Source: Lachnospiraceae bacterium (lineage in GTDB: Bacteria > Bacillota > Clostridia > Lachnospirales > Lachnospiraceae). From it: DNA of 64,000 nucleotides. The notes under the pieces are model-generated. The model did no database searches. It saw only the letters and a program-made list of their open reading frames with translations, and was not told where the DNA came from. Where the stretch lies: assembly GCA_014804675.1 (NCBI GenBank), contig JAAUZH010000009.1, forward strand, positions 221,684 to 285,683, given 5' to 3'. The number at the start of each line of letters is the position of its first letter. Position 1 is the first letter of the stretch. The position numbers and the translations under genes were made by a program. Positions 1 through 64,000 of the stretch are shown in pieces.

Positions 1-33
1 ACTTTTTTCTCATTTTCCTGTAAATTGTGTGAT

Positions 34-666
34 TTATTTTATAGAAAGAATCATTTTATCATCCGGGCTATCTTTCAATGTAATCCATGCACCAATTTCA
101 AGTTCAATGTCTGTAGTATCATCTCTAAGAACAAACCCAGAACAAACTTCAACAGAAACTCCCGGTTTTATTTCAGAACTGCTATCTTTGTTATCTGTAT
201 CTACATAAAATAGAGAAGTATCTAATTCTACGCCATTTTGAAACGCTTTATCTGAAACTGTATAGTCAAATGTTTTCCCTTCGTCTGAATTGTTCGTAAA
301 TTCATAATAAACAGCAACACATTTATCACCGGCCATATTTTCGACTATTTCATGCTTGATATATTTTACAGTGCAATCAGAAATTTCAACGTCAATAATA
401 TCATCAGACAATGGGTCTTCTTTGCTGTTGGACGGATTTTGCGCAGACATCTGGCTGTTTTGGCTATCAGAATTATCGCTAACTTGTGCATCCTTATCAC
501 TCCCACCGCCTGCTACCGCACTGAAAATTCCAATAATCACAACTCCTATGATTACCCACTTCAAAACTCCACTCTGTTTCTTCCTGCAATTCGGGCACAC
601 CTTTGCTCCTACTGGAATTTCCGTCTTGCAGTATTTGCATAATTTAGTTACTTGTTTTTCTACCAT
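34..666 (-). CDS. Zinc-ribbon membrane-anchored DUF5067-like protein
   Basis: A 210-residue protein. An N-terminal zinc ribbon (CKYC at residues 10-13 and CPNC at 24-27) is followed by a single membrane segment at about 36-53. A low-complexity Ser/Asn/Gln linker leads to a beta-rich C-terminal domain resembling DUF5067/DUF4352 immunoglobulin-like folds. It is probably anchored in the membrane with the C-terminal domain outside. The start is preceded by an AAAGGATG ribosome site. It lies upstream of the repressor on the same strand, where prophages often carry lysogenic-conversion or superinfection-exclusion genes. That role is inferred only from position. Confidence 0.7.
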   Translation of the reverse strand: MVEKQVTKLCKYCKTEIPVGAKVCPNCRKKQSGVLKWVIIGVVIIGIFSAVAGGGSDKDAQVSDNSDSQNSQMSAQNPSNSKEDPLSDDIIDVEISDCTVKYIKHEIVENMAGDKCVAVYYEFTNNSDEGKTFDYTVSDKAFQNGVELDTSLFYVDTDNKDSSSEIKPGVSVEVCSGFVLRDDTTDIELEIGAWITLKDSPDDKMILSIK

Positions 667-801
667 AACATTTTCATCCTTTTCTTAATTTTTTACAAAG
701 TGTATCACAAAATTCTACAAAAATCAAACACTAAATTTGATAAAATAATTATTTCAGTTACATCATTACAATTTCTACTACATAAAATAAGGAGGAAAAC
801 T

Positions 802-945
802 ATGAAAAACCAAAAAGAAACAAGTGTTATTATTAAGGAAAAGGAGTGGTATAAGGAGAAAATTGTTGAAATGATCGAAAAGATTGATAATGTGGAATAC
901 ATAGAAAGTATCTACTCATTCGTCAAAGTATTTTTCGAAGATTAA
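802..945 (+). CDS. Small hypothetical protein, 47 aa
   Basis: A short charged protein rich in Lys, Glu and Ile, starting at an ATG 6 bases after AGGAGG (790-795). An in-frame extension upstream has no ribosome site, so the internal start is preferred. It stands alone on the plus strand between two minus-strand genes of the lysogeny region. I do not recognise a family. The predicted helices resemble small prophage proteins found beside repressors. Confidence 0.55.
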   Translation: MKNQKETSVIIKEKEWYKEKIVEMIEKIDNVEYIESIYSFVKVFFED

Positions 946-950
946 AGAAA

Positions 951-970
951 AGAGGGCGTTATTGCCCTCT
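951..970. terminator. Bidirectional terminator hairpin
   Basis: AGAGGGC (951-957) pairs with GCCCTCT (964-970) around a six-base loop, with pyrimidine-rich sequence after it and A-rich sequence before it. It overlaps the stop codon of the repressor gene and follows the 47-residue plus-strand gene, so it can end both convergent transcripts. Confidence 0.6.
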
Positions 971-1330
971 CTCCTTTCTTTTCTCGTGCATTTTGTCCGC
1001 TATGATACGCAAAGCCTTTTTGCTGTCCGGGTCTAACTCCATGTAAACCTCTATCAGTTCTTTGATAAATTCCTCGTCCCCTTTTTTGATTTGTGCAAGA
1101 TAAGTTGATAGTTTGTCTGGTGGTTTCATTGGTGGTGTTCCATTCCGGAGCCACTCTTCGTTTATCCCGCATTTTTGGCAAATCAACTGAATCGCTGCAT
1201 CAGATGGAACTCTGCGCCCTATTTCATAGCTTGCAAGATTTGATTTTGGTATCCCCAAAAATTCTGAAAAAGTATCTTGCGTTTTTCCATATGGGGACAT
1301 TTTTCTAATCTCCTTTATCCTATTTTTCAT
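959..1330 (-). CDS. XRE-family lysogeny repressor
   Basis: A 123-residue protein with an N-terminal helix-turn-helix at about residues 13-60 (QDTFSEFLGIPKSNLASYE is the recognition region). A short C-terminal helical region rich in Lys and Glu follows. The ATG at 1330 is chosen because AAAGGAGG sits just upstream; an earlier in-frame ATG would place that ribosome site inside the coding sequence. It is divergent from the early operon across a region with repeated ATGTAC boxes, the usual layout of a phage immunity switch. It lacks a LexA/CI-type peptidase domain, so induction is unlikely to work by RecA-stimulated self-cleavage. Confidence 0.85.
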   Translation of the reverse strand: MKNRIKEIRKMSPYGKTQDTFSEFLGIPKSNLASYEIGRRVPSDAAIQLICQKCGINEEWLRNGTPPMKPPDKLSTYLAQIKKGDEEFIKELIEVYMELDPDSKKALRIIADKMHEKRKERGQ

Positions 1331-1349
1331 AAGACCTCCTTTCAAATCA

Positions 1350-1445
1350 TATTGTACATTATTTTTTTAAAAAAGTCTACATAAAAATGTACAAAGTACC
1401 TATTGACAAGAAAATGTACTTAGTGTATTATAAAAATGTACAAAG
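1350..1445. promoter_or_regulatory. Early promoter and repressor operators
   Basis: TTGACA (1403-1408) and TATTAT (1426-1431) are 17 bases apart and drive the plus-strand early operon. Around them the box AAATGTACA/TTGTACATT recurs near 1352, 1386, 1413 and 1434, overlapping the promoter. The spacing and overlap fit operators of the divergent XRE repressor. The binding itself is inferred. Confidence 0.75.
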
Positions 1446-1474
1446 CAAACAAGGAGGTGAGGGAAACGGATGCA

Positions 1475-1744
1475 ATGGAATTTAATAAAGCCGTAAGCCA
1501 GCATTGCAAAGAAGTGAAAGGTGATTGCTGCAAATGTGACTTACGACTTTATTGTTACTTATCTCCATCGGAGAGACCAGAAGAACTTGCAAGCTTAGTA
1601 ATCAGTTTTTTGCATAACAACACTGAAAACCAAACTCATTACGACCATCACAGTGCGGCTTCATATCCTTGTATTTGTGATATGGACATGAGCACCGCAC
1701 TAGGCGCGGAGGTTCTTCATCCGTCTCATAATCCTCAAAGATAG
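1475..1744 (+). CDS. Small Cys-rich early protein
   Basis: An 89-residue protein, first gene after the early promoter. It has a CKCDLRLYC cysteine cluster near residues 20-30 and a predicted helix after it. The ATG at 1475 follows AAGGAGGTGAG at a somewhat long spacing of about 14 bases; a GTG at 1457 is an alternative. Its last third overlaps a minus-strand gene (1602-1799), so one of the two may be spurious in the overlap. The N-terminal half looks genuinely coding. Function unknown. Confidence 0.5.
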   Translation: MEFNKAVSQHCKEVKGDCCKCDLRLYCYLSPSERPEELASLVISFLHNNTENQTHYDHHSAASYPCICDMDMSTALGAEVLHPSHNPQR

Positions 1745-1799
1745 TAACATGTTTGTGGATTTTGTGGCAATGATATAACCTGTCTTTGCCTACAATCAT
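1602..1799 (-). CDS. Small His/Cys-rich protein
   Basis: A 65-residue protein starting at an ATG 8 bases after AAAGGAG on the minus strand. Several His and Cys residues (CSCPYH, HCDGRNEFGFQCC) suggest a zinc-binding knuckle. It runs against the early operon and overlaps the end of the preceding plus-strand gene by 143 bases. The good ribosome site argues that it is real. No family recognised. Confidence 0.4.
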   Translation of the reverse strand: MIVGKDRLYHCHKIHKHVTIFEDYETDEEPPRLVRCSCPYHKYKDMKPHCDGRNEFGFQCCYAKN

Positions 1800-1888
1800 T
1801 TATCTACTCCTTTCTTATTACTCGGCGCGGCAACGCCTGTATAGAAAGGATAGCACAAAACAAAGCATTTTTAAAGGAGGTGTTATCT

Positions 1889-2074
1889 ATGATGGCAACG
1901 GAACTGTTAGAAAAAACAATCCCGGACGAAGAGCAGGAAGAATTTAAGGATTTTTTCTCTACCGTTCTTATGCTCCCGAAAGAGGACAGGGCAGTGCTTT
2001 TCTCTAACGCAAACGCTTTCCGTGTGCGTAGGGATATTGAGAGAGCGAGGGAAGAAAATGCAGTATGCGTATAA
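1889..2074 (+). CDS. Small acidic hypothetical protein
   Basis: A 61-residue protein starting at the first of two adjacent ATGs after TAAAGGAGGTG. It is acidic and helical in its first half (LLEKTIPDEEQEEFKDFF). It ends inside the next gene with a 17-base overlap, typical of translationally coupled phage early genes. Function unknown. Confidence 0.6.
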   Translation: MMATELLEKTIPDEEQEEFKDFFSTVLMLPKEDRAVLFSNANAFRVRRDIERAREENAVCV

Positions 2075-2264
2075 AAAGCTGAAAGGCAGGATAAAGGAAG
2101 TTTTTGGAACGCAGGCGGCATTTGCTGAGTCTGTAGGACTTTCCAAAAACTCCGTATCCAAGAAGTTGACAGGAAAGACAGAGTTCACACAATCGGACAT
2201 TGAGAAGTGGGCGAAACTGCTGAATATCGAAAGGAAAGACTTCGGAGAGTTTTTCTTTATGTGA
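2058..2264 (+). CDS. DUF739-like helix-turn-helix regulator
   Basis: A 68-residue XRE-type DNA-binding protein. The helix-turn-helix spans about residues 20-55 (AAFAESVGLSKNSVSKKLTG). Small proteins of this type in Firmicute phages (DUF739) act as Cro-like second regulators of the lysis-lysogeny switch. The start at 2058 overlaps the preceding gene. A Cro-like role is inferred from size and position. Confidence 0.75.
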   Translation: MQYAYKKLKGRIKEVFGTQAAFAESVGLSKNSVSKKLTGKTEFTQSDIEKWAKLLNIERKDFGEFFFM

Positions 2265-2276
2265 GGGAGGTGAGGT

Positions 2277-2405
2277 ATGACAAGGGTATTTATCGATGAT
2301 AAGGAAGTCCGTAAAGAGGATTTAGGGAAGTATGAGATCAAATCTGAAAGGGTTAAGAGAATCCTTGCGGAGAAAATTTCCAGTGGGAAAAAGAAAGGAG
2401 CCTAA
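2277..2405 (+). CDS. Tiny basic protein, paralog of 17193-17312
   Basis: A 42-residue protein (begins MTRVFIDDKEVRKEDL) behind GGGAGGTGAGGT. A 39-residue paralog at the far end of the same element shares the frame MTRV.I..K.V.KE.L..YEI.SE.VKRILAEKI. The pattern of a short beta-hairpin plus a basic helix suggests a small nucleic-acid or protein binder. Its conservation as two diverged copies argues that it is translated. Function unknown. Confidence 0.6.
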   Translation: MTRVFIDDKEVRKEDLGKYEIKSERVKRILAEKISSGKKKGA

Positions 2406-2406
2406 C

Positions 2407-2547
2407 ATGGATTTTGACAAGGTAACATGGCAGGACTGCATTGAGCTTTTTGAAAAAAAGGATAAGGCCGTTGTTTTGAATGATGGGCATGTTGTTGACT
2501 TTGAGGAATATGGATATGGAGCAGATAGAAAACAAAATGGTCGTTGA
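2407..2547 (+). CDS. Small acidic hypothetical protein
   Basis: A 46-residue protein starting one base after the preceding stop, with AAAGGAG inside the end of the upstream gene. It has a Trp/Asp-rich N-terminus (MDFDKVTWQDCIELFEKKD) and a short beta region. Its stop lies inside the next gene. Function unknown. Confidence 0.5.
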   Translation: MDFDKVTWQDCIELFEKKDKAVVLNDGHVVDFEEYGYGADRKQNGR

Positions 2548-2659
2548 CTGGGCGTGGGATGAAATAGAGTATGGAATTCCAAACAAACGGCGATTAAACC
2601 GGGAAAGACAAGCCTATGAGGCAGAGGAAAGAGAGGATAGGGAAGATGAACTTATATGA
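2510..2659 (+). CDS. Small charged hypothetical protein
   Basis: A 49-residue protein in another frame, overlapping the preceding gene by 38 bases and the next by 14. It has a WAWDEIEYGIPNKRRLNRER segment followed by an acidic tail. A weak TTGAGGAAT precedes the ATG at 2510; the ATG at 2516 is also possible. The amphipathic, strongly charged composition looks coding rather than random. Function unknown. Confidence 0.5.
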   Translation: MDMEQIENKMVVDWAWDEIEYGIPNKRRLNRERQAYEAEEREDREDELI

Positions 2660-3122
2660 GATTGAACATGAAATCCTTGAATGTGTGGACATGGAAACAG
2701 GAGAGATTGTCAACGTGGATGCATTAAATGCCCTTGAAATGGAGCGTGATTCCAAGATTGAAAATATTGCTTTGTGGATTAAAAATCTTTTGTCAGATGC
2801 AGAGCAGATTAAGGCAGAGAGGGAAGCGCTTGCAGAGCGTGAGAAAGCGGCGAAGAATAAGGCTGATAGTCTTAAGAAGTATCTGGCTGGTTATCTGAAT
2901 GGAAGCAAGTTCAGCACTTCCAAAGTAGCAATATCATTCAGAAAATCAGAATCCGTTGATGTGACAGATATTAACATGATTATGAGAATGAACGATGCGG
3001 ACAGCTACTTGAAGTATAAAGACCCGGATCCGGACAAGACAGCGATCAAACAAGCTATTAAGAGCGGAAAGAAAATTCCGGGATGCTGTTTGGTTGAAAA
3101 GCAGAATATCCAGATTAAATGA
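2646..3122 (+). CDS. Siphovirus Gp157-family protein
   Basis: A 158-residue protein matching the Gp157 family of siphovirus early proteins: an N-terminal acidic segment, a central coiled coil (about residues 45-85, rich in Glu, Ala and Lys) and a C-terminal region with KKIPGCCLVEKQNIQIK. Family members lie beside recombination ATPases and SSB-like genes, as here, and have been linked to phage-resistance phenotypes in lactic bacteria. The start at 2646 follows GAGAGGATAGGGAAG. Molecular role unknown. Confidence 0.8.
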   Translation: MNLYEIEHEILECVDMETGEIVNVDALNALEMERDSKIENIALWIKNLLSDAEQIKAEREALAEREKAAKNKADSLKKYLAGYLNGSKFSTSKVAISFRKSESVDVTDINMIMRMNDADSYLKYKDPDPDKTAIKQAIKSGKKIPGCCLVEKQNIQIK

Positions 3123-3172
3123 ATCGAATGGATATGCGGACTTCCGTTTGTGACAGTTGGGAAGGAATTGTG

Positions 3173-3331
3173 ATGAATGAGGATGAAAAGAAAATGATGG
3201 CTTTTATCGTTGGAATATTAATTAAATTGACATGCCATCGAGAAACCAATAGAAATGAAGATCAGTCATTAGAGAATATTGCGTACGAATTAGGTACATA
3301 TGACTTGGATGAAAAAGAATTTAGATATTAG
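3173..3331 (+). CDS. Small hypothetical protein
   Basis: A 52-residue protein if started at the ATG at 3173 behind GGGAAGGAA. A start at 3119, overlapping the preceding stop, would add 18 residues. It has one hydrophobic stretch (AFIVGILIKLT) too short to be clearly membrane-spanning, then an acidic tail. Function unknown. Confidence 0.45.
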   Translation: MNEDEKKMMAFIVGILIKLTCHRETNRNEDQSLENIAYELGTYDLDEKEFRY

Positions 3332-3344
3332 GAGGATATAGGAA

Positions 3345-3512
3345 ATGGAAGAAAAAATGATTACTATTCCCGTGGAGGAATACAAGAAGCTGTTGGAAGC
3401 GAATGTAAGAATCAGTGCATTTGCTGATTTTGTGAACCGTGAGAAGTATCATGTTGACCGTGAGGATTGCGGAAAATATCTTGGATTTGATGTGATTAAG
3501 GTAGAAGATTAG
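3345..3512 (+). CDS. Small hypothetical phage protein, 55 aa
   Basis: A 55-residue protein behind TAGGAGGATATAGG. It has an N-terminal beta strand plus helix (MITIPVEEYKKLLEANVRI) and a C-terminal segment rich in Asp, Tyr and Lys. The fold resembles small prophage proteins next to recombination genes. Function unknown. Confidence 0.6.
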   Translation: MEEKMITIPVEEYKKLLEANVRISAFADFVNREKYHVDREDCGKYLGFDVIKVED

Positions 3513-3534
3513 GAGATTGGAGGATTAGGGAAAT

Positions 3535-4209
3535 ATGGCAAAAGTAATTGCGATAATGGGAGAGTCTGGTTCTGGAAAGACAACTTCCATGCGTAATCTT
3601 GACCCCGAAACAACTTATTACATTGATTGTGATAAAAAGGGGCTTAGTTGGAAAGGTTGGCGCAATCAGTACAAGACAGGTGTAAATTATACCGCAACTG
3701 ATATGCCTGCAATAGTAAAAAATCTTCTTGTGTGGCTTGACGGAAAAAGGATTGATGAAAAAACAAAACAGCCAAATACAAAAGGATTGAAGTTCAAAAC
3801 CGTTGTCATTGATACATTGAACGGAATTATGGTTGCTGAGGAAATGCGAAATTTAAAGGTTAATGGATATGGTAAGTGGTCAGATTTGGCAGCATATATC
3901 TATGAAATTATTGACTATGCCTTAGTGATGAGAAATGACCTTACAGTTATATTTGTAGCTCATTCAGAAACTATTTCAGACGAAAACGGAATGATATTTA
4001 CAAGGATTAAAACAAATGGGCGCAAGTTGGACAGGATCGTTGTTGAAAGCAAGCTCACAACAGTTCTTTTGGCAGAATGTAAGGACGGAAAGTATATTTT
4101 CCATACTCATGCAAACCGCTCAACTGCCAAAACACCGCTTGGAGCATTTGAAAATGATGAAATTGAAAACGACATTGCGACCGTGATTAAAGAATTGGAG
4201 GAATTTTAA
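3535..4209 (+). CDS. Sak4-like RecA-fold recombination ATPase
   Basis: A 224-residue AAA/RecA-fold ATPase. The Walker A motif is GESGSGKTT (residues 8-16). The Walker B-like strand is KTVVIDT near 98, and VIFVAHSE near 140 corresponds to the sensor strand. Proteins of this size without a second domain are Sak4-type single-strand-annealing ATPases that load phage SSB-coated DNA for recombination. The next gene, which starts directly after its stop, encodes an SSB-like acidic-tailed protein, the usual Sak4 partner. Confidence 0.8.
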   Translation: MAKVIAIMGESGSGKTTSMRNLDPETTYYIDCDKKGLSWKGWRNQYKTGVNYTATDMPAIVKNLLVWLDGKRIDEKTKQPNTKGLKFKTVVIDTLNGIMVAEEMRNLKVNGYGKWSDLAAYIYEIIDYALVMRNDLTVIFVAHSETISDENGMIFTRIKTNGRKLDRIVVESKLTTVLLAECKDGKYIFHTHANRSTAKTPLGAFENDEIENDIATVIKELEEF

Positions 4210-4821
4210 ATGAATAAACCTACAAACTATGACGAAACGCAGGCAGGCGGAGAATATGTACCTGTGGAGCTTGGCGGTCACAAGCTGGTAATCAAACAGG
4301 TCAACGAAACAAAGTCAAAGACAGGAAAGGACATGGTTGTTGTACTGTTTGACTTTGCAGATGATGATAAGCAGGCGGGATATTTCATGAAGCAGTTCCA
4401 GGATGACATCCGCCCTGATAAGAAATGGCCGAACCAGGCAACACAGTACATATTGACGGAAGATGCAGACGGAAAATGCACACGCAATTTTAAGACCTTT
4501 ACAACATGCGTAGAACACTCAAACGCAGGATTTACGGTACAGTGGGGTGATAAGTTCTGCCAGTGCTTCAAGGGAAAAAAAATCGGCGGTGTGTTCGGCG
4601 AACAAATGGATTACTATGACGGAAAAGAGTTGAAAAAGCATGTCCTGCGGTGGTTTGTATCGCTTGACAAGGTTACTGACGCTTCTATCCCAGATATGAG
4701 CGAAACAAAGGCATATAAGGAGTACAAGCAGGGTGGAAGCGTGCCGAACTACGGAACGCCTGGTCCAGATGGATTTATGAACATTCCAGATGGTCTGGAA
4801 GAAGAATTGCCTTTTAACTAG
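4210..4821 (+). CDS. SSB-like DUF669-type DNA-binding protein
   Basis: A 203-residue protein with a beta-rich body (about 10-150) and a flexible linker ending EEELPFN. This resembles the acidic DDDIPF tip by which bacterial SSBs recruit partners. DUF669-type proteins occupy the SSB position beside Sak4 or Erf recombinases in Firmicute phages. The gene begins directly after the Sak4-like gene. Single-strand binding is inferred from the tail and neighbour, since no classical OB-fold motif can be recognised by eye. Confidence 0.65.
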   Translation: MNKPTNYDETQAGGEYVPVELGGHKLVIKQVNETKSKTGKDMVVVLFDFADDDKQAGYFMKQFQDDIRPDKKWPNQATQYILTEDADGKCTRNFKTFTTCVEHSNAGFTVQWGDKFCQCFKGKKIGGVFGEQMDYYDGKELKKHVLRWFVSLDKVTDASIPDMSETKAYKEYKQGGSVPNYGTPGPDGFMNIPDGLEEELPFN

Positions 4822-4832
4822 GAGGTGTTTGA

Positions 4833-5354
4833 ATGAGCACACTTGGGAAAACATGGCGCATAAAGAACAGAACTGGATGTCAAAATTTACATGAGTCAAA
4901 AACGAGATTATATCGTATTTGGATTGATATGAAATCCAGATGCTTCAATCCTAACAGTTGCAATTACAAACATTATGGTGCGAGAGGAATTACCGTTTGT
5001 GATGAATGGAAAGATGATTTTCAGAATTTTAAAAGTTGGGCAATAAGCGCAGGATATAACGATAAATTGACCATTGATAGAATTGATAATGATGGGAATT
5101 ATTGTCCGAACAACTGTAGATGGGAAAGTCAATCTGTACAAAATATGTCAAGGCGCACCAAAAACACAAGTGGCTATGTAGGAATATCTAGGCACTCTAA
5201 TGGTAAGCACTGGTATGGTCGTGTAAGGGTAGATGGCAAACAATATTGCACAGGATTTTCAGAAGATATTCATGAAGCGGCAACAATGAGAAATGAATAT
5301 ATTTTGTTGCATGGATTGAAGAACAGGCTTAATAAAATCGAGGTGGAATTATGA
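4833..5354 (+). CDS. HNH endonuclease with AP2 DNA-binding domain
   Basis: A 173-residue protein. The N-terminal half has an HNH-like core (YGARGITVCDEW near 50-60, TIDRIDNDGNYCPNNCRW near 80-97). The C-terminal half has an AP2-type domain (YVGISRH...WYGRVRVDGK, about 115-165). This architecture is that of phage homing endonucleases. The gene sits between two conserved phage genes and overlaps the next by 4 bases, as expected of a mobile intruder inserted between recombination genes. Target site unknown. Confidence 0.85.
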   Translation: MSTLGKTWRIKNRTGCQNLHESKTRLYRIWIDMKSRCFNPNSCNYKHYGARGITVCDEWKDDFQNFKSWAISAGYNDKLTIDRIDNDGNYCPNNCRWESQSVQNMSRRTKNTSGYVGISRHSNGKHWYGRVRVDGKQYCTGFSEDIHEAATMRNEYILLHGLKNRLNKIEVEL

Positions 5355-5857
5355 CCGTGCAAGTGGATACAAGGGAACACACCAAAGAATGGGAGCGCAT
5401 AAAAGGGCAGTTTGACACGCTTGGAGTGCAGTATTTCCGCTCAAAATGCTATGTCGGGGATTATATATCTTTGGACAATCCCCGACTTGCAATAGACCGA
5501 AAAAAGGACTTGCAGGAGATATGTGGGAATGTCTGCCAACAGCATGAGCGTTTTAAGGCTGAGTTGCTTCGTGCAAAGGAGCAGGGGATTAAATTAGTTA
5601 TCCTCTGCGAGCATGGAGCGGATATAAAAAGCCTTGAAGATGTGTATTTCTGGAGCAATCCAAGACGAACGCAAGTCCGTTGGAAAACGGTCAATGGCAA
5701 GCGTGTTAAGGACGTAATATCAGCTAAGGCAGTAGACGGAAACCAGCTTTACAAGTCGCTTTGTACAATTCGTGACCGCTACAATGTTGATTTTGTATTC
5801 TGCCAAAAGGAAGAAACAGGGCAGAAAATTATTGATATTCTTGGAGGAAAAATATGA
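5351..5857 (+). CDS. ERCC4-type structure-specific nuclease
   Basis: A 168-residue protein with an ERCC4/XPF nuclease domain: VDTRE at residues 4-8, GDYI near 36, IDRKK near 48-52. These supply the metal-binding acids of the GDXn-ERKxxxD pattern. Phage members are thought to cleave recombination or replication intermediates, perhaps replacing RusA-type resolvases. It overlaps the preceding HNH gene by ATGA-type coupling, within the recombination cassette. Confidence 0.8.
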   Translation: MTVQVDTREHTKEWERIKGQFDTLGVQYFRSKCYVGDYISLDNPRLAIDRKKDLQEICGNVCQQHERFKAELLRAKEQGIKLVILCEHGADIKSLEDVYFWSNPRRTQVRWKTVNGKRVKDVISAKAVDGNQLYKSLCTIRDRYNVDFVFCQKEETGQKIIDILGGKI

Positions 5858-5988
5858 CAGTATATTGTGACACAGAAAATTGTGAATATAACGAAGATGG
5901 GTGTTGTTGTAATGAAAAATTGTGCATAAATGATATGTTTTGCAATAGCAACCGACTATCTGAATCGCAGAACAAAGAAGATGACTAA
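5854..5988 (+). CDS. Small Cys-rich DUF1540-like protein
   Basis: A 44-residue protein overlapping the previous stop (ATGA at 5854). The CDTENCEYNEDGCCC segment resembles the CxxxxCxYN...C pattern of DUF1540 zinc/redox mini-proteins that are common in clostridia. The ribosome site TTGGAGGA lies upstream. Function unknown. Confidence 0.55.
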   Translation: MTVYCDTENCEYNEDGCCCNEKLCINDMFCNSNRLSESQNKEDD

Positions 5989-6490
5989 GGAAGAAATAAA
6001 AGAACTCTATTCCATGAGGGATATTCTACAGCGGTATGGACTGCCACAGCCGAACAGGGCAGGATTTATCTGTTGTCCGTTTCACAAGGAAAAGACAGCG
6101 AGTATGAAGATTTACAAGAAAGATTTTCATTGCTTTGGCTGTTCTGCTCATGGAGACATATTCACATTCGTACAGCTTATGGACGGAATATCTTTCAAGG
6201 AAGCATTTAATTTACTTGGTGGGGAGACTGACAACAGTTTCTCCACAAGGCTTAAAATCTACCATGCGCAGAAAGAGCGTGAGCAGAAACGCAAGATTGA
6301 GGAAAAGCTAAAGCGGAAAAGGGATCTGAATTGTGAACTAATCCGTTTCTATCAAAAATGCCTTGACCGTGCTGAACCGCTAACTGACGCTTGGACAGAT
6401 GCTTACAACGCTTTACAGTATCAAGAATATCTATGGGAAGTACTAAACGATCCTAACGAATGTTATGAGGTCATAAAACAATTAAGATAA
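5981..6490 (+). CDS. CHC2 zinc-finger primase-like protein
   Basis: A 169-residue protein with the CHC2 zinc-binding domain of DnaG-type primases: ICCPFHKEKTASM near residues 31-43 and FHCFGCSAHGD near 51-61 give C, H, C, C ligands. The Toprim catalytic domain is missing, so this is a primer-recognition module only. It probably works with the DUF927 helicase encoded 12 bases downstream. A long basic coiled segment follows the finger. An upstream in-frame start would extend into the preceding small gene and is less likely. Confidence 0.8.
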   Translation: MTKEEIKELYSMRDILQRYGLPQPNRAGFICCPFHKEKTASMKIYKKDFHCFGCSAHGDIFTFVQLMDGISFKEAFNLLGGETDNSFSTRLKIYHAQKEREQKRKIEEKLKRKRDLNCELIRFYQKCLDRAEPLTDAWTDAYNALQYQEYLWEVLNDPNECYEVIKQLR

Positions 6491-6502
6491 CCGGAGGGAA
6501 AT

Positions 6503-8371
6503 ATGGATTTAACAAAATTGAATGAAAAGACAATCCTTTCGGATGAAGTTTTTGAGGAAATATTTTCACAGGAGGATGAAATATACAAGGCAAGGTTGCT
6601 TTTGTCAGCGCAGGAGGTAGCAGAGCGGTTTCACGTTAAGGGTAAGTTTGACCAAATGGTTAAGGCTTACAAGAAAGTTGACCGTGAGACGAAGCAGAAG
6701 AAACAACAACAGGCCGCAAGCATGGATAATTACACACAATTTGACGGTGAGTATCCACCAATGTATTGCGGATCATGGATAGCCACAGAAACGGGCATAT
6801 ACGCCCAAAACATGGCTACAGTAGAGCAGATAGCATGTTATCACCCAATATTACCTATTGAGCGTCTGAAGAACCTTGAAACGGGCGAGGAGCAGATTAA
6901 GCTAGCATTCAAGCGAAACGGGCGGTGGGAAGAAATTATTGTTCCAAAGGTAATGATTACCTCTGCAAGTAAAATCGTGGCTCTGTCGGGGCGTGGCGTG
7001 GCTGTAACGAGCGAAAATGCAAAGCTGTTAGTGAGATACCTGTCAGACGTGGAAAACCGCAATACAGACCATATAGAGGTACAGTATTCCAGTTCAAAAC
7101 TTGGGTGGATTAAGAAAGAGTTTCTGCCCTACGATACGGAAATCACCTTTGACGGAGATAGCAGATTCAGACAGCTATTTGAGAGTATAGGAGAGCATGG
7201 GAGCCGTGATAAGTGGTATGAACATGTAAAGGAATTGAGACGAACCGGCCGGCCGGAAGTAAAAATGATGTTGGCGGCATCGTTCGCAAGTGTTCTGATA
7301 AAGCAAATAGGTGCACTTCCGTTTTTCGTTGACCTATGGGGCGAAACAGAGGGCGGCAAGACCGTTACTCTTATGTTGGCAGCTTCTGTATGGGCGAATC
7401 CTGCGGAAAGCGCTTATATTGGAGATTTTAAGACAACTGATGTTGCACTTGAAGCAAAGGCGAATATGCTTAATCACTTGCCTATGATTTTGGACGATAC
7501 CAGCAAAAAGAACCGTAGGATTGAGGAAAACTTTGAGGGCATAGTGTATGACCTGTGTTCTGGCAAGGGAAAGACACGTTCTAACAGGGATATCGGCATA
7601 AATACAGAAAATCACTGGAACAACTGCATACTGACAAATGGAGAACGTCCGCTGACTTCTTATGTCAATCAGGGCGGTGCTATCAACCGTATTTTGGAGA
7701 TTGAGTGCGGTGAAAAGGTGTATGCGGATCCACAGTTGACCGCCGACACGCTCAAACAGAATTATGGTTTTGCTGGTAAAGATTTTGTCGAAGTAATTAA
7801 GGCTATGGGTGCGGATGCTATCAGAGACATTCAGAAAGACTTTCAGCAGCAGTTATTTGATGACGAAAAAATGCAGAAGCAGAGCATATCACTTTCTATA
7901 ATTCTGACAGCCGATAAAATCGCCACAGACACGCTTTTTAAGGACGGGCAGTATATTTCTATAGACGAAGCTAAAAAGGTCTTAATTGACCGAAATGAAC
8001 TGTCTGACAATGAGCGGTGCTATCGGTACATAGTTGACAAAGTAGCAATGAATGAAATGCGCTTTGATGATGAAACGAATTGTGAAAAATGGGGAATCAT
8101 GAAAGGAGATTATGCGGTATTTTTCAACCATGCTTTTGATGAACTGTGCAAGGCAGGGGGATTTTCAAAGAAATCTTTCTTGTCATGGGCGGCGAAAAAG
8201 AAGCTGATTGACAAGTACGGCGACAAGAACACGAAACCTACAAAGATTAACGGTACGCTTGTGCGGTGCGTTTGGATAAAGGTTGAGAATGTATCTGATG
8301 ATTCGGAATTTGAAACAGATGATAATGGTTTTATCAAGGTTGACGAACAAATGCAACTGCCTTTTGACTGA
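6503..8371 (+). CDS. DUF927 replication helicase
   Basis: A 622-residue protein. The DUF927 helicase-like domain occupies about residues 200-500, with Walker A GETEGGKTV near 277-285 and a Walker B-like PMILDDTSKKN near 328. The last 80 residues look like a winged DNA-binding tail. DUF927 proteins are found in phages and integrative elements beside CHC2 primase fragments and are thought to unwind the origin. The ribosome site is CCGGAGGGA. The repeat cluster immediately after its stop is the likely target. Confidence 0.8.
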   Translation: MDLTKLNEKTILSDEVFEEIFSQEDEIYKARLLLSAQEVAERFHVKGKFDQMVKAYKKVDRETKQKKQQQAASMDNYTQFDGEYPPMYCGSWIATETGIYAQNMATVEQIACYHPILPIERLKNLETGEEQIKLAFKRNGRWEEIIVPKVMITSASKIVALSGRGVAVTSENAKLLVRYLSDVENRNTDHIEVQYSSSKLGWIKKEFLPYDTEITFDGDSRFRQLFESIGEHGSRDKWYEHVKELRRTGRPEVKMMLAASFASVLIKQIGALPFFVDLWGETEGGKTVTLMLAASVWANPAESAYIGDFKTTDVALEAKANMLNHLPMILDDTSKKNRRIEENFEGIVYDLCSGKGKTRSNRDIGINTENHWNNCILTNGERPLTSYVNQGGAINRILEIECGEKVYADPQLTADTLKQNYGFAGKDFVEVIKAMGADAIRDIQKDFQQQLFDDEKMQKQSISLSIILTADKIATDTLFKDGQYISIDEAKKVLIDRNELSDNERCYRYIVDKVAMNEMRFDDETNCEKWGIMKGDYAVFFNHAFDELCKAGGFSKKSFLSWAAKKKLIDKYGDKNTKPTKINGTLVRCVWIKVENVSDDSEFETDDNGFIKVDEQMQLPFD

Positions 8372-8379
8372 TTATGAGG

Positions 8380-8556
8380 TTACACTTTTACACCTTTTAC
8401 ACCACTAATTTTATACCAGTAATAAGATATATAAATATGTATATATCATACATCATTCACGATTTTTAAAAACAGTGACAAAATGGTGTAACCAGTGTAA
8501 ACACCGCATAAATACAAGGTTTTTCGGTGTAACGTGTTTGTGTAACCGAGTGTTAC
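8380..8556. repeat. Inverted GTGTAA iterons, putative replication origin
   Basis: In the 217 bases after the helicase gene, TTACAC occurs at 8380, 8388 and 8397, and its complement GTGTAA at 8486, 8495, 8527 and 8540. Between the two oppositely oriented groups lies a very A/T-rich stretch (8405-8470). Opposed short repeats flanking an A/T-rich core next to the helicase gene are the layout of a phage origin. No gene fits in this gap. Origin function is inferred. Confidence 0.6.
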
Positions 8557-8588
8557 TTTTATTCAAAATGTGTATATAGGAGATTATC

Positions 8589-8819
8589 ATGCAGGAAAAA
8601 ATAGAGGACATTAAGCACATACAGAATACGATATGGGCAATGTATAAGGGTTATCTGAAAGATCATGACATGAGAAAGTGGAATGATGGCATGGGAAAGC
8701 TGACAAAGGAATATGCAGACAAGGGAGATCAACAGCTTTTAACCTTTGTCCAGTGGTCTTTGATTACATGGTGTCCTATCATTAATGGGTTTGCGGAGGA
8801 ATTTAGGAAAGGTGATTGA
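8589..8819 (+). CDS. Hypothetical protein, 76 aa
   Basis: A 76-residue mostly helical protein starting after TATAGGAGATTATC. It has conserved-looking aromatic residues (WAMYKGYLKDHDMRKW, FVQWSLITWCPIINGF). It is the first gene downstream of the putative origin and overlaps the next ribosome site. This size and pattern recur in Lachnospiraceae prophages. Function unknown. Confidence 0.6.
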   Translation: MQEKIEDIKHIQNTIWAMYKGYLKDHDMRKWNDGMGKLTKEYADKGDQQLLTFVQWSLITWCPIINGFAEEFRKGD

Positions 8820-8821
8820 AA

Positions 8822-9013
8822 ATGAAAACGAAAAGATGTGGAGGTTATGTCGGCGTGGCTTGCGTTGATGGAAGTTGTTCAAAGGCAAACGCAGAGGAAT
8901 ATGCGGAAAGAGACATGGACGTGGTTAAGAATTGCAATGAGTGTCATTATTACAAAGGCTGTGAGGATTGTGCTTTAGCTGATACAAAATATTGCGAAAA
9001 ATCGCCTGATTGA
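8822..9013 (+). CDS. Small Cys-rich protein
   Basis: A 63-residue protein with nine cysteines, including a C-terminal set CNECHYYKGCEDC, probably a zinc-binding knuckle. The ATG at 8822 follows AGGAAAGGTG; a TTG at 8816 is an alternative. It belongs to a run of five small zinc-type proteins between the origin and the terminase. Function unknown. Confidence 0.6.
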   Translation: MKTKRCGGYVGVACVDGSCSKANAEEYAERDMDVVKNCNECHYYKGCEDCALADTKYCEKSPD

Positions 9014-9070
9014 GCAGAAAGTCTCAAACAGTCCGCAGTGGTGCAGGAAAAGGAAAGGATGTAGGGAAGA

Positions 9071-9325
9071 ATGACGGAGAAAGAAGCGATTGAAGCGATT
9101 GAAGTTATAAAAAGACTTATTGGAGTAAGTCCATCCGAAAGAATAGTTAGTGCGGTAAATGAAGCTATATCCGCACTTGAAAAGCAGATACCAGAGAAAC
9201 CAATCACATACAAAGGCACAAATCGTGCTGACTGCCCTGTGTGTGGCGCAATGGTCAGAGGGATAAAAGAGCCTTTTGGAGATTGGTGTAGTAAATGCGG
9301 TCAAGCCCTTGATTGGAGCGACTAA
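9071..9325 (+). CDS. Zinc-ribbon hypothetical protein
   Basis: An 84-residue protein: an N-terminal amphipathic helix (MTEKEAIEAIEVIKRLIGVS) and a C-terminal zinc ribbon with CPVCG at about 56-60 and CSKCG at 75-79. A GTAGGGAAG ribosome site precedes it. Similar helix-plus-ribbon proteins are common cargo in Lachnospiraceae prophages. Function unknown. Confidence 0.65.
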   Translation: MTEKEAIEAIEVIKRLIGVSPSERIVSAVNEAISALEKQIPEKPITYKGTNRADCPVCGAMVRGIKEPFGDWCSKCGQALDWSD

Positions 9326-9360
9326 CAACTGATTGTGCAGGAAAAGGAGGGATAAGGGAA

Positions 9361-9747
9361 ATGGAGAGATTGACAGAAAGAGCGACTGATTTGTTTGGAA
9401 CAAGTTGCATACAGCTAAAGGCGTGTGGCTATGAATTGTGCAGAGAAACGTGTGACAAGCAGGACGGAAAATATGGGTGTAAAAATTGCCCTATTGAAAA
9501 AGCATTGGAAAAGTTAGCAGAATATGAGGACTTAGAGGAACAAGGAAAACTGCTGAAGCTGCCTTGTGCGGTGGGAGATACAATTTATGAAATATATTCT
9601 GACAATATCAAAGAACATAAGGTAGATGAAGTGTCAACACATAGTATATGGATAGATAATATGTATTTTGATCATGCAGATATTGGGCAAAATATATTCC
9701 TTACCCAGGAAGAAGCGCAAGCCGCATTGAGCGAATTACAGAGGTGA
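9361..9747 (+). CDS. Cys-rich hypothetical phage protein
   Basis: A 128-residue protein. The Cys-rich N-terminus has CGYELC, CDKQDGKYGCKNC between about residues 20 and 45. A helix and a small barrel-like region (LPCAVGDTIYEIYSD...HSIWIDNMYF) follow, ending with TQEEAQAALSEL. The start at 9361 is chosen for AAAAGGAGGGATAAGGG upstream. This family is frequent in Firmicute prophages between replication and packaging genes. Function unknown. Confidence 0.7.
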   Translation: MERLTERATDLFGTSCIQLKACGYELCRETCDKQDGKYGCKNCPIEKALEKLAEYEDLEEQGKLLKLPCAVGDTIYEIYSDNIKEHKVDEVSTHSIWIDNMYFDHADIGQNIFLTQEEAQAALSELQR

Positions 9748-9751
9748 TACC

Positions 9752-10198
9752 ATGCGAAAATGCCGAAACTGCCTATGCCGCACCTGTATAAAATCCTGCA
9801 AGTGCCATAACTGCAAAGGGAAAATTAAAGAGTGCAAACGGTACAGCGGATTTAGGCAGTTGAGCATTTTCGAGCCGCCGGAGAAGCCAAAGTATCAATC
9901 CGCACCAAGGGAGCCATGGGAGTATTACGGACTGAACGATAAGGAATATCGCGCCAAGCTAATGGAAATGGCTAAATCAGGCAAATACCTTGACCTTATC
10001 AGAAAAGCCGCATATAGGACGGATAAAGACATTGCAAAGTATATCATCAAGGCAGTGACAAAGGGTAAGAGTTGGGATTATCTGGAACATGATTTGGAAT
10101 TGGGAAGAATCAGCGTTGGCAGAAGTAATTTTTACGGATATGTGCGAAAATTCTATTATTATTTCGATGTCGAGTTGAAAGAAAACGGAATCATTTAG
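9752..10198 (+). CDS. Possible late-transcription regulator
   Basis: A 148-residue protein with a zinc-binding N-terminus (CRNCLCRTCIKSCKCHNC, residues 4-21). The C-terminal helical half includes a possible helix-turn-helix (DIAKYIIKAVTKGKSWDYLE). It sits immediately before the methylase/terminase block, the position where ArpU/RinA-type activators of late genes are found in related phages. No sequence match to those families is visible, so the role rests on position and the DNA-binding look. Confidence 0.5.
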   Translation: MRKCRNCLCRTCIKSCKCHNCKGKIKECKRYSGFRQLSIFEPPEKPKYQSAPREPWEYYGLNDKEYRAKLMEMAKSGKYLDLIRKAAYRTDKDIAKYIIKAVTKGKSWDYLEHDLELGRISVGRSNFYGYVRKFYYYFDVELKENGII

Positions 10199-10504
10199 GG
10201 GAATGAGATACCTGTTAAAATGCGTACAAGCCGATTTGAGACGTTTTAACACAAAATGCGGTAATGTATCGCTGAAATGTTTTTAAGGCGAATTTGGGGC
10301 GAATACGAAGCGACAGGGGTATATGTGATGTCAGTGACAGTAATAAAATAAATGAAATAAATCTTGTTTTAAATGAATAATATAAAAACCCAATTATACG
10401 CTACACTAAAATATTGATTTTGTCAAGGACGCAAAGATTGGTACAAATCATCTCCCTAAATGCTTTATACTGTACATAGGGGGATTGTGGAGGGAAAGGG
10501 AAAT
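10199..10504. other. Non-coding gap before late genes
   Basis: A 306-base A/T-rich stretch without a supported gene. TATACT at 10466-10471 could be a -10 box, but no good -35 lies 16-18 bases upstream, so an activator-dependent late promoter is possible. No convincing hairpin or repeat was seen. Confidence 0.4.
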
Positions 10505-10960
10505 ATGAACACAGATTTAATGTTTAGTAGCAAAAAAGAAGATTGGGAAACACCGCAAGATCTATTTGACGAATTGAATAAAGAATTTGATTTTACAACA
10601 GATGTGTGTGCAAGCGAAGAAAATCATAAATGCGATTATTATTTTAGAAAAGATGCTCCGATTGACGGATTGAGAATCGCATGGACGGGTAGATGTTGGA
10701 TGAACCCGCCTTATGGCAGAGGAATAGGAAAATGGATCAAAAAAGCACATGATGAAGTTAAAAGAGGGGTTCCACTTGTTGTATGCTTACTTCCTGCAAG
10801 GACTGATACAAAATGGTTCCACGAATACATATACAACAAGGAAAATGTGGAGGTTAGATTTTTGAAAGGCAGATTGAAATTTGGAGGATCTAAAAATTCT
10901 GCGCCGTTTCCGAGTATGGTTGTAATTTTTAATAATATAAAAGCAGAAAAGAAGGAATAG
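10505..10960 (+). CDS. Phage N6-adenine methyltransferase
   Basis: A 151-residue protein of the phage Dam family. It opens with WETPQDLFDELNKEFDFTTD and has the catalytic motif NPPYGRGIGKW near residues 62-72, the (D/N)PPY signature of adenine-N6 methylases that flip and methylate DNA. The start at 10505 follows GGAGGGAAAGGGAA. It precedes the terminase genes and may protect phage DNA from host restriction or time packaging. Target sequence unknown. Confidence 0.9.
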   Translation: MNTDLMFSSKKEDWETPQDLFDELNKEFDFTTDVCASEENHKCDYYFRKDAPIDGLRIAWTGRCWMNPPYGRGIGKWIKKAHDEVKRGVPLVVCLLPARTDTKWFHEYIYNKENVEVRFLKGRLKFGGSKNSAPFPSMVVIFNNIKAEKKE

Positions 10961-10962
10961 TC

Positions 10963-11007
10963 ATGGACGGTCTTACACCGAAGCAGAAAGCGTTTGCGGA
11001 CGATTAA
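10963..11007 (+). pseudogene. Remnant of a terminase small subunit start
   Basis: A 14-codon open frame MDGLTPKQKAFADD followed by TAA. LTPKQKAFADxY is the hallmark N-terminus of XtmA/P27-type small terminases, and a different, intact small terminase begins 28 bases downstream. The simplest reading is that an older small-subunit gene was replaced and only its beginning survives. Confidence 0.55.
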
Positions 11008-11035
11008 GGAATGATAACAGCGGATAGGTGAGTAT

Positions 11036-11542
11036 ATGGCAAAGGGAAAATATGAATATTGGCTGACAGAAGATGGATTACTTCTCCTATCCGCATGGGC
11101 GAGAGATGGATTGTCAGAAGAACAAATTGCACACAATATGAATGTTGCATACTCCACCTTAAGGACATGGAAAGACAAGTATCCGGCACTTTCGGCAGCC
11201 TTAAAAAAAGGGAAAGAAGTAGTTGATATTGAAGTAGAAAATGCTTTATATAAAAACGCTGTTGGATTTAAGGAAACAGTGAAAAAGCCTATCAAGGTAA
11301 AACGTGTTGATTATGAGAATGGGAAAAGGCTGAAAGAGTATGAGGAAGTAGTAGAAGCAGAGGAAGAAATCTTTGTTCCACCGAATACAGTTGCACAGAT
11401 ATTTTGGTTGAAGAACCGAAAGCCTGCAGAATGGAAAGATAAGCGAGAGGAAATTGAGCAGGAGCAGGAAGAAAAAGAAACTGTAAGAATCGAACTAACA
11501 AGAAACGGAAAACAATATGAGCAAAACAGTGATAACCCTTGA
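11036..11542 (+). CDS. Phage terminase small subunit
   Basis: A 168-residue protein. The N-terminal helix-turn-helix (about 20-50, EEQIAHNMNVAYSTLRTW) recognises the packaging site. A helical middle follows, with FVPPNTVAQIFWLKNRKPAEWKDK near 120-145, which is typical of small terminases. It overlaps the large-subunit gene by 26 bases. Together they form the DNA-packaging motor. Confidence 0.85.
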   Translation: MAKGKYEYWLTEDGLLLLSAWARDGLSEEQIAHNMNVAYSTLRTWKDKYPALSAALKKGKEVVDIEVENALYKNAVGFKETVKKPIKVKRVDYENGKRLKEYEEVVEAEEEIFVPPNTVAQIFWLKNRKPAEWKDKREEIEQEQEEKETVRIELTRNGKQYEQNSDNP

Positions 11543-12767
11543 CGACATCATAGCACCAAACTATGATGAAATACTCTTTGATGTGTTGGAACACAGACAC
11601 ACGCATTATATCCTAAAAGGCGGCAGAGGTAGTTGCAAATCCTCTTTTGTGAGTATAGCAATAATACTATTGATGACCAGACCGGAGAACAGAGATAAGC
11701 ACTGTATCATCTTCCGAAAGACAGCGAACACATTGAGAGATAGCGTATTCTCACAAATGCAATTTGCAATATCAGCATTAGGGCTTGAATCAGATTTCAA
11801 ATGCACTGTTAGTCCGATGAAAATTACATATATCCCGACAGGGCAAGTGATATTGTTCCGAGGTGTTGACGATAAAATGAAACTGAAATCGTTAAAAGCA
11901 CCATTCGGATATTTTGCGTTTTCGTGGTTGGAAGAGGCGGACACGTTCTCTGGCATGGAAGAAATCAGAAATATACTTCAATCGTCCATGCGTGGCGGCG
12001 TATCGTTCTGGAACTTTATGTCATTCAATCCACCTATATCAATCAATAATTTCATGAATGAAGAGGCGTTGATTGAGCGTGCTGACAGGCTTGTGCATTC
12101 GTCCGATTATCGAACAGTGCCTAGGGAATGGCTTGGAGAACAGTTCTTTGATGAAGCGGAACATCTGAAATCAACCAACGAGAGGGCATACCGGCATGAG
12201 TATCTGGGGGAAGCTGTTGGAACTGGTGGAGCGGTGTTTGAGTTTTTGGAGTTTCGGGAGATTACAGACGAGGAAATCAGCCACATGGATAGAATCATGC
12301 AGGGCACAGACTGGGGATTCTTTCCTGACCCCTATGCCTTTGTTCGCTCCCACTATGACCACGCAAGGGAAACTATTTATCTGATTGATGAATTGTATGT
12401 CAATAAATGGAGCAATCAGCGGACGGCACAATGGATTCTCGATAAGGGATATAATGATTTTACCGTTACTTGCGACAGCGCAGAGCCGAAATCAGTGGTA
12501 GATTACCGTGACATGGGTATCAATGCCAGAGGGGCGATAAAAGGCGCAGGTAGCGTTGAATACGGTATGAAATGGCTACAGCGGCGGCATATCGTGTGCG
12601 ACATGAGAAGAACACCGAAACTTGGAAAAGAGTTAAAGGAATACGAATATGAGAGGGATAAGGACGGTAATTTCATTTCTGGTTATCCCGATGCAAACAA
12701 TCACGGGATTGACGGATTGCGCTATTCGTATGAACCTTTATACAATAGACGAGGTAACAGAGCATGA
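11517..12767 (+). CDS. Terminase large subunit, PBSX type
   Basis: A 416-residue packaging ATPase/nuclease. Walker A is GGRGSCKSS near residues 34-42, and the Walker B-like region is FSWLEEADTF near 137. The C-terminal RNase H-fold nuclease contains GTDWGF near 263 and VTCDSAEPKS near 318. Length and order match PBSX/SPP1-type terminases (Terminase_3/6C). It translocates phage DNA into the prohead through the portal encoded downstream, if a prohead can still form. Confidence 0.93.
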   Translation: MSKTVITLDDIIAPNYDEILFDVLEHRHTHYILKGGRGSCKSSFVSIAIILLMTRPENRDKHCIIFRKTANTLRDSVFSQMQFAISALGLESDFKCTVSPMKITYIPTGQVILFRGVDDKMKLKSLKAPFGYFAFSWLEEADTFSGMEEIRNILQSSMRGGVSFWNFMSFNPPISINNFMNEEALIERADRLVHSSDYRTVPREWLGEQFFDEAEHLKSTNERAYRHEYLGEAVGTGGAVFEFLEFREITDEEISHMDRIMQGTDWGFFPDPYAFVRSHYDHARETIYLIDELYVNKWSNQRTAQWILDKGYNDFTVTCDSAEPKSVVDYRDMGINARGAIKGAGSVEYGMKWLQRRHIVCDMRRTPKLGKELKEYEYERDKDGNFISGYPDANNHGIDGLRYSYEPLYNRRGNRA

Positions 12768-12816
12768 CAAGGTACGCTTTTGAATCATTGTTTAACAAGA
12801 GGGGGAATAGTGCGTA

Positions 12817-13035
12817 ATGACATTTAAACATAAAGGATATACATTACAGCAAGGAGCAAAAGTCAATCATCACTACATGATATTTGCACCGGACGGACAC
12901 ATGGTAATGCATGTTCCATATAATAAGCCAGTAACAGAGGAAAAGGCAAAAGAATTTATAGAGGGATATTTAACGCTTGCAGGAAAGTTTGATGATATTT
13001 TTGACGATTTGCAGAACGATGATTTTGACGATTAA
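12817..13035 (+). CDS. Small hypothetical protein
   Basis: A 72-residue protein between terminase and portal: a beta-rich N-terminus (KHKGYTLQQGAKVNHHYMIF) and a strongly acidic C-terminus (DDIFDDLQNDDFDD). The start lies close to AAGAGGGGGAATA. Such acidic accessory proteins are common at this position in A118-like phages. Function unknown. Confidence 0.6.
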   Translation: MTFKHKGYTLQQGAKVNHHYMIFAPDGHMVMHVPYNKPVTEEKAKEFIEGYLTLAGKFDDIFDDLQNDDFDD

Positions 13036-13044
13036 GGTGATAAC

Positions 13045-14493
13045 ATGGGAATAATTCAAACAATAAAAAGGTGGTGGGACAGTTTGTGGCAGAAAGAAGC
13101 ACAGGACAAATTCGGGGTTGAGACAATCGAAAGTGACGTGATGAAAGCGGCACTTGATGATTGGGTGAATATTTATCAAGGGAAGCCAGACTGGACACTG
13201 CCGGACGATAAAGGCAATGTGGATATAGAGTCATTTAACTTTGCAAAGAAGCTGTGCAACGAAACCGCAAGGCTGACCACGCTTGCACTTGGTGTTACAG
13301 TAGAGGGTTCAGCAAGGGCAGAGTGGATAAACGGCTTTATGGAAAGCTATATTGCCCGAATGAAGAATGAGGAATGTGAAAAAGCGTGTGCGTTTGGGTA
13401 TATCATATTAAAGCCGAATGGAAAAGGCATTGATTATGTCATGCCGTGGGATTTCTGTCCGACACACGCCACGGACGGGAAAGTGGACGGAGGTATATTT
13501 TTCGACCACTACCACGAGCCGGGCGACAAGTGGTATTATACCCGGTTGGAATGGCAGAGGTTCGAAGATGTGTCGGAGGATATGCAGATATACCGGATCA
13601 CCAATAAGACATACAAGGCAACCGGCACAAACGGTATCGGGCAAGAGTGCAGCATGAGTGAAACGGTTTGGGCGAATCTTCAAGAGGATGCCGCATATCA
13701 GAATATTGAACAGCCGCTTTTCTCTATCTTCAAAATGCCACTGTCTAACAATATTGATATGAGTAGTCCTTTGGGCGTGTCTATCTTCTCCAATGCGCAA
13801 AAGGAGTTGAAATCATTGGATATTGCATGGACGCGGTTGGAGGATGAAATATTCGACAGCCAGAAAAAGGTATTCTTAGGCGACATGATGATTGATGAAC
13901 CGGGAATGCCTGTCAGAAGTAAATTCACAGCAAACGGAGCGATTGACAAGGCAGGAAAGACATTACCGAGATATTTACATATTCTTCCCGGTACTTCACA
14001 AGGAGACGAATACCACGAAGTAAACCCGGCATTGCAGGCCACTGACAGATTGAGCGGCATAGACCATTTTCTAAACCTTGTCGGAGTGAAATGTGGGTAC
14101 AGTACCGGGCAGTTTGTGTTGAATGGGCGTAGCGGTGTAGTTACCGCCACCCAAGTAGAAAGCGACGACCGGGAAACAATACAGAATATAAAGCAAATCA
14201 GAGATAGCTTGCAGACAGCCACAGACGGCTTGATATACGCTCTTGATAAATATGCTGATATTTATAACCTTGCCCCGGTTGGCGTTTATGAGGTCAATTA
14301 TTCGTTCCAAGACATAGTTTACAACTATGAAGAGGATAAGTTGCGTCACTGGCAATACGTTCAAGCCGGTAAATATCCGTTGTGGATGTATTACATGAAA
14401 TTCGAGGGTATGAGCGAGGACGAAGCGAAAGCAGTAGCCGCCGAAGCCAAGAGCGAGAATGAGCAAAATAGTAGCCTATTTGGTGAGGAGTAA
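13045..14493 (+). CDS. Phage portal protein, SPP1/A118-like
   Basis: A 482-residue portal protein of the SPP1 Gp6-like family. It begins with a Trp-rich leader (RWWDSLWQKEAQDKFG), has the portal body through about residue 400, and ends in an acidic/charged tail. Twelve copies normally form the ring through which DNA enters the head. Gene order terminase-portal-minor capsid is canonical. Its last residues, SSLFGEE, recur at the end of the next small gene. Confidence 0.85.
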   Translation: MGIIQTIKRWWDSLWQKEAQDKFGVETIESDVMKAALDDWVNIYQGKPDWTLPDDKGNVDIESFNFAKKLCNETARLTTLALGVTVEGSARAEWINGFMESYIARMKNEECEKACAFGYIILKPNGKGIDYVMPWDFCPTHATDGKVDGGIFFDHYHEPGDKWYYTRLEWQRFEDVSEDMQIYRITNKTYKATGTNGIGQECSMSETVWANLQEDAAYQNIEQPLFSIFKMPLSNNIDMSSPLGVSIFSNAQKELKSLDIAWTRLEDEIFDSQKKVFLGDMMIDEPGMPVRSKFTANGAIDKAGKTLPRYLHILPGTSQGDEYHEVNPALQATDRLSGIDHFLNLVGVKCGYSTGQFVLNGRSGVVTATQVESDDRETIQNIKQIRDSLQTATDGLIYALDKYADIYNLAPVGVYEVNYSFQDIVYNYEEDKLRHWQYVQAGKYPLWMYYMKFEGMSEDEAKAVAAEAKSENEQNSSLFGEE

Positions 14494-14496
14494 AAT

Positions 14497-14724
14497 ATGG
14501 GAGATTATGCAGAAGCATTAAAATCAGCAAAGAAACCGTTGAATCCGTTTGACTGCAAACCTAGCGATTGCAAGCATTGTTATGTAGCAAGTGCAGGAGT
14601 TGTGGGCGCGCATTATTCTTGCGATTGCAAAGCGAGTAAAAGATATAATGGTTATCCGCTTATAATGTGTCCGCAGGATTGTGAACATTATGAGCAAGAA
14701 AGCAGTTTGTTTGGGGAGGAATAG
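14497..14724 (+). CDS. Small Cys-rich protein ending SSLFGEE
   Basis: A 75-residue protein beginning 4 bases after the portal stop. It has CKPSDCKHCY and CDCKASKRY...CPQDCEHY clusters, probably zinc-binding. Its C-terminal EQESSLFGEE nearly repeats the portal's EQNSSLFGEE, so a short duplication or a shared docking tail is visible. Function unknown. Confidence 0.6.
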   Translation: MGDYAEALKSAKKPLNPFDCKPSDCKHCYVASAGVVGAHYSCDCKASKRYNGYPLIMCPQDCEHYEQESSLFGEE

Positions 14725-14727
14725 GAA

Positions 14728-15021
14728 ATGAAACACGAAAAAGAATGGTACACTTGTGACAGGTGCGGAGAGGAGATCAAAGAAGATGTTGGTGCGTGGC
14801 AGTGGGTTCTTGACCATATTACAAAACATATGTCAAGAGATGAAGTGCTTGACATCATACAAGCAAAACCTTACGGATATGTGAGTGGTGTGGTTCACGA
14901 ATTGCCAGAGATTTCCGCTGTAACTATTGTAAGAGGGTATCATAGAGAAAACAAAACAATGCATTTGTGTGGAAAGTGCCGTAAAGCATTTGAACAGTTT
15001 ATGAAAATGGAGAATGTATGA
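14728..15021 (+). CDS. Zinc-finger hypothetical protein
   Basis: A 97-residue protein with paired zinc ligands: CDRCGEEI near residue 10 and LCGKCRKAF near 85, separated by a helical/beta insert. A GGGGAGGAATAGG ribosome site precedes it. It is inserted between portal and minor capsid genes like other accessory genes here. Function unknown. Confidence 0.6.
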   Translation: MKHEKEWYTCDRCGEEIKEDVGAWQWVLDHITKHMSRDEVLDIIQAKPYGYVSGVVHELPEISAVTIVRGYHRENKTMHLCGKCRKAFEQFMKMENV

Positions 15022-15042
15022 GAATAAGACAGCACATCGGCA

Positions 15043-15567
15043 ATGTTGAAAGGGCGTGATAGCGTGGCATTCGGAAAGAACTATTTCAAAAATCTATTTA
15101 AAAAAGTGAATATCAATGTCAAAGACGGCGGCGTTTCCGTAAATCTTAATATGACACGCTTCGGAATCAAGCTGGATAACGCACAAGACGCACTGGACAA
15201 CGAATTTCTGACACGCATGATACAGCACGTTCCCGGGGAAGATGGCGGCGCACTGCGAGCAGATATAAAGGCATTTAACGAAACAAACGGAGAACGTGGT
15301 GTTATATATGCGTACAATCCAAACGGTGTACCGTATGGGCATTATCAGCACACAGGAATCATGTATGCAGACCCTATCACTGGAAAAGGAGCGTTTTATA
15401 AGCCTGATTACGGTTTTTGGAGCCGTCCGGGAGTTGAGAAAGTACCGACCACACGCCTACTGCAATATCAGAACCCAGAAGCAAAGCGAGATTGGGCGAG
15501 ATATACAGCGGAGCACGAAAAAGAAGCCATTGTTGAGGCGGCTAAGAATGGATTTAAAAAGGAGTAG
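15043..15567 (+). CDS. Minor capsid / head-tail completion protein
   Basis: A 174-residue protein resembling the phage minor capsid family (PF11114): N-terminal basic helix FGKNYFKNLFKK, a beta core, then YGHYQHTGIMYADPITGKGAFY and DWARYTAEHEKEAIVEAAKNG. The ATG at 15043 has a weak ribosome site; a GTG at 15064 behind GAAAGGG is equally plausible. It abuts the second minor capsid gene. Assignment by pattern only. Confidence 0.55.
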   Translation: MLKGRDSVAFGKNYFKNLFKKVNINVKDGGVSVNLNMTRFGIKLDNAQDALDNEFLTRMIQHVPGEDGGALRADIKAFNETNGERGVIYAYNPNGVPYGHYQHTGIMYADPITGKGAFYKPDYGFWSRPGVEKVPTTRLLQYQNPEAKRDWARYTAEHEKEAIVEAAKNGFKKE

Positions 15568-15570
15568 TGT

Positions 15571-16857
15571 ATGTTTACCCCCGATTATCTGAATGATTTG
15601 GTGGAAAGTAGCCATATAGCCGCCACTGAATTTAATATGTATCTGACAAATAAAGTGATTGATTCTATCATCAATCTGTTTGAATCAGAAGGCGAAATCA
15701 AGATTATTCCGTCAAACCGCCAACGCATAAAGCTGTTAAACGAGCAATCCGGCATACTGGTATCTGATATCGAAAAGGAAATCAGAAAGCGCCTACCGGG
15801 AGTTGAAAAGAAAATCCGTGAAGCATTTCTGCAAGCCGGATATGAAATCAATGAGGATATCAATAAATCCATTGCCGATATGGTGGAATCTGACAAGGAA
15901 TTAAAGGATTTTATTGGGGAAGCCCCACGACTTGAACATCTGACAGAAAGCGAAAAGAAATTGTTAGATGCAGCATACAAGCGGACAAGTGGAGAAATAC
16001 GGAATTTGACAAAAACCACGGCAGCAGACCTAAATCAGCAGTTTATGAAATCCTGTGATTCTGCGTGGTGGAAAGCTACCCATGGAGTTGATAAGAATAC
16101 GGCTATCAGAGAGGCTATAAGCGAAGTATCGAAGTATGGCTCTCATGTGGTATATAAGGGCGGAAGAAAAATGACTGTAGAAGCTGCTACGAGAATGTGT
16201 GTGTTGACTGGAATCAATCAAGCAAACGCCGAGATTACACTTTCCCATTGTGCAGATATTGGCATGACAACAGTTCTTGTAAGTAGTCATATAGGGGCAA
16301 GATACACTGACCATGACGAACCGGCTAATCACCAATCATGGCAAGGGAAAATTTATTCTCTTAATGAGGAGCTTCTTAAAAAATTTGGATATGTCGGTAA
16401 TGAAGAAAAACCGAAAAAGAATGTGTTTGGGAAAATCAAAGAGTTTTTTCAGAAATTCAGAAAGAAAAAAGAAAAATACCCGGATTTTGAAACGGTCACA
16501 GGATATGGAACGATTGAGGGATTATGCGGTGTGAATTGTCGGCATACATTTCACCCATTCGACCCGAAGTATAACAGTAATCCATACAAGGACTACGACA
16601 ACGAGGAAAATAAGAAAAAATACGACCTATTCCAAAAGCAAAGGGCAATGGAACGGAAAATAAGAGAGACAAAGAAGCGGATGTATGAGATTCGGCATTC
16701 TATAAAGGCTTTCACTGATGAAAACCAAATTGACGCAATGAAAGAGGAATTATCAGAGGTCAAGGCGTTGTTTGATAGGCAGTTTGGAGAGTACGAGATT
16801 TTCTGCAAGCAGAATGGTTTGAAAGTAGACCAAGAGCGGTTATATGTCGGTAATTAG
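15571..16857 (+). CDS. Phage minor capsid protein 2
   Basis: A 428-residue protein of the Phage_min_cap2 family. It has an N-terminal helical region, a central block with MCVLTGINQANAEITLSHC and VSSHIGARYTDHDEPANHQSWQGKIYSL, and a NCRHTFHPF motif. A C-terminal coiled coil of about 80 residues follows. In A118-like phages it is a portal-associated head protein ejected or needed for assembly. In a complete phage scaffold and major capsid genes would follow; here they do not, making this the last recognisable structural gene. Confidence 0.88.
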   Translation: MFTPDYLNDLVESSHIAATEFNMYLTNKVIDSIINLFESEGEIKIIPSNRQRIKLLNEQSGILVSDIEKEIRKRLPGVEKKIREAFLQAGYEINEDINKSIADMVESDKELKDFIGEAPRLEHLTESEKKLLDAAYKRTSGEIRNLTKTTAADLNQQFMKSCDSAWWKATHGVDKNTAIREAISEVSKYGSHVVYKGGRKMTVEAATRMCVLTGINQANAEITLSHCADIGMTTVLVSSHIGARYTDHDEPANHQSWQGKIYSLNEELLKKFGYVGNEEKPKKNVFGKIKEFFQKFRKKKEKYPDFETVTGYGTIEGLCGVNCRHTFHPFDPKYNSNPYKDYDNEENKKKYDLFQKQRAMERKIRETKKRMYEIRHSIKAFTDENQIDAMKEELSEVKALFDRQFGEYEIFCKQNGLKVDQERLYVGN

Positions 16858-16924
16858 AAATGACCGTGAGCAGACCAAGAAAGCGAATGCAGGGGCGAAA
16901 AGGTATAAAAAGGAGCATGGATAA
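16844..16924 (+). CDS. Possible 26-aa basic peptide
   Basis: A short frame overlapping the end of the minor capsid gene and the start of the next gene (shared ATGG/TAAT junctions). The peptide is Lys/Arg-rich. There is no clear ribosome site, so translation would rely on coupling. It may be residual sequence from a deleted gene. Confidence 0.25.
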   Translation: MSVIRNDREQTKKANAGAKRYKKEHG

Positions 16925-17142
16925 TGGCAAGATATTATAGTATTTTAAGACCAGTATCAATAAACACATACCCGACTCCGAGGGATAATAAGGTTTTGGG
17001 AATAAAAAATTTTGGCGAAAGAAAATACTGTGAAGAAATCAGAAGAGAAGCGTGGGGATATATAGACTACGAAAAGGACCTTACTCCAAAAGATGCAAAT
17101 ATCTATGATTTGATGTATGGAGAATGTAACGAAAATAAATAA
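16924..17142 (+). CDS. Small hypothetical protein
   Basis: A 72-residue protein behind AAAAAGGAGCATGG. It begins MARYYSILRPVSINTYP and ends with DLTPKDANIYDLMYG. This start-and-end pattern recurs in short accessory proteins of gut Firmicute mobile elements. It lies where capsid and tail genes would be expected. Function unknown. Confidence 0.6.
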   Translation: MARYYSILRPVSINTYPTPRDNKVLGIKNFGERKYCEEIRREAWGYIDYEKDLTPKDANIYDLMYGECNENK

Positions 17143-17192
17143 TTGTCATATTCCCCCACCCACCCTCATATACTTATATCGGAGGTGGGCGC

Positions 17193-17312
17193 ATGACAAG
17201 AGTATACATCGGCGGTAAGCGTGTCACCAAAGAGGAATTGGAAAATTATGAGATACGGTCAGAGAAAGTTAAAAGAATACTGGCGGAAAAGATAAAAGAA
17301 AAAGGGCGGTAG
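17193..17312 (+). CDS. Tiny basic protein, paralog of 2277-2405
   Basis: A 39-residue protein behind ATCGGAGGTGGGCGC. It matches the 42-residue protein near the repressor along its whole length (MTRVYIGGKRVTKEEL... and KVKRILAEKIKEK). Two copies at opposite ends of the visible element suggest a duplicated regulatory or structural micro-protein. Function unknown. Confidence 0.6.
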   Translation: MTRVYIGGKRVTKEELENYEIRSEKVKRILAEKIKEKGR

Positions 17313-17314
17313 GG

Positions 17315-17665
17315 TTATCCTATCGCCTGTTCTTTTAGAAAATCAATCCATTCTTTATTAGGATTCATCCATTCCCCAGCGTTCACATAAAATTCAAGGT
17401 GCAAGTCGGGCATTGCGTGTTTATAATATCTCACTTCACCCTCAACTACATCAAAAGTATTGCAACCGTGCCATTCTCTTGTTTTGGTATTAAAATAATT
17501 TTCATATATAAGGACGTGTCTGTTGCCAGAAATAGACATTTTTTCAGCTTGTTTTAGAGCCTTGTCAAATTCATCAAAAAGATAATAGTCAAGGTGCATA
17601 TTATCCCTTACAAGGTATTCAAACAAAGGTCTGTCGGTTTTATTTTTCATTGGATATTTAGTCAT
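17315..17665 (-). CDS. Hypothetical protein
   Basis: A 116-residue acidic/aromatic protein on the minus strand, starting after AGAAAGAAGAG. It contains HVLIYENYFNTKTREWHGCNTF and a C-terminal WMNPNKEWIDFLKEQ. No membrane segment or catalytic motif is visible. With the next minus-strand gene it forms a small accessory cassette beside the recombinase. Function unknown. Confidence 0.6.
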   Translation of the reverse strand: MTKYPMKNKTDRPLFEYLVRDNMHLDYYLFDEFDKALKQAEKMSISGNRHVLIYENYFNTKTREWHGCNTFDVVEGEVRYYKHAMPDLHLEFYVNAGEWMNPNKEWIDFLKEQAIG

Positions 17666-17713
17666 ATCTTCTCTTCTTTCTCCCAGCGCAACCCCGCCGG
17701 GTGGGTGGTGTGG

Positions 17714-17899
17714 TTATTTTCTATTCAAAAGCTCCCAGTTATCAACTTCTGAATCTGTTTTATTGCCGTTCCAAATCTTTAAAACTCTGAATCCGTTCCC
17801 TCTTAAATCCTGTGCCATTTCTGCCTGTGATGCGTAATCGCTGTATCTGAATATTCTAAGGTTTCTTGCGCTATCCCTTACCAATGCTGTTCTTGTCAT
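17714..17899 (-). CDS. Hypothetical protein, 61 aa
   Basis: A 61-residue protein with ARNLRIFRYSDYASQAEMAQ and GNGFRVLKIWNGN, a compact alpha/beta pattern recurrent in Firmicute mobile elements. An ACGGAGGTACAC ribosome site precedes it on the minus strand. It is divergent from the AbrB-like gene across the GGTAACC operator region, so it is probably under the same control. Function unknown. Confidence 0.6.
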   Translation of the reverse strand: MTRTALVRDSARNLRIFRYSDYASQAEMAQDLRGNGFRVLKIWNGNKTDSEVDNWELLNRK

Positions 17900-17941
17900 T
17901 TCTGTGTACCTCCGTTTGATTTGATAAGTCTATTTTACGCT

Positions 17942-18033
17942 ATTGGTAACCAATAGTCAAGAGGTTTTTGAAATTTTTTTAAAATATTTTTCTTGCGTTT
18001 TGGTAACCAATGTTTTACTATATAGTTACCAAT
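17942..18033. promoter_or_regulatory. Triple GGTAACC operator in divergent promoter
   Basis: ATTGGTAACCAAT (17942-17954), TTGGTAACCAA (18000-18010) and a half-type GTTACCAAT ending at 18033 lie between the divergent 17899 and 18050 genes. Two are perfect palindromes, the usual form of a dimeric regulator site. The third abuts the ribosome site of the AbrB-like gene, suggesting autoregulation of the regulator-recombinase operon. Confidence 0.7.
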
Positions 18034-18049
18034 GAAAAGGAGATGTGAA

Positions 18050-18238
18050 ATGGTAGAGAGAAATATAATCATGGGGAAAGCCGGGGGAACTGCCGGGAAG
18101 AACTCTGTAAACTACAAAATCAGTCTTCCGGCTGAAATGGTAAAGGAATTAGGAGTAACGCAGGAAGATAAAAGCGTACTGGTATCTTTTGACGGAAAAA
18201 GGATATGTATAGAAAAGAATAAGGCGGTGACAGAATGA
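18050..18238 (+). CDS. AbrB/MazE-like DNA-binding regulator
   Basis: A 62-residue protein with the swapped-hairpin AbrB pattern: NYKISLPAEMVKELGVTQEDKSVLVSFDGKRI, the strand-helix-strand arrangement of SpoVT/AbrB and MazE. The start at 18050 follows AAAAGGAGATGTGAA. It overlaps the recombinase start by 4 bases, so both are made from one message. It is the best candidate to bind the GGTAACC palindromes and set recombinase level. Binding is inferred. Confidence 0.75.
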   Translation: MVERNIIMGKAGGTAGKNSVNYKISLPAEMVKELGVTQEDKSVLVSFDGKRICIEKNKAVTE

Positions 18239-19581
18239 AAAAACAAAATGTAGCCTATCTGAGAGTGTCCACTGAAGCACAGACAGAAAAGTATGGATTA
18301 GACGTACAAAGGCAGAAAATAATTGAATACTGTGAGAAAAACAATGTTGAAATTGACAAATGGTATATTGACGGTGGTTACTCCGGAAGTAACATTGACC
18401 GCCCGGATATGCAAGCCCTGTTAGATGATTCTGAAAAGGGGCTTATCGGCACGGTCTACATATACAAGCTAGACAGAATGAGCCGAGATGTGATTGACAC
18501 CCTCAATCTGCTCCATAGGGTACTGCCAAAGTATGGGGTTAAGGTTGTTTCTATGACCGAGGATTTGAGTATTGAAAACCCGATGGATAAAGTAATGCTT
18601 ACAATGAATGCTGCAATGAACCAGTACGAGAGAGAAGTGATCAGAATGAGAATGTCTGCCGGAATGAAAGAGAGAGTAAAAAACGGATTATGGATGGGAG
18701 GAAATAGAACACCGTTTGGATATCGCTACGATCGAAATGACGGTATATTGCATGTAAAAGAGGATGAAGCAGAAGTTGTGAGACAAGCGTATAAATTATA
18801 CATTGATGGTTATTCATGTGAGAACATATCTAAAATTCTTGGATTTAAAGGGGAGAGGATTGTTACACAAATATTAAAGAGAAAATCTAATATAGGAATA
18901 ATAAAATATAAAGGGGAAGAGTACAAAGGGCAGCACGAAGCTATAGTTGATGAAAAGACATTCTATGAAGCACAGGAACACATGAAAAAACGTCATACAA
19001 ACTCTCATATAGCAAACGATCACATATTAACAGGACTTTGCTATTGTGGAGTGTGTGGGGCAAGAATGCGGTATCAGAAGTGGGGAAAATATCACAAACT
19101 ATGTTGCTATTCACAATACAGAACAGGAAAGGAATACATGATAAAGAACCCAAATTGCGACAACCAAAGGGAGAATGCAAATGAGGTTGAACAATTGGTT
19201 GAAGAATGCTTTAAAGAATTTTCGTTAAACATAGAATATGGGGAGTATAGAGAAAGCAAGAAGGATATTATTGAAAGCTCTATTAAGAAATCAAATGCAA
19301 AGATAAAGAAATATTATTCATTATATGCTGAAAATGAAAGTGATAATCTTCTTGAATTAATACAAGAAGAAGAGAAACGGGTAAGAGAACTAAAAAAACA
19401 GCTCGAATTTGAAAAAGAGAATGAACATAGAAACAGTAAGGAAAAAATAGATAAAATTAAAAAAGTTTCTGATATATGGGATGAATTAACGGGAAAGGAA
19501 AAGAATATGGTTTTGAAAGAATATGTAGAAAGGATTGTGATAAAGAATGGAGATATAGATATACACTTTATTGATTTTTAA
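18235..19581 (+). CDS. Large serine recombinase
   Basis: A 448-residue large serine recombinase. The N-terminal resolvase domain has YLRVSTEAQ with the nucleophile Ser at residue 12, and YIKLDRMSRD-like YKLDRMSRD near 80. The central recombinase domain (about 165-260) is followed by a zinc ribbon (CYCGVCGARM near 273, C...NPNC near 305) and a coiled coil. Such enzymes catalyse directional attP x attB exchange, and excision with a directionality factor. Its stop is immediately followed by the spoIIIG fragment, exactly as SpoIVCA borders the sigK skin junction. It is shorter than many phage integrases but close to skin recombinases in size. Confidence 0.93.
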   Translation: MKKQNVAYLRVSTEAQTEKYGLDVQRQKIIEYCEKNNVEIDKWYIDGGYSGSNIDRPDMQALLDDSEKGLIGTVYIYKLDRMSRDVIDTLNLLHRVLPKYGVKVVSMTEDLSIENPMDKVMLTMNAAMNQYEREVIRMRMSAGMKERVKNGLWMGGNRTPFGYRYDRNDGILHVKEDEAEVVRQAYKLYIDGYSCENISKILGFKGERIVTQILKRKSNIGIIKYKGEEYKGQHEAIVDEKTFYEAQEHMKKRHTNSHIANDHILTGLCYCGVCGARMRYQKWGKYHKLCCYSQYRTGKEYMIKNPNCDNQRENANEVEQLVEECFKEFSLNIEYGEYRESKKDIIESSIKKSNAKIKKYYSLYAENESDNLLELIQEEEKRVRELKKQLEFEKENEHRNSKEKIDKIKKVSDIWDELTGKEKNMVLKEYVERIVIKNGDIDIHFIDF

Positions 19582-19611
19582 TTATATTTTCTACTTACTA
19601 TAGCTACTCCT
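19582..19611. other. Putative attR junction inside spoIIIG
   Basis: Between the recombinase stop (19579-19581) and the sigma-G Met codon (19612) lie 30 bases in which phage sequence gives way to spoIIIG. GCTACTCCT (19603-19611) reads Ala-Thr-Pro, fitting the host AVP before Met. TTTTCTACTTAC at 19587-19598 would read Phe-Ser-Thr-Tyr, but is out of frame by four extra bases. The crossover bases cannot be fixed without the other junction. Confidence 0.65.
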
Positions 19612-20103
19612 ATGATTATAGGAGAAATAAGAAGATACTTACGGGATAACAATAGCATCCGGGTGAGCCGCTCCCTAAAAGATACCGCCTATAAGGCCAT
19701 TTACACAAAGGAGGCCATGACCAAGAAAAACCTGGTAGAGCCTACTATAGCGGAAATCGCAACGGAAATCGGTATTTCCAAGGAGGATATCGTCTATGCA
19801 TTAGATGCCATTCAAAATCCCATGAGTCTTTATGAGCCTATTTATACAGAGGGAGGAGATACCCTTTATGTAATGGACCAGATCAGCGACAAGAAGAACA
19901 AGGAGGAATTGTGGATAGAGCACATTTCTTTGTTTGAAGCAATGAAAAAGTTGAATGAAAGAGAATATGAGATTATCAGCATGCGTTTTTTTGAAGGAAA
20001 GACTCAAATAGAAGTATCGGAAATCATAGGTATCTCCCAGGCACAGGTCAGCCGTCTGGAAAAAAATGCATTGAAGATCATGCGCAGTTATCTGGAAGGC
20101 TGA
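19582..20103 (+). pseudogene. spoIIIG: Sporulation sigma factor G, C-terminal part
   Basis: An open frame without its own start signal encodes the sigma-G C-terminal portion from region 2.3 onward. MIIGEIRRYLRDNNSIRVSRSL matches sigma G rather than sigma F. The regions 3 and 4 follow, including AMKKLNEREYEIISMRFFEGKTQIEVSEIIGISQAQVSRLE, which recognises the -35 box. The N-terminal part, with core-binding regions 1.2-2.2, is missing and should lie beyond the left edge of the element. Sigma G drives late forespore genes, so the cell cannot make it unless the element is excised. Downstream ylmC and nrdR support the identity, since they normally follow spoIIIG. Confidence 0.92.
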
Positions 20104-22054
<1,951 letters not shown>

Positions 22055-22108
22055 GGCAGAGAGCGGATAATATAGAGCATATATGGAAAAAGGAGTGTTT
22101 TCATTATC

Positions 22109-22648
22109 ATGGAAGATTATTTAACAACAGGGAGTAAGATACATCTAACCCCCCTTTCTCCAAGGAAGGAGCAGATTCAGATAAAAGATATCGCCCATGC
22201 GCTGTCTTTTATGACAAGGGCAAACGGACAGTTTCCGGAGTTTTATTCAGTGGCTCAGCACAGCATTCACTGTCAGGAGGAAGCAAAGGCCAGAGGATTG
22301 AGCAAGCGGGTTCAGTTAGCCTGCCTGCTTCATGATGGAAGCGAGGCATATATGGCGGATATTATCCGTCCCATTAAGAAGCATTTGCCGGCCTATCTGG
22401 AAATAGAAGCCGGACTTCAGGGAGCAGTGTACGAAAAATATTTAAATACGCCTTTAACAGAAGAAGAGGAAGCACAGGTAAAAAGCGTAGACGATGATCT
22501 GCTCTATCATGAGTTTCTTCATTATATGAATGAAGCGTTGTTTGAACAATGTCCACAGCTTCAAAGTGCTCCGGAATTTATTACGGAAGAATTTAAAGCT
22601 GTGGAGAAACGGTTTTTGGAGCGGTTTTACGAACTTTATGTTCAATAA
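22109..22648 (+). CDS. HD-domain phosphohydrolase
   Basis: A 179-residue protein of the HD superfamily: conserved His in YSVAQHSIHC (about 50) and the metal-binding HD pair in LACLLHDGSEAYMADI (about 72-87), with a distal Asp in VDDDLLYHE (about 133). Small proteins of this type resemble YfbR/YedJ-like nucleotidases or metal-dependent phosphohydrolases. It follows glpK by 54 bases behind AAAAAGGAGTG. The substrate cannot be read from the sequence. Confidence 0.8.
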   Translation: MEDYLTTGSKIHLTPLSPRKEQIQIKDIAHALSFMTRANGQFPEFYSVAQHSIHCQEEAKARGLSKRVQLACLLHDGSEAYMADIIRPIKKHLPAYLEIEAGLQGAVYEKYLNTPLTEEEEAQVKSVDDDLLYHEFLHYMNEALFEQCPQLQSAPEFITEEFKAVEKRFLERFYELYVQ

Positions 22649-22743
22649 AGTCTGAGGGCTTCAAGAGACAGAAAAAGAATATTTTAAGATGGCACCAAAA
22701 ACCGCTATTTGCATACAATAAGAAAAAGCAATCAGGTGGCCTT

Positions 22744-22977
22744 ATGATTATGCGCTTTAGTGAATTGTGTGAGAAAGAAGTAATCAGTATACGGGATTGC
22801 AGGAAATTAGGTCATGTAAGGGATTTGGAAATGGATCCCTGTAATGGCTGTATTTGTAAGATTATAGTAAAATCGTCCTTTTGTTTTTGCGGCTTTTTCA
22901 GTGGCAATGATGAAATCGTGATTCCCTTTAAGGATATTAAACAGATTGGACCGGATATTATTCTGGTAAATATATAA
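22744..22977 (+). CDS. ylmC: YlmC/YmxH PRC-barrel sporulation protein
   Basis: A 77-residue PRC-barrel protein: RFSELCEKEVISIRDCRKLGHVRDLEMDP forms the first strands and FFSGNDEIVIPFKDIKQIGPDIILV the last. YlmC/YmxH genes lie immediately after spoIIIG in many clostridia. Here glpK and an HD gene have come between. The start may be 22744 or 22750; both follow CAGGTGGCC. The role in sporulation is not established. Confidence 0.85.
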   Translation: MIMRFSELCEKEVISIRDCRKLGHVRDLEMDPCNGCICKIIVKSSFCFCGFFSGNDEIVIPFKDIKQIGPDIILVNI

Positions 22978-23030
22978 GAAGCAAGACAGGCGGAAGTGTT
23001 ACGATTTCCCAAGCGTTTCTGTTAATTTAG

Positions 23031-23059
23031 TTGACATAAAGTTTTTTATCCCGTATAAT
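23031..23059 (+). promoter_or_regulatory. Consensus sigma-A promoter for nrdR
   Basis: TTGACA (23031-23036) and TATAAT (23054-23059) are separated by 17 bases, a perfect housekeeping promoter. The start of nrdR lies about 88 bases downstream. Confidence 0.9.
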
Positions 23060-23146
23060 GGATTTATACCTGTGGTGAGAATGCCTGATGGACTAGAGTA
23101 TAGGGTATTTGTTTCCAAAAAGAATAGAACTAGGGGGAAAATGCAT

Positions 23147-23599
23147 ATGAAGTGTCCGTTTTGTGGTCATGAAAATACGAGAGTAATCGACTCAAGGCCC
23201 GCTGAGGAAAATAATTCCATCAGAAGGCGCCGGGTCTGCGATGAATGTGAAAAGAGATTTACAACCTATGAAAAAGTAGAGACCATACCTCTTATCATCA
23301 TTAAGAAGGATAATAACAGGGAAACCTACGACCGTTCCAAAATCGAGGCAGGAGTGTTGAGAGCCTGTCATAAACGTCCTATCAGCGCCAATCAGATCAA
23401 TCAGCTGATAGATGAGGTGGAAACGGCGATTTTTAATATGGAAGAAAAGGAAATTTCCAGTACGGTTATTGGTGAACTGGTTATGAATAAGTTAAAAGAT
23501 CTGGAAGCAGTTGCTTATGTAAGATTTGCTTCTGTTTATCGTGAATTTAAAGATATCAATACCTTTATGGAAGAACTAAAAAGCGTTCTCGATAAATAA
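23147..23599 (+). CDS. nrdR: Ribonucleotide reductase repressor NrdR
   Basis: A 150-residue NrdR. The N-terminal zinc ribbon has CPFCG (3-7) and CDECEKRF (31-38), and the ATP-cone domain (about 49-139) starts KKDNNRETYDRSKI. NrdR senses ATP/dATP and binds NrdR boxes upstream of ribonucleotide reductase genes. The ATG at 23147 behind AGGGGGAAAA gives the usual family length. Its place after ylmC in the spoIIIG neighbourhood is conserved. Confidence 0.95.
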   Translation: MKCPFCGHENTRVIDSRPAEENNSIRRRRVCDECEKRFTTYEKVETIPLIIIKKDNNRETYDRSKIEAGVLRACHKRPISANQINQLIDEVETAIFNMEEKEISSTVIGELVMNKLKDLEAVAYVRFASVYREFKDINTFMEELKSVLDK

Positions 23600-23603
23600 A
23601 CAG

Positions 23604-23659
23604 CTCTCCTCCTCTTTACTCACTGATGAAAAGCAGTGAAAGAGGAGGGGAATTTTTTT
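23604..23659 (+). terminator. Terminator after nrdR
   Basis: CTCCTCCTCTTT and CACTG near 23604-23625 pair with CAGTG and AAAGAGGAGGGG at 23634-23650, followed by AATTTTTTT. A strong intrinsic terminator ends the nrdR transcript. Confidence 0.85.
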
Positions 23660-23739
23660 GCTTATCTTATCTATATGAAACCGGACAGGATTTTGCCATT
23701 ATAGGGACAGAGGTGAAAAGAACATTGCTAAAAAACACC

Positions 23740-23768
23740 TTGCAATTTCGCCAACTGTTTTTTATACT
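23740..23768 (+). promoter_or_regulatory. Promoter for yqeG block, probably leaderless
   Basis: TTGCAA (23740-23745) and TATACT (23763-23768) are 17 bases apart. The yqeG ATG begins at 23775, about where transcription should start. No purine-rich ribosome site lies before that ATG. Confidence 0.7.
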
Positions 23769-23774
23769 AGAACC

Positions 23775-24302
23775 ATGAGTATATTGAAGCAATTTTATCC
23801 AGACAATTACATAGATTCTACTTATCAAATTGATTTTGAACAGATGCAGAAGCAGGGAATCCGGGGAGTCATATTTGATATAGACAATACACTGGTTCCC
23901 CATGGCGCTCCTGCAGATGAAAGGAGCAGGGCATTGTTTTTGGAGCTTCACAGGCTGGGAATACAGACTATGCTTTTGTCCAATAATAAAGAACCAAGAG
24001 TAAAGTCCTTTGCGGATCAGGTCCATACCAGTTATATTTACAAAGCGGGAAAGCCGGCTATAGGGAACTATGAAAAAGCAATGAAGTTGATGGGAACCAA
24101 TAGAAAGACTACTTTGTTCGTAGGTGACCAGCTGTTTACGGATGTGTGGGGAGCCAATCGGGCAGGTATTACTACTTATCTGGTAAAGCCCATTCATCCC
24201 AAGGAAGAAATCCAGATTGTGTTGAAGCGGCGCCTGGAGTGGATTGTACTTTATTTTTATAAAAAGAGCCTTATGAAAAAGAAAAGAGGAAAGGCGGGCT
24301 GA
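23775..24302 (+). CDS. yqeG: YqeG-family HAD phosphatase
   Basis: A 175-residue HAD subclass IIIA phosphatase. Motif I is FDIDNTLVPH (residues 35-44), motif II LLSNNKEP near 73, and motif III/IV GDQLFTDVWGAN near 117. YqeG resembles phosphatidylglycerophosphate phosphatases of the Gep4/PTPMT1 type, though B. subtilis function is not settled. It heads the aroE-aroK-aroQ-efp block, with aroE starting 2 bases after its stop. No ribosome site precedes the ATG, and the promoter spacing suggests a leaderless message. Confidence 0.88.
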   Translation: MSILKQFYPDNYIDSTYQIDFEQMQKQGIRGVIFDIDNTLVPHGAPADERSRALFLELHRLGIQTMLLSNNKEPRVKSFADQVHTSYIYKAGKPAIGNYEKAMKLMGTNRKTTLFVGDQLFTDVWGANRAGITTYLVKPIHPKEEIQIVLKRRLEWIVLYFYKKSLMKKKRGKAG

Positions 24303-24303
24303 A

Positions 24304-25167
24304 ATGAAAATCGATGGAAAGACCCGGGTCTGCGGGTTAATAGGGAATCCGGTAGAGCACACACTGTCGCCGGTTATACATAATCATCTGGCAAAAATAG
24401 AAAATAGAAATCTGGTATATGTTCCTTTTCTGGTAGAAGGGGACAGAGTAAAGGAAGCGATAGAAGGAGCGTATGCCCTGAACATATATGGACTGAATGT
24501 AACAGTGCCCTATAAAAGCGCAGTCATTCCCCATTTGAAGGAAATCGATAAGCTGGCTGGAAATATCGGAGCTGTAAATACTCTTGTAAGGACAGAAAAC
24601 GGCTACAAGGGATATAATACGGATATGCCGGGACTGCTTCGGGCCATGGAATCGGAAAACTATACCATAAGGGGAGAGTCAGTCATCCTGCTTGGAGCAG
24701 GAGGAGCCGCAAGGGCAGTTGCCATGCTTTGTATGGAACAGGGAGCAAAGGAAGTATTTTTATTAAACCGTTCCATGGAAAAGGCAATTGCAGTAGCAAA
24801 AGAGGTAAATGGAATTTACAAAGAAGAGAAGATTGTTCCGATGAAGCTTACTGATTACAGGATGCTGCCGGAACGGAGATATCTGGCTATTCAGGCCACT
24901 AGCGTAGGACTTTATCCAAATGTGGAAGATGTGGTTCTTATGGAGGAAGAGTTTTATGATAAGATTGCGGCAGCTGTAGATTTGATTTACAATCCTTATG
25001 AGACCAGGTTCATGTCCATGGTAAAGGCACATGGCGGCAGGGCGATGAATGGGCTGAAAATGCTGTTGTACCAGGGAATCATTGCTTACGAATTGTGGAA
25101 TGATGTGACTGTTTCCCAGGAAACGGCAGAAAAAATACTGATAAAGATGAAGGAAGAACGAAAGTGA
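24304..25167 (+). CDS. aroE: Shikimate dehydrogenase
   Basis: A 287-residue enzyme that reduces 3-dehydroshikimate to shikimate with NADPH. The substrate site motif is GNPVEHTLSPVIHNH (15-29), the catalytic Lys is in NVTVPYKS (about 60-67), and the nucleotide loop is LGAGGAARAV (about 129-138). It follows yqeG by 2 bases and is coupled to aroK, so three steps of the shikimate route are made together. Confidence 0.95.
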   Translation: MKIDGKTRVCGLIGNPVEHTLSPVIHNHLAKIENRNLVYVPFLVEGDRVKEAIEGAYALNIYGLNVTVPYKSAVIPHLKEIDKLAGNIGAVNTLVRTENGYKGYNTDMPGLLRAMESENYTIRGESVILLGAGGAARAVAMLCMEQGAKEVFLLNRSMEKAIAVAKEVNGIYKEEKIVPMKLTDYRMLPERRYLAIQATSVGLYPNVEDVVLMEEEFYDKIAAAVDLIYNPYETRFMSMVKAHGGRAMNGLKMLLYQGIIAYELWNDVTVSQETAEKILIKMKEERK

Positions 25168-25168
25168 T

Positions 25169-25675
25169 ATGAGCAGCATAATTTTAATCGGCTATATGGG
25201 ATGCGGTAAGAGCACTATTGGAAAAAGGCTTTCCTATGCTGTCAGAAAGCCCTTTTTAGATACGGATAAAATCATAGAAAGAAAAGCGGACAGGACCATA
25301 TCGGAGCTGTTTGCCGAAAAAGGAGAAGCATATTTTCGGGATATGGAAACTGCCTGTATCAGGGAGCTTATGGCGGAAAGCGGAGAATATGTCATAGCAG
25401 CAGGGGGAGGCTTGGCCCTGCGGGAAGAAAACAGAAGGCTGTTAAAGGAGCTTGGAAAGGTAGTATATCTGCGGGCTGATCCGGAGACCATTTACGAAAG
25501 GCTGAAAAAGGATGATACAAGGCCGCTTCTTAAGGGAGAAAATCCGAAGGAGAAAATAAGAATTATGATGGGGGAAAGGGCAGCAGTCTATGAGGAGGCA
25601 GCAGAGATTATAATTGACGTAGACGGCAAAGACTTTGAAGACATCGTGAAGGAAATAGGAGAAAAAATTCTATGA
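25169..25675 (+). CDS. aroK: Shikimate kinase
   Basis: A 168-residue P-loop kinase that phosphorylates shikimate at the 3-hydroxyl. Walker A is GYMGCGKST (8-16). DTDKIIE near 32 and AAGGGLALREEN near 76-87 are the shikimate-binding DxD and GGG motifs, and DDTRPLL near 112 is the lid arginine region. It overlaps aroQ by 4 bases. Confidence 0.95.
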   Translation: MSSIILIGYMGCGKSTIGKRLSYAVRKPFLDTDKIIERKADRTISELFAEKGEAYFRDMETACIRELMAESGEYVIAAGGGLALREENRRLLKELGKVVYLRADPETIYERLKKDDTRPLLKGENPKEKIRIMMGERAAVYEEAAEIIIDVDGKDFEDIVKEIGEKIL

Positions 25676-26103
25676 AAATATTAGTAATCAACGGCCCCAA
25701 TTTGAATTTCTTAGGAATTCGTGAAAAGGGGATTTACGGCACTACCAATTATGATGGGCTTCTTGAGATGATCGCCAAAAAGGGAGAAGAGGAGCAGTGT
25801 CAGATAGAAGTGTTTCAAAGCAACCATGAAGGGGCAATTATCGACCGGATTCAGGATGCATACTTTGACGGGACGGAGGGAATCGTCATCAATCCGGGTG
25901 CATTTACCCATTACAGCTATGCAATCCGGGATGCCCTTGCCAGCATAACCACCATGAAAAAGGTGGAAATCCATATTTCGGATATTACAAAAAGGGAGGA
26001 ATTCAGAAGAATATCCGTCACAAAGGATGCCTGTGATCATCAGATTTATGGCAGGGGTTTAGAAGGTTATTTGCTTGCCATCGACTATTTGATAAAAAAA
26101 TAG
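25672..26103 (+). CDS. aroQ: Type II 3-dehydroquinate dehydratase
   Basis: A 143-residue class II dehydroquinase, converting 3-dehydroquinate to 3-dehydroshikimate by trans elimination. The active-site loop is NGPNLNFLGIREKGIYG (7-23) with the catalytic Tyr, QSNHEGAIID near 49-58 carries His, and HISDITKREEFRR near 102-114 is the substrate-binding region. It starts inside the aroK stop region. Confidence 0.95.
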   Translation: MKILVINGPNLNFLGIREKGIYGTTNYDGLLEMIAKKGEEEQCQIEVFQSNHEGAIIDRIQDAYFDGTEGIVINPGAFTHYSYAIRDALASITTMKKVEIHISDITKREEFRRISVTKDACDHQIYGRGLEGYLLAIDYLIKK

Positions 26104-26172
26104 TTGAAAATTGCTTATTTTTATTATAAACTAGAAAAGAATTATAACGAGGAATATTAGGAGGAATAGATT

Positions 26173-26730
26173 ATGATTTCAGCTGGTGATTTCAGAAATG
26201 GTATTACCATCGAATACGATGGCAATATTTTTCAAATCATTGAATTTCAACATGTAAAACCAGGTAAAGGTGCTGCATTCGTCCGTACAAAATTAAAAAA
26301 CATCAAAAGCGGCGGTGTAGTAGAAAAGACCTTCAGACCTACAGAAAAATGTCCACAGGCACGTATTGATAGAAAAGAAATGCAGTATTTATACTCTGAT
26401 GGCGAACTGTTTAACTTTATGGACACAGAAAACTTCGAGCAGATTGCCTTGAATAAGGATGCAATCGGAGATGCTTTAAAGTTCGTAAAAGAAAACGAAA
26501 TGGTAAAAGTATGTTCCCACAACGGAAATGTATTTGCCATTGAGCCGCCTCTTTTTGTAGAGTTAGAGATTACAGAGACAGAACCGGGATTTAAAGGCGA
26601 TACAGCTACAGGCGCTACCAAGCCGGCAGTTGTGGAAACCGGTGCGACCGTTTACGTTCCTTTGTTTGTAGAGCAGAACGATGTAATCAAAATTGACACC
26701 AGAACCGGAGAGTATTTATCAAGAGTTTAA
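26173..26730 (+). CDS. efp: Translation elongation factor P
   Basis: A 185-residue three-domain EF-P, which relieves ribosome stalling at proline runs. The modified-Lys loop is KPGKGAAF (29-36, Lys 32). The KOW and OB domains follow, ending [11 protein letters not shown] strong TTAGGAGGAATAG site precedes it. The aroQ-efp order is common in Lachnospiraceae; the pepP gene often found between them is absent. No efp-modification enzyme is seen nearby. Confidence 0.96.
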
Positions 26731-26763
26731 GACTCCGTGCAGCATTTCATATCAAAAGGCAGC

Positions 26764-26800
26764 AAGACAATAGGACATGCTTCTATTGTCTTTTCTTTTT
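26764..26800 (+). terminator. Terminator after efp
   Basis: AAGACAATAG (26764-26773) pairs with CTATTGTCTT (26783-26792) around 9 bases and is followed by TTCTTTTTT. Confidence 0.9.
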
Positions 26801-26883
26801 TCAAAAACCTTACCGGAATATGGCACTCTCTCGCCTGTTTCACAAGCAATCGGTAAAAGTTTAAAAGAAAAGAGGAACCTTTT

Positions 26884-27813
26884 ATGAGATTTTATGAATT
26901 CACAAAAGAAATAGAAAGAGAAATGAGCGCTTATATGGGTGGAAAAGCGGAAGTCTATATAAGTACCATACAAAAAAACAACGGTGTGCAGATGGAAGGA
27001 CTGGTAATCAGAGAAAATGGAGAAAGGATTGCCCCTACCATTTATTTAAACTGTTTTTATGAGCGTTTTCTTCAGGGAATGGAAATAGAAGACGTGATTA
27101 AAGAAATTGATACGATATACAAAAGCTGCAAAAATCATCCTTTGGAGGATGCTGATTTTTTTTCGGATTATGAACAGGTAAAAAACCGGGTAGTATACAA
27201 ATTGATCCATAAGGAAAGGAACCGGGAACTGTTAGAGGATGTTCCCTATATTCCTTATCTGGATCTTGCCATTGTATTTTATTGCATTGTTTTTAGGCAG
27301 GAATACGGCAATGCTACGATTCTGATCCATAAAGAGCATATGAAGCAGTGGAATGTGACCGAGGAAGAGCTTTATGAGCGGGCTTCAAGGAATACCCCCA
27401 TTCTTCTGCCTTATTTTATAAAGTCCATAGATGAAATGATGGAAGAGCAGTTTGAGCGGAAGATATCAGGACAGGGGAAAAAGCAGGGACAGGAAGCAAT
27501 GGATATAGTAAGGCCGGCTTCGAAGCAGGTAGCCATGTATGTGCTGTCCAATCAGGAAAAATTATATGGGGCAGCTTCCATATTATATCCCAATTTGCTA
27601 AAGAATTTTGCCATTGCATGCGGCAGGGATTTTTATATCCTGCCAAGCAGCGTCCATGAAGTGATTTTGGTGCCGGAATACGACGGCAAGGATTTAGAAG
27701 GCATTTCAGAGATGGTAAGGGAAATCAATGAATTGGAAGTCGCCCGGGAAGAAATCCTTTCAGATCATGCATACTATTATGATAAAGAGGAAGAAAAAAT
27801 CCTTTTGGAATAG
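26884..27813 (+). CDS. DUF5688-family protein
   Basis: A 309-residue soluble protein with the pattern of DUF5688, a Lachnospiraceae-rich family of unknown function: an N-terminal NNGVQMEGLVIRE, a middle rich in Tyr and Phe, and a C-terminal block with AASILYPNLLKNFAI and FYILPSSVHEVILVP. It has no signal peptide, membrane segment or obvious catalytic motif. Behind AAAGAGGAACC it forms its own unit, bounded by terminators on both sides. Confidence 0.75.
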   Translation: MRFYEFTKEIEREMSAYMGGKAEVYISTIQKNNGVQMEGLVIRENGERIAPTIYLNCFYERFLQGMEIEDVIKEIDTIYKSCKNHPLEDADFFSDYEQVKNRVVYKLIHKERNRELLEDVPYIPYLDLAIVFYCIVFRQEYGNATILIHKEHMKQWNVTEEELYERASRNTPILLPYFIKSIDEMMEEQFERKISGQGKKQGQEAMDIVRPASKQVAMYVLSNQEKLYGAASILYPNLLKNFAIACGRDFYILPSSVHEVILVPEYDGKDLEGISEMVREINELEVAREEILSDHAYYYDKEEEKILLE

Positions 27814-27834
27814 AAAATTTATATATGACATTCT

Positions 27835-27863
27835 CTGCCGCCTTTTTGTGCGGCAGGGGATTT
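27835..27863 (+). terminator. Terminator after DUF5688 gene
   Basis: CTGCCGC (27835-27841) pairs with GCGGCAG (27850-27856), followed by GGGATTTT. The T-run is short, so termination may be partial. Confidence 0.65.
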
Positions 27864-27960
27864 TATGATATACTTTTCCATGGTTCTAAGAAACCCAAGG
27901 GATATTTGGAAAAGAAAAAAAGAAGCAGACAGCTTTGTATGGAAAGACCGGGAGAGGAAA

Positions 27961-29727
27961 ATGAACAAGCAAGCAGAAGAATATACAACAAAAGAATTAT
28001 TTAAAAGATTTTTGCCCTATTATAAACCATACAGGAAAACATTGTTCCTGGATTTGTTCTGTGCAGCGCTTACAACTCTTTGTGAGCTGATCCTGCCGCT
28101 TATTATGCGCTACATTACCAATGAAGGAATAAAAAACATGGCGGCTCTTTCCGTCAGGACCATACTGATTCTGGGGCTGATTTATCTGGGGCTTCGGATC
28201 GTGGACTGCATTGCTAATTATTATATGGCGGACATGGGGCATGTAATGGGAGCAAAGCTGGAGACCGATATGCGAAGGGATGCTTATGATCACCTGCAGC
28301 AGCTGTCCAATACTTACTATAATAATACAAAGGTAGGGCAGATCATGGGACGGATTACAAACGATTTGTTTGATGTTACGGAATTTTCCCATCATTGCCC
28401 TGAGGAATTTTTCATTGCAGGCATTAAGACACTGATCGGCTTTTTGATTCTGGCAAAAATCAATCTTTTATTAACGGTAATTATATTTGCGATTGTACCT
28501 GTCATGCTGCTTGTGAGCCTGACACTCAGAAAAGGGATGAAGGCAGCTTTTGCAAAACAGAGAAAGCAGATTGGGGAGCTGAATGCCAGAATTGAGGACA
28601 GCCTTTTGGGACAGAAGGTAGTAAAGGCATTTGCCAATGAAGAGCTGGAAAAAACGAAATTTGACAAGGATAATCAGATTTTTTTACAGACCAAAAAAGA
28701 AGGCTATCGTTATATGGCAGCCTTCCAGACTTCCACCAGATTGTTTGATGGAGTCATGTATCTTGCCGTTTTAGTGGCAGGAGGCAGTTTCATGGTTAAA
28801 GGACTGATTGAACCCGGAGATTTGGTAGCCTATATGCTTTATGTGACCACCTTGATTGCAACCATAAGGAAAATCATTGAATTTACAGAGCAGTTTCAAA
28901 GAGGCATGACGGGAATTGCCAGATTTCTTGAAATCATGGATGCGGATATTGAGATTTTTGATGAAGAGGGAGCAAAAGAGCTGAAGACTCCAAAGGGAAA
29001 TATCCGGTTTCAGGACGTTACCTTTGAATATCCCGATGACCATAATCAGGTGTTTTCCCATCTGAACCTGTCTATAAGCGCTGGAGAAAAGGTAGCCGTT
29101 GTAGGACCTTCCGGAGGAGGAAAAACAACCCTCTGCAACCTGATTCCCCGCTTTTATGATGTGACGGAAGGGAAGATTACGCTAGATGGAAATGATATTA
29201 AGGGATATACCTTAAAAAGCCTGAGAGAAAACATCGGCATGGTACAGCAGGATGTCTATTTATTTTCCGGCACGGTTTTTGAAAACATTGCTTACGGGAA
29301 AAAGAATGCCACAAGAGAAGAGGTAATGGAAGCAGCAAAAAGGGCAGGCGCAGACGGATTTATCAGGGAGCTGAGACAAGGGTATGATACTTATGTGGGA
29401 GAACGGGGAGTAAAGCTTTCCGGAGGGCAGAAGCAGAGAATCAGCATTGCCAGGGTATTTTTAAAAAATCCGCCTATCATTATTCTGGATGAAGCAACCA
29501 GTGCTTTGGATAATGAAAGCGAATTTGAAGTGGCCAGATCATTGTCTGCACTTTCCGAGGGGAGGACTACGCTTACTATTGCCCACAGGCTTTCCAGCAT
29601 TAAAAATTCCGACAGGATTCTGGTATTGACAGATGATGGAATAGCGGAAGAGGGAAATCATGAGTCCCTTCTTTCCAAAAAAGGAATATATTACCAGTAC
29701 TATATGACCGCCAATGAGCTAAAATAG
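27961..29727 (+). CDS. ABC exporter, fused permease-ATPase
   Basis: A 588-residue half-transporter. Six membrane helices lie in about the first 310 residues, then an ATPase domain with Walker A GPSGGGKTT (about 381-389), signature LSGGQKQR (about 484-491) and Walker B IIILDEATSALD just after. It belongs to the MsbA/multidrug exporter type and works as a homodimer, since no partner half is adjacent. The start at 27961 follows GGGAGAGGAAA. Substrate unknown. Confidence 0.9.
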   Translation: MNKQAEEYTTKELFKRFLPYYKPYRKTLFLDLFCAALTTLCELILPLIMRYITNEGIKNMAALSVRTILILGLIYLGLRIVDCIANYYMADMGHVMGAKLETDMRRDAYDHLQQLSNTYYNNTKVGQIMGRITNDLFDVTEFSHHCPEEFFIAGIKTLIGFLILAKINLLLTVIIFAIVPVMLLVSLTLRKGMKAAFAKQRKQIGELNARIEDSLLGQKVVKAFANEELEKTKFDKDNQIFLQTKKEGYRYMAAFQTSTRLFDGVMYLAVLVAGGSFMVKGLIEPGDLVAYMLYVTTLIATIRKIIEFTEQFQRGMTGIARFLEIMDADIEIFDEEGAKELKTPKGNIRFQDVTFEYPDDHNQVFSHLNLSISAGEKVAVVGPSGGGKTTLCNLIPRFYDVTEGKITLDGNDIKGYTLKSLRENIGMVQQDVYLFSGTVFENIAYGKKNATREEVMEAAKRAGADGFIRELRQGYDTYVGERGVKLSGGQKQRISIARVFLKNPPIIILDEATSALDNESEFEVARSLSALSEGRTTLTIAHRLSSIKNSDRILVLTDDGIAEEGNHESLLSKKGIYYQYYMTANELK

Positions 29728-29769
29728 AAGAAAAAAGAAAAATAAATGGGCTGCGCAGAAAAAGTTTAC

Positions 29770-29798
29770 TTGATATGTTGGAGAAAGTATGCTATGAT
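29770..29798 (+). promoter_or_regulatory. Promoter for tRNA-Arg
   Basis: TTGATA (29770-29775) and TATGAT (29793-29798), 17 bases apart, lie 32 bases before the tRNA. Confidence 0.75.
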
Positions 29799-29829
29799 GA
29801 CAAAGATGTAACAAATTTGTAACATCTAT

Positions 29830-29901
29830 GTACCCGTAGTTTAACGGATAAAACAGCTGATTCCGGTTCAGCCGATGGGGGTTCGATTCCTCTCGGGTAC
29901 G
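29830..29901 (+). tRNA. tRNA-Arg (CCG)
   Basis: GTACCCG (29830-29836) and CGGGTAC (29894-29900) form a perfect seven-pair acceptor stem. A D-arm of GTTT/AAAC, an anticodon stem GCTGA/TCAGC with loop TTCCGGT (anticodon CCG, codon CGG) and a T-arm with TTCGATT complete the cloverleaf. No CCA is encoded. A T-run directly after it serves as terminator. Confidence 0.95.
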
Positions 29902-30010
29902 TTTTTTGGAACTGGTGTCTGTATTAGTTCCCATACAGGAAAGGCGGATGGAATTGGGACATCCACTTAAATTTTAGGGTACTGCAGGAAAGTCATTAGA
30001 AAGGAACGTT

Positions 30011-31324
30011 ATGAGCGAAAAGAAACAAAACCAAAGCAAGAATGGAAATGGAAAAAAGAATCAGTCTGCCACCAATCAGTTTGCAGACCGTTTAAGAGAA
30101 GATAAAACATTTGCTGCAATTGTAGGAGGAAGTATTTTAGCAGTAATCGTCATCATTGTTCTGATTTACGTATTTGCAGGAAAGAAAAAGGATGAAACAG
30201 ATGAAGGCGGAACGTTGTCGGATAACGGGGTAAGTGTGAATACGGTAAGTGATGCAGCTGTTTCTACAGCAGATGGACAGGTGGTTGCTTCGAATATCAA
30301 TGAAGCTGTAAATCCTATGGATATCGTAAATAATCTTGTAGATACCTATTTTGCTTCTTTAGCCTCTGGTGATACGGACACCATTAAGGCGATTAAGAAT
30401 CACAGCGAGGAAGAAGAATTATTAAAAATCGAGAAAAGAAGCGCTTATATTGAAAGCTTTGAAAATGTAAATGTATATACAAAGCCGGGACCGGTTGATA
30501 ATTCCTACATTGCCTTTGTTTATTATGAAATTAAGTTTAAGGAGCTGAACACAGCAGCTCCGGGACTGATTACTCTTTATATGAGTGCAGGCGAAGACGG
30601 CAATCTCTATATTTATGATGGACAGTTGGACGAACAGCTGGACGAATCGGTTGTAGATTATATCAAGGAGCTGGCGGTAACAGAAGAGATTGTGGCCTTA
30701 TTTGACAAGGTGAAGGTAAAATACAATGAGGCATTGGACCAGGATCAGGAATTAAAAACATTTATGGATGGACTTTCCGACAGGCTGGAAGCGGAAGTGA
30801 ATGCTGAACTGGCGCAGAGGAAGGAACAGACAGAAGGAACGTCGGAGGAGAATACAGAACAGCCGGCAGAATCCACCAATCAAGTGTCAGAAACTGTGGT
30901 GGCTACGGATACCGTCAATGTAAGAAGTTCTGACAGTGAAAATGCGGACAAGCTGGGGAAATTGGAAATAGGCACGAAAGTAACCAGATATGAAGCGAAA
31001 GAAAACGGCTGGAGCAGGATTGATTATAATGGCCAGGAAGCATATGTAAAGAGTGAATATCTGAAGGTGGATGACGGCAGTGTTGTGGAACAGCCTTCTC
31101 AGGAACAGACCGCTTCCACAAGCAGCGATTCTTCTTCAAGCGGTGAGAAGGTAACCGTAAAAGAAACCGTAAAAGTGCGTAAGTCGGCAAATACCGATGG
31201 AGAAGTGTTAGCCACAGCTTATCCAGGTGAAAAATTTGAGCTTGTGATGAAGCAGGCAGATGGCTGGACTAAGATTAAGTATAATGGTCAGACCGCATAT
31301 ATCAAATCAGAATATTTAGAGTAA
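30011..31324 (+). CDS. Membrane-anchored protein with two SH3b domains
   Basis: A 437-residue protein. A basic N-terminus leads to one membrane helix (about 35-57) and then a long extracytoplasmic region. The first part (about 95-260) is a conserved Lachnospiraceae domain of unknown function. Two bacterial SH3 domains follow, one at about 297-350 (DTVNVRSSDSENADKLGKL, SRIDYNGQEAYVKSEYL) and one at about 380-437 (KVRKSANTDGEVLATAYPG). A Ser-rich linker separates them. SH3b domains bind peptidoglycan, so a wall-sensing or anchoring role is likely. Confidence 0.85.
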   Translation: MSEKKQNQSKNGNGKKNQSATNQFADRLREDKTFAAIVGGSILAVIVIIVLIYVFAGKKKDETDEGGTLSDNGVSVNTVSDAAVSTADGQVVASNINEAVNPMDIVNNLVDTYFASLASGDTDTIKAIKNHSEEEELLKIEKRSAYIESFENVNVYTKPGPVDNSYIAFVYYEIKFKELNTAAPGLITLYMSAGEDGNLYIYDGQLDEQLDESVVDYIKELAVTEEIVALFDKVKVKYNEALDQDQELKTFMDGLSDRLEAEVNAELAQRKEQTEGTSEENTEQPAESTNQVSETVVATDTVNVRSSDSENADKLGKLEIGTKVTRYEAKENGWSRIDYNGQEAYVKSEYLKVDDGSVVEQPSQEQTASTSSDSSSSGEKVTVKETVKVRKSANTDGEVLATAYPGEKFELVMKQADGWTKIKYNGQTAYIKSEYLE

Positions 31325-31333
31325 GTTTCTAAG

Positions 31334-31362
31334 GAGCTGTGAGAAATCACGGCTCTTTTTTT
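31334..31362 (+). terminator. Terminator after SH3b gene
   Basis: GAGCTGTGA (31334-31342) pairs with TCACGGCTC (31347-31355) across a GAAA tetraloop, followed by a run of seven T. Confidence 0.95.
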
Positions 31363-31574
31363 ATAAAAGCAGGTGGAAAAATTATGTTGAAAATGAAGGT
31401 AGGCATTTTTGGAGCAGGTTCGGAATATAGGTAAGATAAAGTATCCCTTTGAAAAGTAGGGTGGTCCGTCATATTTACCTAAAACTATAGAGAAAATTTA
31501 GTGATTGTTCACTATCGTGTCATATGCAGTTGCAAATATTGTGAATTTGTTAGTGCGTTAATGCGATAAAATAC

Positions 31575-31603
31575 TTGTGCTTTTTAATGTCACGTTATAT
31601 AAT
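31575..31603 (+). promoter_or_regulatory. Promoter for gdhA in 290-base leader region
   Basis: TTGTGC (31575-31580) and TATAAT (31598-31603) are 17 bases apart. The rest of 31363-31654 has no supported gene. A 15-codon frame at 31384 reading KVGIFGAG looks Rossmann-like but stops at once. Confidence 0.75.
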
Positions 31604-31651
31604 ATTGCTTGGGCAATGGGGTCTGTTTATACTAACTAAAGGAGGACATGA

Positions 31652-32989
<1,338 letters not shown>

Positions 32990-33022
32990 TAGCTGATTTT
33001 CTAAGATAAAATGAATATGAAT

Positions 33023-33062
33023 AAGTCCTGGAAATGTTGAATTTCTGGGACTTTTCTTTATG
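33023..33062 (+). terminator. Terminator after gdhA
   Basis: AAGTCC plus GAAAT (33023-33035) pairs with ATTTC plus GGGACTT (33041-33054), followed by TTCTTT. Confidence 0.75.
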
Positions 33063-33192
33063 TATTGATTGGACAAAAGAATTGTCAGAATATTCATAAA
33101 TAGAAGGTAATTTACGTTATTTTCGTATAATATATATGTAAGATGAAGAAATTGAAGATTATGAGCGTGAAAAGGCGGAGAAGAAACTGCTC

Positions 33193-33438
33193 ATGAAGTT
33201 GCGGATTAACCCTTTAGTTGCAGAGGACTTAAAAACCATTCAAGAGATATACACTCGAATCGAGAATATACAACAATTTCCGTATATGGGAGCTGACCTT
33301 TCAAAAAGAGTCAGTTTCCGGATGGATTTTAATCTTGTAGAGGAAGCAGCAGAGCCGAGTCAGTATAGAAAAGTAATGGAGAAAATTTTTGAGAAGATGG
33401 GGCAGAGCCAGCATTATAAGATGATGTATGGAGAATGA
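33193..33438 (+). pseudogene. Internally deleted RelE/ParE-type toxin
   Basis: The frame begins KLRINPLVAEDLKTIQEIY and continues IENIQQFPYMGADLSKRVSF. Both are typical segments of a RelE/ParE toxin, but the roughly 20 residues normally between them are missing. The catalytic C-terminus is replaced by unrelated sequence from about residue 50. The bases just upstream (33142-33192) read as an antitoxin C-terminus in the same frame after a stop. The module is therefore inactive. Confidence 0.55.
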
Positions 33439-33665
33439 TTGGAGGCGTAAAATGTAATGACGAAAAATTATCGGTGGTAATTACTGCCTACAAGGAGTAC
33501 TTTCCAAGTCACTGGAAAGATGAAATGTATAAATGGGAGGCAATTGCCCATTTCCAGAAATACTGGGATATCAATGCGGAAAATTTTCTGGATATGTTTA
33601 TGACAGCAACAGATAAGACTTATAGCAGGCAGCAGAATTACAGAGTATGGAGGATACTCCATTGA
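33435..33665 (+). pseudogene. Fragment of an McrB-like ATPase N-terminus
   Basis: The 76-residue frame contains YKEYFPSHWKDEMYKWEAIA and HFQKYWDINAENFLDMF. This is a pattern I associate with N-terminal domains of McrB-type or related AAA restriction proteins. The expected ATPase domain is absent, and the frame runs into the start of a different gene fragment near 33640. It probably marks a deletion junction. Confidence 0.4.
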
Positions 33666-34288
33666 GTTTTCCAGAGGTATCGGATACCCAGGGGGATATT
33701 ACCGTTTCGGTAGCACAGTGCTTATTAGATGAAAATAATATACGACTGGCATTTTATGTGGATGAAAATGGAAAAAGCATTTCTTCTCTTAATGGAAGAG
33801 AGATTACTGTTTTCATGCAAAACTTTGGAGAACATGCAGGAACATGGACGCTGAAATGGATATTAGGAGGTGCAGATAAGACGGTAGAAGTAAAATTAGA
33901 GGAATCATTAGGAAATTCAGGGGCAATCGTCACAGCTGTAAAGGTATCGCCAATGTTCATCCATGTATATTATGATTTTGCAAAAAGGGAAACGATGGAG
34001 GCTGGTGTAGATGAAAATGGCAATGGGATAAAATCTACAGATTTTGCAGAACCACCCAGATTTGTGGGATTAAAAATGAAAGATGGAACGGTGTATACCG
34101 GAATCCTGGATGGCGGCACTTATGGCTATGAAAATGGGAACACTTCCACCTATATTGCGAAGGTAGGAATAGTGCAGGTAATCGATCCGAAGAAGGTACA
34201 GAGCCTGCTGTTTTTAAAGGATGATAGTGCAGTTACTGGTGAGCATGAGATTACAGAGGAAGAATGCTATATAGTTGATATAAATTAA
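33647..34288 (+). pseudogene. C-terminal part of a DUF4179/DUF5643-like protein
   Basis: A 213-residue beta-rich frame (ITVSVAQCLLDENNIRLAFY, VTAVKVSPMFIHVYYDF) resembles the extracytoplasmic C-terminal half of DUF4179/DUF5643 proteins, which pair with ECF-type sigma factors. The N-terminal anti-sigma part and membrane helix are missing, and no ribosome site precedes the first ATG. It lies 2.4 kb before an intact sigma/anti-sigma pair and may be a remnant of a related locus. Confidence 0.5.
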
Positions 34289-34384
34289 ATTTTGTGTAGC
34301 TGTTAAATAAGGACATATCAGGAGAGAAGAACGGAATATTTCCTCTCCAATATTCCAATACTAATAAAAACGTTGGAGGTCCTT

Positions 34385-34549
34385 ATGAAGATTACAGAGA
34401 AAAAGAAGCCTATTGACACTATCCCAAAAGGTGTCTGGGAAAGCAGCAGGCCGGTTCGTGATAAAGAGAAAAACAATGCCGCAACCGCCACTGCCGACCA
34501 GCAGGGAAATGGTTATCCTGATGGAAAGAAATGCAAGCAGGATATGTGA
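34385..34549 (+). CDS. Small hypothetical protein, 54 aa
   Basis: A basic 54-residue frame (MKITEKKKPIDTIPKGVWES...) with a good GTTGGAGGTCC site and a terminator 15 bases after its stop. It has no cysteines beyond one near the end and no membrane segment. It lies between gene fragments and the foldback element. Function unknown. Confidence 0.5.
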   Translation: MKITEKKKPIDTIPKGVWESSRPVRDKEKNNAATATADQQGNGYPDGKKCKQDM

Positions 34550-34563
34550 CAGGCAGGAAAAAG

Positions 34564-34592
34564 GAACCTTGGAAAAATCAGGGTTCTTTTTT
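34564..34592 (+). terminator. Terminator hairpin
   Basis: GAACCTTG (34564-34571) pairs with CAGGGTTC (34579-34586, one G-T pair), followed by six T. Confidence 0.8.
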
Positions 34593-34714
34593 ACGTGGAA
34601 GGCGGTGTATTGTAACAGTTCAGCCCACCCGAGGGGAGAGTGCATTTGAAAGGCATGGAGCCGGCAGAGCATATAGCAGTCTGTCAGGCCTTGGCAAAGT
34701 CGCCAGCACTTACG

Positions 34715-36316
34715 CAATGCCATTAAGTTAAGAAAAAAGGATGTTATGCATAGTATTTATAATTATAAATGTTGTTCTTAATCGGGCGTGGATTTTAATT
34801 TTTGACATCACAAACAGACAGATTGAAATCTGTCTGAAAAAAGCTTATAATAATTATGTTCTAACTTCGATGCATGAGCGACATACTTTTATTGCGTTTG
34901 ATATTCCTGATAAAGGATCTCTCTCCTTTATCAGGATAGGTATATCGCTTTATCAGGTTATCAACATCGAAAGGCGGGATCCTACAGGGATATCTTTTAA
35001 GAAAGCGTGTGCATATCCTTATCAGCATCGAGAAATTTATGCGGTATGGGTATCTGGTGCCACTGCTTCTGGCTGGTTCTGTATCTGATGCTGTTGCGGA
35101 GCAGAAATTATACATGACCAATGCCGCAAATATCTCCTGGCATATGAATTCCGTCTTTTTTGAGTGTAATGTCTTTAAACCTGACACGTATTTCAAGAAC
35201 CGGAATGCTGTTTCGATGCCCCATCGTTTATGGTAGAGCTCCTTGAGTTCGTCGACAGTGAATTCCTCCTGTGGAAGGTTCGTTGCAATACACTCATATT
35301 GGTCTTCTGATATCTTGAACCTTACGAACCTGATACGGATATCATAATAATCATCTTTGGTCTTTATATAATCAAACGGGCGTCTGTTCCCTATTATTTT
35401 AACGGCGGGGTCGCTGCCAGCTTCCTTGCTCTGTGACTTCGTGCATCTCCAGTCTACGACTACATCAAATTCATCCTCTGCCTTTAAATGTGGCAGCGTG
35501 GAAGCCAGGCCGTTGCTGTCGGTATCTTTGACCCTGATAAGGAATTTCCGGCCGCTTTCAATGATATGTGCAAATACATTTAATGATTCATAGCCCCTGT
35601 CAGCCATGAAGATAGTGGGCAGGCTGGAAGGATACCTGTCCACCATGGTATTCATGCAGCAGCGTTCCGCAGATTTTGCCCTTCCCTTTATGGCTGCATC
35701 CAGGAAGAGGTTGTTGGTGATATCATACATCGCATTCAGATGCATGAGGTTGCATCCGTTATTGCTGCGGGACCTGCTTTCCAGATAAGTAGCCTTATCG
35801 TTCGCATTACGGGATATGCTTATGTCAGTCCCGTCGCATGCCACGAGCCTGTAGCCTTTATACAGCTTCTGGGGCCTTATCTTTCCGGTAAAGATATGCA
35901 GCAGCCTGGAAAAACCTTCCGGCCTTATTTTATTACGTTGTTGCACAAATGCGGAAGATGTGGGGATTTCCGGGGACCTGCTTCCAAAAAAATCCAAAAG
36001 TTCCATGTCAAGGGTGGAACTTCCCAACAGCAGGACATTCCTTACGGTATCCTGGAATGGTATTTTCCGGCAGCGGGTAAAGTTTTTTCCCGGAGCGGTC
36101 AGGACTTCTTTTGGAAACAACAAGAGTTCGTCAATGGAGTCCCATAATAGTTCTTTCGTTTTGTTAAAATCTGTCATAGCGTGTACCTCCTGAAATGTAT
36201 ATTTAAGGGGCTTCGCCGCAGATTTTTATATAATTGTCAAGTGTTTTTTATAAAAAAAGATATTGTTTATAGTATTCAACTATAAACAATATCTTTTTCT
36301 TAACTTAATGGCATTG
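34715..36316 (-). mobile_element. IS4-family insertion sequence, 1602 bp
   Basis: Terminal inverted repeats of 23 bases (CAATGCCATTAAGTTAAG..., 34715-34737 and 36294-36316) bound a single transposase gene. The target GCACTTACG is duplicated at 34706-34714 and 36317-36325. A 20-base perfect hairpin (36254-36273 with 36279-36298) near the right end, and AGACAGATT/ATCTGTCT near 34815, can block transcription entering from outside. The target is the loop-proximal stem of a foldback element. Confidence 0.93.
34861..36177 (-). CDS. IS4-family DDE transposase
   Basis: A 438-residue transposase. The catalytic triad is seen as VACDGTDISI (first Asp, about 95), IFMADRGYESL (second Asp, about 189) and YHKRWGIETAFRFLK (Glu within the Y-2-R-3-E-6-K signature of IS4, about 325). 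An AGGAGGTACAC site precedes the ATG at 36177. The frame is intact, so the element may still be active. Confidence 0.95.
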   Translation of the reverse strand: MTDFNKTKELLWDSIDELLLFPKEVLTAPGKNFTRCRKIPFQDTVRNVLLLGSSTLDMELLDFFGSRSPEIPTSSAFVQQRNKIRPEGFSRLLHIFTGKIRPQKLYKGYRLVACDGTDISISRNANDKATYLESRSRSNNGCNLMHLNAMYDITNNLFLDAAIKGRAKSAERCCMNTMVDRYPSSLPTIFMADRGYESLNVFAHIIESGRKFLIRVKDTDSNGLASTLPHLKAEDEFDVVVDWRCTKSQSKEAGSDPAVKIIGNRRPFDYIKTKDDYYDIRIRFVRFKISEDQYECIATNLPQEEFTVDELKELYHKRWGIETAFRFLKYVSGLKTLHSKKTEFICQEIFAALVMYNFCSATASDTEPARSSGTRYPYRINFSMLIRICTRFLKRYPCRIPPFDVDNLIKRYTYPDKGERSFIRNIKRNKSMSLMHRS

Positions 36317-36655
36317 GCACTTACGCACCGTATTTGGGTGCGTTAGTACTGCTGCGTCTTTGCAGAGCGAAAGCGTGCCTGACAGACTGCTATATGCTCT
36401 GCCAGCTCCATGCCTTTCAAATGCACTCTCCCCTCGGGTGGGCTGAACTGTTACATTAGATAAAAAATTTATGTTTTTAGGGAACCTTTTTCTTTGCTGA
36501 ATCCTCTAATATATAGAAAGCTAAATAAATTGCATTGTAGTGTATAATGTATATATTTAGCAGGAAGCTGTTGCAACACTTCAAATGATATTCTACATGA
36601 CAGATTTGTTGTGTACTTTATTTGTAAATATACTGCCGGAGGAAGGAGATATGTC

Positions 36656-37162
36656 TTGGATAAAGAAACATTTGCCAGGCTGGTGATTGACTCTACAAAT
36701 AGTCTATACCGGGTCAGCAAGTCGATTCTGCAAAATGATTCCGACTGCGAAGATGCAGTGAGTGAAGCCATTACAATTGCATTTCAAAAGCTGGATTCCT
36801 TAAAAAAAGACGAGTATGCCAAAACATGGCTGACAAGAATACTGATTCATGAATGCTATCATATGCGAAAACAGCAAAGCAGAATCACATTGTTCCCCCA
36901 CGATGGCGAAGGCATTTTGAATCATAAGGGACATCAGGAAAACAACGGTTTTATGGATGTTGAGAACTATAGTGATTTATATGAAGCTATGGGGCAGTTA
37001 AAGGAAAAGCAGAGGCTTGTACTTACCCTCTATTATTATGAGGGATATTCGATAAAAGAGATTGGAGCAATCATGGGGATAACCCAGGGAACTGTTAAGA
37101 GCCGGCTGGGCAGAGCCAGAAATCAACTAAAAATTTTCTTGGAGGAAGAATCTTATGTATAA
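36656..37162 (+). CDS. ECF-type sigma factor
   Basis: A 168-residue sigma-70 family protein with region 2 at about 5-65 (SNSLYRVSKSIL-type start, CEDAVSEAITIAF) and region 4 at about 110-160 (LKEKQRLVLTLYYYEGYSIKEIGAIMGITQGTVKSRLGRAR). It lacks region 1 and 3, as ECF factors do. The TTG at 36656 lies 6 bases after GGAGGAAGGAGAT; the ATG at 36651 is out of frame. It overlaps the next gene by 8 bases, which fits a sigma/anti-sigma pair. Confidence 0.88.
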   Translation: MDKETFARLVIDSTNSLYRVSKSILQNDSDCEDAVSEAITIAFQKLDSLKKDEYAKTWLTRILIHECYHMRKQQSRITLFPHDGEGILNHKGHQENNGFMDVENYSDLYEAMGQLKEKQRLVLTLYYYEGYSIKEIGAIMGITQGTVKSRLGRARNQLKIFLEEESYV

Positions 37163-38447
37163 TCATTTAAAATTTCCGCGCACACCCGATTCATTTACTC
37201 AAAAAGTGCTACAAGTGGTCAGGGAGAATATGGAAACAGATGTCAATAAGGCTGAAAAAGAAGAGACTAGGTTAAATGCAGCATATGGTAAAAAGGAGGA
37301 AACTATTTTGAAAAATTTATATGAGAACGAAAATGAGAAAAAAGAGAGAAAGAACAATGCATGGAAGAAAAAGGCAGTGGCAGCGGCTCTTGCCCTGACA
37401 GTAGTGGGAGTCGGAGGCTTTACCGTTCATGCAGTAGTGGACTCTCTGGTGAAAGTCCGTATGGAGAGCATGTCACAGGAAGAAAAGACACAATACGTGG
37501 AGGAAGTGGATTCTATGATGGAAGATGCAAGCACGTATTCCAGAGAACTTACGCAAGAGGAAAAAGAACGGGAAAGAGAGCTGAGCATTGCTTACCATCA
37601 GGATGGAAGGTTTCCGGAAGGAGAACTGAAAAGAGTAGAGGATGAAAGTGAAGTGGACAGGGATATGCTTTGTTTTGCACCAAAGAATTTCTATTTCTAT
37701 CTTCCGGAAAGAACCCTTACCGACGAAGAGCTTTTGCAGATCATCGATTATCAAAATAAAGTGAATTACGCATTAACGGAAAGATATGAGAATACCTATG
37801 GAGAAGAAATAGCAGCACGGAAGGCAGACGCTGAAGAAACAAAACAGAATGTTGAAGCAAATGGTGGACTTACAGATGAAGAAGCAGTGGCAAAAGCACG
37901 GGAATGGCTTGATAAGCTGTATGGAAAAACAGTAGAAGGAATGGAAGTGTCATGTGCAATTGATACAGAAGGACTGGGGACAAAGGAATTACCTACTTAT
38001 GAGGTTAAATTTTCCTTTGCAGATGTAGATACATATACATTTACTATAGATGCTACAGACGGAAGCTTGATAGAGGCATTATATTCTGGTAAAGAATTAT
38101 CTGCTGAAGAAATGTCCGTATCGGATGGTGAGGCGAAAGCAGAGGCTTTAAGCCAGACTGCAGAGAAATATTTAAGAGATACATTTGGCATTTCACAAGA
38201 GTGCAGGGAAGTATACTACGCATATAACACGGACGAGAACAATACGGTCTTAAATAATATGATGGTCTTTCAATTTGTTATGGAAGACAACATGACTTAT
38301 GCGGTGGCTTTGGATTGTATGGACGGAGTACTGGAAGTATATAAGGTACAGGACTATGCTGCATGGCAAAAGAATTTGGAGACAGAAAAGGAGCTTGCAC
38401 AAAAAGGTGTCATGAATTATGAAGTGGTAAGAAATCAGTTAAGATAG
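37155..38447 (+). CDS. Putative membrane anti-sigma factor
   Basis: A 430-residue protein. The cytoplasmic N-terminus (about 1-70) is charged, one membrane helix spans about 73-94 (AVAAALALTVVGVGGFTVHA), and a large extracytoplasmic part follows. The latter contains FYLPERTLTDEELLQIIDYQ near 176 and two PepSY/YcdB-like blocks (EAVAKAREWLDKLYG, KAEALSQTAEKYLRDTFG). Translational coupling to the sigma gene and topology fit a sensor that holds the sigma factor. The shared FLPERTLTDEELLQ motif links it to the lipoprotein downstream. Confidence 0.75.
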   Translation: MYNHLKFPRTPDSFTQKVLQVVRENMETDVNKAEKEETRLNAAYGKKEETILKNLYENENEKKERKNNAWKKKAVAAALALTVVGVGGFTVHAVVDSLVKVRMESMSQEEKTQYVEEVDSMMEDASTYSRELTQEEKERERELSIAYHQDGRFPEGELKRVEDESEVDRDMLCFAPKNFYFYLPERTLTDEELLQIIDYQNKVNYALTERYENTYGEEIAARKADAEETKQNVEANGGLTDEEAVAKAREWLDKLYGKTVEGMEVSCAIDTEGLGTKELPTYEVKFSFADVDTYTFTIDATDGSLIEALYSGKELSAEEMSVSDGEAKAEALSQTAEKYLRDTFGISQECREVYYAYNTDENNTVLNNMMVFQFVMEDNMTYAVALDCMDGVLEVYKVQDYAAWQKNLETEKELAQKGVMNYEVVRNQLR

Positions 38448-38495
38448 AAGGGAGGTTGAGATAGTAGGTTTGTTATAAATAATCTAATCAATATT

Positions 38496-38531
38496 GACAG
38501 TACCATAGTTGAAAACTGCTATGGTACTGTC
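38496..38531 (+). terminator. Hairpin between sigma operon genes
   Basis: GACAGTACCATAG (38496-38508) pairs perfectly with CTATGGTACTGTC (38519-38531) around ten bases. Only a weak T-rich tract follows, so it may attenuate or protect RNA ends rather than fully terminate. Confidence 0.6.
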
Positions 38532-38665
38532 CCTATTGTTTCCAGTCGATTGCAAAACACTCTGCAGCCACAATTGAGGGATATTCTTTATGAGAGAAAA
38601 GAACCAGATTTGCAGTGTATAAAAATGACGCAGGCATGGGAGAAAAAGACGGAGGAGAAAGTTTT

Positions 38666-39913
38666 ATGAAGCAGGAGAAATCCGGTGAGGAAAAGAAAAA
38701 AAGGAATCAGAACAGAATTCTTTTTGTGGGCATATTTTTCTGTATGATGTTAGTAGTAGCTTTTTTTTCAGCATGTAATGCCGTAAAAAAATATAGCGAT
38801 AGCGGAAAAGAAGAAATGACGGAGAGCCCGGACAGCAGCTGGAAGGAACCGTCAGAAGGTTTGGTTGACAGCCAGGAAGAAGCGGTGATAAAAGGAAATA
38901 AGAACAGCATGGAACGGTATTTAGAAGTAAAAGACCCGGAGAAGATAACAAAGGAGCATACAACAGAAGCATTATGTTACTCCAGAGAGCTGTCCGAAGA
39001 AGAATTGGTACGTTATCAGGAGTTTTTGGATAGATATGAAGAGGATGAGTTGGATTCAGAAGAGGAAATAGAGATTATTGACAGGCTGGAAGAGTCTGAA
39101 AAAGAGGTGGAACATCCTGTTTTTGAAATTTGGAATCAGGAATTTTTTCTTCCGGAACGGACACTGACAGACGAGGAGCTTTTGCAGATGGTAGATTTTC
39201 AATATAAGCTGAGCTACGCCCAGATGCAGAGAAATGAAGAAATGAGGAAAGCTGCCGAAAATTCTCAGGATAAAGTGGAAGAGAATGAAGTAATGGAAAT
39301 TGCGGGCCAGGTAATAGAGAAAATGTTTGGTAACGATGTTTCATCCATGGATAAGGAAGTGCAATTTAATGGGGTGGACTCCTACCTAGTGTTTCTGAGA
39401 AAAAAATCAGAAGCTACTAATTATTATACTGTGATGATTGATATGGGGACAGGAAAGATTGAATGGGTTAGAGATAATACCAATGAGTTTGGTCTGGAGA
39501 ATGCTGTTGAAATAAATCAGGAGTTTGAAGAATTGTGTGTTGCTAACTACCAAAAGGCAAAAACGATTCTTACTGATATTTTGGGAGCCGATACAGAACT
39601 GATAGGCAGCGGCTATCAATATAAAACAGAAAAAAAAGGGAAGGAAATACCGAAAGGGGAAGCCGGAATCATACATTATTATTTTCAGATGGGGGACGAG
39701 ACGGTGTACCATATGAGATATGAGATTGAAAAGAAGGGATTTTACGAGTTGTCAGTAGAAGAAAAGAAGTATAGCGCTTATCATACAAGAGAGGAGATGG
39801 AAAAGGAAGGAGCTGAAATGGATGGGGAAAAATTCATTGTGCCTTTGACGGGAGCGGAAAAGGAAGTATCCAGGAATGAGAATTTACAATGGATTGTGAT
39901 ACCTATGGAGTAG
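38666..39913 (+). CDS. Lipoprotein paralog of the anti-sigma sensor domain
   Basis: A 415-residue protein: basic N-terminus, hydrophobic segment ending VVAFFSACNA, a lipobox-like Cys near residue 36, then a long acidic domain. FFLPERTLTDEELLQMVDFQYKLSYA near 163 matches the preceding protein's sensor domain, as does the PepSY-like C-terminal half. It therefore looks like a soluble or lipid-anchored partner derived from the same sensor. The start at 38666 follows GGAGGAGAAAG. Function in signalling is inferred. Confidence 0.7.
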   Translation: MKQEKSGEEKKKRNQNRILFVGIFFCMMLVVAFFSACNAVKKYSDSGKEEMTESPDSSWKEPSEGLVDSQEEAVIKGNKNSMERYLEVKDPEKITKEHTTEALCYSRELSEEELVRYQEFLDRYEEDELDSEEEIEIIDRLEESEKEVEHPVFEIWNQEFFLPERTLTDEELLQMVDFQYKLSYAQMQRNEEMRKAAENSQDKVEENEVMEIAGQVIEKMFGNDVSSMDKEVQFNGVDSYLVFLRKKSEATNYYTVMIDMGTGKIEWVRDNTNEFGLENAVEINQEFEELCVANYQKAKTILTDILGADTELIGSGYQYKTEKKGKEIPKGEAGIIHYYFQMGDETVYHMRYEIEKKGFYELSVEEKKYSAYHTREEMEKEGAEMDGEKFIVPLTGAEKEVSRNENLQWIVIPME

Positions 39914-39997
39914 ATGGGGACGTGGGAGTATAATATAAATACAAGATATAGAATAATTTTTTATGAAGATTCATACTGTTTATGGGGTGATGTTTTT

Positions 39998-40075
39998 ATG
40001 AAGAGGTTATTCAATCGTTTCAACAATAAGAAGAAAAAAGTAAATGAGTACATTCCGAGCGATTATGACCGGTGA
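39998..40075 (+). CDS. Tiny basic peptide, 25 aa
   Basis: A 25-residue Lys/Asn-rich peptide (MKRLFNRFNNKKKKVNEY...) after TGGGGTGATG. It is followed by a bidirectional terminator. The amphipathic start resembles small membrane-binding peptides. Weak evidence that it is translated. Confidence 0.3.
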   Translation: MKRLFNRFNNKKKKVNEYIPSDYDR

Positions 40076-40100
40076 GCATAAAACTATTTAAAGGATAGAA

Positions 40101-40134
40101 AAGAACCTTGGGAGGATCAAGGTTCTTTTTTTAC
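40101..40134. terminator. Bidirectional terminator
   Basis: AAGAACCTTG (40101-40110) pairs perfectly with CAAGGTTCTT (40118-40127), with seven T after it. It also covers the end of the convergent queuosine transporter gene. Confidence 0.9.
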
Positions 40135-40827
40135 AGCTTCTTTTTCGAATATATACCGGGCAAGATAGATAAAAGGAGTATCCAAAAGGCTGGTAACAAT
40201 AAAAATCACATAGCTGGAAAAAGCAATGGAAATCAGAGTAGCCGTATTATGGGTTCCAAGGAAGGCTCCCCAGGTAAACAGAACGGTGTTCAGCAGTTGG
40301 GAAACCAAAGTAGAGCCATTATTTCTAAGCCATAGAAACTTCTTTTTATCACCGAATTTCCGGTTGGTAAATGCCCACCATTTATGATAAGCCCATACAT
40401 CAAAAAGCTGGACGATCACATATACCACAATGCCTACCAGCATAAGCCTTGGAGTGTTGGAAAAGACAGCCCGGATAGAAGGCATGGCAAAATCATTTTC
40501 ATTTGGTGTATAAAAAAGCCAGGACTGGCTGATGGCAATAAAGGCCACAGAGGTGGCGATTCCAAGCCATACGGCAGTCTGAGCCGCCTTTTTTCCGTAT
40601 AACTCACTGAGAATATCCGTCACTAAAAAAGTGGATGCAAATAGAATATTTCCTAATGTCATTTCCATGCCAAAAGCATTTACTACGATCAACACTTCAA
40701 TGTTGGCGGCAATGGTAGCGATTACGGTCCATAGATATAAGCCTTGTTCTTTAAACAGCTTAAGTAAGACAATGACAGCGGAAAAAGTAATCAATAAAGA
40801 TACAACCAATAATATCTCATTACGCAT
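40117..40827 (-). CDS. yhhQ: YhhQ-family queuosine precursor transporter
   Basis: A 236-residue membrane protein with about six helices and the VUT/YhhQ (DUF165) pattern: NILFASTFLVTDILSELYGKKAA near 60-82, LFDVWAYHKWW near 140-150 and STLVSQLLNTVLF near 172. Members import queuosine precursors such as preQ0, preQ1 or queuine. It overlaps the radical SAM gene by 8 bases behind GGAGGAG, so the two form one operon under the preQ1 riboswitch. The exact substrate is not determined by sequence. Confidence 0.88.
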   Translation of the reverse strand: MRNEILLVVSLLITFSAVIVLLKLFKEQGLYLWTVIATIAANIEVLIVVNAFGMEMTLGNILFASTFLVTDILSELYGKKAAQTAVWLGIATSVAFIAISQSWLFYTPNENDFAMPSIRAVFSNTPRLMLVGIVVYVIVQLFDVWAYHKWWAFTNRKFGDKKKFLWLRNNGSTLVSQLLNTVLFTWGAFLGTHNTATLISIAFSSYVIFIVTSLLDTPFIYLARYIFEKEAVKKEP

Positions 40828-41548
40828 GTTCCACAACTCCTCCCACACCAAAAGCGGTGTTTTCCATTAAAATATCAATTCGTTTGTTTGATTCATATTT
40901 GGGATAAAGCTCCCTGGTAAAAGCAGCAATGACGTCTGGGTCCGGTTTAATGGGTTTTCTATTTTCCTGCATGATATTGATACATACCCGTTCAAAATAA
41001 GCAAGACCTGTCTGAATGTCCCGGTCCATGCTTTCTACGGTCTGTCCTGGAATGCCCTGTAATAGACATACTTCATCAAAATAAGCGGCAATCTCCTCTG
41101 GATTGTCCGTATCGATGCCTTTATCCAGATAGCTTTCCCGAAAAAGGGAATCAAAGGTTTCCACACCGATTTTTATTTTCAGAGTAATTCCCTTTTTGGC
41201 AAAGCGGGCACGAAAGTCCGGAATTTCTTCCCTGTGACACCAGTGGCATTCAAAATGTACTTCCCAAATTTCATGACTTTGGCAGACCTCTTCAATAAGG
41301 GCAAGGGTGGGCTCATCTAAGTCCACAAAGCTGCCGGAATTGATGACCTCCAGCTTGTGATGGATGCCGGTAACCTTGAAAAGCTGTTCCCGATTCAGGG
41401 CAAAATTGGCGGCTTCATCCGGTGAAGAGTCCAAATGATAATCACAAAAGCGGCAGCGCCTCCAGGCACAGCCCTTTCCCCGAAGCATAACAATTTCCCT
41501 TGGATTTTTTTCTTCAATAATAGAATAGCGGTTTGGCTCGAAATCCAT
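40820..41548 (-). CDS. Radical SAM enzyme, QueL-like queuine lyase candidate
   Basis: A 242-residue radical SAM protein with an unusual cluster motif CAWRRCRFC (about 28-36), that is CX4CX2C instead of CX3CX2C. Other landmarks are SGSFVDLDEPTLALIEEV, VHFECHWCHREE and IKIGVETFDS. Known precedent: Clostridioides difficile salvages queuine with a YhhQ transporter and the radical SAM lyase QueL. This gene is coupled to a yhhQ gene behind a preQ1 riboswitch, so the same role is likely but inferred. The start at 41548 behind GGAAAGGAA avoids translating through the terminator. Confidence 0.75.
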   Translation of the reverse strand: MDFEPNRYSIIEEKNPREIVMLRGKGCAWRRCRFCDYHLDSSPDEAANFALNREQLFKVTGIHHKLEVINSGSFVDLDEPTLALIEEVCQSHEIWEVHFECHWCHREEIPDFRARFAKKGITLKIKIGVETFDSLFRESYLDKGIDTDNPEEIAAYFDEVCLLQGIPGQTVESMDRDIQTGLAYFERVCINIMQENRKPIKPDPDVIAAFTRELYPKYESNKRIDILMENTAFGVGGVVEHA

Positions 41549-41615
41549 TTTTATAAATTCCTTTCCGGGATTTTCCAAGAATTGGATAGGATTGCGAAAA
41601 TGCTGCAATATTAAA

Positions 41616-41643
41616 ATAAAAAAGGACACGTATTCACGTGTCC
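41616..41643 (-). terminator. Riboswitch-controlled terminator
   Basis: On the minus strand GGACACGT and ACGTGTCC (41643-41624) form a perfect eight-pair hairpin with a four-base loop, followed by six T and an A/T run. It stands between the riboswitch and the start codon, so ligand binding can decide whether transcription continues. Confidence 0.85.
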
Positions 41644-41698
41644 ATCTTCATGCAAAAGAAACAGCCTGTGCGCTTTTTGCGCAAAGCCTTCTTGAAAT

Positions 41699-41738
41699 CC
41701 CTAGTTTTGTTTAGAGACAGGATGGTCACGAACTGTCT
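41699..41738 (-). promoter_or_regulatory. preQ1-I riboswitch aptamer
   Basis: On the minus strand AGACAG pairs with CTGTCT around the loop TTCGTGACCATC, followed by CTAAACAAAACTAGGG. This matches the class I preQ1 aptamer: a stem-loop with UUC...ACC and an A-rich tail ending AAACUA that folds back as a pseudoknot. The two downstream genes belong to queuosine metabolism, which supports the call. With the terminator 55 bases downstream it would switch the operon off when preQ1 is plentiful. Confidence 0.82.
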
Positions 41739-41760
41739 TATGTACTTATAAAGCATGGTT

Positions 41761-41789
41761 ATTATAGCACAGGGTTGGGGAAGGGGCAA
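41761..41789 (-). promoter_or_regulatory. Promoter of the queuosine salvage operon
   Basis: On the minus strand TTGCCC (41789-41784) and TATAAT (41766-41761) are 17 bases apart, about 23 bases before the aptamer. Confidence 0.75.
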
Positions 41790-41914
41790 GGGGATATTCA
41801 TGTCTGTAAAAAATTAAATTTTATGTATTTGCTTAATTAGTGGGGCTGTTGTTTTTTTGTTGGGATTTTCATGCTACAATTAAGAAAAGGGTGGAAGGGG
41901 GGGATAGGGGGACG

Positions 41915-42060
41915 TAGGAACTGGCATATCATCTAGTAGTCTTCTGGGCACGCTCTCGCTCTGCAAAGACGCAGCAGTACTAACGCACCCAAATACGGTG
42001 CGTAAGTGCTGGCGACTTTGCCAAGGCCCAGAAGACTACTAGATGATATGCCAGTTCCTA
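41915..42060. repeat. Foldback element 2, intact
   Basis: Perfect 35-base inverted arms (41915-41949 and 42026-42060; outer end TAGGAACTGGCATATC) enclose a 76-base core (41950-42025). The core matches foldback element 1 in reverse orientation at all but one base and itself forms a long stem with loop CAAATAC. Compared with the inner 33 bases of element 1, the arms differ at nine positions, and each difference is matched in the opposite arm. No coding capacity. It lies between the queuosine operon promoter and the two-component system. Confidence 0.9.
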
Positions 42061-42126
42061 CTGGGTATCGAAAGCCCTCTGCTATACCAAAGGCTTATGC
42101 TTTTGTGATGATTTTAACGACTTGGA

Positions 42127-42341
42127 AGGAATTTAAAAGCGGGCGATATTTATATTTGGAATAAAATAGTCTGGAACTTTTTGGAATTTAAAAGCAATAG
42201 ATATTTTATTTGAAATAACCCGAAGTTTTCTGAAAATAATTAAAAACAAGTGTTATAATATCTTCGGAATAACCTAGAACCTTTTGGAGACAATTAAAAA
42301 AGCAACCGTTACTTTATTTGCGGAACAACCTGAAAAGCCTT
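42127..42341. repeat. Degenerate tandem repeats, about four units
   Basis: Four diverged units of about 50-56 bases begin near 42127, 42183, 42232 and 42286. They share a pattern of GGAATTTAAAAGC, then an A/T-rich stretch with ATATTTTATTTG, then GAATAACCTGGAACTTTT. No reading frame is kept. Divergence between units indicates an old array. Confidence 0.6.
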
Positions 42342-42399
42342 ACCATTACTTTATAAGACGGCAACAGCTTAGCAAAGCGTACAGGCAGAAACGAAACAG

Positions 42400-42442
42400 C
42401 AAAAGAGGGATGTGCCTGGAATCCACCCACATCCCTCTTTTG
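42400..42442 (+). terminator. Strong hairpin before the two-component operon
   Basis: CAAAAGAGGGATGTG (42400-42414) pairs with CACATCCCTCTTTTG (42428-42442), a perfect 15-base stem whose 3' arm contains the TTTT tract. A C-tract-rich leader (42448-42500) follows before the ribosome site. Confidence 0.7.
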
Positions 42443-42521
42443 CGTCCGCCCCGCCACCCCTTCCCCAAACCAGCATCCCCAATACAAAATCCCCCCAAAA
42501 AACAACAGGAGGCACTTTCCC

Positions 42522-43199
42522 ATGACCCAATACAAAATCCTGCTGGTAGATGATGACCAGGCTCTTTTAAAAATGCTAAAACTATTTTTTGACAAAAAAG
42601 GTTATCTTGTTTACCAGGCAGAAAACGGGATAGAAGCCTTGCAGAAAATAGAAACAGAACCGGATATTATTTTATTGGATATCAATATGCCCAGGCTGGA
42701 TGGAATTTCATTATGCAAGCTCATTCGGAACAAAGTAAGCTGTCCTATTCTTTTTTTGACGGCAAAAATTGAGGAGCAGGACCGGATCAATGGACTGCTT
42801 TCCGGCGGGGATGATTATATAGTAAAGCCCTTTAGCTTAAAAGAGCTGGAAGCAAGAATTATAGCCCATTTAAAAAGGGAAGAGCGTCACGGACAGAAGG
42901 CAAAGATACGGTTTTTCGGAGAGCTTGGCATTGATTTTGCCGGAAGGATTGTTACATGGGGGGAAAAGGAAATCGAGTTTACAAAAATGGAATATGAGAT
43001 TATTGAATTTCTGGCAAAAAATGCAGGATATGTCTATGACAAGGAAACGATTTATGAAAGAGTCTGCGCCTATGAAGGTGACGGGGACAGCAGGGTAGTG
43101 ACGGAGCTGATACGGCGCATTCGGAACAAGCTTTCCAAATATTCTGGGAGGGAATGGATAGAAACGGTCTGGGGGTGCGGCTATAAATGGAGCAAATAA
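42522..43199 (+). CDS. OmpR-family response regulator
   Basis: A 225-residue regulator. The receiver domain has acidic pocket VDDDQ (8-12), phospho-acceptor Asp in IILLDINMPRLDG (about 51) and Lys in LFLTAKIEE (about 100). The winged-helix DNA-binding domain spans about 130-225, ending ETVWGCGYKW. A CAGGAGGCAC site precedes it. It overlaps the kinase gene by 13 bases and probably controls the ABC transporter genes that follow. Confidence 0.93.
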   Translation: MTQYKILLVDDDQALLKMLKLFFDKKGYLVYQAENGIEALQKIETEPDIILLDINMPRLDGISLCKLIRNKVSCPILFLTAKIEEQDRINGLLSGGDDYIVKPFSLKELEARIIAHLKREERHGQKAKIRFFGELGIDFAGRIVTWGEKEIEFTKMEYEIIEFLAKNAGYVYDKETIYERVCAYEGDGDSRVVTELIRRIRNKLSKYSGREWIETVWGCGYKWSK

Positions 43200-44371
43200 A
43201 AAATCTCACCTTAAAAAAAACAATGGTTCTTTATTTGTGTATTGCCCTGCTCATCAGCTTTTTTCTTTCAGTAGGGCTTACGTATGCTGCGGAAAGAACT
43301 CAAAAAAGAATATGGGGTCAATATATAGAGGAAGGAACGGTTTTAAAACAGAGCGAAATGGAAGAGCAAATACCGGATTCCCAGGTTCAGGTCAGCCGGG
43401 TCAGCAGTTATGATATGACGGATATGGATAATGTAATCGTGGAAACCTGTGATTTCATCACTACATGGGATGTGTTGATTCTTTCGGTTGCCGGCTGTAT
43501 CATAGCCATGTTTTTGTTCTATCGGAATAAATTAAGGATACCATTAAAGATTCTTATGGAAAGCTCGGAAAAAATCAGGGAAAATACACTGGATTTCACC
43601 ATAGAGTATGACAACAAGGACGAAATGGGACAGGTATGCCATTCCTTTGAAAAAATGAGAGCCCGGCTATTGGCAAATAATCAAAGAATGTGGCAGATGG
43701 TGGAAAATGAAAAGAACCTAAGAGCAGCCATTTCACATGACATGCGGGCGCCCTTGACCGTTCTGAAGGGATATCAGGAAATGCTTTTCGAGCTTGTTAA
43801 GGAGGAACCGTTGGAGAAAGAAAGCCTTCGTGAAATGCTCAAAGAAGAAAGAAAGCAGACGGAACGGCTCAGCGGCTTTTTGGAGATTACCCGGGCAATG
43901 TCTAAGCTGGAAGAACGAAAGCCGGAATACAAAGCAGTTTCCTGTGAAGCGCTGAAAAAAAGGCTGCTTTTTACGGTTCGGGCATTGTGCAAGGAAAAGG
44001 GGCTTCGATGGAAGCTTCAGGAAAAGGTAGAGGGAAATGAATTATATGGGGATGTTTCCATTATATTGGAGGTATTGGAAAATCTTCTTACAAATGCAAT
44101 ACAATATGCCAAAGAGGAAATTCAAATTTCCCTGTACATGGAACAGTCCTTTTTGGTGCTGGAAGTGTCAGATGACGGAGAAGGATTTTCCGAATCCTTT
44201 GAGACCCTTACCAAGTCCTATTATCATGGAAAGGACACGGATTCTTTGACACATTTTGGACTGGGCCTTTATTTGTGCAGGGTGTTTTGTGAAGCCCATG
44301 GAGGGAAATTAAGTCTTGGCAATAATGAAATAGGGGGTGCATATGCCAGGGCATACTTTTCCATAAAATAA
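43187..44371 (+). CDS. Sensor histidine kinase
   Basis: A 394-residue kinase with membrane helices at about 10-30 and 97-116 and a short extracytoplasmic loop. A HAMP-like segment (RIPLKILMESSEKI...) follows. The H-box is AAISHDMRAPLTVLKGY (His about 183), the N-box VLENLLTNAIQYA, and the G-boxes are DDGEGFS and HFGLGLYLCR. It phosphorylates the adjacent OmpR-type regulator. The small sensing loop and the ABC genes downstream resemble peptide-antibiotic sensing systems. Confidence 0.92.
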   Translation: MEQIKNLTLKKTMVLYLCIALLISFFLSVGLTYAAERTQKRIWGQYIEEGTVLKQSEMEEQIPDSQVQVSRVSSYDMTDMDNVIVETCDFITTWDVLILSVAGCIIAMFLFYRNKLRIPLKILMESSEKIRENTLDFTIEYDNKDEMGQVCHSFEKMRARLLANNQRMWQMVENEKNLRAAISHDMRAPLTVLKGYQEMLFELVKEEPLEKESLREMLKEERKQTERLSGFLEITRAMSKLEERKPEYKAVSCEALKKRLLFTVRALCKEKGLRWKLQEKVEGNELYGDVSIILEVLENLLTNAIQYAKEEIQISLYMEQSFLVLEVSDDGEGFSESFETLTKSYYHGKDTDSLTHFGLGLYLCRVFCEAHGGKLSLGNNEIGGAYARAYFSIK

Positions 44372-44466
44372 GATGCAGCATATTTTTCTGCAGTTGTGAT
44401 TTCATTGTTTTTCCTTTGCTACTATATAGGAGCAGGGAAAAACAATTTTTTTTGGAAAGGAGGCAG

Positions 44467-45537
44467 ATGATGTGGAGCATTGTAAAAAGAGAATGTAGGA
44501 ATTATTGGAAAAATCCTCTCTTTTATTTAGGAGCTGTCCTGGTATTTCTTGGGGTGTATATGCAGCTCAAACCTTATTTACAGCTGCACTATTTTGCGGA
44601 TGAAAAAGAGCTTGAACAAGCAGGGGAACAATTTGAGATGGGAGATGTGGAAAGCGGGTATATTCCAGCCAGCCGGGAAGAGCGGTATGGCATAGCATTA
44701 AAGCAAATTGAACAGGACCTTCAGGAGCCGTTTTTTGGAATGAGCAGGAAAGAGGCGGAAGAGGTAGTTGCTTCTATGGAGCATATGTCTGAAAAAGAAG
44801 CGGCTGCTTACCTGGAGCAGGAGTGTTCCTATATTATCAGTGAAGCTTATTTCTCTTATTTTGATATGAAAAAAGGAACTTTGGAGGAAGTAAACCGCTA
44901 TATAAAGGAAAAAATGGAGGAGGCTCCCTATACCTACTATTTTGCAGAGAAATATGCAGACTTTTTCGGGCTTTTCATGGTATTTTACGCCATGATCCTG
45001 CTGGCATTTCTTTTTTGGGAGGATATGAAGAAAGATACTTATGAGCTGCTTCATACAAAGCCCATAAGTCCGGCGCAGTATGTGCTTGGAAAGATATGCG
45101 GAGGCATGGCCGCCATGCTGGCAGTTACGGCTGTCATAACCGCCATATTCGGGCAGATGAGCATGCAATGGGGAAGACAGGCAGGCTTTCCGGTAAATGC
45201 CCTTGATATATGGAAAGCGGTATGTATCTATAATCTTCCAAATCTTTTGGCAATCGTATGTATATACGGTGGAGTTTCCCTGGCATTTAAAAGCCCGCTT
45301 CCAGCTGTTCCGGCATTGATTTTGTATGCAGTCTATTCCAATATGGGAAGCCGGAATGAGGAAGGAGTTTACGGATATTATGGAAGACCTCTTGCCATTA
45401 TGGTGCGTTTTCCTGGAAGCTTTTTAGAAATTGCGCCGCCTCCCATGGCAGCAGTGAATCAGGCGGCGCTTTTCCTGTTGTCCCTCATATTGACAGGAAT
45501 TTGTATTCTGTTGTGGAAAAGGAGGAAGGTTTTTTGA
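44467..45537 (+). CDS. ABC transporter permease
   Basis: A 356-residue membrane protein: one helix near the N-terminus, a large loop of about 130 residues, then five helices (from VFYAMILLAFLFWEDM onward). This is the ABC-2 permease pattern. AAAGGAGGCAG precedes two adjacent ATGs at 44467 and 44470. It is followed without a gap by a second permease and an ATPase gene. Substrate unknown. Confidence 0.82.
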   Translation: MMWSIVKRECRNYWKNPLFYLGAVLVFLGVYMQLKPYLQLHYFADEKELEQAGEQFEMGDVESGYIPASREERYGIALKQIEQDLQEPFFGMSRKEAEEVVASMEHMSEKEAAAYLEQECSYIISEAYFSYFDMKKGTLEEVNRYIKEKMEEAPYTYYFAEKYADFFGLFMVFYAMILLAFLFWEDMKKDTYELLHTKPISPAQYVLGKICGGMAAMLAVTAVITAIFGQMSMQWGRQAGFPVNALDIWKAVCIYNLPNLLAIVCIYGGVSLAFKSPLPAVPALILYAVYSNMGSRNEEGVYGYYGRPLAIMVRFPGSFLEIAPPPMAAVNQAALFLLSLILTGICILLWKRRKVF

Positions 45538-46253
45538 AATACAATGTAAAAATAGCGATTCCTTTTTATAAGGCAGCATATTCTGTTTTGTTCGTGATTA
45601 TTTTAGCTTTTGTCAGAGGGATTTCTGATGTGAGGGAAATCGGAGGGGCAATGGATGCCAATATAGCGCTGTTGGCTATGGTGTTTTGTGCAGATGGCTA
45701 TTATCAGGAAGTTTCCGGAGGCAGATGGGAGGTATTCTGGTTATGCCCTTCAAAAACAAAATGGCAGACCTTGCTGCAGCGTTTTTTTCTACAGATAACC
45801 TGGCTGATTATAGTTGCCATGGCAGGCTACTTTGTCTTTTACTGGCAAAGGCCTGGAAAACCTGAAGAGCTATCGGAATTAGCTTTATGGCTTCAATTTG
45901 GATTTGCAGTAATAGGAAGCATCTTCTTTTTTGGAAGCCTGTCCTTTACTTTGGTAAATCTTTGGAACAATCTGTGGGCAGGTCTTGGAATATCGGCAAT
46001 CTGCTGGAGCCTTTTGAATTCCACTACGGGGCAAAAACTGCCAGAGGCGCTTTATGTATTTGCTTATGGCGGAAAGGGAATAGGCCTTTTAGATGCAGGA
46101 AGTGAAAAATGGATTTTAGGAAAGTTTAGCGCAATGGTTTTTGGAAGCCTTTTGTTGTTCCTGGGAGGAAGGAAAGTCAAAAAGACAATATGGATTCCAA
46201 AGCAGAATAATACAGGAAGTCAGAAATCAATAGAAAAACAGAAAGCAGGGTGA
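45534..46253 (+). CDS. Second ABC transporter permease
   Basis: A 239-residue protein with about six membrane helices. The TTG at 45534, overlapping the previous TGA and behind AAAAGGAGGAAGG, is the likely start. Helices include FGFAVIGSIFFFGSLSFTLV and FSAMVFGSLLLFLGG. It pairs with the upstream permease to form the membrane channel. The C-terminal tail is basic. Confidence 0.78.
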   Translation: MKYNVKIAIPFYKAAYSVLFVIILAFVRGISDVREIGGAMDANIALLAMVFCADGYYQEVSGGRWEVFWLCPSKTKWQTLLQRFFLQITWLIIVAMAGYFVFYWQRPGKPEELSELALWLQFGFAVIGSIFFFGSLSFTLVNLWNNLWAGLGISAICWSLLNSTTGQKLPEALYVFAYGGKGIGLLDAGSEKWILGKFSAMVFGSLLLFLGGRKVKKTIWIPKQNNTGSQKSIEKQKAG

Positions 46254-46260
46254 CAGATAT

Positions 46261-47127
46261 ATGGCATTGGAAATAAAAAATATTACGGTAACATTTCAAA
46301 ACGGAACAAGAGCAGTGGATCATGTAAGCTTTCAAATTGAAAAGGGCATTTATGGGCTGCTTGGAGAAAATGGCGCCGGGAAAACCACACTGATGAGGGT
46401 GCTTACGACTATATTAAAACCCCAGGAGGGGGCGGTCTTTTTAAATGGCATGGAATATAAGGAGGATAGCTATGAGAAGATTCGGAGAAAAATAGGATAT
46501 CTTCCACAGGAGCTTGGGCTCTATCCCAGCCTGACCGTCAGGGAGACGTTAGAATATATGGGAGGTCTTGCAGGCATGTCAAAGGCACAGTGCAGGGAAC
46601 GGCTGGATTATTATCTGGAGAAAACAAGCCTTAGTGAACACCGGAATAAAAAGAACAGACAGCTTTCCGGAGGGATGAAAAGGCGGGTAGGGCTGATTCA
46701 GGCGCTTTTGCATGACCCTCAGGTACTTGTGATCGATGAGCCAACTACCGGGTTAGACCCGGAGGAGAGAATCCGGATACGAAATCTTTTGGTGGATTTT
46801 TCCAGAGAAAGGATCGTGCTGTTTTCTACTCATGTAGTGGAGGATCTGGCGGCAACCTGCAATCAGCTTGCTATTATGAAAAAGGGAAGGATGGTTTATG
46901 AGGGAGAAAGGAAAAAGCTCATGGAGAAGGCAAAAGGCCATGTATGGCTTTGTGAGGGAATTTGGGAGGAAGAGGCAGAGGAACTGATGAAAAAGTATCG
47001 GATATCCTCCAAGATTTATATGGAAAGGGGGATTCAGGTGAAAATCATCAGTGAGAAAAAGCCGGAAGTGGATTGCAGTCCGATAGAGGCCGGTTTGGAG
47101 GATGCGTATATTTATATGACCCGATAA
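46261..47127 (+). CDS. ABC transporter ATP-binding protein
   Basis: A 288-residue ATPase: Walker A GENGAGKTT (about 37-45), Q-loop YLPQELGLYP, signature LSGGMKRR (about 138-145), Walker B VLVIDEPTTGLD and the switch His in FSTHVVEDL. The C-terminal 70 residues form the extra domain usual for ABC-2 drug or peptide exporters. It completes the transporter with the two permeases upstream, in one operon with the two-component system or just after it. Confidence 0.93.
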   Translation: MALEIKNITVTFQNGTRAVDHVSFQIEKGIYGLLGENGAGKTTLMRVLTTILKPQEGAVFLNGMEYKEDSYEKIRRKIGYLPQELGLYPSLTVRETLEYMGGLAGMSKAQCRERLDYYLEKTSLSEHRNKKNRQLSGGMKRRVGLIQALLHDPQVLVIDEPTTGLDPEERIRIRNLLVDFSRERIVLFSTHVVEDLAATCNQLAIMKKGRMVYEGERKKLMEKAKGHVWLCEGIWEEEAEELMKKYRISSKIYMERGIQVKIISEKKPEVDCSPIEAGLEDAYIYMTR

Positions 47128-47135
47128 AGGGAAAA

Positions 47136-47184
47136 GAGGCTGCGGCATGATGGATTAAGCAATCATGCCGCAGCCTCTTTTTGA
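47136..47184. terminator. Bidirectional terminator
   Basis: GAGGCTGCGGCATGAT (47136-47151) pairs perfectly with ATCATGCCGCAGCCTC (47162-47177), followed by five T and preceded by A's. It ends the ABC operon and the convergent chemoreceptor gene. Confidence 0.95.
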
Positions 47185-47191
47185 CAATCGG

Positions 47192-49189
47192 TTAAACAGT
47201 AAAGGGGCGGGTAGTTTCTTTTAATTGCCCTGCAAGCTCTTTAAGTGTGTTGGATTGAGCTTCCAGGCTGCCTACCCAGTCAGCCTGTTCTTTCGACAGC
47301 GTTTTTGCGCCGGTAGTGGAGGAAAGACAAGTATGGACATTGTCATCGATTTTACCGAAGGACTGGTTGATATGCTCCTTGCTGTCAAGAAAAACGCTCA
47401 TAGCGGAAGAAAGGGTCTGGTTTATCCGGCCAATATCTTCCAGACAGTCCTTTAGCTGGGTGAATACAGAAAGAACCACTTGAGAATTTTCTGTATTGTT
47501 TGCAAAGGCTTCCGTGGAATCATTGATGGAGGAAACTGTCTGGCTGATACGGCTTCGGATATTGGAAATCAGTTCTGAAATATTGGTCGTGGCAGTAGAG
47601 GTCTGTTCCGATAATACCCGGATTTCCTCTGCAACCACTGCAAAGCCTCTTCCCACCTCACCGGCTCTTGCAGCTTCAATGGAAGCATTTAGTGCCAGCA
47701 GATTGGTCTGTCCGGAAATGCTGCTGATGGTGGATACGATTTCCGTAATGCTTTCCGACAGTTTTTCCAGCTCCCGGATATCTTGAAAAATTACCTGCAT
47801 ATTTTCCTTGGAGTCTTTTGTAGAGTTTTCTAATTTTTTTGCCGCTACAACAGAATCATTTAATTTGCCCAGCACGTCTTCTATGGTCTGTTCCATGCTA
47901 TGGTAGCTATCCCCAAAGGCTTTAATATGTTCATCAAACTTGTTCAGCTGAATCTTTCCCTGTTCCACGCTGTCATATTGCACTTCCATGGCATCGGTAA
48001 TGGATTCCATTTCCGTATTTACTTTTCCGGCATTTGTCACAAGCTGGTCAGCCACCTGATTTAGGTCTTTGGCAAAGGATTGGATGCTTTCTACGCTGTT
48101 TACGGTTATTTCAAGTAAAGCACGCATTTTTTTCATAAGTCCATTGAAGCCTTGAGCCAAAGCGCCGATTTCATCACGGCTTGTAACAGGAACATCCTTT
48201 GAAAAATCTCCAGAGGCGATTGTAGCTGACAGGAGGGAAATCGGCTTTACGATTCTGGAAGCCATGACGACAGTAATGATGCTTCCCAGTGCAATGGAAA
48301 TAACCAGTGCAATCAGGAATCCCATCATAATAGAGCTGCGGGACTGGTTCATGACCTGATTGCTGATAGCGGCAACTACATGCCACCCACAGCTGTCCAC
48401 ACGATGAGCAAAAAAGCTTCTGGAAGTCCCGTCATAGTCCTTGATGGATACCGGGGAAGTTTCCGGACTGTCAAGAAAAGCAATCAAGCTGTCATAAAGA
48501 CCGCCTTCTACATCGCTTAGGGAAATCGGTTCATCCTCTACATATCCATAGGCTTCATTTGGGTGGTTCACAATGCCGTTTTTGCTGTCCACGATAAACA
48601 GATAGCTGTTTTCCACGGTTTGCTGTCCGTTTACGATTTCAATCAGGGTGTCCACAAAAATATCTGTGGCAAGCACGCCCATGAGAGTGTCACCATTCAT
48701 GACTTTAGTAGAAATGGTAATGACGAGCCTGCCTGAATCTGCATCCAGATAGGGAGTGGAAAAGTACAAGTCGTCTGTTTCACAGGCACCGGCATACCAG
48801 TCCCTTTTTGTAAAATCGGTAGTTCCGTCAGGCACATAACCGGAACCGGAAGCCATTTGGTTAGACGTAGAAGTGAAATACAGGTCATAAATGTAGCCAT
48901 CCTTATTGTAATCCACAACAATAGGAGTCAGATAGGAAATCAGATAGTCAATGTCATAATTGCCGATGATTTCCATGGCATTTTTCTGATTCGTTACAAG
49001 CTGGGTCTGTTCTGCAAGCCAGGCATTAATCTTCGAGGAGGTCATTTCTGTTAAGAGGCTGTACCGATCCACGGATTCCGCCTGTATCTGTCTGGAAGCA
49101 ATGCCATAGCTGATAGAAGCTGTCAGTGCCAGACAGAGCAGCATGATGAGGCAGGTAATGCTTACTAATCGTCCTTTCAAACTCTTCAT
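47192..49189 (-). CDS. Methyl-accepting chemotaxis protein
   Basis: A 665-residue chemoreceptor. Membrane helix 1 (about 7-27) and helix 2 (about 280-303) flank a dCache ligand domain ([44 protein letters not shown]). HAMP (about 304-356) and the cytoplasmic signalling coil follow, with the hairpin tip near [17 protein letters not shown]. The ATG at 49189 is chosen because GAAGGAGAC directly precedes it. dCache domains of this type often bind amino acids. No other chemotaxis gene is nearby. Confidence 0.93.
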
Positions 49190-49373
49190 CTCTTTTGTCT
49201 CCTTCAATATGATTTTTGTGTCTTATTATGAGATTATTTTATGAAAAAATGGAGAAATTGTCCAGAGGATTTTTACCAATCAGTTCCTGCACCCATATAT
49301 TCCAATCCATCTAATTTGCAAAGCAGGCTGGAAAGTTCCCCGAAGATTTATACAAACCAAAAGCAAGTCTGAA

Positions 49374-49402
49374 TTGCAAATAGTTGCTACCTTTGCTATA
49401 CT
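49374..49402 (+). promoter_or_regulatory. Promoter of the Ter biosynthetic genes
   Basis: TTGCAA (49374-49379) and TATACT (49397-49402) are 17 bases apart, about 120 bases before the first gene. The rest of the 49208-49522 gap shows no gene or strong hairpin. Confidence 0.7.
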
Positions 49403-49522
49403 GTATTTGTTTATCTTCAAAAGCAAGTGGAAAAATAAATTTATTGACAACTATGCGAAAGACATGAAATATATGGCATGGGATAAAAAATCTGAAATAA
49501 CAAATTAAGGAAAAAGGGAAAA

Positions 49523-50623
49523 ATGGAGTATATTGAAGAGGATTTCGTAAGAATAGCAAAACGAGAGAATAACAAAAAAAGAAATTATCTGGTAGTGAAT
49601 CCATTACAGGGAAAGCACGTTCCTGTTTCGCCATCAAAGGCTTTGGAAGTGTTTGAAAGACTTGCCAGTATGATAAAAGATAAATACATAGGAGAAAGAT
49701 TATTATTGATTGGATTTGCTGAGACGGCTACGGCTATTGGTGCACAGGTGGCAATCACATTAGGAACAAAATATATACAAACTACACGAGAGCTAATACC
49801 GGGCGTGGAATATCTGTTTTTTTCGGAAGAGCATAGCCATGCAACGGAACAGAAGTTAGTGAAAGATGATATTGATAAGGTAATAAATCATATTGATCGG
49901 GTTGTTTTCGTAGAGGATGAAGTAACTACCGGCAATACAATTATGAATATAATTAAAATTATACGTAATGAATACCAAAATGGAATCAGGTTTGCTGTTG
50001 CATCCATTCTAAATGGTATGACTGATGAATATCTCAATGAATACGATAGGGAAAAGATAGATCTTCATTATCTGGTTAAAACGGACCATTCCAACTATGG
50101 TTTGGTTGCAGATACTTTTGCAGGGGATGGCGAGTATGTAGATGCAAATGACGATGTGGTGGATGAGGTCCCCATTATTTCTGTTGGCGGCTGGATGAAT
50201 GCCAGACGACTGGTAGACGCAAATGATTATCAGAAGGCATGCAGTAGTCTTGTGGATGAAGTCCTTAATAAGATAACTTTAAATAGGGATGAGAACGTGC
50301 TTGTAGTGGGTTCGGAAGAATTCATGTATCCAGCATTATTTCTAGGTAGTAAAATGGAAGGAATGGGATGTAATGTAAGGTGCCATTCTACCACGAGAAG
50401 CCCAATAGCTGTCAGCAAAGAACCAGACTATCCATTACACTGCCGATATGATTTATATAGTCTATATGATTCTGATAGAAAGACGTTTATTTACGACATC
50501 TATTCATATGACGAGGCTATTATTATCACGGACTCGGAGCTGTCCCATAAGAAAGGTTTAGAAACACTGGTCAAAGCATTGAGTGGTAAAATGAAAAAAA
50601 TATCGGTTGTCAGGTGGTGTTAG
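49523..50623 (+). CDS. TRSP-type phosphoribosyltransferase
   Basis: A 366-residue protein. The N-terminal orphan phosphoribosyltransferase domain carries the PRPP loop VVFVEDEVTTGNT (about 130-142), and GFAETATAIGAQVA near 74-87 is the second ribose-phosphate site. The C-terminal TRSP domain has SVGGWMNARRL, VVGSEEFMYPALF and CHSTTRSPI. In Ter-linked clusters this protein is predicted to attach a ribosyl group to a base-like precursor. It starts the locus and overlaps the StiP gene region. Confidence 0.85.
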   Translation: MEYIEEDFVRIAKRENNKKRNYLVVNPLQGKHVPVSPSKALEVFERLASMIKDKYIGERLLLIGFAETATAIGAQVAITLGTKYIQTTRELIPGVEYLFFSEEHSHATEQKLVKDDIDKVINHIDRVVFVEDEVTTGNTIMNIIKIIRNEYQNGIRFAVASILNGMTDEYLNEYDREKIDLHYLVKTDHSNYGLVADTFAGDGEYVDANDDVVDEVPIISVGGWMNARRLVDANDYQKACSSLVDEVLNKITLNRDENVLVVGSEEFMYPALFLGSKMEGMGCNVRCHSTTRSPIAVSKEPDYPLHCRYDLYSLYDSDRKTFIYDIYSYDEAIIITDSELSHKKGLETLVKALSGKMKKISVVRWC

Positions 50624-50624
50624 T

Positions 50625-51674
50625 TTGAGGAGTTCATATAGTGAAGAGGATGTAATCCTGCTGTTGAAGGACATAACAGGTCTGGTTGAACCTCAGCCAA
50701 CAGAGGAAAGAGAAAAACTGATTCAAGCTGGAAAGCATTATAGCGAAATGCTTCCAATCGAATATGTTCCCACAGAAAAGTATATGCAGGTATATAGGGA
50801 AGCGCTTGAAAACTATTCGAAACCTGTAGCATTGGCTGTGGGAAAACTTGCAGATAAAATTATAGAAAAGAAAGGGAAAGAGATTGTATTGGTCTCATTG
50901 GCAAGGGCAGGAATACCGATTGGTATTTTAGTAAAAAGATATATTGCTAAGAAGTATCAGATGAATGTCCCTCATTATTCTATTTCCATTATTCGAGGAA
51001 GAGGAATTGATGATAATGCGATGAAATATCTGCTGAAGAGCTATAAACCCCAGCAGTTGTTATTTGTGGATGGTTGGATTGGGAAAGGCGCCATTTTAAA
51101 TGAGCTTAAGAAAGATGTTGCAGCATATGAGGGCGTTTTGGCAGATATTGCTGTCATTGCAGATCCTGCTAATGTAACGGAACTGTGTGGCACACATGAA
51201 GACATTCTTATTCCAAGTTCTTGTCTAAATAGTACAGTGTCAGGATTGGTCAGCAGGACTTTCCTAAGAGCCGATATTATAGGAGAGAATGATTTCCATG
51301 GTGCAGTTTACTATGGCGAACTTAAGGAAGCTGATTTGTCTTACGAATTCATTGATGCAATCGAAAAGGAGTTTGAGATGAATTCAACTATTGAAAGTGA
51401 ACCAATATCGGGACTTGGAATCGACGAAGTAAAACAGATTGCGAATACTTTTGATATTGCCGACATTAATCTGATTAAACCGGGTATTGGAGAGGCAACC
51501 AGAGTTTTGCTCAGAAGAGTTCCATGGAAGGTTCTTATTGATGAACGCTATAAAAATGATCCGCAATTAGGTCACCTGGTGCGTTTGGCAGAAGAGAAAA
51601 AGGTTCCGGTGGAATATTATCCGCTTAAACATTATAAATGCTGCGGAATAATAAAAAAACTGGCTGATGCCTAG
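50625..51674 (+). CDS. StiP / PELOTA-linked PRTase protein
   Basis: A 349-residue protein. The front two-thirds (SSYSEEDVILLLKDI, LVSLARAGIPIGILVKRY, HYSISIIRGRGIDDNA, LLFVDGWIGKGAI) match the cysteine-protease-like StiP family, whose PRTase-fold motif FVDGWIGKG is clear. The C-terminal part (GIGEATRVLLRRVPWKVLI, YYPLKHYKCCGIIKKL) is the associated RNA-binding-like tail. The TTG at 50625 behind AGGTGGT is preferred. Established association: StiP, TRSP and CitE-like genes travel with TerD systems. The real reaction is unknown. Confidence 0.82.
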   Translation: MRSSYSEEDVILLLKDITGLVEPQPTEEREKLIQAGKHYSEMLPIEYVPTEKYMQVYREALENYSKPVALAVGKLADKIIEKKGKEIVLVSLARAGIPIGILVKRYIAKKYQMNVPHYSISIIRGRGIDDNAMKYLLKSYKPQQLLFVDGWIGKGAILNELKKDVAAYEGVLADIAVIADPANVTELCGTHEDILIPSSCLNSTVSGLVSRTFLRADIIGENDFHGAVYYGELKEADLSYEFIDAIEKEFEMNSTIESEPISGLGIDEVKQIANTFDIADINLIKPGIGEATRVLLRRVPWKVLIDERYKNDPQLGHLVRLAEEKKVPVEYYPLKHYKCCGIIKKLADA

Positions 51675-51816
51675 GAGAAGTATTAACCAATTATTAGGAA
51701 GCGTAAAGAATATCTAAAAAGCGCATATAAGAAGAAAATATGTGATACAGTTCCGTTACCAGATCGTCTTGTGTACTGCGCAAATAGGCGAAGAACAATA
51801 TAAAATCAGGCGGCAC

Positions 51817-51957
51817 ATGATAATGGATATGTTTGAAAAAGCCACAAAGGCTGTTAAGGAAGTCGGCGAGAATGTAATTGATTCAGCTAAAAATCTTGGA
51901 ACATCTATCTATAGTACATCAAAAGAGCAGGACTCTCAGGGGGTGCCTGCTCTTATT
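51817..51957 (+). pseudogene. Truncated start of a small stress-type protein
   Basis: The frame reads MIMDMFEKATKAVKEVGENV...SIYSTSKEQ, an amphipathic helix typical of the beginning of small zinc-ribbon membrane-associated proteins. It then runs into a terminator hairpin instead of the expected ribbon; its formal stop lies at 52014 inside the opposite gene. It is probably a truncated gene. Confidence 0.45.
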
Positions 51958-51968
51958 ATTAATCTTTT
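51923..51968. terminator. Terminator between converging Ter genes
   Basis: AAGAGCAGG (51923-51931) pairs with CCTGCTCTT (51946-51954), followed by ATTATTAATCTTTTATT. It separates the plus-strand PRTase/StiP genes from the minus-strand CitE-like gene. Confidence 0.75.
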
Positions 51969-52921
51969 ATTCCGAAAGCTTCAGCAAGGAATAGTGTTTG
52001 CCGTGCCCAATTAGTATGAATCTTATATTCATTCATTCGTTCATGCGTAAAATTCCCGGATACGAATGAATTTGAGTTTTTATTCCAATTCAGTACTGCC
52101 TGCGCATCGTTAAAATCCGATCTTGAAACTTGATAGGATTCGTTTACTACGGGAATCTGGTTTGGGTGTATCACAGTTTTTCCAGTAAAGCCGCAGAGCT
52201 TGTCATCTTGTATTTCTTGTGTCAATCCTTTTTCCCAATGATCACCGGAATAGTATTCCCATACAGGTCCTGAAACAACATAGTCCATGCCATAGACTGT
52301 TATTATATCAGCAAAAATATTTGAGATGGGTTTTATTCGGTGGATTGACTCATCAGAGTGTCTTCTGAAACCGAATATGTGGCACAAATCATTACCACCT
52401 ACGCGGATGTTCAAGACAAGTTCCTCTATGGATGACAGCATATCCTTTAGTCCATATAGGATGTCAATACGATTTCGTGGATCGATAATCGAAGAATTTT
52501 CATATATCGGCATCATATATATTTCTTTAGAAGTCTGTTCATTCGCTTTTATTATTTCCTGAATATACGAGCAGGCATTATCAGACGTGAATTTCGGTAT
52601 GATGTAGCCGGTAATGATTTCAATACTGTTGCCGAAGGCTTTTGTCAGTCGTCCAATCTGCTCAGGATTTCGAACGCGAATAAATATTTTTGGCAGATAG
52701 AAAGGTTGTTTTTGGAAATGAATGAAGATTTGATTGATAGACCAAATCAAATCCTGCTCCGCTTCCATAATAAAATCATCATTAATGGTGTCTTCCAGAC
52801 ATAAGGCTAATGAAAATTTATTTCCGAATTTTTCATTGATAATGGAATCTGCAATTGTTTTTTTGTTGGCTGGGCAATAAAGGAGCGCTCCAACACTATA
52901 ATAAAGAATACTGTTTTTCAA
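51959..52921 (-). CDS. CitE/HpcH-like aldolase of Ter cluster
   Basis: A 320-residue TIM-barrel protein of the HpcH/HpaI-citrate lyase beta family. ALCLEDTINDD (about 39-49) supplies a metal ligand, KIFIRVRNPE near 78, LNIRVGGNDLCHIFG near 168-182, and GFTGKTVIHPNQIPVV near 244-259 is the family end motif. The start is TTG at 52921 behind GGAGGGATATATC. In Ter clusters this enzyme is predicted to make a C-C bond in the metabolite. Here it is on the opposite strand from all neighbours. Confidence 0.85.
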   Translation of the reverse strand: MKNSILYYSVGALLYCPANKKTIADSIINEKFGNKFSLALCLEDTINDDFIMEAEQDLIWSINQIFIHFQKQPFYLPKIFIRVRNPEQIGRLTKAFGNSIEIITGYIIPKFTSDNACSYIQEIIKANEQTSKEIYMMPIYENSSIIDPRNRIDILYGLKDMLSSIEELVLNIRVGGNDLCHIFGFRRHSDESIHRIKPISNIFADIITVYGMDYVVSGPVWEYYSGDHWEKGLTQEIQDDKLCGFTGKTVIHPNQIPVVNESYQVSRSDFNDAQAVLNWNKNSNSFVSGNFTHERMNEYKIHTNWARQTLFLAEAFGIKD

Positions 52922-53070
52922 CTGATATATCCCTCCGAAAAAGTATTTTACATCCCTGAAAATGGATAACCGAAATTGATTATATCATCCTTTTGCTCAA
53001 AAAGATAGATTAGAAATCATATGTGTGATAAAATAAATCAGTATAAGTTTACAAAGGTGGTGCCGCCCTG

Positions 53071-54522
53071 ATGGGAGCAAAAATAACATTTAGACACAAC
53101 GTAATTACGATAGAGTCGATAGAGACATTTTTAAGTATCAGAGGGGGATTTCATAATGATTTACGGGATGTATATTTTGTCAGAGGTATTGGAGAGCCAT
53201 TAAATCTTGTTGAACTGATAAATGATGTGGATAAAAGGATGGGAATGGAAATGGCGGATCATCGATTGAAATATATTCGCATGAATTCATTACCTAAGAT
53301 AATGGATGAAAATGATTCTTCATACTACTCAAATATCTATGCTCATTGGAAGAAGGGTGAACCATTTACTTTGAAAAGTATTCCAATCAACTCTGACTTA
53401 GAGGGAGTGCTGTGTGAAGCTTATAAGACGGTGATAGAAAAATATGCAGAATCAAAAGCTGCAGTCTCGGACTCCATGATCAGGAATTTTGCCACTAAGA
53501 TTATGTATTGGCTGGATGTTACCACCAGGGATTCCTTATCTGGGTGGAGTGAAAGGGGATGTGTAAAGGTAATTGCTGACAATATCATGAAGGAACAAGA
53601 ATACTTGTTTTTTTATTTTCTTACCCTGCTGGGATGTGATGTTCTTCTTATTGAGAATAAGAGTGATGCTGATATTTCGGATTCGCTGAAAAGCCTGTCT
53701 GTTGCACTTCCGTTGGGCGAGTTTGGAAATGCCAGCCCTGGAGTGTATGAACCATATGTTCCCCCAAAGGTCAGTAATAAGCAATTAACGGAGAAAAAGA
53801 GCAGCGAATTGATAGATATACATAATCGGCAGAATAAAGTTATCCTTCCCGAAAGACCTGACAGGCATAGTATGGCAACTCCAAATTCAAACGTACAACG
53901 GACTGTGATGAATTCATCACGGATTATCGTACCGCAAAGTCAAAATCAGGAAAAAACTTTTGAAGAACTTGCCCGGCTTGCTTCATCAATCGTTTTGATA
54001 GCGGTTCATGATCAAAAAGGAGATATGATTGGAACCGGGTCTGGAATTATGATAGGGCGGGGAGGATATATTCTGACGAACAATCATGTGGCTGCAGGTG
54101 GAAGGTTTTTTACGGTACGGATAGAGGATGATGAAGAGGAATATGCCACCGACGAAGTTATAAAATACAATTCAGTCACTGACCTGGCCGTTATCAGAAT
54201 AAGGAAACAACTGAACCCTCTTCCCATATATAGAGGCGGTAAAAAACTGGTCAGAGGACAAAAAGTAGTGGCAATCGGAAGCCCGCTGGGATTATTCAAT
54301 TCAGTTTCAGATGGAATCATCTCCGGTTTTAGAAATATTAATGATGTAGATATGATTCAGTTTACTGCACCGATTTCTCACGGAAGTTCGGGCGGTGCTG
54401 TTCTTAATATGCAAGGGGAAGTAATCGGCATTAGCACTGCCGGAATTGACAGTGGACAAAATATAAATCTGGCTATCGGATATGAAAGTATATTATTGTT
54501 TGCAAATGGTTTTCTTAATTGA
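53071..54522 (+). CDS. Trypsin-like protease with YceG-type module
   Basis: A 483-residue protein with no signal peptide or membrane helix, so probably cytoplasmic. Residues about 33-195 resemble the repeat module of the YceG protein encoded downstream (VYFVRGIGEP, KIMYWLDV, LTLLGCDVLLIE). A variable linker (200-295) leads to an HtrA-type protease domain: TNNHVAAGG with His 339, TDLAVIRI with Asp 371, SHGSSGGAV with Ser 440. No PDZ domain follows. All three catalytic residues are present, so it should be active. It probably cuts or senses a partner within the TerD/YceG complex. Confidence 0.85.
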   Translation: MGAKITFRHNVITIESIETFLSIRGGFHNDLRDVYFVRGIGEPLNLVELINDVDKRMGMEMADHRLKYIRMNSLPKIMDENDSSYYSNIYAHWKKGEPFTLKSIPINSDLEGVLCEAYKTVIEKYAESKAAVSDSMIRNFATKIMYWLDVTTRDSLSGWSERGCVKVIADNIMKEQEYLFFYFLTLLGCDVLLIENKSDADISDSLKSLSVALPLGEFGNASPGVYEPYVPPKVSNKQLTEKKSSELIDIHNRQNKVILPERPDRHSMATPNSNVQRTVMNSSRIIVPQSQNQEKTFEELARLASSIVLIAVHDQKGDMIGTGSGIMIGRGGYILTNNHVAAGGRFFTVRIEDDEEEYATDEVIKYNSVTDLAVIRIRKQLNPLPIYRGGKKLVRGQKVVAIGSPLGLFNSVSDGIISGFRNINDVDMIQFTAPISHGSSGGAVLNMQGEVIGISTAGIDSGQNINLAIGYESILLFANGFLN

Positions 54523-54561
54523 TGCCTGATTGTGTAACGTCAAGCATTTAAGCTGTTTGTC

Positions 54562-54590
54562 TTGAAAAGAAAGTACTAATATGATATACT
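54562..54590 (+). promoter_or_regulatory. Promoter of the YceG-TelA-TerD operon
   Basis: TTGAAA (54562-54567) and TATACT (54585-54590) are 17 bases apart, just before the rhomboid remnant and about 340 bases before yceG. Confidence 0.75.
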
Positions 54591-54632
54591 TTTCAATGCA
54601 GATTTCAATATAAATATTAAGAGGGAATATTT

Positions 54633-54911
54633 ATGAGCGACAACAGGAAAAAGATACAATTATCATTCAATCTTCCAGTTGTTTTAGGGTTCAGTTACTT
54701 GGAGCAAGCGGTGTTGTTTTTTCATTTATTTTGTTATCTTCATTGACAAGTATTAAAGAAGGAAAAGTACCACTTACTTTTGTTCTTGTTACAGTAATTT
54801 ATATCGGACAGCAAGTATATGAATGTTTCTAATCTTACTCATATTCTGGGGGGAATGGTTGGTTCAGGCCTTGGCTACGTAATGAACAAAAACAAGATGA
54901 ATAGATATTGA
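54633..54911 (+). pseudogene. Degraded rhomboid-family protease
   Basis: Three pieces in different frames are recognisable: MSDNRKKIQLSFNLPVVLGFS (from 54633), GASGVVFSFILLSSLTSI with the catalytic-serine motif (from 54701), and VSNLTHILGGMVGSGLGYVM with the catalytic His region (to 54911). The membrane segments between the first two are missing, and two frame changes separate the pieces. This is an inactive gene. It lies between the trypsin-like protease and YceG. Confidence 0.75.
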
Positions 54912-54926
54912 AGGTGAGAATGCTGT

Positions 54927-57203
54927 ATGTTAGAACACAAAAAGATTCGGAACCTTAGTGATTATTTTGTGGAATTAAATAATCGACAGAATAAAGAGGT
55001 ATATTTTTATCGGATTAATGGATATTCAGCGGAAATAGGAGATTTTATCAAGAAGTATTATGAGGTAGCAAGACGGACAGGTGTTGTTATTGAAGGTAAA
55101 ATTCCAAATCCGGATGAAAAAAATCTTGCGTACTATAACGAGATTATGGGAATGGATTTCCAAATGAATCTGGGATTCATAACAACAAGTTTGAAGAAGT
55201 GGCTGCCGCGAATGAACGATTTTCAAAGACAGAATGTGGCAGCCTCCATATATGATTCTCTTGACGCCATGAGAAAAGGTGGAAAGACAGAGAATATGCT
55301 CAAAAATGCATATATAAAGTTTATGTGTTGGTTATATTATAAATTTGAAAGGATTGTAAACCAACTGGGCGAAAATAATATTCCGAAGATATTATATGAG
55401 GGAGATGTGAGTAATTATGAATTGATGCTGATATCTATATTATCAAATGCAGGCTGTGATGTAGTCATGCTGCAGTATCAGGGAGATCAGAGTTACCTGA
55501 AAGTAGATCCAGGTTCATTGCTTTCTGATAATCTCCAAATGAATGGAATGCAGCCATTTCCGCAAGGATATTGCATAAAAAAAGTGCGGGATGAAATTCA
55601 GAATGAAATGAATAACGAAAGACTGTATGGAACCAGACCTTCTGTGAATAATTGTACAAATGCCTGGATTAAGGGGAAGGGGCTCGATGATATCAGAGAG
55701 AGCGTTGCTGTCAGAGGGAATGATCCTAAGTTCTTTTACAATTGTTTCTGCCGGATTAATGGTGTGGAAGATAAACTTACTTATGCGAATGAACTGCTTC
55801 AGTTATATCAGGAATTAAAAAATTCAAAGCGAAAAATCGTTATTGTAAATGAAGAAATACCGAAGCCTGCTCCTGAAGAAATAGCAGGAGTGAAACGTGG
55901 AAACTATGTCAAACAGGATCAGATGATTTTTGATTTGGTCAATAATATAAAATATACAGCTAATATTGAATTGGAGAGAATCATGCATAAGGCTTTTGTT
56001 GATGTGGTACTGGCAGAAGCAAAGAAGGATGGAGATAATCTTAACAGGCTTACGAATAAAGCGGTATATTTATTGTGCTGGCTGAAACGATACATGCCCC
56101 GGTTATTTTCTAATTGGAAGCTGCCGGAAGTAGGCTGCTTCATTTACATGGGAGGATGTAAGAATGAGAATGAGGCAATGCTTCTAAGCTTTTTTGCAAG
56201 GCTTCCTGTAGATGTATTGGTTCTTTGTCCAAACCTGAACGTGAAGTGTTGCCTGAGTGATAAGCTGTTATATGAGGTCAATTATCAGGAGAGCCTGACT
56301 ATTAATAGATACCCTGAGGATAATTCACAGATTAAGATAGGAACAGTTGCCTATCATGCAGAGAGAGAGCTGGATACTTTGATGTATCAGGATACTGGAA
56401 TTTATAGAAATCAGCAGTATGGAAAGGCGAATGTCATTAGTTTGCAGACGATGTATGAGGAGATAAAAATCCTCTGGGATCAGGAACTTAAGTATCGTCC
56501 CAGCTTTAGCACTGTTGATGGGGTAGTAAATATTCCGGTTGTATTTGCAAAGGTATCCGGAGTGAAAGACGGCCTGCTTGATCCCTATTGGGTTTCAATC
56601 AAAGAGCTCATTACGGATGATACGATTGTGATAACGAGTGTTCCTTATATTGATTCAACGGCATCAAATCCTATGAAGGCTTTTTCCGCAGAGTTTTTCA
56701 AGAATGGAAGGCTTCAGCGAAATAAAATAAAGAACCATTCCCAATATCCGTATGGTATTCTTAGAGAAGATATACAGGAATTTATGCTGGATAAGCTGCA
56801 AAACCTGATTGAACAAAAATTGATTAAGGGAATTGGAGAGAATGGTACGGAGTATACGGTAATTGCGCAAATTCTGAACCTGCCAAAAGAAATAGTAAGA
56901 ATGATTCAGAAATTTGATTTCACGAAAAAAAATCCAAAGTTGATATATATCAATACGTCAGAGACGGTAATATCACTTGAGGATTCCATACTGGTTGCTT
57001 TTCTGAATCTGATAGGTTTTGACATTGTATTTTTTGTACCAACCGGATATCAGAGTATAGAAAAGTATTTTAATAAGAAACTAATGGAAGAACACCAGAT
57101 AGGGGAATATAAATATGACCTGCAGGTCCCTGACCTGAAAAGTCTTTCATTAAATAGTAAACGCCCTTCCAGGCGTAGTAAATTTTTTAGGAGAGGTAAT
57201 TGA
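54927..57203 (+). CDS. yceG: YceG-family Ter-cluster protein
   Basis: A 758-residue soluble protein of the YceG_bac family (not the MltG lytic enzyme also called YceG). It is built of repeated modules: about 12-183 (VYFYRINGY, KFMCWLYYKF, SNAGCDVVMLQ) and about 269-435 (FCRINGVEDK, LLCWLKRY, LPVDVLVLCP), with a longer C-terminal part. The last 12 residues are very basic. In B. subtilis yceG lies between terC-like yceF and telA-like yceH. TelA starts 2 bases after its stop here too. Molecular role unknown; a scaffold for TerD/TelA is a guess. Confidence 0.88.
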   Translation: MLEHKKIRNLSDYFVELNNRQNKEVYFYRINGYSAEIGDFIKKYYEVARRTGVVIEGKIPNPDEKNLAYYNEIMGMDFQMNLGFITTSLKKWLPRMNDFQRQNVAASIYDSLDAMRKGGKTENMLKNAYIKFMCWLYYKFERIVNQLGENNIPKILYEGDVSNYELMLISILSNAGCDVVMLQYQGDQSYLKVDPGSLLSDNLQMNGMQPFPQGYCIKKVRDEIQNEMNNERLYGTRPSVNNCTNAWIKGKGLDDIRESVAVRGNDPKFFYNCFCRINGVEDKLTYANELLQLYQELKNSKRKIVIVNEEIPKPAPEEIAGVKRGNYVKQDQMIFDLVNNIKYTANIELERIMHKAFVDVVLAEAKKDGDNLNRLTNKAVYLLCWLKRYMPRLFSNWKLPEVGCFIYMGGCKNENEAMLLSFFARLPVDVLVLCPNLNVKCCLSDKLLYEVNYQESLTINRYPEDNSQIKIGTVAYHAERELDTLMYQDTGIYRNQQYGKANVISLQTMYEEIKILWDQELKYRPSFSTVDGVVNIPVVFAKVSGVKDGLLDPYWVSIKELITDDTIVITSVPYIDSTASNPMKAFSAEFFKNGRLQRNKIKNHSQYPYGILREDIQEFMLDKLQNLIEQKLIKGIGENGTEYTVIAQILNLPKEIVRMIQKFDFTKKNPKLIYINTSETVISLEDSILVAFLNLIGFDIVFFVPTGYQSIEKYFNKKLMEEHQIGEYKYDLQVPDLKSLSLNSKRPSRRSKFFRRGN

Positions 57204-57204
57204 T

Positions 57205-58359
57205 ATGGGACTTGACTTTAGTAAATCAACGACTACAGCAACACCGGCTGCAACAGTAATACCAGAAACAAAAGATGAAATGGTGGTTGTTGAGCAGTAT
57301 GATATTGTAGCTGACAGACAGCAGATGAATTCGGAACTTGTTAATTCGGAAGAGGTTGACCGCATTGTCAGTACAATTGAGGTAAACAATCTTGAGACAA
57401 TCGTTTCTTTCGGAGCAGAAGTTGCGGAGGAAATCTCAAAAGCATCAGATGTAGTATTGAACAGCATGGATATGTCACAGCTTGACGATACCAGTGAAAT
57501 GCTTAAAACACTTGCGAAGATAATGGATAAATTCGATATTTCGGAGATTGAGGACGATCCCAGCCTTTTCGGAAAGCTGTTTGGGAACTTAAAAAAGCAG
57601 TCGGATAAGATTTTTGCAAAGTACCATACAATGGGTGAAGAAGTAGACAAGATTTATGTGCAGTTAAAAGAATATGAATCAGAAATTAAGCAGTCTAACC
57701 GGAAACTATCTACAATGTTCGATGCAAATGTTGATTTCTATCATGAACTTGTTAAATACATCTTAGCAGGTGAGCAGGCATGCAAGGAAATCGAAGCATA
57801 TATTGGGCAGAGGCAGCAAGATATGGAAACAACCGGAGATCAGTCGATTCAGTTTGAATTAACCAGTCTGAACCAGGCTTTAATGATGATGGAACAACGT
57901 ACTCAGGATTTGAGAACTGCTGAGAATGTTGCAATGCAGTCTATTCCAATGATTAAGACAATGGAATTCAGTAACTATAATCTTGTGCGAAAAATCAATT
58001 CAGCCTTTATCGTAACGCTTCCTGTATTTAAACAGGCTCTTGCACAGGCTATTCTGCTTAAGAGACAAAAAATCCAGGCTGAATCCATGGCGGCTCTTGA
58101 TAAGAAGACCAATGAGATGCTTGTAAAGAATGCCCAGAATAGTGTTGAAGTATCTAAGGCTACTGTAAGACTTACCTCTGGAAGCTCAATTCAGATTGAA
58201 ACGCTTGAAAGTACCTGGAGGACAATTACCAGTGGTATTGAAGAGACAAGGAGAATTCAAGAAGAGGCCAGAAAGAAGCATGTGGAGGATCAGGTAAGAC
58301 TTGAAGCTATCAAGGCGGACTTTGACAAGCAGTATCATATGCCGCCTGCAACAAAGTAA
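57205..58359 (+). CDS. telA: TelA-family toxic anion resistance protein
   Basis: A 384-residue mostly helical protein of the TelA/YceH family (PF05816): EEVDRIVSTIEVNNLETIVSFGAEVAEEISKASD near 50-84, IRKINSAFIVTLPVFKQALAQAI-like block near 265-290 and long coiled coils to the end. TelA homologs are linked to tellurite, antimicrobial and detergent tolerance. It lies between YceG and TerD, the classical order. GGAGAGGTAATTG precedes it. Confidence 0.92.
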   Translation: MGLDFSKSTTTATPAATVIPETKDEMVVVEQYDIVADRQQMNSELVNSEEVDRIVSTIEVNNLETIVSFGAEVAEEISKASDVVLNSMDMSQLDDTSEMLKTLAKIMDKFDISEIEDDPSLFGKLFGNLKKQSDKIFAKYHTMGEEVDKIYVQLKEYESEIKQSNRKLSTMFDANVDFYHELVKYILAGEQACKEIEAYIGQRQQDMETTGDQSIQFELTSLNQALMMMEQRTQDLRTAENVAMQSIPMIKTMEFSNYNLVRKINSAFIVTLPVFKQALAQAILLKRQKIQAESMAALDKKTNEMLVKNAQNSVEVSKATVRLTSGSSIQIETLESTWRTITSGIEETRRIQEEARKKHVEDQVRLEAIKADFDKQYHMPPATK

Positions 58360-58405
58360 GTTATTTCAATTAACATATTATATTTAATTCAAGGAGGGTA
58401 ATACA

Positions 58406-58987
58406 ATGCCAATCAATTTATCAAAAGGACAGAAAGTAGACTTAACAAAGGGAAATCCTGGACTTAAGAGCATTATGGTAGGTCTTGGATGGGACGTAAA
58501 TGCGTTTGATTCAGGTTCTGATTTTGACCTTGACGCAGCTGCATTTATGCTTGGTGCAGATGGTAAGTGTCCATCAGAGAAAGAATTCGTATTCTATGGC
58601 AATCTGGTACATGCAAGTGAATCTGTTAAGCATATGGGTGACAACCTTACAGGTGACGGAGAGGGAGATGATGAGCAGGTTCAGGTTGATTTGTCAAAAG
58701 TTCCTGCAAATATTGAGAAAATTGCTTTTACTGTTACGATTTATGATGCAGAGAAAAGACATCAAAACTTTGGACAGGTATCCAATGCGTTTATTCGACT
58801 GGTTGATGAGTCAAATGGAACAGAATTGATCAGATATGATCTGGGAGAAGATTTCTCAATTGAAACAGCAGTTGTTGTTGGTGAGTTATATAGAAATAAT
58901 GGTGAATGGAAGTTCAATGCTATCGGAAGTGGATTCCAGGGTGGTCTTGCGGCTCTTTGTGGACACTACGGAATTGAAGTAGCATAA
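58406..58987 (+). CDS. terD: TerD-family stress protein 1
   Basis: A 193-residue TerD domain protein with [11 protein letters not shown] (about 22-32), [12 protein letters not shown] (about 36-47) and [14 protein letters not shown] (about 75-88). These acidic loops bind two calcium ions in the family. It begins [19 protein letters not shown] as canonical TerD does. AAGGAGGG lies upstream. The next gene is a close paralog, so the pair arose by duplication. TerD proteins likely assemble with TelA on the membrane. Confidence 0.95.
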
Positions 58988-59000
58988 GGAGGGGAAGAAT

Positions 59001-59582
59001 ATGCCAGTAAGTTTACAGAAAGGTCAAAAAGTAAGTTTGACGAAAGGAAATCCAGGGCTTACCAATGTGATTGTTGGTATTGGATGGGATGTAAATTCAT
59101 TTGATACAGGTGGAGATTTCGATCTTGATGCAGCTGCGTTCCTGCTGACTGATGCAGGAAAGGTGTCTGATCCGAAAGACTTCGTATTTTACGGGAATCT
59201 GACTCATCCATCCGGAAGTGTCCAGCATCTTGGCGATAATCTTACAGGTGCTGGAGATGGAGATGATGAACAGATTAAAATTGATCTGTCAAAGGTTCCT
59301 GCTAATATTACAAAGATTGCATTCACTGTAACAATTTATGATGCAGAGAAAAGAAATCAGAATTTTGGACAGGTATCCAATGCATTTGTCCGTATTTGTA
59401 ATGAGGCAACAGGAGAAGAACTTTTAAGATATGATCTTGGTGAGGACTTTTCAATAGAGACTGCAGCTGTTTTTGGAGAACTCTATAAGAATGGTGATGA
59501 ATGGAAATTCAATGCGATTGGCAGCGGTTTTCAAGGCGGTCTGGCAGCATTATGTAATAATTACGGAGTAGATGTAGAATAG
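59001..59582 (+). CDS. terD: TerD-family stress protein 2
   Basis: A 193-residue TerD paralog, the same length as the first and aligning without gaps. It has [36 protein letters not shown] and ends [20 protein letters not shown]. All calcium-binding acids are kept. It starts 13 bases after the first copy behind AAGGAGGGGAAG. The two may form hetero-assemblies. Confidence 0.95.
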
Positions 59583-59592
59583 GAGGAAGAGC

Positions 59593-60204
59593 ATGTCAAT
59601 TAGCTTACAGAAAGGACAGAAAGTAAGCCTGTCTAAAGATAATGCGGGATTATCAAAGATTATTGTGGGTCTTGGATGGGATGAGGTAAAACAATTATCC
59701 GGAGGCGGAATATTAGGTTCTTTATTCAGTTCATCAAAACCAGCCACAACCATCGACTGCGATGCGTCAGCAATTATGTTACAGAATGGAAAATTAGTTG
59801 ATAGGGCAGATTTGGTTTATTTTGGAAATTTAAAACATAAATCAGGAACTGTCAGCCACCAGGGAGACAATCTTACCGGTGCAGGTGAGGGGGATGACGA
59901 GCAGATCATAATTGATCTTGCAAGCGTGCCTCAGGAGTACGATAAAATTGTTATTGTTGTAAATATCTATCAGGCAGTTCAAAGAAAACAGCATTTTGGA
60001 ATGATTCAGAATGCATTTGTCAGATTAGTGGATGCAAGAAATAATAATGAGATGTGTAAGTATAATTTGACCGAAAACTATTCGGGGATGACCGCAATGA
60101 TATTTGGTGAAGTATACAGACATAATGGAGAGTGGAAATTTAGTGCAGTGGGCCAGGGAACAAATGATCCAGGTCTGGGTGAACTTAGCAGCAGATATGC
60201 TTAA
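59593..60204 (+). CDS. TerD-family protein with loop insertion
   Basis: A 203-residue TerD-like protein. The first acidic loop is interrupted by a Gly/Ser insertion (QLSGGGILGSLFSSSKPATT, about 34-53) and reads IDCDASAIML instead of the usual DFDLDAxAFLL. The second loop [14 protein letters not shown] is intact. The C-terminal ending differs (GQGTNDPGLGELSSRYA). This is the TerX/TerZ-like branch, perhaps with altered metal binding. It follows copy 2 by 10 bases. Confidence 0.9.
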   Translation: MSISLQKGQKVSLSKDNAGLSKIIVGLGWDEVKQLSGGGILGSLFSSSKPATTIDCDASAIMLQNGKLVDRADLVYFGNLKHKSGTVSHQGDNLTGAGEGDDEQIIIDLASVPQEYDKIVIVVNIYQAVQRKQHFGMIQNAFVRLVDARNNNEMCKYNLTENYSGMTAMIFGEVYRHNGEWKFSAVGQGTNDPGLGELSSRYA

Positions 60205-60225
60205 AACTAAAAATTTCTATCGGGA

Positions 60226-60262
60226 AAGAGAGAGGCTATTTCGATAGTTTCTCTCTATTTAT
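60226..60262 (+). terminator. Hairpin after the TerD genes
   Basis: AGAGAGA and CTAT (60228-60239) pair with ATAG and TCTCTCT (60243-60257) around TTCG, followed by a T-rich tract. Read-through into the ATPase gene is possible. Confidence 0.7.
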
Positions 60263-60289
60263 TGCTTTAAAGGAGGTCATTTATTTATA

Positions 60290-62923
60290 ATGAGTAACAT
60301 GAACAAAGAAGAGTTGATGAGAGGTCTTTCTGATTCTCAGGTAAGCAAGAGTAAGCAGGATTTTGGTACAAATGAACTTGCAAAGAAAGAAGCGGAGTCA
60401 CTTTGGTCGATGTTTATCGGCGCATTCGATGATATTTGGATTAAAGTATTATGTGCTGCTTTGGTTTTGAAAATTGCCCTGTCCGTATTAGGTGCTTTTG
60501 TTCCGGCATTGGCAGGTGAGAACGATGTTGTTGAAATCGTTAGTATTATTTTGGCGATTGCCTTAGCTACGGGATTCAGTACTTTGTCTGAATATAGAAA
60601 TAGTTCAAGAAGCGAAGCGCTTCAAGAGGAATATAACAAGACTTATGCCAAAGTTATGAGAAATGGCAAGTTAATTAATATTCTTACAAGTGAAATCGTG
60701 AAAGGAGATACTATTCTGGTTCAGGCAGGAGACAAGGTTCCTGTGGATGGTGTATTGTTTGAAGGACATATCAAAGTCTCACAGGCTGCGCTAAACGGTG
60801 AATCCAGAGATGAGACTAAAACAGCTGCTATAAATCTGGACGAAGCAGAATCTACAGATTATGCATCTGCCTGTAAAATATTTATGGGTTCCGTAGTAAC
60901 TTCTGGTGAAGGTTATATGGTTGCAACGGTAATCGGTGATGCATCAGAGCTTGGAAAAATCAATAAAGCATTAACGGATGATGAAGAAGAAGAGAGAAAA
61001 GATACTTCCAGCCTGAAACTGGAGGTTGTAGCTGCAGGGATTGGTAAATTGGGTGTATCAGCTGCGGCAATTGCAGGTGTTTTACATGTCGGGCTTACGC
61101 TTCTTAGAGCAAATGAAGCAATCACGGCAGTATCGGTTCTTCTGCTGATTGCAGAAGCTGTCATGTTAATGGCTTCCATTGTAATCATGGCAGTGCCGGA
61201 AGGTCTTCCAATGATGAATAGCTTAGTTCAGTCTATGAACACAGAATCTATGTATAAAAAGAACATTCTGGTTAGCCATAAAGCTGCATTTTCTGATTCG
61301 GCTTATATGAACGTTCTATTTAGTGATAAGACAGGGACCATTACACAGGGTAACTTATCTCTTGTTGAGTTTATCACTGGTGAAGGTAAGATTGCAGACA
61401 GTATTCAAAACAGGGAATTCATTGAAGCAATTACACTGAATAACCTGGCAAAGCTATCGGAAGGAAAGGCCATTGGCAGTAATAATATGGATAGGGCACT
61501 TTTGACTTATGCGTTGAATAATGGCTATGATGATTCTAAAAATGATCCGGATAAGGTAAAAGACATTAGTGGATTTGATTCAGAAAAGAAATGTGCAACT
61601 GTTACTTTGAAAAATGGATTGGTATATTGGAAAGGCGCTACCGAAAATATTATCGATCAGATAACACACTATATGCTTCCAGATGGAGAAGAGAAGGAAT
61701 TTACTTCTGCTAATAAAAAAGCAGTAGAAGAACAGATGCTTGCGGAAGCAAAACGGACGATGAAACTTTTATCAGTAGCAAAGATTGCAGATGGAAAAAC
61801 AGTTTTAATGGCAGTTCTTTGCCTGAGAGATAATGTCAGGACAGATGCCGTTGAAACTGTTGAAATTCTTAACAGTGCAGGAATCCAGGTTGTAATGGTA
61901 ACTGGAGATGCGGAAGAGACAGCTGTTGCAATTGCTAAGGAAGCAGGTATCTTAAAGGATGAAAAGAAAGATGTGGTTCTCACTCATGAGCAGTTAGAGA
62001 AAATGTCTGATGAGGAACTCAAGAAGAAACTTCCAAATCTTAGAGTGGTAAGTAGAGCAAAACCACTTGATAAGAAGAGACTTGTTTCCATTTCACAGCA
62101 ATTAGATGATGTCTGTGGCATGACTGGTGATGGAGTGAATGATGCGCCTGCTCTTAAGCAGGCGGACATTGGTTTTGCCATGGGGGACGGTACAGCTGTT
62201 GCCCAGGAAGCAGGAGATGTTGTTATCCTTAATAACAGCTTAACTTCTATTAAAGATTGTGTCCTTAATAGTAGGACAATGGCTAAATCAGTAGGAAAAT
62301 TCCTGATTTTCCAGTTGACAGTAAATATCAGTACACTGTTAATGAATATTATTGCACCTGTTCTTGGATGGACAGAGCCATTTTCCATTGTCCAGATTTT
62401 ATGGATTAACCTTATTATGGATACGCTTGCGGCAATGGCCTTTGGTGGAGAACCTATTCTTGATAGATATATGGAAGAGAAGCCGGCGCTTAGAACAGAT
62501 AATATTTTAACAACTTATATTAAGTCAGCAATTGGAACAAGTTCAATATTCATTACCTTAGGTTCCATTCTCATTTTAGAGAATATTGCTGGTATTACAG
62601 ATTTTGTTACCCCTGCTGGCTGTGCAGATCCGGAATTGTATAAGAAGACGTTCATGTTTGCGTTTTTCATCTACTCTATTATTTTTAATAGTTTGAATAC
62701 CAGATCTGAAAGATTCAATGTGTTTGAGCATATCGGTGAAAATAAAAACTTTGTGTTTGTTATGGGAGCCATATTTGTATTACAGACAGTAATCATTGAA
62801 ATAGGAGGTAAAGTATTTAATACAACAACACTTAATGTAAAAGCATTACTTGTTTCAATGGCTTTAGCAATACTGATTATCCCTGTTGATATGGTTAGAA
62901 AAGCAATTGTTTCCAAGAAATAG
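60290..62923 (+). CDS. P-type cation (calcium-type) ATPase
   Basis: An 877-residue P2-type ATPase: actuator motif NGESRDET (about 163-170, in place of TGES), membrane helix 4 with AVPEGLPMMNSL (about 302), phosphorylated Asp in SDKTGTITQGN (about 344), and hinge MTGDGVNDAPALKQADIGFAMG. Ten membrane helices are predicted. PEGLP is typical for calcium pumps, although VPEGLPMM departs from the usual PEGLPAVV. It follows three TerD genes where a TerC-type metal transporter is normally found, so it may supply the calcium handling that TerD needs. Confidence 0.92.
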   Translation: MSNMNKEELMRGLSDSQVSKSKQDFGTNELAKKEAESLWSMFIGAFDDIWIKVLCAALVLKIALSVLGAFVPALAGENDVVEIVSIILAIALATGFSTLSEYRNSSRSEALQEEYNKTYAKVMRNGKLINILTSEIVKGDTILVQAGDKVPVDGVLFEGHIKVSQAALNGESRDETKTAAINLDEAESTDYASACKIFMGSVVTSGEGYMVATVIGDASELGKINKALTDDEEEERKDTSSLKLEVVAAGIGKLGVSAAAIAGVLHVGLTLLRANEAITAVSVLLLIAEAVMLMASIVIMAVPEGLPMMNSLVQSMNTESMYKKNILVSHKAAFSDSAYMNVLFSDKTGTITQGNLSLVEFITGEGKIADSIQNREFIEAITLNNLAKLSEGKAIGSNNMDRALLTYALNNGYDDSKNDPDKVKDISGFDSEKKCATVTLKNGLVYWKGATENIIDQITHYMLPDGEEKEFTSANKKAVEEQMLAEAKRTMKLLSVAKIADGKTVLMAVLCLRDNVRTDAVETVEILNSAGIQVVMVTGDAEETAVAIAKEAGILKDEKKDVVLTHEQLEKMSDEELKKKLPNLRVVSRAKPLDKKRLVSISQQLDDVCGMTGDGVNDAPALKQADIGFAMGDGTAVAQEAGDVVILNNSLTSIKDCVLNSRTMAKSVGKFLIFQLTVNISTLLMNIIAPVLGWTEPFSIVQILWINLIMDTLAAMAFGGEPILDRYMEEKPALRTDNILTTYIKSAIGTSSIFITLGSILILENIAGITDFVTPAGCADPELYKKTFMFAFFIYSIIFNSLNTRSERFNVFEHIGENKNFVFVMGAIFVLQTVIIEIGGKVFNTTTLNVKALLVSMALAILIIPVDMVRKAIVSKK

Positions 62924-62941
62924 TTGATTGGGAAGTATAGG

Positions 62942-62980
62942 AAAGGTGTGGTAAAGTTTATCTGTATCACACCTTTTTTA
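62942..62980 (+). terminator. Terminator after the P-type ATPase
   Basis: AAAGGTGTG (62942-62950) pairs with CACACCTTT (62968-62976), followed by TTTTATT. Confidence 0.85.
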
Positions 62981-62995
62981 TTAGGAGAAAGAGGA

Positions 62996-63760
62996 ATGAT
63001 TATTTTTAATGCAGACTTGGATAATACACTGATATATTCATATAAACATGATATCGGACCTGCAAAGAGAAATGTTGAAATATATCAAGGAAGAGAAGTT
63101 TCGTTCATTACGGACAAATCATACGAACTATTGCAGAAAGTAAAAAAAGAAATTCTGATCGTTCCTACCTCAACCAGAACAATAGAGCAGTATGAGCGTA
63201 TAAATTTAGGAATCGGAAATTTTAAATATGCGCTTGTATGTAACGGTGGTGTTCTACTGGTGGATGGAGTGAAGGACGAAAGATGGTACCAGGAATCTTT
63301 AAGATTAGTATCTTTGAGTACTGCTGCCATCAATACGGCATTGAAGTTGTTAGAAGGAGATTGGCGGAGAAAATTTGAACTTCGATTAATAGAAAATTTG
63401 TTTATCTTTACGAAATGTAACGAACCTGAGAAGGTGGTATTCGATTTAAAAGCGCAGCTTAATACCGATTTGGTAGATGTGTTCAATAATGGTGAGAAGG
63501 TATATGTGATACCATCAAGTCTAAATAAGGGCGCTGCAATTGGACGACTGAGAGCTATGCTTAAGCCGGATTTTGTTGTTGCTGCAGGTGACAGTGAATT
63601 TGATATATCTATGGTTGTAAGGGCAGATAGAGGCTTTGTTCCAGATGGATTCAAGAAAAAATATGGAGTTGATGAAGAAATACATGAAGTCGGTTCAAAT
63701 AGCATCTTTTCAGAAGCAGTCTTGGAGGAGTGTATAAAAATAAAAGCGGAACTGTCATGA
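62996..63760 (+). CDS. HAD phosphatase of the Ter cluster
   Basis: A 254-residue HAD hydrolase with motif I NADLDNTLIYS (about 5-15), motif II VPTSTRTIEQY near 51-61 and motif III/IV VAAGDSEFDISMV near 198-210, the Cof/sucrose-phosphatase subclass with a C2 cap. HAD phosphatases are part of the Ter-linked metabolite module with TRSP, StiP and CitE-like enzymes. TTAGGAGAAAGAGGA precedes the ATG at 62996; an earlier start would read through the terminator hairpin. Confidence 0.88.
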   Translation: MIIFNADLDNTLIYSYKHDIGPAKRNVEIYQGREVSFITDKSYELLQKVKKEILIVPTSTRTIEQYERINLGIGNFKYALVCNGGVLLVDGVKDERWYQESLRLVSLSTAAINTALKLLEGDWRRKFELRLIENLFIFTKCNEPEKVVFDLKAQLNTDLVDVFNNGEKVYVIPSSLNKGAAIGRLRAMLKPDFVVAAGDSEFDISMVVRADRGFVPDGFKKKYGVDEEIHEVGSNSIFSEAVLEECIKIKAELS

Positions 63761-63778
63761 GCTCCGCTTTTATTTCAT
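63741..63778. terminator. Bidirectional terminator at end of Ter locus
   Basis: TAAAAGCGGA (63741-63750) pairs perfectly with TCCGCTTTTA (63763-63772). It overlaps the stop of the HAD gene and also follows the convergent partial gene at 63797. Confidence 0.85.
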
Positions 63779-63796
63779 ATCTCATTCATTCATCAA

Positions 63797-64000
63797 TTAG
63801 TCCATACTTACCCTGACTCCACTCCTTCGCTCAGAAGGTTGAATGATTACGGTAACAGCAGAATTTCCATGCCATTCGAATTGATAGGATTCTCCAGAGG
63901 TCTGCCCGATAAAGGTCTTCCAGGAAACGTCAGCAGTTACTTGTGGATCGCAAGGACCATTTCCGACCCAGCATATAACGGCATCTGGATCCACCGAAAT
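63797..64000 (-). CDS. C-terminal end of an unidentified protein (partial)
   Basis: An open frame runs from beyond the right edge of the window to a stop at 63797-63799. The last 67 residues are beta-rich with Trp, Gly and Thr (AVICWVGNGPCDPQVTADVS, YQFEWHGNSAVTVIIQP). The frame is open through base 64000, so the GTG at 63994 is probably not the true start. No family is recognised from this piece; its convergent position beside the HAD gene does not show whether it belongs to the Ter locus. Confidence 0.5.
   Translation of the reverse strand: MSVDPDAVICWVGNGPCDPQVTADVSWKTFIGQTSGESYQFEWHGNSAVTVIIQPSERRSGVRVSMD

What the first reader, a model, noticed from the sequence alone, without database searches (positions are those of the whole stretch)
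34611..42060. Foldback repeat family with constant core and covarying arms
Elements at 34611-36455 (interrupted) and 41915-42060 share a 76-base core differing at one base, in opposite orientation. Their inner 33-base arms differ at nine positions, yet each arm pairs perfectly with its partner in both elements apart from one site in element 1. Core changes are rare while arm changes are frequent and compensated. This suggests either selection for one very long RNA hairpin or DNA cruciform, or a copying mechanism that makes one arm the template of the other. I know no described family with this pattern. It could be a structured RNA, a dsRNA source, or a non-autonomous mobile element acted on by a hairpin-processing enzyme.
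Basis: seen in the sequence. Interest (0 to 1): 0.93.

Follow-up and report, generated by a model that had tools for sequence, protein, structure and literature searches.

The report
Hairpin elements that copy their arms
A bacterial genome carries about 130 copies of a hairpin element, found in many genera of the gut-bacterium family Lachnospiraceae, in which the core stays nearly the same while the two arms change sequence together, likely because one arm serves as the template that rewrites the other when the DNA is replicated.

Summary
The genome holds at least 134 copies, and a covariance model finds relatives in 101 of 250 sampled genomes of the same family, with three weak hits outside it in two wider samples. 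The core is a three-way junction; the strand opposite element 2 carries a GNRA mini-hairpin in 257 of 261 copies. Rfam has no match. Among 28 gapless copies of this genome, arms differ by 28% between copies, cores by 8%, and the two arms of one copy by 2.5%. At orthologous sites mirrored arm changes outnumber one-sided ones (67 to 36; about 2 mirrored expected by chance). Half of the mirrored substitutions tested are transversions. Insertions of 5-39 nt appear in both arms. Wobble and anti-wobble mismatches are equally common. The arms are therefore best explained by fold-back template switching, probably right arm copied from left, with the core held by selection. Support for that direction is modest. 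Template switching in RNA stems is published; this element family, with free arms and a conserved core, did not appear in my searches. Core function and transcription are untested.

The parts
41900..41913 (+). left flank motif of type A copies (GGATA..GGAC; read on the minus strand it gives the CGTCC tag at the base of the arm)
   Evidence: profile of 138 left flanks; CGTCC at this arm end in 159 of 161 type A copies
41914..41949 (+). element 2, left arm, 36 nt (inferred template arm)
   Evidence: perfect complement of 42026-42061
41950..42025 (-). element 2, conserved 76-nt core; structured strand is minus
   Evidence: CM match window 41936-42039 minus, 118.2 bits against 32.8 on plus
41954..41957 (-). 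GNRA tetraloop (GAGA on minus) of the mini-hairpin P3
   Evidence: GNRA in 257 of 261 copies
42026..42061 (+). element 2, right arm, 36 nt (inferred copied arm)
42062..42076 (+). right flank motif of type A copies (TGTGTATCGAAAGCC-like)
   Evidence: consensus over 120 copies
34612..34689 (+). element 1 (type B), arm starting GTAACAGTTCAGCC, 78 nt
   Evidence: TIR pattern hit G000:C9:256295
34690..34714 (+). element 1, core part before the insert; ends with one copy of the 9-bp target duplication
34715..36316 (-). insertion sequence in element 1, 18-bp terminal repeats; DDE_Tnp_1 transposase ORF 34861-36177
   Evidence: PF01609, E 7.6e-25
36317..36376 (+). element 1, core part after the insert; GNRA loop GAAA at 36369-36372; structured strand is plus
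   Evidence: CM match 36294-36386 plus, 55.6 bits
36377..36454 (+). element 1, other arm, 78 nt, one mismatch to 34612-34689 by eye
   Evidence: TIR pattern hit G000:C9:258124 minus

Best explanation
These are dispersed hairpin elements with a conserved core and arms of free sequence, and the arms likely stay complementary because replication folds back on the hairpin and copies one arm from the other. Shown: the family, its fold, the mirrored changes at orthologous sites, and arm duplications that occur in the left arm alone or in both arms. Inferred: during synthesis of the strand that runs left arm, core, right arm, the new strand folds at the core; its 3' end in the right arm pairs with the new left arm and is extended on it, then returns to the normal template. 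Stalling at the hairpin base would also explain why one-sided tandem duplications were seen only on the left. Point changes and duplications in the left arm are thereby written into the right arm, and changes in the right arm are erased. The core is not symmetrised because copying would start outside it and because selection keeps most of its mismatches and its GNRA hairpin; it probably acts as a structured RNA on the strand opposite element 2. Copies with GTAACAGTTCAG ends were probably spread by a DNA transposase that makes 8-bp target duplications; how the commonest type spread is unknown.
For: 34 ortholog-like pairs (not all independent): 67 mirrored columns, 36 one-sided, about 2 mirrored expected by chance. 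In the 24 pairs with equal arm length, 22 of 44 mirrored substitutions are transversions, which have no wobble intermediate. 18 of 161 type A copies have both arms lengthened to 41-75 nt with at most 2 gap columns and 4 mismatches. Locus L035/L219: L219 (in G004) has a 39-nt tandem duplication in the left arm and flank only; L035 (G000) has 73-nt arms on both sides; flank identity 82%, the lowest of the 34 pairs. L103 and L114: the right arm contains the complement of left-flank motifs. Symmetric motif-free test: a second copy of the outer arm in the flank on the left in 7 of 161 copies and on the right in 2 of 157; five are left only, two are on both sides, none right only. No strand preference of wobble mismatches. 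Exact donor arm elsewhere in the same genome in 1 of 24 tests. Core differs at 87 of 2584 sites (3.4%) where flanks differ by about 8.6%. L305/L321: at one locus the core and inner arms are identical but for two bases, while the outer arms are different sequences that still pair.
Against: No replication assay or RNA data. Direction rests on few copies: five left-only against no right-only duplications, four of the five from one genome (G002), plus L103 and L114. An earlier motif count (left 11 of 162, right 0) used a shorter motif on the left than on the right and overstates the contrast. One-sided differences were commoner in the right arm (16 to 7), which the model allows but does not require. 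Core mismatches are mostly kept but not always: of 112 copies, 102, 86 and 110 keep the U.U, C.A and U.U mismatches, while 2, 25 and 2 have a Watson-Crick pair there and 8 a G.U at the first, so copying or mutation can reach the core. Arm positions 4-6 keep 13-28% mismatches. GC skew suggests lagging-strand synthesis for type A (93 against 35 of 135 copies; 8 of 10 duplication copies), whereas PMC8794818 cites a leading-strand preference in E. coli. Ortholog calls rest on flank similarity in draft MAGs.
Confidence: 0.7

Rival explanations
1. Compensatory selection: the arms must pair as RNA, and each change in one arm is later compensated in the other.
For: About 95% of 10,570 arm columns are paired; the core is an RNA-like fold with GNRA; the core evolves more slowly than the flanks.
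Against: G.T about equals A.C among mismatches; half of the mirrored substitutions tested are transversions; insertions of up to 39 nt mirrored in both arms do not arise by stepwise compensation.
Confidence: 0.13
2. Ectopic gene conversion or recent transposition from a pool of copies replaces whole elements, so both arms change together.
For: Many related copies per genome; subtypes with target duplications and empty sites; L147 looks like an inverted recombinant of two copies.
Against: Exact donor arm found for 1 of 24 tested arms, though the relatives' copy sets are incomplete; flanks on both sides remain similar; 101 distinct middles among 124 arms.
Confidence: 0.13
3. Retrocopying: a transcript is reverse transcribed, the cDNA folds at the core and primes its own second arm, and the product inserts elsewhere.
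For: Would give perfect arms with the same left-to-right polarity.
Against: Arm changes occur in place, with outer right flanks kept after the rewritten arm; a reverse transcriptase link was not tested.
Confidence: 0.04

Closest known systems
Template-switch mutation in RNA stems (Monttinen and Loytynoja 2022, PMC8794818; Discussion and passages read)
   Same: A hairpin in the nascent strand templates the opposite stem half, giving simultaneous compensatory changes and stem insertions while the loop is kept.
   Different: Their large data set is rRNA, and they call the evidence for stem maintenance circumstantial; here one element family gives over a hundred copies in a genome, 36-80-nt stems, a likely polarity and loci with one or both arms changed.
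Quasipalindrome correction and homogenisation of inverted-repeat arms (PMC7202029, PMC8604942; start of abstracts seen in the listing only)
   Same: Imperfect inverted repeats converted towards perfect ones.
   Different: In what I saw, reported as mutation hotspots or in coding genes, not for a dispersed element family.
REPINs (PMC3116915; passages read)
   Same: Dispersed extragenic hairpins in high copy number; [quoted passage not shown]
   Different: REPINs conserve the ends and vary inside, and are tied to RAYT transposases; here the centre is conserved and the arms vary, and Y1 transposases are missing from two carriers.
CGTC-tagged REPs (PMC3733652; passages read)
   Same: CGTC at one end of a palindrome: CGTCC borders one arm in 159 of 161 type A copies.
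   Different: Their stems are 8-9 bp with 4-5-nt loops and no core; the words Firmicutes and Clostridi- do not occur in that text.
MRSC-65-2, mobile/repeat sequence candidate (PMC11109978; passages read)
   Same: Covarying long stem, often dozens of copies per genome, role unknown.
   Different: Described as a single long stem with a UYCCGG repeat in diverse phyla; ours has a three-way junction with GNRA and is nearly confined to one family in my samples.
MITEs (general knowledge)
   Same: Types B and C have terminal inverted repeats and 8-bp target duplications.
   Different: Arms differ between copies, and unrelated arms carry the same core in other genera.

Membership tests
REPIN / RAYT system | Highly conserved REP ends with a variable interior | tested here: not met
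   Core differs 8% and arms 28% between 28 copies
REPIN / RAYT system | Co-occurrence with a dedicated Y1 (RAYT) transposase | tested here: not met
   PF01797 absent in G001 and G016, which carry the element; one IS200-like gene in the own genome. RAYT subtypes were not modelled separately
CGTC-tagged REP | CGTC at one end of the palindrome | tested here: met
   159 of 161 type A copies; within 45 nt of the 3' end in 9 of 51 elements of other genera, against 2 and 0 in controls
CGTC-tagged REP | 8-9-bp stem and 4-5-nt loop | tested here: not met
   type A arms 23-75 nt, type B about 78 nt, 76-nt core
MITE of a DDE transposon (types B and C) | Terminal inverted repeats with target duplication of fixed length | tested here: met
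   8-bp exact duplication in 11 of 44, 7 or more of 8 in 17 of 44, against 0 of 176 control windows; clean empty sites L158/L102 and L105/L149
MITE of a DDE transposon (type A) | Target duplication | tested here: not met
   no enriched direct repeat over 166 copies
MITE of a DDE transposon | Autonomous partner with the same ends | tested here: inconclusive
   IS66 transposase PF03050: 0 in the own genome; other families not searched
Known structured RNA (Rfam 15) | Gathering-score match | tested here: not met
   no match on an element in the window or 25 loci; three hits at E 1.7-5.8, all far below gathering score,
Template-switch maintained stem | Simultaneous changes and insertions in both stem halves at one locus | tested here: met
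Template-switch maintained stem | Correction observed in replication | not testable with these tools
   needs a reporter assay

The most novel reading that the evidence does not exclude
A self-templating element: only the core carries information. Each copy rewrites its own arms by fold-back copying, so any sequence can serve as an arm, the pairing is upheld by mutation and not by selection, and textbook covariation arises without RNA selection on the stem. The core would be a new structured RNA or single-stranded DNA module of Lachnospiraceae that has kept its fold across about 100 genera.
Probability: 0.45. Interest if true: 0.88.

Novelty: new variant of a known kind. Interest (0 to 1): 0.74.

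Why it matters
Covariation is the standard proof of a functional RNA stem. Here is a natural system, with over a hundred copies in one genome, in which covariation can be separated from selection: mirrored transversions and mirrored insertions point to copying. It makes the open question of how long stems stay paired directly testable. The core is also a candidate new RNA family in a large gut-bacterial family.

Tried and rejected
Rfam on the window and 25 loci: nothing on the element. Plasmids and viral contigs: no match. RAYT link: not supported. IS66 as mobiliser because of the 8-bp duplication: no such gene in the genome. Own promoter 5' of the element in other genera: no clear peak. Target duplication for type A: none. 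L147 first looked like a fully symmetrised core made by copying; read by eye its halves resemble two different copies, so I treat it as an inverted recombinant and left it out of the ortholog counts and of the counts; some searches were run before that or without that filter. Strand from replication: only a proxy by local GC skew, which also reflects gene direction. Weak model hits outside the family, G640, G671 and G797, were not taken as members. The two 'none' cases of the GNRA script (50 of 52) are A-U-stemmed GAAA and GCGA loops by eye.

Rows dropped before counts: 27 of 261 copies without two readable arms (contig ends, truncation, insertions); L147 as said; duplicates of the same place. 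Ortholog pairs include several three-way comparisons of one locus. Most of the 29 pairs listed were not inspected one by one; eight were.

Full report
What is in the window. Element 2 (41914-42061) has two perfectly paired 36-nt arms around a 76-nt core. Element 1 (34612-36454, opposite orientation) has about 78-nt arms beginning GTAACAGTTCAGCC and is interrupted inside its core by an IS with an 18-bp terminal repeat, a 9-bp target duplication and a DDE_Tnp_1 transposase. The cores differ at one base, which falls in the GNRA loop described below. The model built later matches only at these two places in the window (E up to 1).

Copy number and range. A 30-nt core pattern has 89 matches in the genome against 0 for the reversed pattern. 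The covariance model R1 finds 134 places (lower bound, 150 of 798 candidates scored). Four relatives of the genus carry 14, 67, 35 and 67 pattern matches, and G005 and G016 none at that stringency, though blast finds one and three diverged copies there. With R1, 101 of 250 genomes of the same family, each from its own genus and the own genome included, have matches at E up to 0.001. Across the class 12 of 391 genomes match, 11 of them in the same family and one weak partial hit. Across the order 32 of 295 match, of which two are outside the family at E 1e-5 to 6e-5. No exact pattern match in viral contigs and no blast match in plasmids.

Fold. On an alignment of 22 diverse copies the structure has 34 pairs; 93.4% of cells are paired against 81.3% in shuffles and at most 46.3% in slid versions; 23 pairs have changes on both sides. 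It is a three-way junction: arm helix P1, a long P2 with conserved mismatches, and a two-pair mini-hairpin P3. On the minus strand of element 2 the P3 loop is GNRA in 257 of 261 copies (GAAA, GAGA, GGGA, GCAA, GGAA, GCGA) and in 50 of 52 elements of other genera by script, the last two being GNRA on an A-U stem by eye. On the other strand these read as loops of no motif known to me, so I take the structured strand to be the minus strand of element 2. In other genera the arms are of unrelated sequence, yet pairing continues for 8 nt or more beyond the model in 51 of 52 elements, against 1 of 52 when flanks are swapped between elements. Rfam has no match on the element.

Arms. Among 28 gapless type A copies of this genome the arms differ by 28% between copies (38% at positions 13-30), the cores by 8%, and the two arms of one copy by 2.5%. 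Mismatches gather at positions 4-6 from the core (13-28%) and are about 1.5% elsewhere. Over 234 copies, G.T mismatches number 129 and A.C 113, p=0.33. If RNA pairing on one strand were selected, the wobble of that strand should be in excess; it is not. Outside the model in other genera the counts are 19 and 11.

Changes in place. I paired copies of different genomes by both flanks: 34 pairs, mean flank identity 91.4%. Their arms show 67 mirrored and 36 one-sided columns, their cores 87 differences in 2584 sites. Independent change would give about 2 mirrored columns. In the 24 pairs of equal length, mirrored substitutions are 22 transitions and 22 transversions, one-sided ones 16 and 7. Only 1 of 24 arms tested had an exact donor elsewhere among the copies held for its genome. 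18 of 161 type A copies have both arms lengthened to 41-75 nt with at most two gap columns. At the locus L035/L219 the copy in G004 has a 39-nt tandem duplication of left arm and left flank and a single right arm, while the copy in G000 has 73-nt arms on both sides; the duplicated sequences are similar, not identical, and the flanks are 82% identical. In L103 and L114 the right arm contains the complement of left-flank motifs. In a symmetric test a second copy of the outer arm lies in the left flank in 7 of 161 copies and in the right flank in 2 of 157; five are left only (four of them in G002), two on both sides, none right only. In another genus, L305 and L321 lie upstream of the same gene: core and inner arms are identical but for two bases, the outer arms are different sequences, and both sets pair.

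Interpretation. The mirrored insertions and transversions fit copying of one arm from the other and not stepwise compensation. The polarity, on modest evidence, fits synthesis running left arm, core, right arm, with stalling at the hairpin base giving left-side duplications and fold-back giving the rewritten right arm. This is inference; no replication was observed. The published mechanism is template switching (PMC8794818: Discussion and passages read), whose authors say its role in maintaining short RNA stems is less clear and the strongest evidence circumstantial. The core changes less than the flanks and keeps its U.U, C.A and U.U mismatches in 102, 86 and 110 of 112 aligned copies, so I infer selection on it; the C.A site has become U-A in 25.

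Context and mobility. Type A copies, as sorted, mostly have both neighbours on the structured strand: 68 '<A<' against 22 '>A>', 22 '<A>' and 16 '>A<'. A start codon with a ribosome site lies within 420 nt on that side in 97 of 178 copies (some of the 178 had too little flank to test), 81 of them at 100-220 nt, with -10-like boxes peaking 60-120 nt past the arm. In 49 elements of other genera the 3' side is nearer to a gene than the 5' side in 38 (medians 54 and 185 nt). Types B and C carry 8-bp target duplications (11 of 44 exact; 0 of 176 controls reach 7 of 8). Clean empty sites in sister species were seen for L158/L102 and L105/L149; at L103/L211 and L033/L221 the other genome lacks the element but the flanks are ragged. 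Type A shows no target duplication.

Literature. Searches listed no paper on this family by title or abstract start. PMC8040213 reports 250 palindromic candidate RNAs in human microbiomes (passage) and PMC8632094 and PMC11109978 report repeat candidates (passages); their supplements were not open to me, so a catalogue may hold this family unnamed. PMC2267715 lists stem-loop families in other Firmicutes (passage). REPINs, CGTC REPs and MRSC-65-2 are the nearest kinds.

Noticed in passing
34715-36316: An IS with DDE_Tnp_1 transposase has inserted into the core of element 1, with 9-bp target duplication GCACTTACG.
   Followed up: partly
L031, L083, L092, L095, L098, L160: A core variant (10 copies flagged) carries an extra G+C-rich hairpin of about 36 nt on the side of the junction opposite P3.
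   Followed up: no
G000:C2:33245/33509, C13:45149/45397, C23:18376/18613, C39:83476/83809: The four element pairs closer than 500 nt in the genome lie 5' end to 5' end on the structured strand; pairs noted by eye in other genera (G016, G108, G158, G188, G380, G850, G889) have the same arrangement, apart from same-direction tandem copies in G131.
   Followed up: partly
L286-L333: In other genera the 3' side of the element tends to lie close to a gene, either before a start codon in sense or after a stop codon in antisense. No explanation.
   Followed up: partly
L147 (JAAVAC010000025.1), about 3640-3900: What look like two left halves of different copies joined head to head, an inversion junction or a MAG misassembly at the element.
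   Followed up: partly
L035:1057-1221 minus: A TwoAYGGAY RNA (RF01731, 95 bits) lies near a copy of the element.
   Followed up: no
L271, L279 (880-945; 943-1007): Short hairpins with the GTAACAGTTCAG ends but without the core, L271 with an 8-bp target duplication.
   Followed up: no
G000 contigs C12, C13, C21, C29, C31, C32: Several contigs begin or end inside an element, so the element may break short-read assembly.
   Followed up: no
L314 (G131:C21): Three tandem copies of the element at 187-nt spacing with identical scores.
   Followed up: no
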